A stretch of 64,000 bases of DNA. Origin: Cokeromyces recurvatus (lineage: Eukaryota > Mucoromycota > Mucoromycetes > Mucorales > Mucoraceae). The notes below the pieces were generated by a model. The model ran no database searches. It saw only the letters and a list, made by a program, of their open reading frames with translations, and was not told the origin of the DNA. Location of the stretch: the NCBI RefSeq assembly GCF_025118155.1, contig NW_026251396.1:372001-436000 (forward strand), read 5' to 3'. Shown one piece after another: positions 1-64,000 of the stretch (within the stretch, counting starts at the first letter, position 1; each line of letters begins with the position of its first letter). Made by a program: the position numbers and the translations under genes.

Positions 1-598
1 ATACACCGTCGTCGGACTTTGAAAAAATTTCCTTTTATGGTATTACCACTAGTAGTGATAACCTACAGCTTAAATATATTGGATTGTCCAGTCTATTAGG
101 AACGAAGTAGAGAACCAGCCAATAGAAGTAGAGTACAATCTACCGTTTAGAATTAATAGGCAAAATAAAAGAAGGTTTTAGCCGATAGTAAAGGATTCAA
201 ACGTGAGAAGAAAGAAGTCAAAATTATGCATAATTTGTGAAAATAGAAGACGTCGGCATAATTAGTTGACAACATGAGAAAATTAAGAAGACAACACTTA
301 CGCATCTTTATTATAATCGCGATTCTCCCTGTTGTCACATAAATTTTATTGTTGTAGCAAATTTAATATAAATATAGAGAAATTATTAATTTTGAATAAA
401 GATAACCATTAAATATTATAAAAGTTGATTATATTTTTTGTTATTTTTGCTTAATACTATCTGAAGTTTTACTCCTTCGTACCTCAAGAAGTCAAGAAAC
501 GACAAAGTCGGTATTTTTTTCACTAATAATATATTAGAGAGCCATTTCCATAGAAGAAAATCGCATTTTTCAAAGTCCGATGGTGGTATATGGGAAAG
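1..598. repeat. Possible small inverted-repeat element
   Basis: No convincing gene is seen here. The first ~30 bases and bases ~568-598 form an imperfect inverted repeat sharing the core cggactttgaaaaa. Short reading frames entering from both ends encode a similar PPSDFEK/PSSDFEK motif, so the two ends may be inverted copies of one former coding segment. The left edge is cut by the window. This is repeat-derived sequence by appearance only. Confidence 0.3.
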
Positions 599-920
599 GA
601 TCCACAAAAAGGTAAGGGATGTAGACACAGTCTTTTTCTTGATTGACTGCATTTTTATTTGTCACGGAGTTAAGCAAGGCTTTGGAAGCTACAACAGTCT
701 TTCTTTTGTCTTTAAATTATTTAGGTGTTGAACATTCTCTGGCAACTTCACCATAGCCATGGTCTTGAAGTTTAGAATTGTTAATTGCTATTAACCTGAG
801 ATCCATTTTCATTTTTACCCCTAACGAAAGTAAAGATCCAGGAATCGTATCACCCCTAAAAAAAAAGAGTTGTTGAATGAGAACATAGGTCACGTAAAAT
901 GCAACAAATTAGTATATATT

Positions 921-1640
921 GTTATGATTGTAGTAGCCTTTATAATTAAGTTAATAGAAATAAACCATCATTTATTACATAATAAAGAGGTTATTCAAAT
1001 AAAACTAATATATCGCGCTTCACAGCATAATATTCATTCTACTCTCAGTTTTGATAATAGTAATTGTTTGAATATTCGAGCATTAAAAATAATTATATAC
1101 ATTATATTATGTAATAATAATAATTCAATAGAATTATGACTGTTATATTCAATTACATAATTATTTATAAGTTATACATATTATATATGATAGCTATAAA
1201 GATGAGTTTTGTTATGTAATAATATCTTATAGGATAATAATAATAGTAGCATATAAATAATTGGTATTGCTATAGCTGACATATTCACTGTGAATTAATA
1301 TTGACGCGTCGCTTGCCCCAGAAATAATAATTTAATATTTTTAGTAACAGCGACAGCTCAGGCAGAAAAGAATAAAAATAGATCTTATTGTAGGCAGAAT
1401 TATTCGGAGAAAATATTTATGACTAATGCTTTATTATAGCAATAATTGCTTATCCAAATCATAGTTCTATTAATATCACTTATCTTGCAAAAACATATAA
1501 ATAACCTTTTACATTTTCACATAATTTTTCCTTGTACAATTTTTGTATTATTTTCTTAATAAAAAACTACACGAAGTTTTCACAGACTTGTCTTTTATCT
1601 TTTTCTCTTTCTTTAACTTTTTGTTTATCAAAACATATAT
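921..1640 (+). repeat. Long terminal repeat of inverted type, left copy A
   Basis: A ~700-bp AT-rich repeat beginning gttatgattgtagt. It matches, in inverted orientation and along most of its length, the sequence at about 5690-6338, and matches a second direct copy starting at 2921. Shared landmarks in order are a segment with aaataaaccatcattt, the cacagcataat segment, the gcagaattattcg segment, and the gtacaatttttgtattat / gttttcacagacttgtc end. This copy lies next to the broken minus-strand gene at 1640-2591. I could not identify a convincing target-site duplication. Confidence 0.65.
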
Positions 1641-2591
1641 TACCAATGGGGGATGACAGAGGGATTTTTGAAGGTCTTTTCAACCAATGGCCCGCAGAAC
1701 TTGACAACATAATCACATTCAGAGTGCGACTTGATAAGTGAGCTCTCAAAAAGGTAAGCTTGTTCTAGATGCTTTTTAATCCTATTTTCGTAATAAAATC
1801 AGTACATACTTGCAGTCAGCCAAATCATTTAGATACTTACAGAAACCTAAGGACTGAGACGGAAGTAGTAGTGTCTCTGTCTTTCTTTGCAATGTTTTTT
1901 AGTTGATTAAGAGATAATTGTATTCCCCTATTTGTTGTTTTATTGCTCTAAAAAAAGATGAGTTTATTGAACAAATAGTTACTTTCAAATGTTTACCTTG
2001 ATATGCTTCATTACGTGGTCAAGCTCTTTTTCGTCGAACTCAGGACCCTTAGAGGATTCAACAATAGTATTTCTTAAGTTTGGTGACTACAGCATGAGGG
2101 GCAAGCCAGGGATTGTAACTGATATGTCAAGTATATGATTTCTTGATAGCCTTCAAGTGTACGTGTTAGAATAAAAAGTATTCGTTAAAAAAGTTACGTT
2201 TTGTAGTATAGAGTCTTGTAATTCGTAGGCTTTGTTCGACTTATTGAATTAAACATAGACTTCACATCGTCGAACTGAGGAGGCGTTTCAGCGAGAGGAA
2301 TTAGTGTTTAATCCGTTAGTACTTATGTGCTTTGGTTTCTTTCCCGTTATCCTCTGCTTGCTCTTTAAAATACAGATGAGAAATTAGGTTGTCAGTTCAA
2401 AAAATTGTTAAAAGGTTTACCTTTAGTGCTTTTCTCTATTCGAAGTTTGCCAATTAGTTTTTTATAACGATAAAATTAATGATAAATAACTATACCTGTT
2501 CTGAAATTGCCTTCTCTTGAACCCCTGCATAAAGGAGCTCTCTGTCTTTCGCGTTCTTGATAAGTTGTTTATTCAACTTATTGGTGGACAT
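1640..2591 (-). pseudogene. Broken gene of a lineage-specific family, inside the repeat element
   Basis: On the minus strand an ATG at 2591 opens a short exon (MSTNKLNKQLIKNAKDRELL) followed by plausible donor gtatag. Further exon-like pieces follow: about 2180-2310 (contains PPQFDDVKSMFNSISRTKP), about 1983-2110 (ends KGPEFDEKELDHVMKHIK, donor gtaaac, with a frameshift before it), and about 1640-1750 (SHSECDYVVKFCGPLVEKTF, ending at a stop). The last piece has the same acidic-hydrophobic pattern as the exon ELIGTFLDPVLNPIF of the interrupted gene at 25781-29339, so I infer one family. Frames do not join without shifts, so it is probably non-functional. No biochemical function is known to me. 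Confidence 0.45.
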
Positions 2592-3315
2592 TTTTATTGA
2601 AGAGTGAAGAAAAAAGAATAATTCTAAGCGCTCTAAATACGCACTTCAAAATATTTTCAGTGACGTAATGATGAAATTTGGTGGTTTAATCAAATAGCAA
2701 ATCCCCTTGTAATGATATTTTAATAATTTCTAGTTTTTGATGACGTATGCTTTCACGAAAAGTCTGTTTTCAAATTAGAAGAAAAAGTTAATAACAATTC
2801 TGTTTCCCTTGTTATAAATTTCATCTAATACTCCAATATTAGATTGAACTTATGGCAAGAAAAGCGACATCAACGCCTCTTGTTGCAAGCAGTAGATCTA
2901 GTTTCTTTTGTTTGATATTGTTATGATTGTAGTCGTCCTTACAATTAAGTTAATAGAAATAAACCATCATTTCTTACATAATAAAGAGGTTATTCATATA
3001 AAACTTGTATATTGAACTTCACAGCATAATATTCATTCTACACTCAGTTTTAATAATAGTCATTGTTTGAGTATTCGAGCTTAGATAATAGTTATATTCA
3101 TTGTATCATGTAATAATAATAATTCAATAGGTTTATGACTGTTATATTGAATTATATGATTATTTATACAAGTCATAAATATTATATATACATCTATAAT
3201 ATTAGATATTGTTATGTAATAACATCTTAGAGGATGATAATAATAGTAGCTTATAAGTAATTGGTTTTGTTATAGCGAGAGTATCCATTATGAATAAATA
3301 TTAACGATTTGCTTA

Positions 3316-3368
3316 ACCCAGACCCTACACCCTTGACCCTAGACCCTTGACCCTAAACCCTAGAAATA
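3316..3368 (+). repeat. Short telomere-like CCCTNNA array
   Basis: Five or six imperfect 7-mers of the form CCCTAGA / CCCTTGA / CCCTAAA lie exactly at the point where the left repeat of element B is broken. The unit resembles a degenerate telomeric repeat read on the C-rich strand. It sits inside repeat DNA, not at a chromosome end. Confidence 0.5.
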
Positions 3369-4797
3369 TTGATTTATTATATTTTATATTTCTGGTTGTC
3401 ATGAGCTGACTTATAATGTCATGTTTCATGATTAAACATGCGGATCATAAATTCATTTAAGAAATTCTATCCTAACTCTCTCTTGATCCGCTCCATCTAA
3501 TAATATTAAAATCATTAACACTTCATTGTCAACAATATACCTAATTCGGTCGTAACTAATACTTTTCTGATTCACATCCTATCCTCAGACCTCTTTAACA
3601 ATTCTTATAAATACCCCATCAATTTGAATTCATAAATAAAATAATTGACTTTGGAACTATTGTTCGGTTTCGTTGACTCTTTTTGTCTTAATATTATTTT
3701 TTCTTCTAATATTTTTTATTTGATATTTTAAAAAGAAATATCACACTAGTAACAGTGCCAGCTCAGGGGAAATAAAGATAAAAATATATTTTATTGTATG
3801 CAGAATTATTCGCAAACAAAATTTGTGCTTAAAGGCTTTGTTATAGCAGTATTTACTTATCTAAATCACACTCCTATTAATATGACTTACCTTACAAAAA
3901 CATATTGTTGTGTATATAATGATGTATTACATAATATCTTATAATGCACAAATCAGAGTCATGAAGAACCGAATGATATTATAGTTATTAGTTATACACT
4001 TTATGCATACAATATTATTTGATTTCAGTTTATAAGACATTCTTGTGATGAGAAAAAATAATGTTATAATAAATACTAACTCTACAAAATAATGATAAGA
4101 AAAACATAGTGTCAGGAGTTATTAATAATAAAGATATATGAATTATAGATTATACCTATTAGTTATATATATATGCATTATTATTTAATATTGTCTAAAA
4201 TACTAATTTATAAATATAATCATATACTATCTATGAGAACTCTATTCTAATTGAATACACTATATAATATAATGAAATTCATTTAAGTAGTACATTGAGG
4301 AATGAATATAATATAAAGAAGCTGGTTAGAATATAAATCTGTATATCAAAAGTGTCTTTCCTATATCATTCACAAGTATGAAAAAACGAAATTTTATTAT
4401 TTTGTTTCAAGAAAAATAACCGGCTAGATCAAGCACCAATAATTTAATATTTATTAGAGTTAACTGAGATTAATTCTCAGTCAGGGCAAAGACTAGATCT
4501 CTAACACAATAATTTTAATTATTCTATGGGAAAATATTCTTTTTTCAAAATATCTGCACTCTGTTCCTGTTGCGAAGTAACCCGTTCTCCACAAGATATA
4601 AATAAGGATCCATTTTGCACTCATCTTTTAAAAAATTCAGTTTTTAATTTTTAATTTTCATTTTTTGATTGATAATAAAAGTTTAATACAAAGTTTTCAC
4701 AGATTTATTCTGTCTTATTCTTTTGTTATCTTTGTCTTATCAACACATATAAATAACACTCGTCATTTTTCCATATTATTTTCTTCTTGTACAATTT

Positions 4798-5673
4798 TTG
4801 CATTATTTTATCTTCAATAAACTATACAAAGTTTTCACAGACTTGTCTTTCTTTTTTTCTCTTTCCTTATCTTTGTACTCAAAACAGAGACAACATGAAG
4901 ATCAAATCAAGGAAAGAATAGAGAAGAGGCTAAGAATAGAACAATATCAAACATTGGAGTCCCATCTTGAACAGGAAGCTAGTACTTCCTATAAAAGTAA
5001 ACCTTATGTTGTGCCAGAGGACCCAATTATAAGCCCTGTTGAACTCTCCTCAAATTCCATTTCCATTAAGAGTTCTATATTCAAAGAAGGGCAACGCTTA
5101 CATGATCTATATGTTCAAGGCGTTAAGCTGAATCCAAAAGAAAGAAATTGCATGGCAGCTGGACTTTCTGGTATCCTTGATTTGACCAACGACGATATTT
5201 TTAGTCAAGCATCTTTGTTCACAAAAGATAGTTGGAATAGAATAAAAAGGCATTTCTTCAAAAAATACCAAGTCAAGACATCACCCGCGGAATCTTGGGT
5301 TAAAGAAAAATGGGAATATATATGCGCCAAAAGCGTAGAAAAGGGAAGTGTAACTTTTGGAAGAAGATATCTGGATAGATTATGTGGCTCAAATAAGGTG
5401 CTTGCTGCTGAGTACAATACTTATAAATTCCTTGATACAATTCTGGACAGCATGCAAAATTCTCAGCACATCCTCAACCCTGCCTATCCCAAAAATATTC
5501 CAGAAGGGGACTTTACCTATAGTATCTGGTTGCCTCTTTTCAAGCGACTCTTTGAAATCGACTCACATATCATTCTGTTGAAACCTAGTGAAACAGCACC
5601 CGATGATTCAATTTGTGAAAAAGCATACATCTATGAAGAATACAACAAGTATTATAGAACATGTTTTGATTAG
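4798..5673 (+). CDS. Truncated member of a lineage-specific family, within long-TIR element
   Basis: An open frame of 291 codons. The first ~30 codons are translated repeat sequence, so the genuine coding part probably starts after the acceptor tactcaaaacag near 4889 (frame RQHEDQIKERIEKRLRIEQY). Visible features are an N-terminal charged helix, then a segment with NPKERNCMAAGLSGILDLTN, and near the C-terminus EGDFTYSIWLPLFKRLFEID. The last matches the pattern in the interrupted gene at 25781-29339. The frame ends at 5673, just before the right inverted repeat, so the rest of the family protein is missing. Function is unknown. It may be a captured gene fragment. Confidence 0.5.
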   Translation: MHYFIFNKLYKVFTDLSFFFSLSLSLYSKQRQHEDQIKERIEKRLRIEQYQTLESHLEQEASTSYKSKPYVVPEDPIISPVELSSNSISIKSSIFKEGQRLHDLYVQGVKLNPKERNCMAAGLSGILDLTNDDIFSQASLFTKDSWNRIKRHFFKKYQVKTSPAESWVKEKWEYICAKSVEKGSVTFGRRYLDRLCGSNKVLAAEYNTYKFLDTILDSMQNSQHILNPAYPKNIPEGDFTYSIWLPLFKRLFEIDSHIILLKPSETAPDDSICEKAYIYEEYNKYYRTCFD

Positions 5674-5689
5674 CAAGAAGATAGAGAAA

Positions 5690-6338
5690 GAGAAATGAAC
5701 AGAAGACAAATCTGTGAAAACTTTGTATAGTTTATTAAAGATAATACAAAAATTGTACAACGGAAAATTGTATGGAAAAATCGAGGGCTATTTATATGTT
5801 TTTAAAAGGTAAGTATTATCAATGGAAATATGATTCAGATAAGCAAGTTTTACAGAAGACAGTGTCTCCAAATAATTCTGCGATCAATAAGATATATCTT
5901 TATTCTTTTTTCTCCTTGAGTTATCGCTGTTCCTAGAAACCTAACGAATCATTATTATTGGACTGCGACACATCAATATTAATTCTCAGTGAATATGTCT
6001 AGCTGCAACAATACCGATTATTTATGAGTTACTATCATTATCATTGTATAAGATTTCATTACTTAACAATATTCAATATTATCAATGTATATCTGATATG
6101 TATCACTCAAGAACAATTATGTAATTGAATACACCAGTCACAATCCTGTTTGAATTATGTATATAATTATTATTATTGCTCAAACATTCTAACAATGACT
6201 ATTATTGAAACTGAGTGTAGAATGAACATTATGCTGTGAAGTTCAATATACTAGTTTTATGTGAATAACCTCTTTATTATGTAATAAATGATGGTTTATT
6301 TCTATTAACTTGGTTATAAGGACGACTACAATCATAAC
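5690..6338 (-). repeat. Right inverted terminal repeat of element B
   Basis: The reverse complement follows the left repeats from gttatgattgtagtcgtcc down to cacagatttgtcttct, including a shared gtacaatttttgtattat segment and aaacatataaata. It flanks the truncated gene on its 3' side. Confidence 0.65.
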
Positions 6339-6689
6339 ATTTACTATTAAAGTTTGTCGGCCTTGTAGGCTCACTTGCAAAAACTAAAAGTAAAATAAAT
6401 TGAACTCTGATTGACAATGGATGGGCCATATATTTATGAATAACTAGAGGCTTTTTTTTTTCCAAATAGGCGTGACTGACAACGATTTTTGCACATGAGA
6501 TCATAGCTACTTGTATATCTTTGTGATGCCTGATGTATACGAGTTACACATCTAGGAGCGCACTTTGAAATCCAATAAAAAGGATTTTAAGCCAGTTATC
6601 TGTTGTAATTACACCAAACGGAAAAATTATCCGCACATTTTTTCAAAAAAAAAAAAATGGCGTACTTACAAAAAAATAAATCACACAGC

Positions 6690-6731
<42 letters not shown>

Positions 6732-6789
6732 TAGCACATTTATAAAAACAAATAGCACTACTTAGGCATACGTAAAATGCGCAAATCTA
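6339..6789. other. Non-coding, A-rich tract
   Basis: No gene is seen. The main feature is an A homopolymer of about 37 bases at 6691-6728 just upstream (on the minus strand, downstream) of the dead transposase. Lysine-rich frames here are artefacts of that tract. Confidence 0.5.
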
Positions 6790-7180
6790 TTAGATAGGTT
6801 TACGATCAAGACAATCTTCAAACTTGGATGCTGAATAATTACAAACTCCTTGAAGATCACTATATAATACTCTATTGCAAGCGTCTGCAATTCTTAAAGT
6901 CAATGTCTCTTCCAAAAGTTGCTCTCTATTAAGTTTGCTTTTACAAACCGACCAAAATTGCTTGATGGAGTTAAATTCAGGCGAATAAGGGGGGTAGATA
7001 TACGCACTTATAGTCTCGGCTCTCAATAAGGTTTTGAATGTCTTGATGTTTATGAATAGGAGCATTGTCCCATAATCAGATGATGACCTTTGAATTCCTC
7101 ATAACGGTCCATTACATCCAAAACATTACTGATAAAATTGAAGTAATGCCCAGTAACTGTACCACTGTTACTACTCACTT
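6790..7180 (-). pseudogene. Tc1/mariner transposase remnant (C-terminal half)
   Basis: The minus strand encodes the end of a DDE-type transposase: a GHYFNFISNVLDVMDRYEEF stretch, then the second catalytic block DNAPIH, then PPYSPEFNSIKQFWSV. Reading through needs at least two frameshifts: one extra base at about 7067 within the atgggacaatgctcc stretch, and one in the C-run at about 6991. In the block usually ending with the third acidic residue (SPELNP-[DE]-QFW) this copy has lysine (NSIKQFW), so the catalytic triad is also destroyed. It is related to but distinct from the element at 26684-28296. Confidence 0.8.
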
Positions 7181-8079
7181 TTGAAGTGGATTCTCTTACT
7201 GCTTTTCTCTCTCTCCTTTTTTTTTTATCTTGTATGTTGTATCATTATAATAAAGAATGCTTAACTTCCAATTGCATTAACTGTTAATCATAAATAATAC
7301 TTTTGTATTTAACTATTTGACCTTATTAGTTAGTAGATAACAACAAGAATTCACATACTGAGAAGCTATGCGTCATTGGAATTTGGTGCTCCAATAACCT
7401 CCAGTATTGTTTAAATTGAGCTAATCATTCTGAATTTCATTGGAATAAATACCTTTTCCTTGGATAAAGTTTGCTGGCACAAACAATTATGTTGATTATA
7501 GCTTTCTAAGAGTTCTACCTAAACTATTACTTATTGTTTAACATAAACTATATATATGTATATGTATATATATCTTGTCAAATAAGGAGGAATAAGATTA
7601 ACTTGATGCTATGATTCCTTCTTAGAGGAAAAAGACTGCTTCACCTTTTTATCGTTATAATCTATTTCGCTCGACGCCCTTTCCTAAACATACTTTTATC
7701 ATTTTTACTCACTTCAGAAGTATGATCTCGGTCTAATTAGCTCTCAAGATTATTAATTAATTTTAGAATTAAGTTTTTATATACAAAGCAAATGTTAAAG
7801 AAACTTATTAATGATCTGAATCTCCAGATCTTTATTTGAACAGCTACAGTAAATATCGAGAAACTAACCAACAGACTTTTTTTTTTATTTCTTTTCTCTT
7901 TAATAATAATAATAAGGAACTGATGCTATGTCCCATAATAATTGTATCTTAGTGTGTAGTTTTAGTTATGAATATTATGAACTTTGAGAACTAGCCTTGT
8001 TGTGTGTGTGTGCGTTTTTTTTACCAGATTATTTTAAATTAAAAATGTTTATCTGAAAGAAAAGAAAATATGAAGGTCA

Positions 8080-8116
<37 letters not shown>

Positions 8117-8221
8117 TAAAGAAAAAGAAAAAAATATGTATTACATTCTTTTCTTTTATTTACATAAATATACAAATATATATATTTATATATATTCATA
8201 TATAACACATTCTACTTTAAA
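7181..8221. other. Intergenic, no gene seen
   Basis: AT-rich spacer between the dead transposase and the chromodomain gene. It holds a TG microsatellite near 8000 and an A tract of ~35 bases at 8080-8114. The region just before 8222 must contain the promoter of the chromodomain gene, but I cannot point to a specific element. Confidence 0.5.
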
Positions 8222-11200
8222 ATGTCGACATTAGATAGCATGGAAGATGACGATGATACCTTTTATTATGAAGTAGAAAAGATTGTTGATATGCGCATTT
8301 CCGAAACAGGTGTTCATATGTTCTTGATTAAATGGAAGAATTACGATGACGCGTGGTAAAAAAAATAAAATAAAAAAACTATGTTTGTTCTTTTGATATA
8401 CAAAATAGATGAGGCTAAATCTCTGATTAATAGAGTAATATATATAAATCATCACTTGAAGAATATTACATCACTTATATTTGCCCCTCCTTTTTTTGTT
8501 TTTTTTTTGTTGTTGTTATTGTTGTTAATTTTTCTTTAGATTTAATACTTGGGAACCAGAACATAATCTCAATTGTCCAACTATTTTAGAAGAATTTTTA
8601 AAAGGCTATCAAAAGAAGAAAACATCAAAAACAAAAAGGAAAAAGAATAGTATAATTAAGGGGAAAAAGAAACAACACTCATTACCAGAAGTAGAGGCAG
8701 ATTTGCAAAAAATCGTTGCCAATACAAAAAAAGAAACGGCCATAGAGAAAGTAGAGAATAAAGAAGAAAAAGAGAAAGACGAAAAAGAGAAAGAAGAAAA
8801 GAATAAAAAGGAAAAAGATAAAAAGGAAAAAGATAAAGATGAAAAGGATAAAGTCGAAAAGGATAAAGTCGAAAAGGATAAAAACGAAAAAGATGTAGAA
8901 AAGGACAAAGATAAACTAAATGAGAATATAAACGACACAGGGAAAGGCAAAGAAAAAGAGCTAAAGAGGAAGAAAAGCAACGATGATAATGATGACTTAT
9001 TAGAGAAAAAACGAAAAGCATCAACAGAAGAAGTAACCGAACAAAATAAAAGAAAGAATGTAGATAATCCACCGCCCAAGATTACATTCACTATTCCATC
9101 AAAGGTAGACCTAAAAGGAAGGAAACAAACAAAAAAGAGGATGAAACGATACTGATTGCTTTTTTTTTTTTGGTAGACAAAAAATACATCATTTAATACT
9201 AACACCAGCATTAAACTTACTCCAAAGCCCCCATCATGTAAGATAATATAAATTGAAATATAAATACCTCTTTTAACATCTTTATTTTAGCAAATGTTGA
9301 TTTAACATCTATATTAAAGATGGTTGGAAAGCATTCTACATCATCAAATACACCTTCTTCACCTAACTTATCCTTATCTAAATACCCGCCAATTGCACCT
9401 AAAAACATAAGCTATCGTGCACCTTTAAACTTATTTTCAGCAATACCTTCAAATCATAATAATTTAGAATCTAATCATGAACAAAAATCAAGCTTAATAC
9501 AATACAATAATTTGCCATCTCATTATACGACTACTTCTACTCCAGTAAAACGAATATTACCTAATAATCGAGATCCTAGATTAGATCCACGTATTACAAC
9601 AACAGTCGAAAGTCCAAAAAGAGTAAACTTCCAAAGCACACCTTTTCTATTTCAAGGAGTTATTTCAAAAGGGGGGAAGTATATATCATCTATCACTTTA
9701 GAAGGAAAGCAGCATTGTTATCATAAAGAACAAATACAGTAAGTTATTGATATGAAAATAAAAAGGAGAGAGGGAGAGGGAGTGTGTGTGAGAGTGAGAG
9801 TGAGTGAGTGAGTGAGTGAGAATGAGAGTAAGAGTGAGAGAAAAAAAAACCCATTGTTAACAAGTTTTATAGAGAACTGATTTCTACTTCAGGGAAAAAT
9901 AAAGAAATTAGAAATGAAATTTGTATATCTTCCTTTTTACCTTTAAAGAGGTTAAATGATTTTATTGGTAATAGAGAACTAAGCTTTATGGCTATTTCAG
10001 CAAAAGATCAAATTGTAGAAATTAGCAAATTAAAGAGTTTTATGCAAGTGAATGAAATTGTAATCAAAGTATATTGAATAGATTTAATTATTGTATATTA
10101 ACATTTTTTTTTCTTTAGGTTGGAGTTGTTTCCCATGCTAATAAGCCTACAGAAGCACTTGTTATTTTACCTACGTCTGAATTAAAAAAGTTGACAAATT
10201 TAACAGCAGAAACAGACTTGGAGGTGAAATCTTATAATCAAATATGCGCTATCTATTTAGATAATTTATCAAAAAGACCTAAAATAATGGATGAAATGGA
10301 ATATGAGAATGAAGATGAATTAGAGTCATCTCAATTATTTTTATGGAATAGAGTGGCATCCTATCTAAGATTTCCTACTCGTGTAAGTAAAGGAAGATAC
10401 CATGTAAATAACCTGTTTTCTTTTTCTTTTTTTGTTAATACTATTATCTTAAAGTTAAAGGCATTAAGACCATTATCACAATTCCTTGTATATGGTCAAT
10501 CTGAATCCTCACTCATGTTAAGAAGAGCTTTAGTGAATGAAAAGAATCAAAGTTCAATACAAACTAATCCTACAAATAAGCAATATGTTATGATGGTAAA
10601 TATATATAAATATATATAGTGGATACATGGATGGATATCTGTATATTTATATCTATTTTTCTAGTTTGATAGATACAATGGAATGCTTTTTAATAGAAGC
10701 ATGTTGAAGCATAAAAAGGAACCTACAACACAAATATGGGAATTTGGTGTCCATGATTTATCTAGTGATGAAATAGCTTCTGCTTGCGAAGTGTTTCCTA
10801 ATAATACAGGAGGTTTCATTACAACTGATATAGAGAATATTGTAAATAATCCAGACATCATTAATACCATTTCCAGACAAATTAAAAAGGTAAGTTCTTC
10901 TCCTTTAATGTAAATTTTACTTTTACTTACCGAAATACATTCATAGTTTAATGAATATTCAATTGCTTATGGAGAATGGAAGTTTATTTTACCAAATAAT
11001 TTTATTTATCATTTAGATCAAGCTATCCGAAATAAGAAATTGACAGAAAAGTAAGTTGTATTCTTTAAAAGAGGCTTTTATATCTTAATTCTTACTTTTT
11101 TTGATAAATAAAAGAATGCAAACAGCGATTATTGAAGTGACTGTAGCCCTAACTAAAAATACAATTCAAATCATGAAATTATGGCCCGAGGAACAAGAAG

Positions 11201-11367
11201 ACATGAGCTTTATTCATTTTATGGAAGGTATCCTTCAGAGCTATTATAAGAATTATCAGCATTTTGTCTATGTAGATGATATTTTATCTGTTTCTGAAGA
11301 TAAAAGAAAGCATCATTTATCTATTGATTTTGTACAAAGTGACCAAATTTACAATATTTATAAATAA
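8222..11367 (+). CDS. Chromodomain protein of Chp1-like architecture
   Basis: I read ten exons: 8222-8352, 8540-9104, 9177-9237, 9291-9738, 9873-10068, 10119-10382, 10461-10595, 10665-10889, 10947-11050 and 11115-11367. They sum to 2382 nt, a clean 793-residue frame. Residues ~12-65 are a chromodomain (YYEVEKIVDMRI, FLIKWKNYDDAFNTWEPEHN; exon 1 must use donor gtggta at 8353, because the gtaaaa three bases later would make a stop). A Lys/Glu-rich coiled linker follows. Residues ~370-560 look like a SPOC-type beta-barrel (FQGVISKGGKYISSITLEGK onward). A C-terminal alpha/beta region follows. Fission-yeast Chp1, the chromatin reader of the RITS complex, has chromodomain, SPOC and PIN domains in this order and a similar size. 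The chromodomain is certain; the Chp1 link is inference. Confidence 0.8.
8703..9104 (+). repeat. Lys/Glu-rich low-complexity coding segment
   Basis: Part of the chromodomain gene's second exon. It consists of repeated K-D-K and E-K-D units, such as DKVEKDKVEKDKNEKD, likely a highly charged flexible or helical linker. A serine/phenylalanine-rich frame on the opposite strand is only its shadow. Confidence 0.7.
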
Positions 11368-11598
11368 ATTTGCGCATAATAATTTCCATTGCTAGCCGTC
11401 CTATTTTAATTTTAAACGCAGCCATCGCTATTTTAGACATGAACGAGAAAAAAAAAAAGAGAGAGAGAGAGAAAGAGAGAGAAATAGGTGCGTATTTAGC
11501 ACGCGTAGAAATCCTCTTTTATTTTATTTTATATTTTATCTTATTTCATTTTATTTTATTTCATTTTATTTTTTTTTATTTTTTACTTGATATAGAAA

Positions 11599-12456
<858 letters not shown>

Positions 12457-12662
12457 AATTAAAAAATTAAAAAAAGCTTACACACACTTATTATTTTGTA
12501 AATAAAACGTCAATCGTTTATGCCGTCTTTTTTGTTAAAAATTTATTGGCTTGAAATTAAAATTATAAGTATACAACGCGTTCCTTTTCTTCTTTTCAAT
12601 TCTTTTGATTTCTTTCTTTCTTTTTTTTTTTATTATTATTATTATTGGAAAAAAAAAAGGAA

Positions 12663-14642
12663 CATGGTCTTGTTAAAATATAAATTACCATGTATATTAG
12701 CAGCAATTACACTTGTCAAAGCTTCAAATATAAAAGGACTAGCTCCTGAAAGTAATTACCAAATAAATTTTTTATATAGAGATGAATAAACTTACCCTTT
12801 CATATTTAGAACAAGTTCTGTATAAACCCTCAGAAGAAGGAACATGGACTTGTCTTGATGGTTCGAAAACAATTCCTTATTCTGCAATTAATGACGATTA
12901 TTGTGATTGTCCAGACGGTTCAGATGAGCCTGGTATGGTCTTCTTTTTCTTTTTTCTTTTTGACATTTTATTACATGCCAATTCACATGGTTGACTTAAA
13001 ATAATATACAGGTACATCAGCTTGCCCGAATGGTTATTTTTATTGTCAAAACGTAGGACATATTCCATCCTACATCAAATCTTCTTCTGTCAATGATGGT
13101 GTTTGTGACGAAGCTTGTTGTGATGGCTCTGATGAAAATGGTGATCTCATTACTTGTCCTAACCGTTGTAAAGTAGTTGGTGAAGCTTATCAAAAAGAAC
13201 AAACAAGTCTTAAGGAATCTGTTCAGGCAGGTCTTACTGCTAAAAAGATCTTGATTGAGGAAGCACAGAATCAAATCAGATTGTGGGAGGAAGAACAAGT
13301 GAAACTTGAAGATGAATTAGTCTTGAAGAAATCAGCTTTACTTCGACTTCAACGTGAAATGAAACAATTAGAATCAACTCATCAAAAACGAAAACATGTC
13401 CCAATGTCAGCATAGATATTGCTACGTTAAAAAATGATGTAGTTATTTTAAAGCGAGAGATTCACGTATTGATGGATATTTTGAAAGATATGAAGCGAGA
13501 TCATGATCATAATTTCCATGATATGGCTGTAAAGAGTGCTATTAAGGGCCTTGATGATTTTGTTTCTCGTTTTACTAAAGTCGAGACTGAGATTGATGAA
13601 GATCTCAAACATATTAAAGACACTAGTGAAGAAGAAGAAGGAGTAGAAGAGGAAGAAGAGGAGAAAGAAGAAGAAGAATCTCAATCCTCTACTGAAAAAA
13701 ATCTACAAAACGATCAAGGTAAGTATTGACTCTTTTTTGTTTGCTCTCTGTTTATATATTATATATATTGCTTAGGTAAGCATTCGGTATTTGATGTCAT
13801 TCTTGAGAAATTAGAATCAGTTCTTCCAACCGCTTTAAAAAATGGCGTATTGGATAAACTGGTGTCTGACAATAAGGATACTGTCGTTGTTGATCATAAA
13901 ACAGGTTCTTTTTCTTTCTTTATTCCTTTATTAGAAGTGCTTGGCATTTAAAAGAAACAGAAAAAAAAAATAAAATAAAACTAACATTTATTAACTGATT
14001 AGCGTTGGAAAAAACTCGTGAACAGATTCGAACTATTGAAGATGAAATTAATCAGCTCGATTCTGATTTAAACAAGATTACGGATAACTTAGCTTTTGAT
14101 TACGGTCAAGACAAAGAATGGTTAAAACTTAAAGATGTTTGTATTGAAAAGGATGAAGGAGAGTAAGTTCAAAAAAAAAGAAATAGAATTAGTTTTTCTT
14201 TTTAGTATACATACTTATATTTTTTCTTTTAATAGGTACACTTACTCACTTTGCTTCCTCGGGGATGCTTATCAAAAGAGTAATAAGGATAGTACTCGTA
14301 CACATTTAGGGTAAAAATAAGATATATTATTCGAAATTTTTAGATTTTAAACCAACCCTTTTCCCCTTTTATATTAGTAAATTTGAGAAGTTTGGTGAGA
14401 AAGAAGGTGTCGATCGTTTCAAGACTCATATTCATACCCATGGTACACGTTGTTGGAATGGACCTGAAAGAAGTGTGAAGGCAACTGTCGAATGTGGCGT
14501 AAAGAATGAGATTGTTGAAGTATCAGAACCCGAAAAATGTGAATACCATTATCGTTTATTATCACCTGCTGTTTGTCAATCTATTGCTGAAATTGAACGT
14601 GATCAAAATACCAGTCATAAACCAATTCATGAAGAACTTTAG
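12663..14642 (+). CDS. Glucosidase II beta subunit (PRKCSH/Gtb1 family)
   Basis: The regulatory subunit of ER glucosidase II, which trims glucose from N-glycans during glycoprotein quality control. It has an N-terminal signal peptide ([20 protein letters not shown]), then two LDL-receptor-like cysteine modules ([14 protein letters not shown] and [15 protein letters not shown], exons joined at cctg/gtacatca). A long coiled coil follows with an acidic Glu-rich stretch. The C-terminal MRH mannose-binding domain ([39 protein letters not shown]) ends in HEEL, an HDEL-like ER-retention tail. I see one problem: between ~13400 and 13420 the frame of the coiled coil (QKRKHVP) runs to a TAG, and the next part (DIATLKND) continues in another frame. 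One base seems missing; see findings. Everything after resumes cleanly. Confidence 0.9.
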
Positions 14643-15038
14643 ATAAAAATAAAAATCCAAAGAAAGAAACATTTGATTATTGAAAATGAGTGCTTATGTA
14701 ATATTTTTAAGTTACCTGTTATAATATGTTGTATAACTCAGCTTAATATTTTCTAATGTCTGCAGACCTTATTTTTATAAATATCCATCTTGGGTTATTT
14801 TAGCTAACTTATGCAATTTATTTGATTGTCTAGCGCCGCCTGTACCCATTCTTCTGAACAAAGCTAAAAATAAATTCAAAAAAAAAATCATGATATACAA
14901 ATTTAGTCAGCATAATATTAATCTAACATTATTTTATTCCTTTCTTTTTTTTTATTTTATTTTTTATTTTCATTTTAATATACTGTGAAATAAAACAGAA
15001 TAGACTTTTTTTTTCTTTTTTTTTTTCTTTCTTGATTC
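14643..15038. other. Intergenic between GTB1-like gene and formin
   Basis: About 400 bp of AT-rich DNA, with a pyrimidine-rich stretch (T and CT tracts) directly before the formin ATG at 15039. No other gene is seen. Confidence 0.5.
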
Positions 15039-18000
15039 ATGTCTGATTTCTTTGGATCATTTAGAAGAAGAAAAGGGACTAGTCAATTCGATTCATCAGC
15101 TTCTTCGAGGTCGTCTATAGATAGTTCATCCAGGAAAAGTCAAGGAGCTAACGATGTAATCAGTGACGAACCTATGCCAGATACGGATGAGAAAATAGAT
15201 GAACTCTTTGATCAAATGCTGGCAAGTTAAAAAAAAAAAAAACAAAGCAAATAAAAGTTTATTTATTTATATCTTTATTTTTATTTCTTACATACACACA
15301 CACACATGAACTTATTTATTATTAGGTTCGAAGAGGCTTAGATGAGGAGAAAAGAAAACCGCTCATGTCTCTGGATTATAAAACAAAATGGGCTATGATT
15401 ATTCAAGATCGACGAGCTGAGCAAGTTGTTGCCGGTCGAAGAACAACAGTGACTGATAATGATAATGCGCCGCCATTAATTTCAGTACTATCAGATTTAG
15501 CAGGTGAAATGTGGTCTGCAACTCGAGACTCAACTGCTCGGGCTGTAGAACGACATACATATCGTAGTAGTCATTTAGCGCCTGTAGGAAAACGAGTATC
15601 AGAAGTAATTCAGCCTAGTGCAACCCTATTAACAATACCTACTAATATATCCTATGAAGTATCTACAACAAATACAGATAAAAATACTCCAGAATATTAT
15701 ATACGTAAATTTATGGAACCTGACTTGAGAGCTGTGACGCCTACTTTAGCTGATAATCTAGCTGTTAGTCTCAGAACACGGCCATTGGAGTAAGCAAATT
15801 ATGTTTTTTTAAATAATATGTTATGAGGGACCTGGTTGTTTTGTTCGGTGTTTATTAACTTTTTTTTTTCTACATAGTTGGGTTATTCGATTCACTGATT
15901 TAAAGGGGTTAAAGGTTATTTCAAGCGGATTATCATATTTAAACAAAAAGCCTGATTCGGAAAAGTAAAAAGTTATAAATGCGTTACGAGTTATTATATA
16001 TTTACATGTATATTCTCTATAGAAAAGGACAAACTTTAGAATTGGAATATGGCCTTATTAAATGTATCAAAGTTTTGATTAATGCAAGAGTAAGTTTATA
16101 ACCTATATGTGTATATATAAAAATATGTATGTATTTATTCATCATCTTTTTTTATTATTATTATTATTATTATAGTGGGGAGCTCGTGAAGCAATACTAA
16201 ATCCAGAATACATTCATTCATTTGTTTTTTCAATTATTTGTCCACAATGGCAAGCAAGGAAAATCATATGTGATATGTTGCTCTTTTTGTGTCACTGTGA
16301 TGTGCCACTCGGTCATACAATTGTAATGCAAGGCTTTGAATTGCTGAGAAAGCATAGAAAAGATTTTGGTATATTTGATTCATGGTTAAAGGATTTTGAG
16401 CATACGCTGGACGGTACACGTAAAACTGGCACAATAAGATCACCATCTATTGATGACTATCATAAATTAAATATCTATGTTCCGCCTGATAGTCACTTAA
16501 TTGAATATTGTGTAAATTAAAAAGACAACTGATTCTTGAACTACTGATAATAATTCTTTTTTTTTTTATTTGCTTAGATCTCTAATATTAGTTTGATTAA
16601 TTCACTCGTTCATATACCAACTGAAGTAACAGAAAGAGTTTATTTGCGTAGTCAGTTTAAAGCATCTGGATTAGAACGTATATTTAGAAAACTAGAAAGA
16701 TTAGATGATCCTGCATTATACGATCAAATAGAGAAATACAACAGAAGAGCAGAAAATGATATGGATGAAGCTTTTGGCGATGAAATGTCAATGTATAATG
16801 ATATTTCTCAACCCAATGAGTTATTGGATCTTATACTTGAAAATATTGCCGATGCGCCTAATGCACTTGAATACCTACTTCATACTTTTAGAAGTATGCT
16901 GTTGATTAAAGGTGAGCCTGAAAGAAAGTAAATATCTTGATAAGTATAAGTTTTTTTTTGTCTTTTCTTGCAAATTTTGGAATAAAAATGTTTACTTTAT
17001 TTTATTTTTTAGAACACATTATCATCAAGCAATTAGTGAAATTGTTTTTAATATTGTCATGGATCGTAGAGAAAAAATAAGCGCTGATGAATTGGGATCA
17101 TCTGCTTTTGGGATTTCCGTTAATTCAATGATAAGTCGTTTTAATGAACTTGATCGACTACAAGAAATAGCAAAAACAGCAGAAGAGGATCGTGAATTGG
17201 CCATACGATTAAATGCTGAAAACAAAGAACTGAAGGAACAAATTGAAGCATTAAAAAGAGCTCCTGGCGCTGCTAAGCCTAGTGCTCAGCAAAGTAATTA
17301 TAAAATGGAAAATATTGCTCTAAGGGCATTACAACAGCAATCAAATAAAACAATTGCCATGTTGCAAGAAAGACTTAGAGAGGCAACTGAGTCTTTAGAG
17401 AATTATACGAATATAGCAGCAACATCCACAACTGCACCTATTGTTGTAGGAGAGGAATGGAAATTAGCGAGTCGTAAATCTGATAACAATGCTGTTATAC
17501 CACAATTTAAGACGCCTAATGTAGATGACTCTATTTATCCATCGCAATACCCCGCTCAAATATATGATAATGAAACATCACCACTTGGATCTGGAGGATT
17601 CGATATTCATAGTTCTACTCCTATACCATATTCTTCACAATATCCAAATAAGCAACAACCTGTTGATCATGATTTGCCTCCTACATTACCCAAACATGGA
17701 GACACTACTATTACTACTGAAATATGTAAGTTATATATGTATATATAATCATTTTGATTTTTATCATTAATAATGAATATCTGGGGATTTACATTTAGCT
17801 ATTAATAATGAGTCAAAGGTTAAAAAGCCTAATCTTACACCGCTTCCTGCACTTAAAACTGAAGAAATACCACCAGTTGAGAATATTGGTAAACTTTTAA
17901 TATGTATTTGTATATACTTATTCAACATGTTTTTATTAACTAGAATCTGAAGATACAATTTCATCATTATCACCTACTTCATCTCCTGTACTTACCGATG

Positions 18001-20728
18001 GTAAATATAATAATATACTCTGTTTGAAATATACTGAATTTATTCTAACAATGCCTTTTTTCTATTATACTAACTTAGTACCTGAAGCATTAATACCACC
18101 GCCACCACCGCCACCGCCACCACCACCACCTGCACGTAAGTTTTATTTGCAAATCATAAGTTTAATATAATTATTAACTCTGATAAAATAATGCACTAAT
18201 TAGCAGCTGGACCTTCTGGAGTATTACCACCGCCGCCGCCTCCTCCTCCTCCCCCTCCTCCACCTCCTGGTAAGTTTTAAGTGTATATAACAGTATATTG
18301 TATGTTATTAACATTATTATCTAGGACCTGGAGGAGCTGTACCCCCACCTCCTCCGCCACCACCACCTCCTCCTCCACCTCCTGGTAAGTTTTAAGCGTA
18401 TATAATAATATATGGTATGTTATTGACATTATTATCTAGGACCTGGAGGAGCTGCGCCTCCACCACCTCCACCACCACCTCCTCCTCCTGGTAAGTTTTA
18501 AATATATATAACAATATATGGTATGTTATTGATAATATTGTTTAGGGCCTGGAGGGGTTGCGCCTCCGCCCCCACCGCCACCACCACCTGGTAAGTTCAA
18601 AACATTCATAAAGATATAATGTACATTACTGATATCATTATCTAGGACCTGGAGGAGCTGTACCTCCCCCTCCCCCACCCCCTCCTGGCATGAAGGGGCC
18701 TAATGCACCTCCAGTTCCTTTAGGCCCTATTCGTAAGGAGCTCCGCCACTACCCACAAATTAAACTAAAGAACCTTCAGTGGCAAAAATTGGATGCACGC
18801 AATGTAGATAACACAATTTGGAAACTTGAAGACGTCAATGAAACTGAACTTGAAGATGATCTTGATAAGTATGGTGTCTTTGCTAAAATTGAAGATCTCT
18901 TCCCTGCAAAAGTCAATACCTTTTTTGAAAAACGATTGAAGGCTAAAATAGAAGAAAAGAAGGATGCAATCAAATTCCTAACTAAAGAAAAATCTCGAAA
19001 CATTAGTAAGCCAACTATAATTACCAAAGAAAAAAAAATTGAATTTTGGAATTAATTTGGAAAACACCCTTTTTTTTTTAGATTTGGCTGTTCTTCCAAA
19101 GATCAAATCCTATTCCAGCTATGAAAGTGTTCGATATGAAATTATGAAAGTGAATGATGAACTTTGTACAGAGACCTTCTTGAGTAATCTTCTTGCTTAT
19201 GTACCTGGTAAAGATGACGATTTAAAAATGATGGAAAAATACCAAAATGAATCACCTGAAGTTTGTGAAGAGTTAGATCTTCCTGAACAATTTACTATTG
19301 AAGTAGGTTAAAAACATAAAAAATAAAAATAAAAATAAATAATGTGGGGATGGGAGGGGAGGGGGTAGAGATAAAAGGATGCAGTAGGATCTAATGATGT
19401 ATCTCATACAGATGTTCAAGATGTATCGATATGAAGTCCGTATTCAGTTTATGTTGTTTAGAATTCAATTCTGGGAAAAATTTGAACAACTAGAAAAGGT
19501 AAAGCCTAGAATTATTGAAAAAAAAAAAGCAATTATTTTATTAAAAAAAAAATGTAGAATATGACAATTGTACTTGAAGTTTCTGATGCTTTGAAAAATT
19601 CCAAGAGCTTGAAAGAATTATTATGTGTAAGTTTGATATAGATATAAAAGCGGAAAAGATATAATATCTTATAATTTGATAATAGCTTATATTGCTTTTG
19701 GGTAATTATATGAATGCATCTAGTTTACAAGGTGGTGCATTTGGTATGCGTATTTCAAGTATAAACAAAGTAAGAATAACAAAAAGACAAAAAAAAAGTG
19801 AATACTTATAGTAACATTTTTTTTTATATAGTTAGTAGATACCAAGGCATCCAACATTTCTTCGTTAAATCTTTTACATGTTGTAACGGGTATTGTACGT
19901 CGACAATTTCCTCAATTACTTCAATTTTTAAAAGATCTCAAAGATATTGAGCAAGCAGCACGTATTACAGCTAGTCTTAATGACATGGTACAGCAATATA
20001 CTGAGATGAGAAAGGGGCTTAAGGAACTTACATTAGAATTGGGTACAAAATGGCAGCCAGAGGATGTTGAATTAGATGAAGCAGACCAGTTTTGTACTAT
20101 CATGACTGAGTATAATGAAAGAGCCTCAGTCAGATTTGAGGATCTTCAAACACTTTATATTAATATGGATGCAGGTTGGAAAGATGTCATGATCTATTAT
20201 GGAGAAAACCCGAAAGTGATGCGGCCTGATGATTTCTTTGGAACCTTTTCACGATTTGTCATTTCTTGGAAGGAAGCTGCTGCTACAGAAGAAAAGTTGG
20301 CAATGAAACAAGAACGTGAAGAAAAGAGAAAACGTGAGGAAGAAGAAAGAAAGGAACGTATGAGATTGAAAAAGGAAAAGGCAGAACAAAAACGAAAATC
20401 TGTTCAAGGAATCAGTACAGGTAATAATGAAGGGAGGAGAGGGGGGAGGAGTTATTTTTTTTTTTTTTTTTTGTGTATGTGTATTTCATTTTACTCACAG
20501 CTTTTTTTTTTTTTTTTTTTTTTTTTTAATGAAGATGCCGATGGTAAAGGTGAAGTAGATCGTTGTATGATGGATAATTTGTTAGATAAGCTGAGAACAG
20601 GAGAAATTGAAGTTCGTACTTCAAGACGTCGTAGTAGAGCGCAAAGACAAAGAAAAGATGAAGAGAATAGCCAAGTAGATATTTCTGCTGCTGATTTATT
20701 AAAAACTCTTAAATCAGAAGATGATTAA
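15039..20728 (+). CDS. Diaphanous-type formin (GBD/FH3-FH1-FH2-DAD)
   Basis: Formins nucleate and elongate actin filaments at polarised growth sites and septa. The ATG at 15039 starts MSDFFGSFRRRKG. The N-terminal half has the Rho-GTPase-binding and armadillo (FH3) region (for example YIRKFMEPDLRAVTP, WVIRFTDLKGLKVI, WGAREAILNPEYIHSFV). A coiled coil follows at ~17.2-17.4 kb. FH1 polyproline exons span 18078-18690. FH2 starts near 18.7 kb (LKNLQWQKLDARNVDNTIW) and includes LGNYMNASSLQGGAFGMRIS and the TKASNISSLNLLHVV helix. A DAD-like tail (MDNLLDKLRTGE followed by RRRSRAQRQR) comes near the C-terminus, implying Rho-relieved autoinhibition. The fungal relatives are Bni1/SepA. The gene has around 20 introns, including one with long T tracts at ~20450-20530. 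Confidence 0.92.
18204..18690 (+). repeat. Tandemly duplicated FH1 exon-intron units
   Basis: Within the formin, exons 18204-18269 (66 nt), 18325-18384 (60), 18440-18490 (51), 18546-18590 (45) and the exon starting 18646 each open with a near-identical coding start (from the second unit: GPGGA or GPGGV) followed by a proline run, and each internal one ends cctg before gtaagt. The four introns between them (18270-18324, 18385-18439, 18491-18545, 18591-18645) are each exactly 55 nt and strongly similar. All internal exons are phase 1-1 and multiples of three. Confidence 0.9.
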
Positions 20729-21220
20729 GTGTCATCTTATAATACTATATACATATACATAATATTTATACTTTTACTGTTTAATACACAGCAAGGTTCA
20801 TACATATACATAATTTATAATGCATAGTAATAAATACTAATATAACATTTATAAATTTTAACGTGATACAGCAAGATATGTTTATTTATGTACATCTTTT
20901 TAGTGTCTATAGAGAGTATACAGTCATACTTGTGAAAATTGTCGGTTTTTTTTTTAAAAAAAAGCAATTGTCGATTATTAAAAAAAGGTAATTGTCGAAA
21001 ACTAAAATATAATTGGCGGTAACTTAGAAATTCACTGTCGACAACTAAAATAAAAATGTTGAAAAAATAAAATCTACTTAAAACGAGACGGCTGCAAAAT
21101 TATTTAGAGACCATTGCAAATTTCCCAAGAGAGATCCATAAATTTTTACTAGCCCATTTCCATAACCATATTGGGTATTTTTCATTAGACTATTACATAT
21201 AAAAGATCAATATTTTCGTA
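20729..21220. other. Intergenic 3' of formin
   Basis: AT-rich DNA. There is a short internally repetitious stretch at 20935-21060 where attgtcg motifs alternate with A tracts (attgtcggttt, aattgtcgatta, aattgtcgaaaac). No gene is seen. Confidence 0.4.
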
Positions 21221-22860
21221 GGAAGAATGAGTTGCACTAATTATCGACCCATATTTGAATTTTATGCTGAAAGTGAAGCTGAGGATGATATGGATTTAGG
21301 TTATGAATGCGGTGAGATTACTACATTAACTGATTTCATCACCCCGTTCATAACATTCAAATGGACAAGAACTTAACTTAGAGGAGATCACTACTAATTT
21401 AGCCATGGTTTCTCTTTCAGATGATAAGAAAAGGAAGGATAAGTATGAACCTGAGCAAATATGTCACTTTATTGGAAATTTTGCAGGAAGAAGGGGGTGT
21501 CAATTCCTGTAGCTACAAAGATATGCATGATCTTGATATTCATTACACTCATGGCAGAGATTGTCCCAAGAATGATATTGAGATACTGCACGAGTCGATG
21601 GTGTAGTAACCATGGCTGAAGTACCTTTTGCAGATCTTTCCGTCAAAGGTCTCCATTTTGATATCGAATACAACCTCATTCAAAGAGACGTAATTACTTA
21701 GATAATCCATATCTGTCTGAGATTATTTCTCGACCCACTCTTTCCTCTTGATGCGCATTTTCTTTCAGAGACTTTAGCCACAGGACGACAAGCGGTCCGC
21801 TTGACTGTCAAGTTGTATTGATCTTTTATGAAAGTGCCAACGTACCTGAGACTCTTTCAAGCTGAAGTCCTCGAATGTTGCGGTAAGGCTATGAACGGTA
21901 TTCGTTCTTGTTGCTTGAAGTTGCTCATCGAAAAAGTGAATCAGGGAATACTTATGCTCTTCCTATAGTTGAGATTCATCACGATTGACTTTGTTCATAA
22001 GCTGGCCGTATATATCCCATTCTGAATCATTGTCTATTCGCTTTACCCATCCCTAAGCTGTTCTTGCGTTGATTCTCGCTCGTTCTGAAGCAGGATTGGA
22101 AAGCAACATGGCTCGCTTAAGAAAAACGTACAGTTTTTATATATTTGCTCAGATTAAAGTTTTTGAAGGCAAACCTTGTCATGATAATATCTACTTTTTC
22201 TGAATCATGGGCACCTTGTTCAAAAATTAACTGTTGTGTACGCCATTTCGGATTGCCCGAAAGCGCTAAATATCAATAGATATGGATTTCCCCGCTATAT
22301 GAACTATAGAGATGTTCCATGAGAAGAAAGAATACAGATAAGAATATATAATCTAACCATTATGTTTAACAGTATATTATTTAAAGCGCTATGGTGGTAA
22401 TATATCGATTTGTTATCCAAGAGAAAGGTGAACCAAAGCAGTAACTTCAGAATATACAAGGAACAATATGCTTTCAGATATACAGCTGAAGAAAATAAGC
22501 TATCCCATTCTCAAAATTGGCTGTACATGATCATCCTTCTAAAGTGATGAACACGATTTAGTAATTTAGAAGCAATATCATACATGTAGGAATAATGATT
22601 TTGACAGATACCTTCAACGCTGTTTTCAACAAGGGCCCAGGAATAGACGCTTACAAGATACCAAAGTAGGAGTTGAGCACTGGACTATTCCCTAATTGCC
22701 ACAAGTATGCGAAAAATAAAATAAAATAAAAGAAAAGAAAAGAAAAGAAAAGAAAAGGACACAGAAACGGATGCTTACATGCTACCAACAATGGAGTTGT
22801 ACACTGCACAATGTTGGATTCCTTCTCTTGAAGAAAAAAATAAAAAAAAAACAGAAACTA
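21221..22860. other. Degenerate repeat-derived region
   Basis: Broken frames occur on both strands with no intact gene. Plus strand from 21227 reads MSCTNYRPIFEFYAESEAED before decaying, and a 61-codon frame sits at 21421-21606. The minus strand carries fragments such as YVGTFIKDQYNLTVKRTACR around 21780-21850. Bases ~22178-22245 recur at ~25640-25707. I do not recognise the original element. Confidence 0.35.
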
Positions 22861-23049
22861 ACACAGGTCAAAAAAATAGAGAATTTTTTTATTGTTTCTA
22901 GTTGATGAAAAAAAAAATTACATTTGTATTTATATGTTTATTCAAAAAAGAAAAAAGAGAATGCTAAAATTGCCTGAACCAGTTCAAATCTGTATTTAGA
23001 GAAAAAAACCTTCTTGGGTGGAAGAAAAAAGGATAGAAAAAGAGAAAGA

Positions 23050-23480
23050 GAGGGGAGTCTATGAATGCTGGCTAAACCAGAGAAGAAAAGAGGAGTTTAA
23101 AGATAGATTAGATAGGACTAAATCATCGTAGGGAGCACCATGCTGTAGCATGTCAACTTTATAAAGGAATCTTTGGATGGCAATCCAATGTATTCGCCAG
23201 TAGGCCTGTGTATGTAGTGACTTGGGCGGTCGAGAGGGAAACCGATTGAGAAGACACGAGATGGGGTCATCTACGTCTTGTAACATGTGTAATTGAGAAC
23301 GAATGCGCAGGCAATGAATACTGTGTTTCTTTGTTAGATCGTGTAATTTGCATTGACAAGGTTTAGGAGTATCACCAGGTAGCCAGCCCAGCTGCCATCT
23401 AATGAGTTAACTACGTTCGATTGGGAGCATAGGTAGAAATATGGTTTTACGTTTCTGGAAATGTAATTTTCCAGTTTTAG
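23050..23480 (-). pseudogene. LINE-type reverse transcriptase C-terminal remnant (probable)
   Basis: The minus strand reads RWQLGWLPGDTPKPCQCKLH, then a Cys/His cluster (CQCKLHDLTKKHSIHC), then DDPISCLLNRFPSRPPKS and QAYWRIHWIAIQRFLYKVD. The Trp-rich RW.LGWLP.G.P.PC block followed by a C-C-H-C knuckle and DPISFLLN is what I recall from the tails of non-LTR retrotransposon ORF2 proteins in Mucorales. No RT motifs remain nearby, so this is a fragment. Confidence 0.45.
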
Positions 23481-23502
23481 AAATTTAGTTCGCGGTCTCC
23501 GA

Positions 23503-23580
23503 CCTTAGACTTTGCACCCACTGCCATTAACTTTGCGCCTTGCCATCAACTTTGCGCCCATTGCCATTTAACTTTGCGGC
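23503..23580 (+). repeat. Four tandem ~20-bp repeats
   Basis: Successive units share the core ccat(t)aactttgcgcc: accttagactttgcaccca, ctgccattaactttgcgcct, tgccatcaactttgcgccca and ttgccatttaactttgcggc. The stretch is GC-rich compared with its surroundings. It lies between the LINE-like fragment and a 95-codon plus-strand frame (23574-23861) with no recognisable product. Confidence 0.7.
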
Positions 23581-24066
23581 CCCGGACAAAAGAGTTTGTG
23601 GAAACATTTCTGAAAATGACAATTAACCAAATTCCTGAGACAATTATTGAGCTTTGCATTTTTTTTTTTTTTCAAGTGTGCAATTTTTTAAAAAAAAAAT
23701 GTACAGAAACTCTTCAATCTGATATTAAGAAAATTAGCTATGCAAACTTGGAGGCAGAGCCGCTATTTTCAGAAGGGTCGCATACAATATTTTTGTTTTC
23801 TTTTAAACAAGATTGGATGTATTTAAAGGTTGTTGTTTTGGCTTCTGAAGGCTTCTGCTAAACTAATTTTTATTATTGGTTAATTTGTTCTATTCTATTT
23901 TTCAAGACGTTTTATATATATATATATATATATTTAGAGTTCTTTAAAAGTTCCTTAAGAGAAATCGATGGTACAACCAACTCAGTGATAGATTTCTTTA
24001 TTTAAAAAATTTAATAGGACTAAATATAAAAACTAAAGCGAGCTTTTTTTCTGAAGCTGTTGTAGT

Positions 24067-24067
<1 letters not shown>

Positions 24068-24105
<38 letters not shown>

Positions 24106-24124
24106 TTTTTTTTTTTTTTTTTTT
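24068..24124 (+). repeat. (TTTA)n microsatellite and T tract
   Basis: About ten tttatttattta-type tetranucleotide units followed by ~17 T. It borders the helix-turn-helix fragment on its 3' side. Confidence 0.9.
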
Positions 24125-24144
24125 TGCTTAGATTTGGCAAGGGA

Positions 24145-24522
24145 AGCGATCTGTGTACAACAGGCTCAAAAAACTCTTCGTGTTTTTTTTACAATTGCCC
24201 TTAAAGCGGATACTGGCATATCTAAAACTCGGGCCATTTTTGTAGCTGGAAAACTGTCTACATAGTACAGCTTTAGAACTGTCTCTACGACTTCTTCAGT
24301 GTAGAATCGTCTCTTTCTTGTTGCTTGGAATCTTTCTCAAGCTTCAGGAAGCTTGAATGTGGGCTCTGCTGTAGAAGAGGTTGGAGCAGAAGCTTGATTC
24401 CTGGGAAGTTCATCCAGTTGGAGAACTTGAATATCCATCACCATTTTGTCTACTACGGTAGTCATAATTGTTAGAAATTCGTTTGTTTCTTTGAAAATGG
24501 TGTTCTTTTTACCGAAGTACAT
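24145..24522 (-). pseudogene. Small helix-turn-helix protein, interrupted by one stop
   Basis: The minus strand from ATG 24522 encodes a ~61-residue segment (FLTIMTTVVDKMVMDIQVLQ, then LDELPRN) ending KLPEA and a TGA. The same frame then continues with ERFQATRKRRFYTEEVVETV and LKLYYVDSFPATKMARVLDM, a basic segment plus a helix-turn-helix of the kind found in small regulators or transposase N-termini, to a stop near 24160. One TGA in an otherwise open ~120-codon frame suggests either a recent nonsense mutation or a gene that ends early. The exact family was not identified. Confidence 0.45.
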
Positions 24523-24539
24523 ATTTTTTAGTATAAATT

Positions 24540-25780
24540 TTGATTGTAAATGTTATAAAATGAATTAAATTTTATTCAACTGGGTTTTACTTTGTAACAC
24601 GCAAAAAGTTTTCACTAATTATGACCGGATGGCCGTGTAGTACTTATTTTCTCGTTTATTAATAAGCACAGTTATAAGTTATACACCAATGGTAACCCGA
24701 ATGCGAGAAAGGTACTAGTTATTTTCTATGTTTTGTGTGAGAAGACAGTTTATTTAAGAGCCTGTATGTCATTATTTAATCAAAATGTGATAATAACGGC
24801 AATGATGCTTTATATTTGCAGGTGTTTCAACACCGAAAATCTACTGTACTTTGTTCTATTTGCTTATTTTTAAAACCCTGATATTTTGATAGTTATATGC
24901 CTACTCGCTTCAGTTCATGTATCAGTATTTTTAAAATGTTATATTCCTGTCATCTATTATTCTAAATATCAATATTTTGTTTCTTTTTGACAACGTCCTT
25001 ATGTCTCATTATAGTAATATTTATAAGTCCATGTACGTATATGGGCTTATGCTTATTGTGATGGAACGTATTAAAGAGAAATAAAAAGAGAAAGGGAACA
25101 AAAGGAAGTATAGCTGGAGACTGTGTTTTATTCAATAAAGAAAAGTAAAATAAAAATAAGAATTGAAGGTTAAAGATTATGTTGTGTCTACACAACTGCT
25201 TCTATTTATATTAATGAATCCTGAATCAAAGAAGTAAAAATAACCGTCAAAGAACATGAGTCATGAAACAGTATTAGTCTTCGGATATACATTGTGTTGA
25301 TTCAAGAGACTGATTTATGGATTATTTATTGGGTGTTATAATGATCTGATTAAGGTTTTAAATTGTTTGATCTGAGTGTATGTTCCTGATATTTTTTATA
25401 GTTTTCTTTTATTGGATCAAAGGTGACCTGAATCCTTTATCAAGGTTATAAAAATAAATATTTAGAAATGATATGATGTCTTATAATTGATACATCTAGA
25501 CAATTGGATGTCAATAAGTTTTATATTATTTACAAGATGTTATATACAGAGTTTTATTTCATATTCAGGCTTATACTTTATTCTTTATCATGTAATTCAT
25601 CTTTTATAATATTATTTATGCTTATATGCAGAGCTTGTTCTATAACAATAACATCTACTTTTTCTGGATCATGAGCACTTTGTTCAAAAATTAACTGTTG
25701 TGTATGCCATATAATTATTTATTATCAAAGGTATAACAACGTTTTATTATCATATAAATAAGTGTTTTAAATATTTACAA
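24540..25780. other. Intergenic, AT-rich, no gene seen
   Basis: Over 1.2 kb without a supported gene. The segment at ~25640-25707 is shared with ~22178-22245; read on the minus strand both encode W(R/H)TQQLIFEQ(G/S)AHD followed by (S/P)EKVD, so they are decayed copies of one coding exon. Confidence 0.4.
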
Positions 25781-26683
25781 CTATCTAAAAGCAATTGATG
25801 AACGTAACTTTTTTGGTTTCTTTACATTCATAATATTACGAATATTATGTTGTTGAAGAGATCTTCTCTTCCTTGATTGCTTGTGAATATCATTTGCTAA
25901 GACACAGTTTTCTTGGTAACAAACCATTATTTTTTTGATTTCATCAAAATGCATGACAAACTGTGGTAATTCAGATATAGTTTTCGGGACATTAAAAGCG
26001 TGTAGTTCTGTAAGCAAATAAAGCCCAGTGGCTTCAAGAGAGAACAGATAAATTGTGACATAATATCCTTTATCATATACATATAAAAAAAAAAGAATAG
26101 TAAACAAAATTGTAGAAAAATTGGTATTTGACTTCAGGCTTACCTACTGCTTGAACAGCAATCATCGACTTCACATCTTTGTTGTCAAGAGTGTCTTTAC
26201 AGAAATTTACTAATCTCAAAAGGTCCTCATGTGTCTTTGATGTGTCAGAACGACTTTTATCAGGCTTTACCTCAACATATCCAGTAGAAAATTTTATCCT
26301 CCGTTGTTCTAATTCAAACACATTACCATCAGGTCTTAGAGATTCAGTATCTTCAACACCAGTGTTAAGCCTAATTTGGGAAATAAATCGTCAATAAATG
26401 GTATGTATAAAAAGCATTGGATTTTCAATTACCACCGAAACAATCTGTTCCTCTCAGGATCATGAAATATTGGATTTAGAACTGGGTCGAGAAAAGTACC
26501 AATAAGCTCTGCTTCTTTTATATCCTCTTCAAGTCGTTCCTGATTTGGTAATTTATTTAGCCTATTAAATGTAAAAATTGAGTATATCAAACGAATTCTA
26601 AGGATTAGTTTTATTTGATCAGTTACCAATTGATTAAAATATCGATTATTTTGTAATCTTTATTGTTGGCGAATTTGGCAATG

Positions 26684-26784
26684 CAGTGCGTCCACCATCA
26701 ATTGGGAAAAACTGGTCAAATTTTTGAATAAATTTGCCCACTTTTTTGAAACTGAATTAGTCATTTGTTTGAAATTCATTTGGA

Positions 26785-26815
<31 letters not shown>

Positions 26816-28296
26816 GAAAATATTATACCTTAAATAATGTTAAGGGAAAGTTATAGAGGGACATTATTCAAGCAATTGCTAAACTGGTTTACGGAATGTT
26901 GAATAATATTTTGAAGATGCTCAACAGGTACTTCTTCACTGGCCTCAATAATTCTTGAAGTAAGCGTTTCAACGTCATTAAGTTTACTTCGCTTTACTTT
27001 TCCCTTAAGAATGAACCAAAATTGATCTACTGGGTTGAGTTCGGGCGAGTAGGGAGGAAGATATAATGGCTTAGAACCCCGACTTACAATTACAGGGCCA
27101 ATCATAGCAGGAATATGAATTGGAGCATTGTCCACAACAATAAAAAATCCTTTCATTTCTGGGAACTCATCCATAATATCCATAGTATCGTTAAGAAACA
27201 AAAGACAATGATCGCCAGTAGTGCCACTGGGAATAGTTAATTTATCTTCAGGAGCCTTTCTTTTTTTGGCCCCTACAACTTTCCTTCTCTCAACATTTCC
27301 AGATTCTCGCCTCGCATACTCACATTGACGACACCATTAGCTGATATTGCACCAAGAACAGTATGTGAGGTAGCCTTGGTGGAAGGAGTTGTGGTAGTTG
27401 CTTTTTTACCGCGCCATGGCCAACCACGACTACATCACATATTAATATCAAATCCGGACTCATCAACAAATATACAAGTGTCGAGATAATTGACGCCATT
27501 GTTGATCAATTTCTCAACCCATTCAGCAAGAACTTTAAGATTTTTATCTTCGTTTCTGGCAAGAGGGTGTTGGTTATTAAGTTTGATGCTGAGATTACAT
27601 TCTTCCTTCATGAACTCGGCTACTCTTGTTTTTTTTATTTGTAAGCCAGCAAAGTTGGCTGTCAAGCTTTCAACTACGTTCTGGATTGCTGCAGGTGAGT
27701 CATTATCAAAAAAACTGGTTAGATAGACCTTATGAGCTTCGTTCAGTTGACTGCCTGGTATGTTGGGATTCAGGTTCGTCTTTTTGATAGGAATCTTCCT
27801 TTCCGGATCATCCTCGTAAGCCTTTTTCCATTTGCACGCTGTGTTATAATTTACATTTACGGCTATGGCTGCATCTTTTGGTTTCATGAGTTTTTCTTTC
27901 AAAAAATAAAAGTACCGTCTACGGTCTTCCATTGTATAAACGTTATACTCAAGAGGTCTTTCTTTCTTTGGACTAGCCTCTTTCATGACTGTATCGTCTG
28001 AACTGATCGTTTCAAATTGGAGACCCTTATTCTTAATGTATTTTCGAAGATCTGTTAATCTTTACAAACGAAAAGACTTCTCTTCAACATATGTTGTTGC
28101 TTGCTTGCCTTGTTCATCAATGAGATTACCAGCACCATCTTCATAAACAATATTTATGCTCATTTTAAAAATAATCTCGAAATAATGGTATAAAAAAAAG
28201 TAATAAAATATACCTCAGATAAAATGATCAAAAAAAGTGATCAAAAGATGTCCAATTGAGTTTCAAAAACTCGTCCAATTGACGGCGGACATACTG
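26684..28296 (-). mobile_element. Tc1/mariner-type DNA transposon (~1.6 kb)
   Basis: The ends are inverted: left cagtgcgtccaccatcaatt (from 26684), right, on the other strand, cagtatgtccgccgtcaatt (ending 28296). The right end is followed by TA (28297-28298). At the left the expected TA is now TG. One transposase gene fills it on the minus strand. Flanking DNA rejoins in the reading frame of the host gene, which fixes both borders. Confidence 0.85.
26851..27986 (-). pseudogene. Mariner-like transposase, inactivated
   Basis: The N-terminus has a helix-turn-helix DNA-binding part (MKPKDAAIAVNVNYNTACKW), then the first catalytic Asp block CIFVDESGFDINM, the second VVDNAPIH, and the third YSPELNPVDQFW. 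By my count 34 residues lie between the second and third acids, i.e. DD34D. Two lesions are visible: an in-frame TGA right after GFDINM (~27437), and a one-base frameshift near 27317, after which the open frame resumes (ESGNVERRKVVGAKKRKAP) through to the stop at 26851. Catalytic residues are intact, so decay looks modest. It lies wholly inside the host gene and on the same strand. Confidence 0.85.
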
Positions 28297-29640
28297 TATC
28301 ATTTATTCGTTCAAATGATCTTCTTTTGGAATTGTTATTTAATTCCTAAAAAACAGATTGTTGTCAATTCTAGAGTGTACACGCAAGTGTATCATTTAGC
28401 ATTGACTTACCCGTAATACCGATATAATACTGTTGAATGTTGTTGTTTCCATTACTGAATTTTTAACAACGTATTTTTGAAGTATATTTTTGTGTAGACT
28501 ATTTAAGTTTTCAAGTCCAAAACTTTTTATTACACTTTCGTCATGCTCATTCTCTTTAAGTAACAACACGTGAGACAAGGACCTAAATAATTATTGTTAA
28601 AAGTATATCTTTATGTTATTGTGAAAGTAATTGAGCTTACAATATTTGATGTAAATCTCCATCCACGTAAAACCCTGACTCTTTTGATTTTTTGCTTGAT
28701 TCTAAATTGAACTGTCTGAATTGTGATGATATGTTGAATCCATTTTCAAGAATATAATCGTCGGGTTCTGCTTGCTGTGTCATAATATTTGTTGTGGAAT
28801 ATTCCTCATCTAAGTCTTCTTCTAATATGGCTTCTTCCATTGCCGCATTCTCAGGTTCCATATTATCAGCTTGTATATTACTCTATTCAATATAATTAGC
28901 ACTTGAAAACTTAGTAGTACTGAATTAAAATATGTAATTACTTCTGATCTTTCTCTTAATTGAAGGCTAATATTTGATACTGATGCACCCAACGTACTCC
29001 AGCTCTCTGTTACTATAGTATCCTCGGCCTTGGCTGCTGCAAAAAGACTACCCAAGTTCACATCTAAACCTGGTCCTCTCTTTTTTTTGCCCTTAACGTT
29101 ACGAAACGCCACTTTCATTTTGTGTTGTAGATTTTTTGTCGCGTCCTCTTCAGTATTAAAATGCTTGATATAATTTTTTACTGTTTCCGGCTGCTCATTA
29201 ACGAACTTGATGAGATTTGGATACCTGGTTTCTTCAATGAATTGTTCCATAGCTATAAATTTAAATAAACTTTTAGTATAGCTATCAAGAAAAAGTTCAA
29301 AAACAGGTAAAATCAATTACATTCTACAATGTCTGGCATCTTTTTTATCGATTATTTGGTATAATTGAGATGCATAAAGAAACGTTTTAAAGGACGAATT
29401 AAAATTAATTTTCAGATAGTTTGTTTACCTTTTTTGGATGAATAAAAAAGAAAATTCAGTTACAGATGCAAAAATGGGACAAAGGAGAAATTAAATTGAG
29501 ACAGAATGTTAGTTTAGACAGACGAATGAATGTAAATTAATTAGGGTGTTTAGCCTTGGGTTCAGACTTACCTGTAAAAATCTAAATCACTGAAAGAGAA
29601 ACCATGTTCGATATGGCGATATAATAGAATAGTTGGACAT

Positions 29641-31501
29641 CTAACTGGAGCTCCGTTTGAAGACAGCTGGTCGACCATTACCGTGAAGTACAGCTTTGGA
29701 GATTTGTTGAATGTTTTTGGAAGCATTAATGTCGCGCTGCCACAGCATCCCACAACCTTGTCAGGCAAGGATTCTGTGGATGCTGAAAATTGCTTCCGTG
29801 AGAAACATTGCTTGGCATGACTGGCAAACCTACGTTACTATATATTTAGTTGTAATTACAAATAGAAAATTTCACAGTATTACCTTAGATGTTTGAAATT
29901 CATCCACCCATGCAAGCAACAAATCTCCATTCTTCTGTCTTCTGTCTTCACTTCAGCTGTCGGTAGAGAGCTCCAGTTAGGCCTGTTTGATAAGAGTTGA
30001 TCTTGCATCGGTCTTTACCAAACATAGCACTTCCGAAAGAAATAATTGGCAGTTTGGCTTTGTTGCAAGAAAAGGGCTCTTTCTCCCAATAGTGCTCAGC
30101 TTTTCTATACATGTAAATAAAATAGTTAGTTAATATTATTTCTTTCCAGCATTCCATCAAAAGTTCATACACTAGACTGACGACAGGAGAGATATTGTTG
30201 TTTCTTCTTTTTCTCTTGCGCTTTCTTCTGTTTCTCCTCGTATTTTTTCTTTTTGATCTATTGTATTTGCGGCCTCCACTTACCAGAATATTCACTATCT
30301 CTTCTCTTTCCCTTTGAACGCCTTGATATGAATGAAAGCGGTTTTCAGCAGACGAAAAATGATTAAAAGCTAGTATTCTATCTAAATGCAACAGAACATA
30401 GGTTACATATTGTAAGTATTTTGAAATACTAGCTGTCTTGGATGTTGGAATGCCGAGAAGAATATTTTTTATATTTTCTTTATCCATTCTTTTATTTTCT
30501 CCTTTTTCATGTTTTTTCGAGCCTGTCAGTGTATAGTATTCTTTTGTTGAACATCTTCTTATCTGATGAGAATGTTCACTTTCACCATAGGCAGCTAGGA
30601 ACACCTGTCCTCTATTTGGGTCTACAGAACACAAAGAAGCATCACTTAACTCGTTGCTTCAACACAAGCAGCAATTAAGCAGTGGCTATATCCTTCTATT
30701 TTCGGACGCATTTCATATGTTGCATTGTATCTTGAAGAAAAGCTGTTTCAGCTTTCCAAGCAATCGCTTGGAAGATGTTTTGCGTTTGATTTATCTTTTA
30801 AAACTAATCTTGCTTTGCTATACCAGAAGTTATGAGAGAAAAGCTTTTTATCGATAATGCCATTGGAATGGCTGATGATATAATAGTTTACAAACAATTG
30901 TGCACGTATCATAATATCACGGACTTGTTCTGATACTATTTGTATTTTTCTCAAAATGGCTTGCTTGTATTCTGCTCTGAGGATTGTGTCTAATTTAATT
31001 TTTTTTAGTAACAGTTTTAGGCTTATTTCCCAGAATGTTTTTCAATTCTTCAGCCTTTGTTGGTTTATGGCTTGGGCAATCCTTTGACCTAGAAGCACTA
31101 TGGCCATACTGATGGCTACTGGAACAAACAACCTGACTTGAACCTTCTCCAACATCTTTCCGACTGTATTTTGCCATTTTCTTGACACGTTTCAAGTTAT
31201 CATCTTGCCGACACTTTCGTTTATTACTAGTTCCAACTAACCAAATAATTTCTTGTGAATATTTGCTCTATAAATGCTTACATAAACGTTACCTTGTGGT
31301 GTATTATCTTGATACTTCTTACATATATGACCACCTTTTATGCAATGGCCAAGATCATTACAATCTTTACATTTAATTTTATCTAGTACAGGTTAGTCTT
31401 TTGCTGTTAAACTAATGTATTTGTATCTTACTTTGTTCTTCTACCTGCTTTCTTTAATTCCAAACTCTTTCAAGATTATTATTAACTTTCTTTTTAAACA
31501 T
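29641..31501 (-). pseudogene. TnpB/Fanzor-like RNA-guided nuclease homologue, decayed
   Basis: On the minus strand, from an ATG at 31501, two N-terminal zinc-knuckle-like segments come first: CKDCNDLGH...C, and CSSSHQYGHSASRSKDC, where the second Cys has become Ser. A helical block (EQVRDIMIRAQLFVNYYIIS) follows, then a RuvC-I-like motif CSVDPNRGQVF, a basic run near 30230, LPIISFGSAMF, a zinc-ribbon start WVDEFQTSKVCQSC, and a RuvC-III-like motif QRDINASKNI. It ends GRPAVFKRSSS and a stop at 29641. The order DPN...TSK-C-x2-C...RDxNAxxNI is the TnpB/Fanzor layout. Several frameshifts (for example in the A-run near 31003, near 30640 and near 29940) and stops (near 31460 and 29757) make it non-functional. 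It lies 300 bp upstream of, and on the same strand as, the split gene. The Fanzor assignment is inference from motifs. Confidence 0.65.
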
Positions 31502-32826
31502 TGTACTATCTGAGGAAAAAAAAGGTTGAAAAAAAAGAAACAAAAAAAGGAGAAGAATGTTGTTCATTCAAGATCCTGATTGACAACTTTTGCTGAGATT
31601 TGACAGTCACATTAATTAACTGATTTATGCAATTGAATATAATGTAAAAAGTGTCTTATATAAATGTGATCACCTCAGATGATACTGGTTATGCTACAGA
31701 ATGAATTTAAGAAAGTCCTGGTTGAATGAGAGAGGTTTTTGAGTTGACTAGGAACTTGTCAGAGCTCATCATTTGACAACAATGTAGCAAATACTTCCTT
31801 ATTTTTCTTCCAGGAGCATAGAACAGTCTGAAATTCAAATATTAAGACGACAGAATGTAGTGTCAAAGTTTTTTGGAATATCAGATAACAGCTTTCAATG
31901 AGCAAATAGTTTGATGGAAGCATTATGGAAGAAGCTACAACGTCAATAGTCTTATTTTATTCCTTCTTTCATATTTGAGATGATTGACTGGCTATATTGA
32001 GATTTATTTTAGTATGAAATAATTAAATATATTTTGACAAGCGAGCTATAGCTGTGAAAATAATAAAAAATGATGGTAAAAGCATGAAGTCTCAAGTTGT
32101 TAATCTCAAAGTAAGTTAGGTTAGCTAACTTACATTGAGCAAAGAACAGATTAGATTAGCCTCTAAAAGAAATTTTATTTACTTGACACCTTATTGCTCT
32201 ATAGTATTAGATTAGATTATATAGTAAGGCCCATGCACAGACGTTTTGTAGAGTGTATGATCTGATAATTTAGAAGTTCAACATTCGGAGCTAGGCTAAA
32301 TTCCTAATACAAACTTAAAACATATATTCTGTAGTAGTAAAAAGCTCTTTACATTCTTTTATTCTATTATAAAATTCTTCCCAACTTCTTTCTCATTAAT
32401 TCATGATTTTTTTTTTTACTTTATTTATTTCATAACATAAGTCAAATATCACACTAGAATCCACCCCTAAATCGAAAAAAAAAATCCTTGAATTTGCTCA
32501 GTCATAAATTGGTTTCCCATTGTACAATTAAATCAACACCAAAAGATGGATTTTTTTAATAATACGCTAGCTAAACCTTCGCAAGTAACATCCATGTAGG
32601 CAGGAGGTAAAAAAAAAAATAAGTGACCTGTTAGTCTATAGTTGCATTTTAAGTCATCTAATATTTTGTCTCTCCTTTTATCTGATTTCCGTTTTTACTT
32701 TTTCCAAAAAAGGTACGCTAAACGTCTGAAAATTAATTTTGATTCGGAAAAATACTAACATTGTCTTTTCAATTTTTTTTTTTATTCTCGTGTTTGGCGT
32801 ATTTTTCTTTTTTATTTGACACACAA
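31502..32826. other. Intergenic, no gene seen
   Basis: AT-rich spacer of ~1.3 kb. Around 32100-32215 there are irregular ttaggtta / attagatta repeats. The end of the interval must contain the promoter of the Arb2-domain gene; a long T tract lies just before its ATG. Confidence 0.4.
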
Positions 32827-34595
32827 ATGTATAGAAGAAGAAAACCTGTAATAAAAGAAAAGCCACCCATTCCTAATACTTTGGATGAGTTTGGTTATGT
32901 ATTGAAAGAGAATGGTGAAATTAGAAGTAAAGATACAGGTATTGTAGTTTGTCCCTTTTTTTTTTTTTTATTAAATAGAGAAAATTAAATAATTGTTAAT
33001 AGTTCCTTTGTTATAGATGAAGTCTATTTATTTGATTATTTGCCGAAAGATAGACCTTATAATGAAAAACGTTACGATAAATTCATTGGTAAGATAAAAG
33101 AACTATTGTGTGGACTCGACTTTGATTAACACTATTCGTTTTAGAACTTATTGGTGATGAAGTCGAAAAGCAACTTCAATCAGAACCTTATAATTTTCAA
33201 AAATTAATTGTGCCTATTGATGCCAATCCTAAAACTGATGCTCATTCTTATATTTACACAACGTAAGTGGAAACAAAAATCATACTACATGTATATTATA
33301 ACATTTATTTAATTTGAATTAGTCCTAATGCTTTGACAACAAAAGATAAATTGCTAATCATGATTCCAGGCAATAACACTAGGTAAATTATTTAACCATC
33401 TATTTTGTTATTATTATTATTATTTATGTACAGCTTACGTTTCTACATCTTTGTATTGTATATAGGATAGGTCAATGGAGTAAAAGAGTCCTTTGTGATG
33501 AAACTATAAAGGTTAAACAACATAGTCCATTTAATTAGTCTCGAATAGTTTTAACTGATAAATTATATAATCAAAAATATAGTCTGGGTCCATGATGCAA
33601 ATTACAGACATGGTCAAAGAACATGGATACGAAGCTATTATATTAAATCCTAACGCCAATTTTTGGTATAATGGCCGTGCTTGGGTAAGAGTTCTTTTAA
33701 ATAAATTATTTATAATAATAAATACTGATTCATTTATTAGGAAACACCTGAAGTACATACAACTAAACTTACAGTTGTACCAGGTATATATACATATAAA
33801 AAAAAGAACTATACAAAAGAGTGACATGTATAATAATACGCATTTATATATTGTAGAAAATGAAACTCCTGAAATGCATTGTGAATATGTATTCCATCAT
33901 GTAATTAGGTAATTACCGAAAAATTACTTTCTACTTTCTTTTTTTTTTTGTTTTTTACTTGGTATGTTTATATAGAAATGCCCAAGCCTCTAAAATAGCT
34001 GTTATTGCAATGGGATGGGGTGGATACGGCTTTACACTTGCGTTAAACAATGATTGTAAATATATATATATGAATAGAAACAAGAAGGATCATTAAACAC
34101 TTTATATAGTTGATTTCATAAAGGAACGTGTTAAAGCTGTTGCAATGGTTAATAGTGTACATACAAAAGATATGATAAATGGTGGAAGTAAACGTACATT
34201 TATGTTTGATGTAAGTAAAATGACTGTAAACTGATCATTATAGACATATTAAGTACTTTATAGAATTGTGTCAATTGGGTAGTGTCACAGGCTAAAAAGG
34301 GGGAAATAGTAACTGATATTCGATCTGGCTGTACTTGTATATCATCGGGTAAGATTATTATAAAGTATTGTGGTGCAATCGTGTATTTATTTTATTCCAA
34401 ATAAAAAAAATAGAAGAAGAAATTGCAGACTTTACTTTAAACAAGATGTTAGATGATATTATGAAATTTATTTATGTTAAAATGGGAGATATTGAGCCAG
34501 AAATTGTGGATGAGGATGAAGCTGATGAAATTGAAGAGTTGACACAAGAGGAAATAGAAGAATTGAAGAATGTTGATTTACTAAGTATTGACTGA
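32827..34595 (+). CDS. Arb2-domain (FAM172-like) protein
   Basis: Twelve short exons (from 32827-32938 through 34414-34595, total 1053 nt) give a clean 350-residue frame. The Arb2/FAM172 signature is visible: DEFGYVLKENGEIRSKDT, YNEKRYDKFIELIGDEVE, LIVPIDANPKTDAHSYIY, LLIMIPGNNTRIGQWSKR, EAIILNPNANFW, and the alpha/beta-hydrolase-like strand-turn IAVIAMGWGGYGF. The serine of a classical GxSxG elbow is replaced (GWGG), suggesting a non-catalytic fold. The C-terminus is acidic. In fission yeast Arb2 is part of the Argonaute-binding ARC complex needed for heterochromatic siRNA handling; in animals FAM172A links chromatin, Argonaute and splicing. The family call is firm, the role inferred. Confidence 0.85.
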
Positions 34596-35889
34596 ATGTA
34601 GATGCTGTATCACACATACGATTTCATGAATGCTGCAACTAAAATAAAGCTTTCTTGGCATGAATCGATTTTATTAATAAAGCATTTTTATGTTTGTGTA
34701 GCTCCTTTATGTCATTCAAAATGATATTTTTAGGGGAAAGGAGGAAAAAAAAAGGGGGAGAATAGAGGAAGAGAGTGTGTGCGTATGTGTGTGGGGGAAA
34801 TAAAATGACTGATCAAAACAAATAATAAAAGTAAATTATCTTTTTTTTTTTTAATGGTCATTATATTATAAACTGTAGCACTTTTTTCTTTCTTAATAAT
34901 TATATATCTATAGACTGTCAAATAAATTCACTCTCTTTTTATATGCATATTTAAATGCTATTGTGTATAAAAGATGATGCATTCATAAAAGTATATCATG
35001 CATATGGTTACAATATATGTGGTTTATACTGCATCACTCTGCATTGCATTTTTTTTTCCTAATTGATAAAGGAAGCCCTTTTTTTTTCTCTTTTTATATA
35101 TTATTATTAAAGTTAGTATTATATGAAAGAAAAGAAAAAAAAAGAAGAAGAATATATTTGTATAAAATATGGAATAATCAGTTCTGGTATACATGTATGT
35201 ATGTATGTATATATATATTCACATTTATTTGATAGCTAATAGATTAAAACAATTTATAGTTAAAACCGTTACTCAAAGTGAATAAAAAAGAAGTGCTATC
35301 GTCATAGAAACAAATGATAACTTTATCAAAAGGAGTTTATTTATATTAGTTGCCATGTGGATATTCAGATTGGTTGTATTTTAATCATTGCGGTATGTTC
35401 TACGTTATAGGGAAAGAGCCTGTTTTTATTTTATTTTATTTTCCTAGTTAAAGTACGGAATAGCCATTTATAAATTTCTATTTCGAAAAACTTATAAACA
35501 ATATGCAGGTCAAGTCAACTGTTTTGCAGCATAATCAATTATAAAGAAGAATTCACTCCGTCACTCAAATGATTCTTTTTTATTTTTTTTATTTTTTTTT
35601 TTTTCATTATTCTTCCCTTACCTCCTCTTCCTTATTTTCTCCTCCTCCTTTCCCCCCCTTCCCCTTTATACATATATATTTTTATATATTTTAGTCATTA
35701 AAAAGCAACTTTATATATAAAAATATATAAAAATATATATTTATTTGTTTTTCTTTTCTTTTTCTTTTCTTTTCTTTACATATACATATATACATATATA
35801 GATAGATAGATATACAAATATAGATATAAAGTAAGTCTATAAAAGTACATAAAAATGAATGCATTACATTTATTAATAATAGATATTTA
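34596..35889. other. Intergenic; likely hides 5' exon of the APSES gene
   Basis: No intact gene is seen in 1.3 kb. Features include poly-T/pyrimidine tracts at 35575-35665 and TA-rich microsatellites near 35760-35830. The reading frame at 35890 is preceded by an acceptor-like atatttag and an in-frame TAG, so at least one upstream exon of the APSES regulator probably lies in this interval. Confidence 0.4.
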
Positions 35890-37255
35890 GTGGAAGGCAT
35901 TTATCAAAATAGTTTATATTCTTCTTCCTCTTCTCAGCAACCTTCTTATGTATTACCAATGAATCAACAACAGCAGCAATCGGATCATTATGGTAATGCT
36001 CATCCTTATCGTTCTAGTGCTTTTTCAGGATCTAGAACCCCTTCCTATACTACTACTGCAGCAACACATTCATTATCTTCCTATCAAGGTTTAAATCATA
36101 ATAACAATAACACTGTTAATATGTATTCTGCCTTTGGGAATCGTCATCCTTATAATAATAGTACTTCAATGAACTGGGCAACGCCTTGGAATAATAATTC
36201 AACAATCTCATCTTTACCTCCTCCAAATCGTCATTATTTAGGCTATCCTTCTGCATTTAATAGCAATGGTACTTCACACTTTGTCTCTGGTACGACGCCT
36301 ATGCAAAGATCGAAATTAACGACTACAGTTTGGGAAGATGAAGGAACAATTTGCTATCAAGTAGATGCTAAAAGTATCTGTGTTGCACGTCGACAAGGTA
36401 ATTATGATTATATAGCATGATTGTTTCTAATATATATATAACATGTTATTTGATTATAGATAATGATATGATTAATGGTACAAAACTACTTAATGTTGTT
36501 GGCATGTCCCGTGGAAAACGCGATGGTATCCTTAAGAATGAGAAAGGTCGTGTTGTTGTTAAAGTAGGAGCTATGCATTTAAAAGGCGTTTGGTATATAT
36601 ATGTAATCTGTATGTTGTTGTTTCTTTTTTTTGTTAATATTTATTTACATAATAGGATTACTTTTTCTCGTGCTAAAGATTTAGCTACAAAATTCAAAAT
36701 TGTAGATATTCTTTACCCTTTATTTGTCGAGGATCCTTCTGTCTTTTTAGCTACTTCTTCATCATCGTCTTCTGCTATTATATCAAATACTAATAATAAT
36801 AATTTTATGTTGAATTCTAGTACTCATAATAATAATAATAGTCATATTTTACCTCTCATGTTATCGCCCAGTATAAAAAACAATAATAATGGATTCAGTT
36901 CTTCTTTTAATATGTCCACTTATTGGGATCATAATAAATGTCAACCACTTCCAAGTATATCTATAACAAATAGACAACAAAATAATCATGAACATAATAG
37001 TAAGCAAGGATATAATAAAAATGATAACAATCATCCTATTTATATCCATAATATATGTATAATAGTAATTATGCGATATCAGCAATCAGCTACTACAAAT
37101 ACTGCTGATACTGCCGCTGCTGCTGCTACCATTACTACTGCTGCTACTACAAATACTGCTGATGCTGATGCTGATGCTGATGCTGCTGCTGCTGCTGCTA
37201 CTACTACTACTACTATTGCAACTACTACTGCTATTACTACTACTACTGCTACTAC

Positions 37256-37287
<32 letters not shown>

Positions 37288-37783
37288 GTCATAATAATAA
37301 TAATAATAATAGCCCTGTCCCTGGATCTATCGATAATGGAGAAAATGATATCTATTTTACTTCTTATAATTATCGCTCATCATTTAATAATCGAAATCAA
37401 CTTTATACATCAGATACTTTAAATACTTCCTATGATCCTAAACAAGAAGAAGCTACTACAGAAGAGATAATAAATAATAATGAAGATTTACATACGAAAA
37501 ACAGTAATCCTTCAATTGAAGGTTCATTGAAATATAATTTTATCTCGAATGAATCCTCTACAGAAAATCCCTGGACTGATGATAGTAATAAATCCTCTTT
37601 ATCAATAGGTATTTTTTTTTTATCATTCTATATAATTATTCATATTTGTATATTTATTTTTCTCATATAGAGTTATCTTCTAATTTTGAAGAAAATATAA
37701 AATCACTTAGTAGAGATAGAAAACGTAGCAGTCATTATCAACTACAACAACGTGAACGTAAACGTATTAAAGATGGTGAATAA
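35890..37783 (+). CDS. APSES-type transcription factor (StuA/Efg1/Phd1 class)
   Basis: APSES (KilA-N-like) factors bind DNA through a basic helix-loop-helix-like fold and govern fungal development and filamentation. The N-terminus is rich in Ser, Gln and Asn. The APSES domain spans three exons: [20 protein letters not shown], then [20 protein letters not shown] and [10 protein letters not shown], then [20 protein letters not shown] and PLFVEDP. The C-terminal part is low complexity (Ala/Thr/Asp and long Asn runs from trinucleotide repeats at 37085-37310). It ends with a basic stretch ([20 protein letters not shown]) like an NLS, stop at 37783. The true start is not resolved: the frame is open only from an acceptor at 35890. 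Confidence 0.88.
37085..37310 (+). repeat. In-frame trinucleotide repeats in APSES gene
   Basis: Runs of gct/gat/act/aat triplets encode poly-Ala, Ala-Asp, Thr and Asn tracts. Leucine/methionine- or serine-rich frames in other registers are shadows of this tract. Likely length-polymorphic. Confidence 0.9.
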
Positions 37784-37989
37784 GACTCAACATATAAATA
37801 TCTACATGTACTTTTTTTTTTTGAAATATACTTTTATTCAAATAAAAAGCGTAAGCTCTATTTTGTGGTTCTTTTTAAAGCTAACAAGAAATGCATGTAT
37901 GTAGGTATAAAGGTCGGTAATTCAAACATGTGTGCAGCACAAAAATCGTTACTTGCCACTACTAAATAAATAAAGAGAGAGAATATATT

Positions 37990-38364
37990 TTACCTTCATT
38001 TTATATGATGACAACACAGTATCATCTCTATTGAATGAAACTCAAAAATGTAATATAATAGCTCATATTGCTAAAATATTTACTTGGCATCAATGTGAAC
38101 AAACTTTTAGTTGTATACATAATTTAAAATCTCATTTAACGACTCATTCACAAGATAGATCATTTCAGGTATATTTCTCATTTATTATGATTTTTGGAAT
38201 ATATTTATTTATATACATGGGTTTCTTTTTTTTTTCTTTTCCTTTGAACTCAATAATATCTGTCAACATGATCTCAAGCGTCATCAAAAAATTGTATACA
38301 GGAGAAAGGCCTTATGTTTATAATAAATGTTAACGCTCTCTCTCTCTCTCTTTTTTTTTTCTTT

Positions 38365-38416
<52 letters not shown>

Positions 38417-38880
38417 AAGGTTGGATGCGCTTAATAGACATCAAAGAATGGATGCTAACAATTAGTATAATATTACAATAACGAAATATCATCCTTCTTC
38501 TCTTGATCTATCTATCTACTACAGCGAATAAAATGACGACTACTTCTTCAAGCGTTAACATTGTCTCCTACTTCAATAGAACCTACTTCATGACTATTAA
38601 AAATGATCTTTCATTACCTTCTTTATCTACACTGAATCATAGCCCCGTAAAGAGTTTATTTGATGATAAATCATTTCATCTTTTTTTTCTACATCCTATC
38701 CTCTCCATACCTTATCATCTTTATCCCGATTTATTATCATTATAGCAACGTATGAAAACTCTAGAGTCAGAAATGGCAGTATTGAAAGTAGAAATATCTG
38801 TGTGGTAAAGGTCGTATAAATGATTTAAAAGTAGAATTAAGACGTCAAATCTATTTATCTACATTTAATAGTATCTAAAA
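37990..38880 (+). pseudogene. Decayed C2H2 zinc-finger gene
   Basis: Pieces of a multi-finger protein remain in order. Finger-like HQCEQTFSCIHNLKSHLTTH ends SQDRSFQ before a donor (~38168). CQHDLKRHQKI is followed, in another frame, by YTGERPYVYNKC, then, after a pyrimidine tract of about 75 bases, by FARLDALNRHQRMDAN. A possible coiled-coil tail (QRMKTLESEMAVLKVE, then INDLKVELRRQIYL) lies at 38740-38870. Finger linkers (TGERPY) and H-x3-H spacing are clear, but the first Cys of finger 1 is missing and frames do not connect. The C-terminal coiled coil after three fingers fits Mucorales C2H2 regulators. Alternatively it is a badly assembled real gene. Confidence 0.6.
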
Positions 38881-39207
38881 AAAAATCATAATCTTCTACT
38901 GTCTTTATTATTATTATTAGAACAAAATGTTAAAATCGCTTCTAGTTAACCGGCAGCAACAACAAGCGAGAATTATATCTGATAGAATAATAATAGTAGC
39001 AGCCAGTATGGCTACAACTACTACAACTGTCTATAATAAAAAATACAACAAAAATAAAAAATGGAAGAGGATTTGCAAATTTCTAGAAAAAAAAAGGGCT
39101 AAGAAAGACATAATAGACAATAAAAAAAAATGATGGAATGTACGCATTAATAAGATACGCCCTCCCCTTAATTTTTTTTTTCTTTTGATGTTTGTATTGT
39201 ATTTTCT

Positions 39208-40018
39208 TTAAAGAGGATTATAACCGTTTGTGTCCGAAAATTCATTACTCATGCAGCCTCTCGTTAACAAAAATCCTGCTAAAGTAAAAGCAGCAAAACC
39301 AAACCCAATCATGGCCATACCAGGACCTTGAATAGCTATTAGGTGAGGGTAGGCTAAATTTAACTGTTTGATAGCGCCTTGATACATGACAGATGACAAA
39401 ATGAGTAATAGTAAGGTAAACATAGATGCTCCCCAAGCTAAAAATCCTCTTGAATAATATTCATCCTGATAACGTCCAGGTAAGATAATTCTGATCACAC
39501 ATAGCACCAGTAAAGCAGCTGAACATATTAAGCAAAGAACAGCAGCGGGGAAAATTTTAGGATCATGAGGTGGATTAGGTGATGCTCCTGGATTTAAACT
39601 ATCATTTTGTTCAATTACGTCCAAAAATAAACTTGGATAAGTGGCATTTAACTGATTAACAATTGAAACATCTAAGAACATATTGTTAATAATTTCAAAA
39701 TGAACGATTCAAATATATTCATGTATGTATATCATTTATGTCTTTTTTTTTTTTACCAAATGGAACAATCATAACACTACGATCACTGACACACTTTACT
39801 TCGTGATCTTCTATGCAATAAGCTTGCCAACCATAATAAATGGAGACCGATGTTCCATTCACTGGCTTTTCAGCATTGGTTACTTTTACAAAATAAAGCC
39901 CTTTACTACTTGATGTTTTACACCCCACTAGGCATAATAATGTTAGAATAAATCCAATAATAGATAAAAAGAAGCCAGTATAATTAAATGGTGCTTTTTT
40001 TAATCGAAACTTTTTCAT
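39208..40018 (-). CDS. Four-TM plasma-membrane protein (Fig1/claudin-like)
   Basis: Two exons: from ATG 40018 to a donor near 39756, then from about 39671 to the stop at 39208, joined as IVPF-DVSIVNQLN. The first TM segment is YTGFFLSIIGFILTLLCLVG, followed by an extracellular loop with cysteines (GCKTSSSKGLYFVKV; YYGWQAYCIEDHEVKC). Three more TM helices follow (IFPAAVLCLICSAALLVLCV; WGASMFTLLLLILSSVMY; GMAMIGFGFAAFTLAGFLL) and a short cytosolic tail. The G-C...Y-x-G-x-x-x-C loop after TM1 resembles Fig1 (Ca2+ influx and mating fusion) and the wider SUR7/PalI/claudin group. A longer in-frame start (MDINSSK) exists upstream but begins in a T-tract-rich stretch, so I prefer MKKFRLKK. The specific role is uncertain. 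Confidence 0.7.
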
Positions 40019-40078
40019 TGTTAATCTAATTAGGAAAAAAAAAAAGGAAAAAGAAAGGGTTTTGGAACTATTAATATC

Positions 40079-40466
40079 CATTTATTAATATATACAAATA
40101 TGTGTATTTTTTTTTTAACGAACATTCAAATAAATTGCAAAATCTATTTTGGCATTACTTCACTGTAACTTAAAGAAGGATTTAGACGTAAAATGTGAAC
40201 AACATGTAAAGTTAATAACAAATGAAAAGAATGAAAAAAAAAAAAAAAAAAAAAAAAAACTATTTGAAACGTCAAACATATTTGATTAACCTTAATCTTG
40301 AATTTGGTATATAAAATGACTCTCCTTGTATTTGTATTTTGTTGACAGAACTACTTGAATTAATAAAACTAATGATGCTTAATATATTAAAAAAAAAAGG
40401 ACTACAGTTAAATGTGGTTTTCGTTTTTTATTTATTATTGTAATATATAATTATATCGTTTATCAC
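40079..40466. other. Intergenic between two minus-strand genes
   Basis: AT-rich with an A homopolymer of ~27 bases at 40233-40259. It includes the promoter region of the four-TM gene and the 3' end of the SERCA gene. Nothing else is seen. Confidence 0.5.
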
Positions 40467-43400
40467 TTATAAAATCTTGGTTTTCTTTTGTTGATTAAGA
40501 GTAGTAGGAGGAGCAATCCATGTACGAGTGATAAATTTCAATATTTCGTCTATAATAATAACTGGAAGGGAAATCCATAAAACTGCCATCCATTCTTCTA
40601 CATTAAGTGGTACAATTGCAAATAAGGTATTGAAGAAAGGAACATACAAGATCATAAAATGTAAGAGCATGGATAAACAAATAGATAAAACAAGATAAAG
40701 GTTACTCCACAAAGGCAGTGTTAATAATGATTCATTCTCACTCAAGCTATAAAAACAAAAACAATAAAAAAAAGTTAACAAGTGCTTGATTATAAAATTA
40801 GTTTTTTTTTTTTTTTACCTATTCATTGCATTAAACATTTCAATAACAACTAAAATGGATAAACTCATTGTAGTTGCTTTCATTGAAAAGGTATTTGTGA
40901 ACATTTCGCATCCAATTTCAGGGAATAATGTAGAACAATGATGGAAATGAGATAATTGATAGTATGAAATTTGAGGACCACCAGAATAGAACATAAACCA
41001 CCAAACGTAACCAAAAACAGTAGCAACACCAACATAGGTACCAACAAATAAATATCTAAAGAATAACCAGCCACCTACAAGTGGTTCCTTAGAGCTACGA
41101 GGAGGGCGTCTCATAATGTCATGATCAGGGGGATTGAAACCTAAAGCAGTAGCAGGGAGTCCATCTGTTACTAAATTAACCCAGAGTAACTGAACTGGGA
41201 TTAATGCTTCTGGTAATCCCAAGAGAACAGTCAAGAAAATAGAAACAACTTCACCAATGTTGGATGATATCAGATAACGAATAAATTGCTTTGTATTGTT
41301 ATAGATACTACGTCCTTCCTCTACTGCTTTCTCGATGGTAGCAAAATTGTTATCGGCTAAAACCATATCAGCTGCAAGCTTAGCAACATCAGTACCTGAT
41401 CCCATAGCAATACCAATATCTGCTTTCTTTAATGCTGGTGCATCATTGACACCATCACCTGTCATAGCAACAATTTCTCCGTGGGCCTTGAGCAAATCAA
41501 CTAATTGTTGTTTATGTGCAGGTTCTGTACGTGTGAATAAACTAGCACGTTTAATAGCTTCAATCTTTTCATGATCTGATAACACATCAAATTCACGTCC
41601 AGTATAACTCTTGCCCATCAAATCCTCATTCATATCAAAAACACCAATTTGTCGACAAATAGCTTCAGCTGTATTCTTATTATCACCCGTAATCACAATC
41701 ACACGAATACCAGCAGTCTTACATTTGGCAATAGAGTCAGCTACTTCAGGTCGTGGAGGATCCATCATGCCAACGAGACCAATAAATGTCATACCACTTT
41801 CATACTCAGCAAACCTCGTTTGATCTTTCAAGTCGAATTGACTAGGATTCACATTTTCTAATTTAGCTAAACCAATACAACGAAGAGCCATGCCTTGTCC
41901 ATATTCTAATATTTTATTATTTACTTTCTCACGAATTTCTGCAGTTAGAGGAACAGCTTCAGAATTAGATGATAAACGAACAAATGAGCAACGTTCGATA
42001 ATAGATTCGGGAGCACCCTTTACCAATAATGTATTGTTATCCACAATGACAGACATCGATTTACGATCACGTGTAAATTCAAGGGTAGCTGTACGTTTGG
42101 CTTGATTCATAAAATAATCATTACAAGCTATTGAACGTTCAGGCTTTGAGAGTGACTTTAATTGTTGGTTGTATTCCATACTTGTGGTACCTAATTTTTC
42201 AACAAGAACTTGAAGTGCAGCTTCTGTAGGTTCACCAATATTGGTATAGCTATCGGTTGAAGCATCATATACAATACGAGCATCATTACAAAGTGAACAA
42301 ATAAGTGCAACATCATGTAAGACAGAATTTTGAGTAGGCGTAACGATTTGATGATTCACCAATGATTTAACATCACCTATAGGTTCATAACTAGTACCAT
42401 CAATAGCCATTTCATCCAAGTCACCAGAACCATTAGATATTAAAGCTAATCTTGACACACTCATCTGATTTGTAGTTAGAGTACCTGTTTTATCCGAACA
42501 AATGACGCTAGTGCAACCAAGTGTTTCAACACTAGGTAAACTACGAACAATCGCTCCACGTTTGGCCATTTTTTTAGTACCCAAAGCAAGACAAGCAGTA
42601 ATAACAGCCGCTAAACCTTCAGGGATAGCAGCCACAGCGAGGGCAACAGCAATTTTAAAATAGTAAACAGCACCGCCTAACCATCCATTATGAGAAGGGT
42701 GATTAAAATTACGAACATTGACAACCCATACTAAAATACAAATGACTGTAATGACTTTAGCAAGCATATCACCAAAATCGTCCAATTTACGTTTAAGAGG
42801 GGTCTTTTCAGATATTTGAGCAGATATAGAGGTATGGATATCACCAATTGCGGTTGAAATACCTGTCTTCACTACAATGGCTCTGGCCTTACCGAGAACA
42901 CAGGTTGTACCCGAAAATAGCATATTACACTGATCTTGTTTGACTGCATCTTTATCCTTAATTGCCTCTACTTGTTTTTCCACGCTTACAGATTCACCTG
43001 TTAATATAGCCTGGTCTACACGGAACACACTAGAGTCAATTGAAAGTACACGAGCATCAGCAGGTATCTTATCTCCGACAGCTAAATCAATAATGTCACC
43101 AGGCACGATTTCCTCTGAACGTAATTTACGTAAGACTCCATTACGAAGCACTTTAGCTTCATCAGGAGAATACTCGCGTAAAGCGTCAATGGCCTTTTCT
43201 GCGCTTGATTCTTGAAGAACGCCAACAGTTGCATTAGCAATAAGAATAATCAAAATTACAGCAGGTTCAACAAATGCCGTAGTCGTATCTTGATCTTCAA
43301 AAATGGCCAATACAAATGACACAATAGCTGCGCCTAATAAAATTAAAACAAGTTGATCTTGAAATTGCTCCAAGATTAATTTATAAATAGGTGTTGATTC

Positions 43401-43641
43401 CTCAGCAGGAAGTTCTATTTTGTTTTAAAAAGAAAAATAGAATAGAAAGAGAGAGAGGGAGGGAGAGGGAAAAAAAAAAAAGAGATAAGTATAGATTCAT
43501 GATTAGAAATCAGCATAGGGTACCATTTCTGCCAAACTTTTTCTGTTGTTCTTTAACTTGGCTTTCGTTTAAACCTTTAGATCTGTCTACATTAAAGTAT
43601 TGACAGACCTCCTCAGGTGTTTTAATAAACGAGGCATCCAT
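40467..43641 (-). CDS. SERCA-type Ca2+-transporting P-type ATPase
   Basis: Three exons, 43524-43641, 40819-43414 and 40467-40746, total 2994 nt for 997 residues, with an unusually long central exon for this genome. It pumps cytosolic Ca2+ into the ER or another store at the cost of ATP. The phosphorylation motif [14 protein letters not shown], the actuator [27 protein letters not shown] in TM4, [31 protein letters not shown], and [10 protein letters not shown] in TM5 with [20 protein letters not shown] in TM6 are all present. The N-terminal exon starts [20 protein letters not shown]. Size and motifs match animal/plant SERCA (ATP2A/ECA) rather than Pmr1. No C-terminal KKXX signal is obvious (ends KKTKIL). 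Confidence 0.95.
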
Positions 43642-45040
43642 TTCTCTTTCACTGAAAGAAAAAGAAAAAACAAAAACAAAATAAAAAAGAAAGAAATAGA
43701 ATGTTTTATTTTTGTCCTTATGATAATTAGTAGGTACTCCTCCCTCACAGTAGACCTTAATTAAATCGATTTTGTCTTCCGATAACAGACAAGATAGTGT
43801 GTAAATTTAAATTCAGATTAAAATTTATAACAAATAGGGCAAAGACAAGTACAGTGCACACTGTATCAAATAGCAAAGTGTATAAAAATAAACATCTATT
43901 TGTTATAAACTCAGTTGAAGCCAAATCACTGGTTTTGGTAAGCAAATAACTAGCAAATGGCAGTTTTGCATTTTTTATTTATCCTGTAATAGTAGTGAGT
44001 TAAGTCTTGTATAGTTCCACTCTTTGAAAAAAAAAACATTTCTCGAACATGTTAACAAAAGTGTTGAATAAATAAAAAAAAAAACTTCTAATAATATTGC
44101 TTTAATGGAATATTATCGCAAGCGCCACTTATTCTTGTTCTTAGATCTTCCTTTTTCGCTAAAATAGTTGCTGTGTCTTACTTTGTTCTTAATATTTAGT
44201 TAACCCAGAATTGCTCTATCGAATTGATCTTGAGAGAGTAATGGAGAAAGATAAGCATACTTATAGTCTCGTGTTAGAACTACTTTCTTGACTTCATTCA
44301 TAGTATAAATAAGGCATATTATCCATCATAACAAGATAAAAAGCCTTACCCTCCCCCATTTTTTTTTTTTTTTGTATCTTATATGGTACTTTATTTAAAA
44401 AAAAATATATCTATATACACGGAAAAAAGAGGTTTTGTTGCAGTATATTTATCACCGTATTCCCTCCCCTTTCTTAACCTCAAAGAAGAATGTTGGTATA
44501 AAATAAAGTCTTTTTTTACTAAAGCTGAAAGAATAGATCTATTCATTTTAAGGTTATCTAACTTTATATATAGTGTATTCAAAGCTAGATCAACAGAGAC
44601 AAAAAAAAAAAAGGAAAGTTTGTACGATGAATATAAAATAGGCATAAGAAAGAATAGTTAGTTTCCATTATATCATGAAAGAATATTATCCGATGATAGT
44701 CAATTACACATTCAGTAGTATAATTTTTAACTTTTCTCCTTATTCTACTTGACAAAAGCTTCGGTTATCATTAAGGAAAAGTCTGTTCTCTAATTATCAA
44801 CATGTATCTATACAAGCCATATTGTACTTTCTCTTAAAAATATCCTTGTTATATCATTCTGAAAAGAAAAAAAAAAGGCGTACAAGTAATCTTACTATAA
44901 CAATAAATCCTTTTTTTTTTTTTTTTTGCATATCAAAAATTCCATAATTCCTTCACTTTTTTTTATCATACAACTTCATATATATACAGGTGAAAAAGCT
45001 AGACAAAATATATAGTTTATTTTTGCTAAACAATAACTCT
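43642..45040. other. Intergenic with a transposase scrap
   Basis: About 1.4 kb between SERCA and RPL15. Apart from the Tc1-like remnant at about 44395-44660 I see only AT-rich sequence, T/A tracts, and the 3' flank of RPL15. Confidence 0.5.
44395..44661 (+). pseudogene. Tc1-like transposase 3' remnant
   Basis: The plus-strand frame reads EKRGFVAVYLSPYSLPFLNL, then KEECWYKIKSFF and ILRLSNFIYSVF. This matches the last catalytic block of Tc1/IS630 transposases (YLPPYSPFLNPIEECWSK-type), with an inserted residue (YSLPFLNLKEECW). Upstream catalytic blocks were not found. It differs from the two mariner copies (QFW type), so a third subfamily once inserted here. Confidence 0.6.
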
Positions 45041-45723
45041 TTAACGGTAACGACGGAGAGAGAGAGTGTTGCGACGCTTCCAGGTGGCACGACGACCAGA
45101 GCCCTTGGTGTTGTTGAAACGATGACCCTTGGCATGACCACGAGACTTCTTACCAATGGCAGTGAGACCACGAGCTTCACGGTGCTTATGAACAGGGTTG
45201 ACGATCCAGTTGATACGAGGATCACGACGAATAGCCTTGTGAGAGGGATCAACAAGGATAACTTCATAGTACTTGTAGGTGGCATCTTGGTTAACCCAGT
45301 AAGAGTTCAAGACACGCAAGTTAGCACACTTACGACCAACACGTTCTTCAGCAGTGCTTCTAAGGGAACGTTGATACTTGAGTTGGCTAACACCTTCATT
45401 GACGGGCTTACCATAAGTAGCACCCTTAGGAACAGGTCTCTTACGACCACCACGACGAACACGGATACGGTAGATAACATAACCTTGCTTAGCCTTGTAA
45501 CCCAAACGACGAGCCTTATCGGGACGAGAGGGACGAGAAGCACGGTGAATGACATTCAATTGTCTGTACAATGAGATGAGATCAATTAATAAAAATTAAT
45601 GTGAAATTTATATATACAAATAAATAAATACCTGTATTCCCAACAACGGACACGAAGCAAGAAACGAGAAACATCAGATTGCTTCTTTCTAGCAAGCTCT
45701 TCCAAATACTTATAGGCACCCAT
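45041..45723 (-). CDS. 60S ribosomal protein L15 (eL15)
   Basis: Two exons on the minus strand: 45632-45723 ([20 protein letters not shown], then [10 protein letters not shown]) and 45041-45563, with a 68-nt intron at 45564-45631 splitting the CWEYR-QLN codon. The 204-residue basic protein matches eL15 throughout ([52 protein letters not shown], ends [11 protein letters not shown]). It sits in the large subunit. Codon use is strongly restricted (few A-ending codons such as AGA, many CGA/CGT/AAG), as expected for a highly expressed gene and unlike its neighbours. Confidence 0.97.
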
Positions 45724-46172
45724 TGTATATCTGTTAATAAAAGTAATAATCAGTAAATGTCATTACACTGATCTAACCAACCACTGAACATCTAACTATC
45801 CCCTATCTCTTTATCCATACATATATTATTTCCCCATTTTATACAGATTCATCCATCTATTCTTTTTTTTTTGAAAAAAATATACATATACATCTATATG
45901 TATCCATTCTTATCCCAAACTATTCCTTTTCACCATCTCTTATTGTACATGTATAATTACCTTGGAAAGGGAAAAAGGAAAGATTACTAAAGTTTGGGCC
46001 ACTTCCAATCAAGTATATCATTAACCATCAAAAATGGCATTGAGAATAATAATGTCCGATCCGGACTTTTTTCCCGCATCAAATCATGTTTTTTTTTTTT
46101 AATTGTATGTAATATGTCATATACCCTTTTTTTATATATATTTTTTTATTTTAAGCCGCCTATAGTTTAGCA
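45724..46172. other. Divergent promoter region, RPL15 / R3B2-like gene
   Basis: About 450 bp between two divergent genes. It contains pyrimidine tracts on the RPL15 promoter strand and TA-rich DNA. A short palindromic tccgatccgga lies near 46051. No further gene is seen. Confidence 0.5.
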
Positions 46173-47873
46173 ATGATTAGTGAAAATACAATTGAAGAAT
46201 ATGTTCGAAGGACCTTTACAAAATATATAGAAGGGAATGGCAACTCTTTAAATGCTTCACCTGCCTTTCCTATTCTAGTTAACATCATTTCTGCAAATTT
46301 TATAGAGGAGGAATACAATAACTACAAATTTTGTTTCATCGGAGAAGCAGCAGCAGCTTTTGTTGTTCGCAGTATATTAGCTAAGCATTTCGCCTCTCAT
46401 AATGATACTTTTCTCAATTCACTTGCAAAAAGGTTTTCAAACTTACTTCAGGTGCATAAACATTTTGGCCAAGAAATTTACCTTTTTGCTTATATTTCCA
46501 AACAAAACTATTCAAATATAATAAATAACATCATAGGGTACACATGTTTACAAATCATATTTTCGTTTATACATATATAAATATATACACACATATATAT
46601 ATGTATTTATATAGTTATATATTTTGAAAATATACTAATACTTTTTTAGAGTTTTATACACTTATTTTGGAATGCCAACAATAGAAAAATTATTAGAAAA
46701 AACAGTAATTCACCTTACTAATTTTTACCTCAATGTGGCAATAAAAACTAGCATTGAACATCCTACTTACGCGTTAAATCATTTAATTCAATCTAAAGAA
46801 GGATCACTGAATATGGAAAGCGAGCAAACAATTGATTCTCTGTGGAAAATAACGTTAACATGTCAATTGACAAAAAATGGAATAGCCTTTAGCCATACAC
46901 GTATTGCAATAAGTAAACAAAAGGCAAGAATGGTAGCCTCGAAGGATATTTTAATATTTCTAGAAAAGCATCCAGAATATTTTGAGCAACTTAAAGTACC
47001 TGCTAATTATCAACAAGAAGCTCATGTTTTACCTATTGATCCTTCTGATTATTATAATTCAACACCTTCAACTCCTCCATCATCTGTTAGTAAGGGCATT
47101 AAAAAAGAACTTACACCGGTAGATTGGACAGTGAATTCAAACTCAAATACGATTCACATCTCTGCTTTAGATAACGATGATGATGATGCTATTCGTCGCT
47201 TATCTAACCTATTACTGGGGACAGGCATGGACGTTGATATGGAAGGTAATCAACGAACTAAAAAAAGACCACGAAAGGGCATTTTTGATTTAACAGAATC
47301 AATAGCACAACCGGTTAGTTCGGTTGATCAAAGAATGATAAAACAGGAATATCAGTTCCAAACACCAGTAAAGACAGAAAATGTGGATGTAGAAGATGTA
47401 AAAAGCTCCATCTTAGCTGCTATTCAAGAACCTACGACTAGCATTACACCACCACAACAACCACCTATGTCATGCACATATAATACTTCCTTTCCACATG
47501 GTCCTGTTAACCCTAATATTAGGCAAATCAAGGAAGAAGAATTTAGCTATGAGACTAAAGTGATTCGATTCTTCTCATCTATTTTTTCTGAACATCATAA
47601 GCTTTTGAGAAATACGTTAGATCAACCTGGCCAGTCTAAAAGTGTATTCTTATCACTTGTTAAATTACATGAGGCTGAAGTTCAAGTCGATATCACTGTA
47701 CAAAAGGGTGGGATGCCTCATAATCCTGTCTTTCAAGCCGAAGTTGTTTTAATTTTCATACCGAATCCCAAATTCTTTTTAAGAACAGAAGGTGTGGCAC
47801 AAAAAAGAAAGAAGCTGAACAAATTGCTTTTTATAGGCTAATTGGATTATTAGCAAAAAATCCACCCAATTAA
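46173..47873 (+). CDS. RNase III-like protein with two dsRNA-binding domains (R3B2-like)
   Basis: Exon 1 (46173 to about 46432) encodes an RNase III-like half with a degenerate signature: YKFCFIGEAAAAFVV where active enzymes have (E)RLEFLGDAVL. Joining it to the acceptor at 46650 in frame (AK-R-VLYTYFGMPTIEKLL) needs a weak donor gttttc at 46433; another small exon is possible. A first dsRBD-like segment lies at YALNHLIQSKEG through SKQKARMVASKDILIFLEKH. After an acidic/Pro linker comes a second dsRBD (SVFLSLVKLHEAEVQVDITV, then HNPVFQAEVVL). The annotated frame stops at 47841 after KKLNKLLFIG; one base added near 47801 would instead give GTKKKEAEQIAFYRLIGLLA, a proper dsRBD end, stopping at 47873. 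Architecture matches Mucor R3B2, the atypical RNase III of the non-canonical RNA-decay pathway. Orthology is inferred. Confidence 0.6.
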
Positions 47874-47959
47874 AAATGTATATAATGCTATCGTTAATTT
47901 TCCCTAAATAAATAAATAAATAAATAATAAAATTTTGCAATATATTATAATCATCGTTT

Positions 47960-48016
47960 TATATAATAGTCTTTTCTCTCTCTCTCTCTCTCTCTCTTTA
48001 TCTCTTTTTTTTTTTT
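47960..48016 (+). repeat. CT microsatellite and T tract upstream of the F-box gene
   Basis: About twelve tc/ct units followed by ~13 T, ending a few bases before the ATG at 48026. Such pyrimidine tracts directly before start codons recur in this window (also before 15039 and 57616) and may be promoter elements. Confidence 0.7.
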
Positions 48017-48025
48017 TGATATAAA

Positions 48026-49234
48026 ATGGCAAAATTGATTGACTTACCACGAGAAATAATATCGTTGATTTGTTGCTCATTAAAGCAAGCTACAAAATAT
48101 ACTTGTATATTTTTAAATAAAGAATTCCATGATGCAGCTATACCTGAGTTATGGAGAGAACCGATATTGTCATCAACAGATACACTTAAAAAATTTATAA
48201 AATGTTTAGAGTTATCGAAATGCCAAAGAGGCGAATGTGTACGAGTTATGAAACTAGGCTATAAAATCAGTTTAACAGATGAAGAGCTTATTAATTTGCT
48301 TCATTTGATGCCCAATTTAGAAGTATTGGAGTTAAGGAAAGCCGATACACTAACAGATAAAAGTCTTATGCTTGTATCTCACTATTGCAAACAGTTAAAG
48401 TCGTTTGGAGTCACAGGTGCACTCATGACCTATCGTTCAGTTCATTATCTAGGTCACTGTAAACAGCTTCGACGACTCACTTTTGCTTGTTGTCAATATC
48501 TCACTCCCTTTGCTCTTTTACCATTCGAGCAATTGATGATTGAATATTTAGATATATCAGGATGTAAATGGTTAAATCTGAAAGAAACAGCTTATGATCT
48601 TGGCTGCTTAAACTATTTAACTCATCTTAATCTAGTGTGTTGCAATACAGTATCTAAAGAATTTATTCATCATTTAACTACATCAAGAGATGGGAAGCCA
48701 TGTTTATCTAATTTGCATGATTTCTCAATTACGGGTGGCTCACTTCTTGATGACGATGCCATCATTCCCTTCATCAAGACACATACACAACTGAAGGGTT
48801 TATTTTTATTAGAATGTGCTATTACGGATCAAACCTTACAAGTCATTGGCTCACAGTTAACTTTCTTACATAATCTGGATTTATCCTTTTGTCATAGACT
48901 AACCCCCAACGGTGTTCGTCAACTGATACGTCAATGTAAGAACTTGAGATTATTGGGTCTCAAAAGCTGTGGTATGACGCAACATGATTTTCCAGAGATC
49001 CCACATTATGCCTTTCCTTCTGTTAATGAAAATAATTATCCTCATATCAATACATTGGGATACATTGAATTAGCTTACATTCGAGAAAAGAATCATGAAA
49101 CATATGGTTCTATTCATACTATTGAAGAAGATACAGAAATGACCGAAGATGATACAATAGTTATGGATGATGAAGATAGTGTTAGTGAAAGTTATGCGTA
49201 CATTCAACAATATTTAAATTCACAAATCATATAA
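48026..49234 (+). CDS. F-box/leucine-rich-repeat protein
   Basis: An intronless 402-residue protein. The N-terminus (LIDLPREIISLICCSLKQAT, then FLNKEFHDAAIPELWREPIL) is an F-box that would bind Skp1 in an SCF ubiquitin ligase. Residues ~85-330 form leucine-rich repeats of the cysteine-containing (AMN1/Grr1-like) type, for example LEVLELRKADTLTDKSLMLV, LRRLTFACCQYLTP, YLDISGCKWLNL and NLDLSFCHRLTPNGVRQLI. The tail is acidic (EEDTEMTEDDTIVMDDED). It would be a substrate-recognition subunit; the substrate cannot be told. Lack of introns is notable next to intron-rich neighbours. Confidence 0.88.
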   Translation: MAKLIDLPREIISLICCSLKQATKYTCIFLNKEFHDAAIPELWREPILSSTDTLKKFIKCLELSKCQRGECVRVMKLGYKISLTDEELINLLHLMPNLEVLELRKADTLTDKSLMLVSHYCKQLKSFGVTGALMTYRSVHYLGHCKQLRRLTFACCQYLTPFALLPFEQLMIEYLDISGCKWLNLKETAYDLGCLNYLTHLNLVCCNTVSKEFIHHLTTSRDGKPCLSNLHDFSITGGSLLDDDAIIPFIKTHTQLKGLFLLECAITDQTLQVIGSQLTFLHNLDLSFCHRLTPNGVRQLIRQCKNLRLLGLKSCGMTQHDFPEIPHYAFPSVNENNYPHINTLGYIELAYIREKNHETYGSIHTIEEDTEMTEDDTIVMDDEDSVSESYAYIQQYLNSQII

Positions 49235-49393
49235 TGAATATGTTATATACCCTTATATATTTATATATATTTTTATATATAAAAAAGAGAGAAAAAAAAG
49301 TCAATAAACTATTTCCTAGATATAATATAAAAGTTTTGTTAAATTGAATAAAGCTCCTTATATATAAATATTTTCTCAACTATAAACAACACT

Positions 49394-49464
<71 letters not shown>

Positions 49465-49749
49465 AGGTTATTACTTCAGCTTATAATAAAATGACTCAAC
49501 TGTATTTTTTTTTTTTTTTTTTAATAATATCCGTCATTTGTTTAAAAAAGCAAAACCTGCTCTCCTTCTCATTATTATTAAATTCAAGCATATGACGTAA
49601 TTAACTATATTGGGAAAGTCTTTTAACTTCGACGTCATGTAAGCGTATTTCAAGTTTCTTTTTCCGTAATATAAATTTCATATTTTTTATGTTTTATTCC
49701 TTTTTTTTTTTTGCTGTTTTTTTTTATGAGTATATAACTCTATTTGGAC
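49235..49749. other. Intergenic with a very long A tract
   Basis: Contains an A homopolymer of about 66 bases at 49398-49463, a T tract at 49505-49522, and AT-rich DNA. No gene is seen before the kinase ATG at 49750. Confidence 0.6.
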
Positions 49750-51930
49750 ATGCTTTCACAAATTAAAAGTTTGTTTAAACAAAAAAAGACTTATCCAAAG
49801 GGTAGTTTTATTCCCTAACAAAAAAAAAAAAAAATAAGTGAGCTGACATAATTATTGACTTTAATTTTAGATCATACAACAGAACAAAAAAATAAAGATG
49901 TAGCAGCACGTATTGTTGAAGAAGAGAAGCAACGTAAAAGTGTTTTACCTCAATATCCCGGCTTAGATCGCTTCGAAATGCTCGAGAAAATTGGGGAGTA
50001 AGTCTCTTTTTTTTTTCATTATTTTTATTATTTGTTTGTTTGCTTTGCTCCCCCCCCTTTTTTTGTGAAACTTATTTTTTTTTTTTTTTTGTGTGTGTGT
50101 ATGTTAGAGGCGCATTTTCATTTGTATTTAGAGCAAGAGATAAAGTAACAAATAAAGAAGTAGCTGTTAAAGTAGTTAGGAAAAAAGAATTAGATGCTAC
50201 TGAAGTATGATTAAAGTAACATGACAACATCCAAATGTATATGTATCCTGACGATTTTTTTTTTTTTAGACTGGAAAAAATCATTTACATCCTAATATGA
50301 AAAAAAAGACAAAGGCTACAGAACGGGCTAATATCTTGAAAGAAGTTCAAATTATGCGTAACATGAAACATAAGAACATTGTTCGACTTTTTCATTTTTC
50401 AGAATCAGACGACTATTACTTTTTAGTATTAGAATTATGTAAAGGTGGTGAATTATTCCATAGAATTGTAAAGTTAACTTATTTCAGTGAGGATCTTGCT
50501 CGACATGTTATTGTACAAGTAGCAGAAGGTATTCGTTATCTTCATGAAGAATGTGGCGTAGTTCATCGGTATATATCTTTTTTTTGGGGTATCAATAATA
50601 TAAATGAGAGGGAGAGGAGGGGAGGGGGGCTCCTTATATATACGCATGTATATATTTCTATACATATATTAATCTCTACATGTATATTATTTATAAATGT
50701 AGTGATATCAAACCTGAAAATATTCTATTTGATCCTATCCCTGTCATTAAAAGAGACCATGTTGAAAATCTATTTGATGATGAAGACAAAGAAGATGAAG
50801 GTGAATTTATCGAAGGCGTCGGTGGTGGTGGTATTGGTCTTATCAAGATTGCTGATTTTGGCTTATCCAAAGTGATTTGGGATAATTCGACATTAACACC
50901 TTGTGGTACAGTTGGCTATACTGCACCTGAGATTGTAAGAGATCAAAAGTATTCTAAATCAGTTGATATGTGGGCAATTGGTTGTGTCCTCTATACGATT
51001 CTTTGTGGATTCCCCCCATTTTATGATGAATCTATTCGTGCTCTAACCCATAAAGTAGCTCGAGGTGAATTTACCTTCTTAAGTCCCTGGTGGGATCCTA
51101 TTTCACCTGCTGCAAAAGATTTGATTAGCAATCTATTAACCGTTGACCCTAATAAACGTTACACAATCAATCAATTCTTTCAACACCCATGGATCACTAA
51201 ATCCCAATTCCCTCCTCCTGCTCCTAAAGCTATGGAAGATACAGAGTTAATGCCAATGAAACCCCTTAATACTGAAAAGAAGTTCAAGGTAAATGATCCT
51301 CGTGCTCAAGCCATGCAAAATGCTGCTAATAAAGCTGCTGCTATTCATGAAGAGCAAAAGAGACAAGCTGATCATCATGATATTGAGTCGAAAGCGAAAG
51401 CGATGGTTACACCAGGAACTCAAACAGCAAAGCGTGTTGATATCTTTTCACCTGGTGTTCCATCTATTAAAGAAATTATGGATATTACATATGCTGTTCA
51501 ACGTATGGGAGAGGAAAAGAATAACCGCGGCAAACATCCTCCTCCTGCTGCTGCTACTGCTGCTGCTGATACTGCTGGTTATCACACTTATGGTGGTTAT
51601 GATTCTATCTCTGAGGAAGAGGAAGACCAGCTCAATGAAAGTAGTACTTCCTCTATTGATACATTAAACAGTTATGAAAAAAATAAAACTACAGTAGTTA
51701 ATTCTAACGGAATTCAAAAAGAAGTTATTGCTATGGCAGAACAGTTAGTCCATGATGGTAAAGGTATTGCCCCAGCTGCTTATACAGTAAAACCTGAACA
51801 AATATCAAAAACTACCCACCATACCCCTATGGCTCCTATCGCATCGAGACGAAGACGTAATAATTTTGAACTCGATATGTCTAAAGCAACTCTGCTAAAA
51901 AATAGACGTGCAGCTGGACATAACATCTAA
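49750..51930 (+). CDS. CaMK-type protein kinase of the Rck2/Srk1 family
   Basis: Starts MLSQIKSLFKQKKTYPK and is assembled from six or so exons. Kinase motifs: glycine loop EKIGEGAFSFVFRA, Lys in VAVKVVRKKEL, catalytic loop HRDIKPEN (split by an intron, CG/T GAT), DFGLSK, APE in GTVGYTAPEIV, and DMWAIGCVLYTILCGFPPFY. Between the catalytic loop and DFG lies a ~45-residue acidic insert ending GVGGGGIGLIKIADFG, a hallmark of yeast Rck1/Rck2 and fission-yeast Srk1. These kinases act downstream of the Hog1/Sty1 stress MAPK and modulate translation and cell cycle. The C-terminal tail has poly-Ala and a basic end (APIASRRRRNNFELDMSK, a possible MAPK docking motif). Confidence 0.87.
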
Positions 51931-52452
51931 AGATTAATAATTATGATTTTTTTTATATATGTATACAAACCTTCTATTATACTATGTGTATTTCTTTTCT
52001 TTTCTTTATATATAATACTATTTTTTTTTATGATTTTATTCACTGTATTATACACATTTGTTAATTACATACCAAAAGGAGAGAAATTAGTATTTCTTTT
52101 TTATATATTCTTAAAAGAAATAATTTATAAGCAATGATGTGTAAATATATGATAATAAATAATATATATTATACATGTTACAATAATTTATACCATAGAA
52201 TAATTTGCTGTTAATAAGGCTCTTATTTAGTTTATTATCATTCTTTATATCAAATGATCTTAATTCGAGTAAAAGTGCATAAGTAAATACTACTTTTTTT
52301 TATATATTTTTGTATTATTTAAAATAGTTATTACTATTATCTCTTGTCTTGTCTTTAAGAAAACACACACACACACACACACACATGCACACACATACAC
52401 ACACACATATGTTAATAAGAGCATATCATTTTTCCTTCTCTTTATTGTATAT
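51931..52452. other. Intergenic between convergent genes
   Basis: AT-rich with a CA microsatellite at 52363-52408. It contains the 3' flanks of the kinase and of the PXMP4-like gene. No gene is seen. Confidence 0.5.
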
Positions 52453-53311
52453 CTATTTATTATGCCATAACAATGTTTTTAAGGAACTCCATGTATCAGA
52501 ATCACGATAAATATACTCCATAGAGGCTCTAAGTGAAGGCTGCACAGTATCTGTTTCATGCCTGAATAACCACTAGAAATTAGAATTAGGAATATCAGTA
52601 CACCCATCTATTTATATGTATGTATTCATATATATATACAGATGCATATATATGTATATACCATAACAAGGCCCCATACGACAGCAGCAAATACAGGATA
52701 AGTATGTTGAGGAGCATCAACAACTTGTCTTTTAACTGGTACCTTAACCAATGCCAATACAACTCGAGAAAATAAATAAAGAATAATCTATCATCATTAA
52801 CCCCCCAAAAAAAGAAGAAAAAAAAAAGAAAAAAAAGTAAATATTTAAATACATATAAAATTACCTTTTGATACACAATTATTTTTACCTGTTGGTTAAT
52901 ACTATTATTTTCACCAAATACATAGTATCCACCGATAATACCTGCAATAAAAGGATGAATACTAGCTTCTTTGTTTCCATTGAATCGTCTTTGTACAATC
53001 ATAAGTGTTTTGTAGATAGCTGCAAAAGTACCCAAGTTTTGTGCATGCTGTTTTGTAGCTCTGAAAATTCCTTTTGCTTTACTTTCTACACTATACATAA
53101 AAAAATGCGGTTGTTAATATAATATAATATATATGTATATATTTATAAGACTACATATAACCTACGATCCTGTTTTAAATAAGATAGTCATGACTAGTGC
53201 ATGTGGAAATCTTACTTTTGCTCCATATACAACTCCATTACGAAACCCTTTTAGAATGGAAAGTAAATCATGATGTCTTGGATCAAGTATAAATCCATTT
53301 AAATAATCCAT
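52453..53311 (-). CDS. Peroxisomal membrane protein 4 (PXMP4/PMP24-like, Tim17 family)
   Basis: Read from ATG 53311: MDYLNGFILDPRHHDLLSIL, then KGFRNGVVYGAKVRFPHALV, MTILFKTGS, splice, VESKAKGIFRATKQHAQNLG, then IAGIIGGYYVFGENNSINQQ. After two more introns it continues VLALVKVPVKRQ, VFAAVVWGLVM, WLFRHETDTVQPSLRASMEY and IYRDSDTWSSLKTLLWHNK, stop at 52453. The KGFRNG-YG-K-R-PHALVM and FGENN-IN blocks and the QPSL--SM-Y-Y-DS end are diagnostic of PXMP4, an integral peroxisomal protein of unknown transport role. It has several hydrophobic segments and no cleavable signal. Nearby is a peroxisomal-type dienoyl-CoA reductase, though not in an operon sense. Confidence 0.88.
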
Positions 53312-53500
53312 TTTATATTAGAATTGAGAACAAAAAATATATATAATTTTTTTTTTAAAAAAATAAAAAAAAAAAGAGAGAGGGAATAATAATAAAGTGT
53401 GGGACCAATTAAGCAGCAAAGTATAGGTTATCACATGAAATTCAGCAAACCGTATGACCCTAATAACAATAAAAAGGAGAGCAATGTTATTAGCCTTTTA

Positions 53501-53548
<48 letters not shown>

Positions 53549-53799
53549 TTTCTCTATTTATAATAATTTTCTTCTTTTGTATGATTACATAAGATATTTC
53601 TTGATGATTTTTACATATAATCACTTTCTTTAACGCCATAAAAAACGGAATAAATAGAATAAGACAAACAAAACGATGTGTGCGGGAGGGGCTCCGCTCA
53701 AAAAAAATAAAATAAAATAAAATAAAATAAAATAACCAACGCTTTCATTTTATTTTATTTTTTCATGTAATATAATTTATTCATGAATTACTTTTTTCG
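53312..53799. other. Intergenic, A tract and AAAAT repeats
   Basis: Contains an A homopolymer of ~43 bases at 53502-53544 and an (aaaat)n pentanucleotide run at 53702-53733. It is a divergent promoter region between the PXMP4-like gene and the small acidic ORF. Confidence 0.5.
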
Positions 53800-54087
53800 A
53801 TGACCCAAACGTTATGTAATATTTATCAATGCAAAGATACTAACGATGATCAAGAAAAAACAGTTCCTTCTTCTGTACTAAATGAAGAAGCACGAGAGAT
53901 GTTGGCAATAATAATGTCCATGTTAAATGACGATATAACTAGTGATGATAACAATGAAGAAAATGATTCGGATCTACCCTATTGGAGTGAAGATGAATAT
54001 GCAGTTTTAAAAGCTTATTATGAAAATGAAAACGATAGTGACGAAGAAGAAATAATTATCAAAGATTATTACAATAATAAAGAATAA
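53800..54087 (+). CDS. Small acidic protein, unknown
   Basis: A single-exon 95-codon frame starting MTQTLCNIYQCKD. It is strongly acidic (DDDITSDDNNEEND-type runs and NENDSDEEEIIIKDYYNNKE at the end), with a short hydrophobic helix (EEAREMLAIIMSMLN) and no recognised domain. Codon pattern is plausible for this genome. It could be a genuine small protein or one exon of something larger; I see no partner exons. Confidence 0.4.
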   Translation: MTQTLCNIYQCKDTNDDQEKTVPSSVLNEEAREMLAIIMSMLNDDITSDDNNEENDSDLPYWSEDEYAVLKAYYENENDSDEEEIIIKDYYNNKE

Positions 54088-54723
54088 TTTAAATCATATA
54101 ATTTGCTCATTAATCTACTAATCTAGAATATTCATCTCCTATAGTATATAAGTAAGTGAAAGGAAAGGTGAAATGAGCCAAACATGAGGGTGCCTTTGAT
54201 CTTATAATGGCATTTACTTGTACCAGATATCTTCAAAGATTATGAATTGATTCTTAACTCTTATATTGAAATACTTTTAATATTATTAATGTAAAGAAAA
54301 AAAATGTCTATTAAATGAGCTATAAAGAAGCGAAAAATAGTAAAACAGTTATAATCAGGATCATCTTCTGATGAAAATTTTAGCCTTTTTGCTATCGCTA
54401 AAAATACACGTATTTTTTTTATTTTTTTCACAGTAAATTATCGTTTCACAAAAGCTGGAACCAATAGGCCTTCGTGCATTTATATGGAATAAGTGGAGTC
54501 TACTACATTAGTTTTGTTCCATAGTTATACTGTGTCAAAATGAATTATCATTGATAGTTTAATGCATAACAATTAAATTTGATTCTTTCTAACAAGACTA
54601 TGTAGAATGTAAATTGTAATAAAAATTTTTTTTAAAAAAAAAAATATAAATATTTATTAATTAAATAAATAAGAATGTATATAAACATGTATATACATTA
54701 AATAAATAGATTTAATTTTTTTT
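54088..54723. other. Intergenic, no gene seen
   Basis: About 640 bp of AT-rich DNA 3' of both flanking genes (convergent). Nothing else was recognised. Confidence 0.5.
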
Positions 54724-56157
54724 TTAATTAATGGTAATAGATTTGGTAACGGAAGGAACGCCTTTAGGGACAGTGATAGTAAGAATACCATTTTCCAACT
54801 TGGCTTCAATTTTTTCAACAGCAACATTACTATGAAGAGGAATAACACGAGAGAAGATACCAAACTTTCTTTCCTTGAAACGAGCTTTATCCTCTTCACC
54901 AACAACGGTCTTTACCTCTGCAGTTAATTTCAAGATATTGTCTTTGACTTCAACTTTCATGTCTTCCTTATGAACACCTGGAAGCTCAACATAAAATTTA
55001 AAATCAACATCTGTTTCGTAGACATCAACAACAGGAGTCAAAGTAATCTTGTAATTAGGACTGAGAGGACATTTTTCACTTTGAGGAAGAACACCACCTA
55101 CAGGACACTTGGGGCTATCTGTCTTTTTTTTATCATTATTAGAAGCAGCAGCACTCATCATAGGGCATTTAGATACATCGACACTACCATTACTATCGGC
55201 AAAAGGACACTTTGCAGGTTCCTTCTTTTCCTCTTGAGTTTCATCATCTGACTTTTTCAAAGGAGGAACCTGAATACCTGCCTTTTCAAGAACTTTATGA
55301 CCATAGGGACATTCTTCAGCAACACGGTGACCATAAGGACATTCAATAAAGAATTGATCAAGGTAATCAGGGTGAGAAGACTTGTTGTGTTGATGCTGAG
55401 CAGGAGAACTAAGTTTCTTATCCACAATTTCACGACCATAGGGACATTGTTCAGTAGCACGACGACCATAAGGGCATTCAGTAAAGAATTCTTCTACATA
55501 ATCATGATAATTACCATGATCATCTCCCTTTGAACCTTTTGTTATTCTACGGGCATAAGGACATTCATTAGCTACACGACGACCATAAGGGCATTCAGTA
55601 AAGAATTCCTTTGCATAGTCAGGATGTCTGGACTTTGAAGCAATCTCACGACCATAGGGACATTGTTCAGTAGCACGACGACCATAAGGACATTCAGTAA
55701 AGAATTCCTTTGCATAGTCATCTTGATGATGATACTTACGACCTGACTTTTTCATTGCTTTCTTATGAGCCTTATCAACGATTTCCCGGCCATAAGGGCA
55801 TTCATTAGCAACACGCTTACCATAAGGGCATTCAGTAAAGAATTCATCTACATATTCAGGGAAACGTCCATAATAAAAGCGACTAGCAGTGTGTTTGTTG
55901 TTGGTCTTCTTCTTTTTCTTTTCAGCAAGTTCACGACCATAAGGACATTCATTCGTTGCGCGTCTACCATAAGGGCATTCATTAAAGAATTGGCTTGCAT
56001 AATCAGCAAAGAAAGAAGACTTCTTTTGGTTATCACCTAGAGCTGGACAAGCTGAAGCTGCTTTACGACCATAAGGGCACTCTGTGAAAAATTCGTGAAG
56101 AAGTTCATCAACACGGCGTTCAACACGTTCTTCAACATTGTCTTTAAATTCAGTCAT
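54724..56157 (-). CDS. Small heat-shock protein with seven CX9C / Cys-Pro repeats
   Basis: An intronless 477-residue protein. Residues ~371-477 are an alpha-crystallin (HSP20) domain: VYETDVDFKFYVELPGV, then KEDMKVEVKDNILKLTAEVK, and the closing KLENGILTITVPKGVPS. The rest is unusual. Residues ~17-290 hold seven repeats of about 30-40 residues, consensus DYxxEFFTECPYGRRATEQC-PYGREI, each with two cysteines ten positions apart (27/37, 61/71, 110/120, 156/166, 189/199, 228/238, 273/283). Four more Cys-Pro motifs follow (KCPFAD, KCPMMS, KCPVGG, KCPLSP at 317, 331, 351, 363). All 18 cysteines in the protein precede proline, and none is in the crystallin domain. Cys-Pro dipeptides are known as heme-regulatory motifs in other proteins. 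Heme or metal binding is my inference. A chaperone role is expected from the domain. Confidence 0.9.
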   Translation of the reverse strand: MTEFKDNVEERVERRVDELLHEFFTECPYGRKAASACPALGDNQKKSSFFADYASQFFNECPYGRRATNECPYGRELAEKKKKKTNNKHTASRFYYGRFPEYVDEFFTECPYGKRVANECPYGREIVDKAHKKAMKKSGRKYHHQDDYAKEFFTECPYGRRATEQCPYGREIASKSRHPDYAKEFFTECPYGRRVANECPYARRITKGSKGDDHGNYHDYVEEFFTECPYGRRATEQCPYGREIVDKKLSSPAQHQHNKSSHPDYLDQFFIECPYGHRVAEECPYGHKVLEKAGIQVPPLKKSDDETQEEKKEPAKCPFADSNGSVDVSKCPMMSAAASNNDKKKTDSPKCPVGGVLPQSEKCPLSPNYKITLTPVVDVYETDVDFKFYVELPGVHKEDMKVEVKDNILKLTAEVKTVVGEEDKARFKERKFGIFSRVIPLHSNVAVEKIEAKLENGILTITVPKGVPSVTKSITIN

Positions 56158-57615
56158 TTTTTTCCCTATTATTAATGTAAGAATGAGATAAATTAAAAAA
56201 AAAAAAGAAAAAAAAAGCTAGAACAATAAAAAAAAAATACTCCTTATATATGTATTTTATTTTATTTTTTTTTGGGGGGAGAAGAAGAAAACAATAAAAA
56301 GAAATTAACTCCGTTTTATTATATTATTTGAAATAATAATACCACGAAATCATACAAATATGCATTTTTCTATCATATTCTATTTTTCTCCTTTAACTAT
56401 TGATAAATATAAGCTTATTATAAGAAAGAGACTATCTAATGGACTATGACAAGTTTATATATAATTAATAAACGTTGATTTTGTACCACCTGTCATTTTT
56501 ATTTTATTTTTTTCTTTTTTTCTTTTTTTTTTTTTTTCTGCTTATTGTCCTTGAATCGGTAATGTCTTCCGTACCTCCGACACTAATAAAGAAAATAGGT
56601 CCATCTTATTAGTAAATCATATCTACATCTCTTTTCGAATTAACAATTATGCTACATATAGATGTATATATTCATATATATCCATTTTATAACATGTAAA
56701 ATCAAAGCCATTATGAAAAAAAAAGGAAAAATGCTTCATGTTTGATGCATCTTATTGTTCTCTTCTAAAACCAATCAAAGATCACCTTTGAAACCTAGTT
56801 CAAAAAGAATAGGGTTTTTTTTTTAAAACATAAATATTTTTGTTTCATTTAAACAATAAGCTGATATGTATCGCGAGTTTAATAATTTTCTATTTTAAGA
56901 ATAAAAATGATTATTTTCTTCTGCTACTATTATCATTGTTAAAAGACCGAACTTTTCAAATAAAATAAAACTCATCATCAACATGTTAATTTTAAACAAC
57001 AAAGAGAGAAGAAGGATAGAGTCTGTCAATTTAATAACGAATGCTTATTTTTCTTTTTAACTATCATTATATTAACAAATATTACAAGTATTAGATAAGC
57101 TTGTTTTATATAGCTTTTTTTTTTATTTCCATTCTTAAAAAAAAATTTACATTAAATATCATATATTACAATAGAATGCTTCGTATCTTTCTTTAATTTA
57201 TATAGATAAATATTTTATGACTTTTTAAGGTATGACAATGTAAGTGTCCTTCCAAAAAGGATTTATTTGTAGTTGCCTAGCAGCCGAGTAAGTACGACTA
57301 AACTCTGATCTTTATTATTCATATTCTATAGTAAATTCATTTTTCGCCTTTGTAGTAATCTGAGTTCATTCAATTCAGGGGAGGAAATAGGAAAAAGGCA
57401 AATAACACTTTTTAGCTTATAGGAGCCATTTTCACAGAGGATGGACGGTAAAACACTATTGCATAAATACAATGAATAATAATTTTCTCAGCAAACAATA
57501 GAGATTGTGCTACATTTAAATATCGGAGTCAATTCATTTTTTTTTTTTTTTTTGCATCGTCCTCTCTCCTCTCTTTTCCCCCCTCCCCCACACACACATT
57601 ATTTATTTATTTGTA
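56158..57615. other. Divergent intergenic region, sHSP / dienoyl-CoA reductase
   Basis: About 1.46 kb without a supported gene. It must contain both promoters. I looked for heat-shock elements (alternating GAA/TTC) upstream of 56157 and saw none convincing. A CCAAT box is present at ~56769. A pyrimidine tract followed by CA repeats lies just before the ATG at 57616. Confidence 0.5.
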
Positions 57616-58992
57616 ATGACTGTAGTAGTAGAGACAACTCAGATTTTTAAAGATAATCTTTTTAAGGGAAAAGTTTTATTTTGTTCTGGAGGTGGTAGTG
57701 GTATTTGTCGTAGTATGACCGAAGCAATGGTCAATCATGGTGCCAAAGCTGTCATCTTTTCTAGAAGGTAAATCATGTTTTTTTCATTCATTCAATAAAT
57801 GATCTAATTTTTTCATCACAATTGAATTTTTAAAAGTAAGGACAAATTAGAAAAAGCTGCAAGAGAAATGTGTCTAAAGACTGGTGGCGAAGTTTTGTAT
57901 GTTCTTTACTAAACAAAAAAAAAAAAAAAAAAAAAATCAAATAATTTATTTATTTATTTTTATAGTGCTATCGCTGGTGATGTTCGTAATCCAGCTGATA
58001 TTGAGAGAGCTATCAAGGTGACAATCGAAAAATATGGTCAACTTGATTTTTTAATTAATGGAGCAGCTGGTAATTTCTTATCTTCTTTCAATGACTTGAG
58101 TTATAATGCATTTCGTACCGTTATTGAGATTGATTTACTTGGTACGTTTAATTTGACGAAAGCTGCTGTTGAACATCTTAAGAAATCAAAAGGGGCTATC
58201 ATTAATGTTTCTGCAACCTTACACTATACGGGGACTCCTTTTCAACAACATGCTGGTGCGGCTAAAGCAGCGATTGATGTAAATAAATTATATATTTAAA
58301 ATAATCCCTCCTTTTTTCTTTATAATTGTTTCTATATAGGCTCTGACTAAGCATTGGGCAGTTGAATTAGGGCCTCATGGAGTTCGTAAGTTTTCCTTGT
58401 GAAATGTATAAAGAAAAAAAAAATCAATATGCTCATTTGTTACTTTTTTTTTTTATTAGGTGTAAATGGTAAAGATGGGAAAATAAAAACATCTTTATTA
58501 GAACTTGTACAACTAATTTTTTTTTCTTTTTAATATTTTATCTGAACAGGCATTGCACCTGGCCCTATTGTAAGTTGAAGTAAAAAAAAAAAATAAGTGA
58601 GATATTCATGACTTATTTAATTCTATGTTTAGGCTTCAACAGTAGGTATGGAGAAACTAGGTCCTGCTTTTGATACTAAGGGTGTTCCTTTGCAGGTAAT
58701 ATATATACTACTACTATTAGAAACAAATAATAATTCAATTTTGATTTAATAAAAGCGAATGGGTGAAGTTCAAGATATCGCTCAATCTACTGTTTTTCTT
58801 TTCTCTGAAGGAGCTAGTTATATTACCGGTGTAGTACTTGTCGTAGACGGTAAACATTTGATAAAGATAAAACACACACACACACCTATACATATATCTT
58901 ACTAACTATTTGTATTAGGGGGTGCATGGTTAAATCCTTCTTATCCTAACTATCCTGATATTGTTCTTTCAAATATTAGCTTTAAGCTTTAA
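57616..58992 (+). CDS. Peroxisomal-type 2,4-dienoyl-CoA reductase (SDR; Sps19/DECR2-like)
   Basis: Reduces 2,4-dienoyl-CoA with NADPH so that polyunsaturated fatty acids can enter beta-oxidation. It starts [20 protein letters not shown]. The NADP-binding loop is [15 protein letters not shown] (Cys in place of the last Gly, as in yeast Sps19). Further motifs are [54 protein letters not shown] with AGAAKAAID (catalytic Lys), and GVRVNGIAPGPI. The last is built from very small exons, including a 9-nt exon at 58460-58468. The C-terminus is ISFKL; FKL is not a canonical PTS1 tripeptide, so peroxisomal targeting is uncertain. About eight exons. Confidence 0.9.
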
Positions 58993-59297
58993 AAATATTC
59001 GTTAGTAAACCAAAAAAAAAGAAATATTATTATTTATTTGTCTTCAACTATTTAACATGGAGTTCTTTTTATATAAATAAACCCCTCTTCTTCTTCTTCT
59101 TTAAGGTAGTTTATACCTAATTAATTCATGTTTCTCGTATACATATACATAGACAGATAGATTGTAAAGTAGAATAGTTGTATTATCCCTTCTTTCAAAA
59201 GACTTGTAATAGTAAATACAATATAAAGACAAAATCTCTTTTGAGTTTTTTTATTATTATTATAATGATGATGATGATATAAAATATGGTTTTAAAT
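58993..59297. other. Intergenic between convergent genes
   Basis: 305 bp of AT-rich sequence between the 3' ends of the dienoyl-CoA reductase and SDH2 genes, with TTC and GAT short repeats. No gene is seen. Confidence 0.5.
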
Positions 59298-59720
59298 TTA
59301 CTCAGTTGCCATCAATAATTTAATCTTTGCAATGGCAGTACCAGGTTGAAGTCCCTTTGGACACGTCTTTGAACAATTCATGATAGTATGACAACGATAA
59401 AGAGACATCTTATTTTGAAGCATTTCACGACGTTCACGACCATAATGATCACGCGAATCCACCATCCATCTAAAGGCTTGCAACAAGACAGCAGGACCTA
59501 AATATTCTTCTTGATTCCACCAATAAGAAGGACATGAGGTTGAGCAACAAGCGCAAAGGATACATTCATAGAGGCCATCTAATTTTTTTCTATCTTCAAT
59601 GGATTGCAAATTTTCTTTTCCTGTAGGAGGAGGTGTCTTTTGTTTCAAATAAGGCTCAATACTTTTATATTGTCTATAGAAATGTGTTAAATCAGGTACT
59701 AAATCCTTAACAACGTTCAC

Positions 59721-59752
<32 letters not shown>

Positions 59753-60475
59753 AAGAAAGTTAGAAATCAGATCTATATACATATACATATTTATATAAAC
59801 TTACTATGAGGTAAAGGATAAATCTTGATAGACTTATCAGAATCCTTATTAATTCTCGAAATACAAGCTAAAGTATTTCCACCATCAATATTCATTGCAC
59901 AAGAACCACAAATACCTTCACGGCAAGAACGTCTAAAAGTTAAGGTCGAATCTTGTTCATTTTTTATTTTAATAAGTGCATCCAAGATCATAGGTCCACA
60001 ACTATTTAAATCAACTTTATATTTTTTAAGAACCGGTTTTTCAGTAGGTCTATCAGGATTCTATGTATGTATGTATGTATTTATTTAAATAAAGAGAATT
60101 AGCCTTTATAAATATATATATATGTGTGTGTGTATACGTAGATATATATACTTATACATGTATACATTTTTTTTCTTTTTTTAGTCCTTACCCAACGGTA
60201 AATTTCAAATGTTTTATATTTAGGTTCCTTCTTTATGGGATGACTAGTCGCTCCAGAGCCTGCAGTTTCAGTAGCCATAGGTGGCATAGTAGCTGCTGTT
60301 TTAACGGAACGCATTAAAAGCTAAGAATTTGTTAAAACACATGTGAAGTGTATATATAAAAGTGAAAAAAAAAAGTATATATGTATATGTGTATGCATAT
60401 ATTTACTGCGGATGCACCAATCCAACGAGAACGAATAAAATGATGAGTTGTGCCCTTTACTAAATTAATATTCAT
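59298..60475 (-). CDS. Succinate dehydrogenase iron-sulfur subunit (SDHB/Sdh2)
   Basis: Complex II subunit passing electrons from the flavoprotein to ubiquinone in the inner mitochondrial membrane. ATG 60475 begins [20 protein letters not shown], a basic presequence, continued by [12 protein letters not shown] in exon 2. The [2Fe-2S] cluster ligands are in [15 protein letters not shown] and TLAC. The second domain holds [16 protein letters not shown] and [15 protein letters not shown] for the [4Fe-4S] and [3Fe-4S] clusters. It ends [11 protein letters not shown]. Four exons; the intron before [16 protein letters not shown] contains a TA microsatellite (59720-59750). Confidence 0.96.
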
Positions 60476-60922
60476 GTTTTTGTTTTGTTTTTTTGTTTTT
60501 TGTTTTTTTTTTTTTTTTTTACAGAGTGGGGGGGGTTTATTTTATTTATTTAAAAGAAAAAGTAAACATTAAAACTAATGAGACTTTTTTTTTTTTTATC
60601 AATACGGGGTTTCAATTGTGACAGGGTACGTGATACGTTGTGCTCACCACTACAGCATAAAAAAACTTCAGACTCAGTTGTTGAAAAAAAAAAAGCAAGG
60701 TTCTTCTATATATGTAAAGGACATTGTATAATACTAATATGACTGTAATAATTATATTATTAGTACTCATATCCCTCCTCCCCTTTATTATAATGATATT
60801 TTATTTATTTATTTATTCATTTTACTTGATTAAACTACTTTTGTTTTAATAACCCAAGTACACTGCTCTCTTCTTCTACTAATACTAATTATTATACGTT
60901 ATATGGGTCTATTTGATATTAT
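60476..60922. other. Intergenic, no gene seen
   Basis: T and G homopolymers near 60500-60535 upstream of SDH2, then AT-rich DNA to the stop of the histidine kinase. Nothing else was recognised. Confidence 0.5.
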
Positions 60923-62318
60923 TTATTCTTTTAATAAGTATCCACGAATGACATCACTCAAAATAGCAAAATTGACAGGCTTCGAAATATAAGTTGAGAA
61001 CCCGCATTCTAGGCATTTGTTGGCTACATTACTCATGACGTTAGCAGATAAAGCAACAATAGGTATAGGTGTTTCCTCGGGCCCTAGATGCTCTTTTTCC
61101 CATTCTCGAATTTCACGAGTCGTTTCATAACCATCTATATGGATATTAATTTTCAAGTATTTTAGCGGCTTTATATATGTATATATATATATGTAAAATC
61201 TTACCTTTAACAGGCATGAATAAATCACAAAGAATTAAACAATAATAATCTTTTGGATGCTTATGAAATAACTCGATACATTTACCGCCATGTACAGCTA
61301 CATCTACAGTTAATCCAACTCGAGTTAAATACCTTGTTAAAACTTTTTGATTTACCAAGTTGTCTTTTTTTTTTTTTTTTTTTTTTATAGTAATAATATT
61401 TAGAGAGAGAGAGAGAAAGAGAAGGGCATTAGTATCTATGTTATTGATGTGTATACACATATACATATACATATATGCATATATATAATTTACCTTCAAC
61501 TAATAATACTCTATAACCTTTTCCTCCTACATCATCTGCCATTCTTCTGAATATTTCTTTTTGTGTAGCTGCTCTTTTACAAGGTGTATCAGGCGTAGAT
61601 ACAGTACTTGTTCCTTCTATCGTCCTCTCGTTATTATTGGTTGTTGTCGTTCCTTTGTCGTTAGTCGATGATGATGATTTTTGTTGCTGACGAATACCAA
61701 AATACCATCGTAATTTATTTCGTTTTAAGGGTTTAAAAATAAATCCACAATTTTGAGGTATCACTTGACTTTCTTGGCTTTTTGCCATTTCTGTAATTGA
61801 AGAACGTTGCATAGGTGTAGTCATGATCAAGACGCTTGCCTTTTGTTGATGTAAGGAACCACATATGGTTCTTGTTAAAATTAAAATCTGTTGTTCAGAA
61901 GACAAATTAATCATAATGTAGTCATAGGGCGCAGTTTGAGGATCTGTAAGTCGTTCAGTGGCTTCAATTTGATTGGTTACTGTATCAATTTCATAATACG
62001 GAGTCTCTTCCTCTTGACTTGCAATACTACTCAGAATTGATTTTACATGGTTTTCCATGGATTCACGTGAATATTTCCATTGGGAGACAACTAGGGCACG
62101 CAAAGGAGAAGTACGGGTAGGTGTTCGAGGGGGTAAAATAACATGATTTTGTGTAGTAGCAAAGCTAAATATGTGATCTGAATTGACTTTAGTATGACAT
62201 GGATCGCAAGTAGATTGAGTAGATAATTCTGACTTGTTTTCTTTCCTAGAAGACATGGAAGACAAAAGGATATCATTACCTAGTGACGTAGTTGCTGTTG
62301 CTGTTGCTGTTGTTGTAG

Positions 62319-62349
<31 letters not shown>

Positions 62350-64000
62350 TACTGCAGGTGTCACAAGATGATGATTATTTCTAACTGGAGGGGGTTTCAA
62401 TTGCATATTGGCTGCTTTATTCATCAAGACATCTTGAAGGATTTCAGCTTGTGATACATCCGATGTAGTAGCAGTAGTAGTAGTGATAGTGGGTATAGAT
62501 CGAGCTTTTGTTGGCTGATTGTTATTATTATTAGTATTATTGTTATACGTTTTATTTACATACGATAGTTTATCATGTGCAATTGAATTATTTTCATAAC
62601 CATTTGTACGAAAGAATGGATCATGATTAGTTTCATTTTGAGGTGTTTGTGGTAAAGGTCGAGTTTGAGAAGTTGGAATACCAAATTTAACTGTGAAATA
62701 AAACGTAGATCCTTTACCTTTCTGACTACGACATTTCATAACACCTCCATGAAGTTCAATGAGTTGACGTGAAATAACTAGGCCAAGACCACTACCTCCA
62801 TGCTTTCTTGTGCTCTAATACCAAAAAAAAAAAAATGTTATTTTATCTCCAAATAAATAAAATAAATAAATAAAACTTACAGAACTATCCACTTGAGAAA
62901 ATGGTTTAAACATAACTGATTCATCAGCAGCATCAAATCCAGTACCTGTATCGATTACTTCGAATAGTAAAGTCAATTCTGACTCTTCTATATCGTTCTT
63001 TTTAATAGTACATCGAGTAAAGACTTCACCTTCGGATGTAAACTTAATGGCATTCTGTGAATTTAGAATACAGTTAGTAAGTAGTACACTCCAAATCATG
63101 AAGAATCATTTCATTCACTTACACCAATCAAATTAAGTAAAACTTGTCTTAGACGTATTCTATCACCTATAACTACATCAGGTATGTCATCATTAACCCA
63201 GAAACTTAACTCTAAATTTTTCTGAATAGCCAAAGTTGACAATAATTCATTCGCATCTTCAATCATAGTAACAAGACTAAAAGGCTCCCATTCCAAATTC
63301 ATCATGCCTGCTTCTACCTTACTAAGATCCAAGATATCGTTAATGACAACTAATAACGACTCTGCTGATTGTTGAATTGTATGAACATAATCCATTTGCT
63401 CAGGTGTCAATTCTGTATCTAATAAAAAATTAAGCATGCCTGTAATGCCAATCAATGGTGTACGAATTTCATGAGACATATTGGATAAGAAACGTGTTTT
63501 ACTCTCTGTTGATTTTTGTGCTGCATCATGTGCTTCTTTCAGTTTTTGTTCTAGTAATTTATGATCATTGATATCAGTACTATATAAAATTGAATATATA
63601 TACAAATATTTGTATATATGAGTAAATGTTTAAAAAAAAACCCCCCCATTCAAAGACATTTTTCTTTTCTCTTACCAAGTACCAAACCAACGAATATCAC
63701 CAGTATCTAACTCATCCACTGAAACACATTTAACCAAAAACCATTTATATTCTTCTTTTGCACTTGATAGTCGAATTTCATTTTGCCATGAGATACCTGC
63801 TCGATTCGTAGATAAAGAACTTAAATCTGGTAGTTGAAGTTTAGATCGATCATCAGGATGAACACAAGACATAAAACCAAGTCCCATTGTTTGATCAAAC
63901 GATTTTCCAGAATATTTACTCCATTTCCCATTTGTATATGTCAATCCAGCGCCAGGTGAAAAGGTAAATACAATTTGTGGAATAGCTTCAGCTAATAATC
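60923..64000 (-). CDS. Hybrid histidine kinase, 5' end beyond the window
   Basis: A multi-exon gene entering from the right edge. It has a PAS fold (KWSKYSGKSFDQTMGLGFMS and following CVHPDD, ending WFGTW), then HisKA with H-box SNMSHEIRTPLIGITGM. The HATPase follows: N-box NLIG-NAIKFTSEG across an intron, G1 EVIDTGTGF, F-box FKPFSQVD, G2 GGSGLGLVISRQL. A ~400-residue low-complexity linker (Asn/Thr/Ala runs) comes next, then a receiver domain: VLLVEDN-LVNQKVLTRYL, phospho-acceptor Asp in LILCDLFMPVKDGYE, PIVALSAN, YISKPV. It ends RGYLLKE at 60923. It autophosphorylates and passes phosphate to its own receiver, then presumably to an HPt protein and the stress MAPK cascade. The receiver is split by two introns, the first with a T tract. 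Confidence 0.92.
62280..62360 (-). repeat. In-frame GCT/ACA-type repeats in the kinase linker
   Basis: Triplet runs encode Ala-Ala-Ala and Thr/Ala-Thr tracts ([24 protein letters not shown]) in the linker between the HATPase and receiver domains. Likely length-variable and outside folded domains. Confidence 0.8.

Follow-up and report, generated by a model that had tools for sequence, protein, structure and literature searches.

Small heat-shock proteins (sHSPs) are widespread, and little is understood about what is sensed by their N-termini. A reverse-strand gene in the window, the stretch of 64,000 nucleotides of Cokeromyces recurvatus DNA analysed here, raises this question: it encodes an sHSP in which an N-terminal part of approximately 370 residues, holding 18 Cys, precedes the HSP20 domain. 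What might such an array of thiols bind or respond to? The open reading frame (ORF) of this Cys-Pro-repeat small heat-shock protein (CP-sHSP) was complete over 477 codons from ATG through stop, and an intron was not needed to read it. The features of the gene were as follows:

54724–56157, reverse strand: coding sequence of CP-sHSP, 477 aa (ORF list)
56014–56106, reverse strand: repeat 1, residues 18–48, Cys27 and Cys37, second motif CPAL (motif scan)
55912–56004, reverse strand: repeat 2, residues 52–82, Cys61 and Cys71 (motif scan)
55765–55857, reverse strand: repeat 3, residues 101–131, Cys110 and Cys120 (motif scan)
55627–55719, reverse strand: repeat 4, residues 147–177, Cys156 and Cys166 (motif scan; alignment gap in 10 of 14 homologs)
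55528–55620, reverse strand: repeat 5, residues 180–210, Cys189 and Cys199, second motif CPYA (motif scan; alignment gap in 6 of 14 homologs)
55411–55503, reverse strand: repeat 6, residues 219–249, Cys228 and Cys238 (motif scan)
55276–55368, reverse strand: repeat 7, residues 264–294, Cys273 and Cys283 (motif scan; unit comparison with five homologs)
55060–55212, reverse strand: linker with four KCP motifs (KCPF, KCPM, KCPV, KCPL), residues 316–366, predicted disordered (motif scan, model)
54730–55020, reverse strand: alpha-crystallin (HSP20) domain, residues 380–476 (Pfam PF00011, PDB match to S. pombe Hsp16, Foldseek 3w1z)
54730–54738, reverse strand: C-terminal I-x-I type motif, Ile474-Thr-Ile476 (sequence; Ile474 at least 90% conserved)
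56158–57157, reverse strand: upstream 1 kb scanned for heat-shock elements (no three-unit element with one mismatch or fewer)

By its C-terminal domain, CP-sHSP belonged to a known family. The Pfam family PF00011 (HSP20) matched residues 380–476 with 61.9 bits (cut-off 20.8), and the domain was matched in all 15 family members. The closest solved relative by sequence was S. pombe Hsp16 (PDB 3w1z, E = 4.6e-15), which was also the closest by fold (E = 3.5e-9) among the best 50 of 646 Foldseek matches, these 50 being sHSPs or alpha-crystallins. CP-sHSP shared with Hsp16/Hsp26-type sHSPs the HSP20 domain, predicted beta strands and a C-terminal I-x-I motif (ITI, residues 474–476). It differed from them in carrying the Cys-Pro array of approximately 370 residues where they have a short variable N-terminus. 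The small size and short variable N-terminus usual for sHSPs were thus not found, as the N-terminal part was conserved among the homologs and the protein was more than twice as long as its canonical paralogs from this genome (191–208 aa).

Pro followed each of the 18 Cys. Fourteen Cys formed seven pairs with a spacing of exactly ten residues (27/37, 61/71, 110/120, 156/166, 189/199, 228/238 and 273/283), and the remaining four (Cys 317, 331, 351 and 363) were located in KCP motifs. A typical unit was DYAKEFFTECPYGRRATEQCPYGREIASKS. A preliminary description of this DNA had reported an HSP20 domain fused to a repeat region, Cys pairs ten residues apart and four KCP motifs; the PF00011 match within one ORF and the motif positions agree with it on each of these points. 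It had also described a regular ECPYG-x6-CPYG repeat, which holds for the seven pairs and for the 12 of 14 paired motifs that read CPYG, but full regularity is broken by CPAL at Cys37 and CPYA at Cys199. The residue preceding the paired Cys was E or Q in 13 cases and Ala in one. CP-sHSP contained no CC, CXC or CXXC, and no two Cys were closer than 10 residues. Across 15 sequences (CP-sHSP and 14 homologs), Cys made up 4.3–6.7% of the N-terminal part and each protein had 11–19 Cys-Pro motifs. In 21 other ATG-initiated ORFs within the window, Pro followed 0 of 83 Cys, a rough figure as many of these ORFs are perhaps not genes; the count missed a 4Fe-4S ORF with two Cys-Pro motifs (59298–59720) because it lacks an early ATG. 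When CP-sHSP was shuffled 20,000 times, the maxima were 8 Cys-Pro motifs and 5 ten-residue pairs, compared with 18 and 7 observed. The shuffles retained residue composition only and ignored unit duplication, so that they exclude composition alone as the source of the pattern, and conservation is the stronger evidence.

A search with the whole CP-sHSP returned 21 matches (P0001–P0021), within the bounds set by protein length and by the need for shared 5-residue words. P0001–P0014 were near-full-length homologs with the repeats and the HSP20 domain in one predicted protein, and P0017–P0021 were HSP20 domains whose alignment spanned only 19–22% of the query. A profile built from six N-terminal parts recovered the same 16 repeat-bearing proteins plus P0022. 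With the last 128 residues as the query, 25 matches were obtained, including P0023, P0024 and P0025; the other 22 were more distant sHSPs (27–47% identity), three of them named Dictyostelium. Nine of the near-full-length homologs carried species names: Benjaminiella poitrasii, Mucor bainieri, M. fragilis, M. ambiguus, Parasitella parasitica (two), Pilaira anomala, Helicostylum pulchrum and Thamnidium elegans. All these genera belong to the Mucoraceae, based on a taxonomy look-up. The Benjaminiella homolog was nearest to CP-sHSP, with 67% identity in the search and 71% in the alignment. Database names of the homologs were 'hypothetical protein', 'unnamed protein product', 'HSP20-like chaperone', 'HSP20 family protein' and 'heat-shock protein'.

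Alignment of the 14 homologs to CP-sHSP gave 252 Cys cells, of which 39 were gaps (missing repeats or stretches) and 213 could be compared. Cys was identical in 212 of the 213 cells and the adjoining Pro in 208, whereas identity was 51% (1914/3775) elsewhere in the N-terminal part and 60% (900/1492) in the HSP20 part. Sorted by residue type, conservation in the N-terminal part decreased from Cys (99.5%) through Pro (82%), Tyr and Gly (79% each) to Phe (76%). The His residues of CP-sHSP were identical in 74 of 165 aligned cells. Seven, six and five repeat units were found in four homologs each and four units in two, P0012 being scored as having four because its first unit lacks the second Cys; two to four K/R-C-P motifs followed the repeat array across the family. 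In the alignment, the first and last units had counterparts in all 14 homologs and the middle units varied. The selection on the Cys-Pro pattern that had been proposed earlier is therefore borne out, and a check on repeat copy number and conservation in relatives gave 4–7 pairs in a layout common to the 14 near-full-length homologs. A chance origin of the pattern is ruled out by the shuffles together with this conservation. The statement that no Cys lies outside Cys-Pro was right for CP-sHSP itself and too strict for the family: the 14 homologs together had 235 Cys, 209 of them in Cys-Pro, and the 26 without a following Pro were spread over all homologs except P0002, P0004 and P0012. Given near-invariant Cys and Pro against 51% identity elsewhere, we conclude from the sequences that CP-sHSP is a member of a conserved sHSP subfamily, known so far from the Mucoraceae.

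Unit-by-unit comparison of CP-sHSP with its Benjaminiella homolog placed six of seven repeats best at the same rank, and repeat 2 preferred repeat 6 (0.77 vs. 0.73). These same-rank matches do not favour a recent runaway duplication of the repeats, as judged against Benjaminiella. In five homologs compared (P0001, P0002, P0009, P0011 and P0014), the last repeat matched best with the last in every case, and the first with the first in three, with a tie in P0002 and a failure in P0014.

Several database entries carried only part of this layout. P0015 (281 aa, on a 2439-base contig) and P0016 (264 aa, on a 1045-base contig) had CPYG and KCP motifs without an HSP20 domain and are either cut-off contigs or a repeat-only relative; P0016 contained nine K/RCP motifs. 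P0023, a 144-aa entry for CP-sHSP's own gene, started at an internal Met and comprised the HSP20 end only. The model of P0025 (Mucor lusitanicus CBS 277.49, 122 aa) began at an internal Met just ahead of the last KCP, and the Cys-Pro array may have been left out of the M. lusitanicus annotation. P0024 (170 aa, with contigs of up to 14912 bases) was listed with an N-terminus without CPYG units and had KCR and KCS in place of its relatives' Cys-Pro motifs; like P0025, it was assigned to the family through a shared PQSEKC stretch. The HSP20-only entries P0023 and P0025 and the repeat-only entries P0015 and P0016 point toward a separate repeat gene. We read these four as truncated models or contigs, an explanation that is unproven. 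A separate gene for the repeats is not favoured, given that 14 homologs combine both parts in one predicted protein; with the single ORF, they uphold the earlier view of one protein. P0022 was labelled 'Rhizopus arrhizus' (G6F42_026275, 956-base contig), the only name outside the Mucoraceae among the repeat-bearing family members. Since Rhizopus belongs to another family, the contig is short and the protein was 91% identical to that of Mucor ambiguus, the label is doubtful and the contig is probably mislabelled or contaminating.

Profile searches did not place the N-terminal array in a known family. The N-terminal 370 residues had no NCBIfam match at E = 1. On the whole CP-sHSP, Taeniidae_ag (38.6 vs. 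31.9 bits) and CBM_19 (28.9 vs. 20.1 bits) exceeded their Pfam cut-offs, and at E = 0.01 they matched 12 and 11 of the 15 family members, respectively. Single repeats reached at best 12.3 bits (E = 0.15) for Taeniidae_ag and 13.8 bits (E = 0.061) for CBM_19, and no single stretch passed either cut-off alone. We treated both as weak matches summed over the repeats, which is a judgement rather than a proof. The zf-CCCH_PARP12 family matched four of the 15 members at E = 0.01, CP-sHSP not being among them. A yeast metallothionein profile matched a four-repeat piece below its cut-off (E = 0.036; 15.1 vs. 25 bits), and the clustered CXC, CC and CXXC motifs of a metallothionein-like protein were absent. 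The 5-aminolevulinate synthase presequence, a carrier of heme regulatory motifs (HRM), was absent from the Pfam matches of CP-sHSP at E = 1.

AlphaFold2 models of CP-sHSP and of the shorter homolog P0011 were both made from one common set of 15 sequences. In the CP-sHSP model the HSP20 domain was recognisable and had predicted beta strands, with ten-residue pLDDT means of 61–82, apart from one loop (41) and the last residues (44). The repeats were modelled with low confidence (ten-residue means of 32–66, and 32–70 in P0011), and the KCP linker (pLDDT 30–38) was predicted to be disordered. Cys-Pro motifs are poorly characterised in the PDB and tend toward low-confidence regions of models, according to the available portion of PMC11101860. 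Three short helices were drawn for most repeats of CP-sHSP. In these two low-confidence models, the paired Cys was at a helix break in 14 of 14 cases in CP-sHSP and 10 of 10 in P0011. This result is partly built in and lends weak support, because the sequence set was shared and Pro alone breaks helices or favours a helix start.

The preliminary description had proposed a chaperone under the control of heme, metal or redox state. We interpret CP-sHSP as a putative thiol-controlled sHSP for which heme is the likeliest predicted ligand, and we assign this reading a probability of approximately 40%. Cys-Pro is a known mark of transient heme sites. In the available text of PMC10377097, heme-binding Cys-Pro motifs are mostly located in loops between two helices and are predominantly five-coordinate, and the HRM consensus of Hap1 is given as K/RCPV/I in that of PMC9491583. 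Several features of the family are consistent with heme: the near-invariant Cys-Pro, at least one strict K/RCPV/I motif in all 14 homologs, the position of the Cys at predicted helix breaks, and the His-rich N-terminal parts of P0002–P0009 (6.4–8.4% His), which would suit either heme or metal. Other features speak against it. His was less raised in CP-sHSP (3.6%), P0001 (4.8%) and P0010–P0014 (3.2–5.2%), the paired motifs do not fit the K/RCP consensus, and only one of the four KCP motifs of CP-sHSP was a strict K/RCPV/I. Positive charge is usually favoured in heme-binding peptides, and the net charge of the nonapeptides around the Cys of CP-sHSP was zero for 15 of 18 sites and negative for three. 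A fungal precedent is S. pombe Hhy1, which binds hemin according to the part of PMC13135908 available; this binding was weakened when the CPC motif was lost, whereas losing the CP motif caused no reduction. The dispensable CP motif of Hhy1 is also a warning that such a motif need not bind.

Mechanistically, each repeat would form three short helices with one Cys per break, leaving the thiolates exposed, and the HSP20 domain would drive assembly into an oligomer with many Cys-Pro sites on its surface. The repeat sites, together with the HRM-like KCP linker beside the chaperone domain, could then bind heme transiently. Binding might switch the chaperone through its order, oligomer size or client binding; alternatively, the oligomer might buffer surplus heme under stress. 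In either case labile heme and folding stress would meet in one particle displaying 11–19 Cys-Pro motifs per subunit. We advance this more specific proposal, a heme-regulated or heme-buffering sHSP, only tentatively.

The same thiols could serve other purposes. In a metal-binding chaperone, which we consider unlikely, Cys pairs and linker His would ligate zinc or copper, serving as a metal store or buffer or holding the N-terminal array locked, and metal loss under stress would free the chaperone. The near-invariant thiols and the high Cys content, combined with His of up to 8.4%, agree with this explanation, but it leaves the conserved Pro after every Cys unaccounted for. Moreover, CC, CXC and CXXC were absent, all Cys were at least 10 residues apart, the His were not positionally conserved, and single repeats of CP-sHSP matched zinc-finger families only below cut-offs. 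By simple helix geometry, the two Cys of a pair would lie at the ends of a predicted 9-residue helix, approximately 15 Å apart, so that a single metal site would have to combine Cys of different repeats. That geometry also bears on a redox-switched chaperone, a rather unlikely candidate, in which oxidation would form disulfides between repeats or subunits, change the oligomer and make the protein a thiol sensor of oxidative stress: a disulfide within a pair would be disfavoured if the intervening helix is intact, as the two low-confidence models predict. In sHSPs the N-terminal part governs assembly and client binding, and near-invariant, regularly spaced thiols in this part fit such a switch, although it too leaves the Pro conservation unexplained and CXXC is absent. 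As far as profiles tell, the CX9C spacing does not reflect a CHCH fold, since no CHCH family was among the Pfam matches listed for the 15 members at E = 0.01, or for CP-sHSP and its seven single repeats at E = 1. Twin CX9C mitochondrial proteins likewise place two Cys at this ten-residue spacing in helical surroundings; the Pro after each Cys and the HSP20 fusion set CP-sHSP apart, and the resemblance is one of spacing only.

A further explanation gives no role to the thiol: the aromatic FFxECPYG would be a client-binding or self-assembly motif and Cys-Pro a mere helix start. The N-termini of sHSPs bind clients through aromatic residues, and Phe, Tyr and Gly of the N-terminal part were also well kept. 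Cys, however, caps the N-terminus of a helix poorly relative to Ser, Thr or Asp. Its replacement in only one of 213 cells, although these residues cap helices as well or better, indicates that the thiols matter, and the four KCP motifs lie in a predicted disordered stretch, beyond the reach of helix capping. We therefore regard a purely structural repeat as improbable. What distinguishes the heme reading is the Pro, which is near-invariant and unneeded for zinc ligation or a disulfide; it thus appears to matter in itself, favouring CP-type heme sites.

A search of its own genome (28 Mb) with the whole protein (E = 0.001) found only the CP-sHSP gene; that search was insensitive to distant kin and did not list the HSP20 paralogs. 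With the N-terminal part as the query (E = 10), this gene was again the sole match. An HSP20 profile detected at least three paralogs (208, 191 and 200 aa) with 0, 1 and 0 Cys, respectively, no Cys-Pro, and 26–27% identity to the HSP20 domain of CP-sHSP. The 1 kb upstream of CP-sHSP contained no three-unit heat-shock element with one mismatch or fewer, compared with 0.385 expected from single-base shuffles, an expectation so low that the absence alone says little. The same length upstream of the three paralogs contained 1, 2 and 4 partly overlapping one-mismatch elements (0.3–0.4 expected each), at least one of them within about 300 bases of each ATG. Across the whole window, 19 such elements were counted against an expectation of about 31. 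The upstream counts hint that CP-sHSP may be regulated differently from the three paralogs.

The neighbouring ORFs, of kinase, Tim17-family and 4Fe-4S type according to Pfam, appeared unrelated. The 4Fe-4S dicluster ORF (59298–59720, reverse strand) resembled a succinate dehydrogenase iron-sulfur subunit, with Pfam matches to Fer4 families only. An exon start at 57616 resembled a short-chain dehydrogenase and had no Pfam match alone. Two ORFs at 61441–63605 (reverse strand) were apparent pieces of an intron-bearing hybrid histidine kinase. ORFs resembling helix-turn-helix/DDE transposase genes were observed at 27435–27986 (reverse strand) and, at locus L005, at 55–1200 (forward strand), the latter adjoining a canonical sHSP gene.

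Among the matches listed from open-licence PubMed Central, no sHSP with heme regulatory motifs or with such an N-terminal array was found; within that scope, the earlier remark that no system with this layout had been described stands. A study of HSP20 in Blakeslea trispora (PMC12071634) does not appear to describe a protein of the CP-sHSP kind: in its available text, the forward primer encodes PATDMIE, as in the canonical paralog of L005, and we therefore read the study as concerning the canonical kind. CP-type HRM proteins (yeast Hap1, HO-2, BACH1, IRP2 and PER2) resemble the family in having Cys-Pro dipeptides, several of them more than one, with Cys at a helix junction, here predicted with low confidence, or in predicted disorder, and in the K/RCPV/I of the homologs' linker. 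They differ in that no common domain was found, most CP-sHSP motifs read (E/Q)CPYG, and heme binding is here only predicted. Hhy1, also fungal, carries CP and CPC motifs and binds hemin (PMC13135908); the likeness noted is one of motifs, and 'hsp20' and 'heat shock' are absent from the available text of that paper. CP-sHSP is thus an sHSP of a known family by its domain, with an N-terminal array that is apparently new, a description elsewhere being possible.

An array of near-invariant thiol motifs that varies from four to seven pairs among related fungi makes both ligand and function testable by titration and repeat removal. If the ligand is heme, heme handling would be linked to folding stress in Mucor-family fungi. 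As far as is known and was found, CP-sHSP would then represent the first case of heme regulatory motifs built into an sHSP, and also a protein for handling heme that is confined to Mucor-type fungi.
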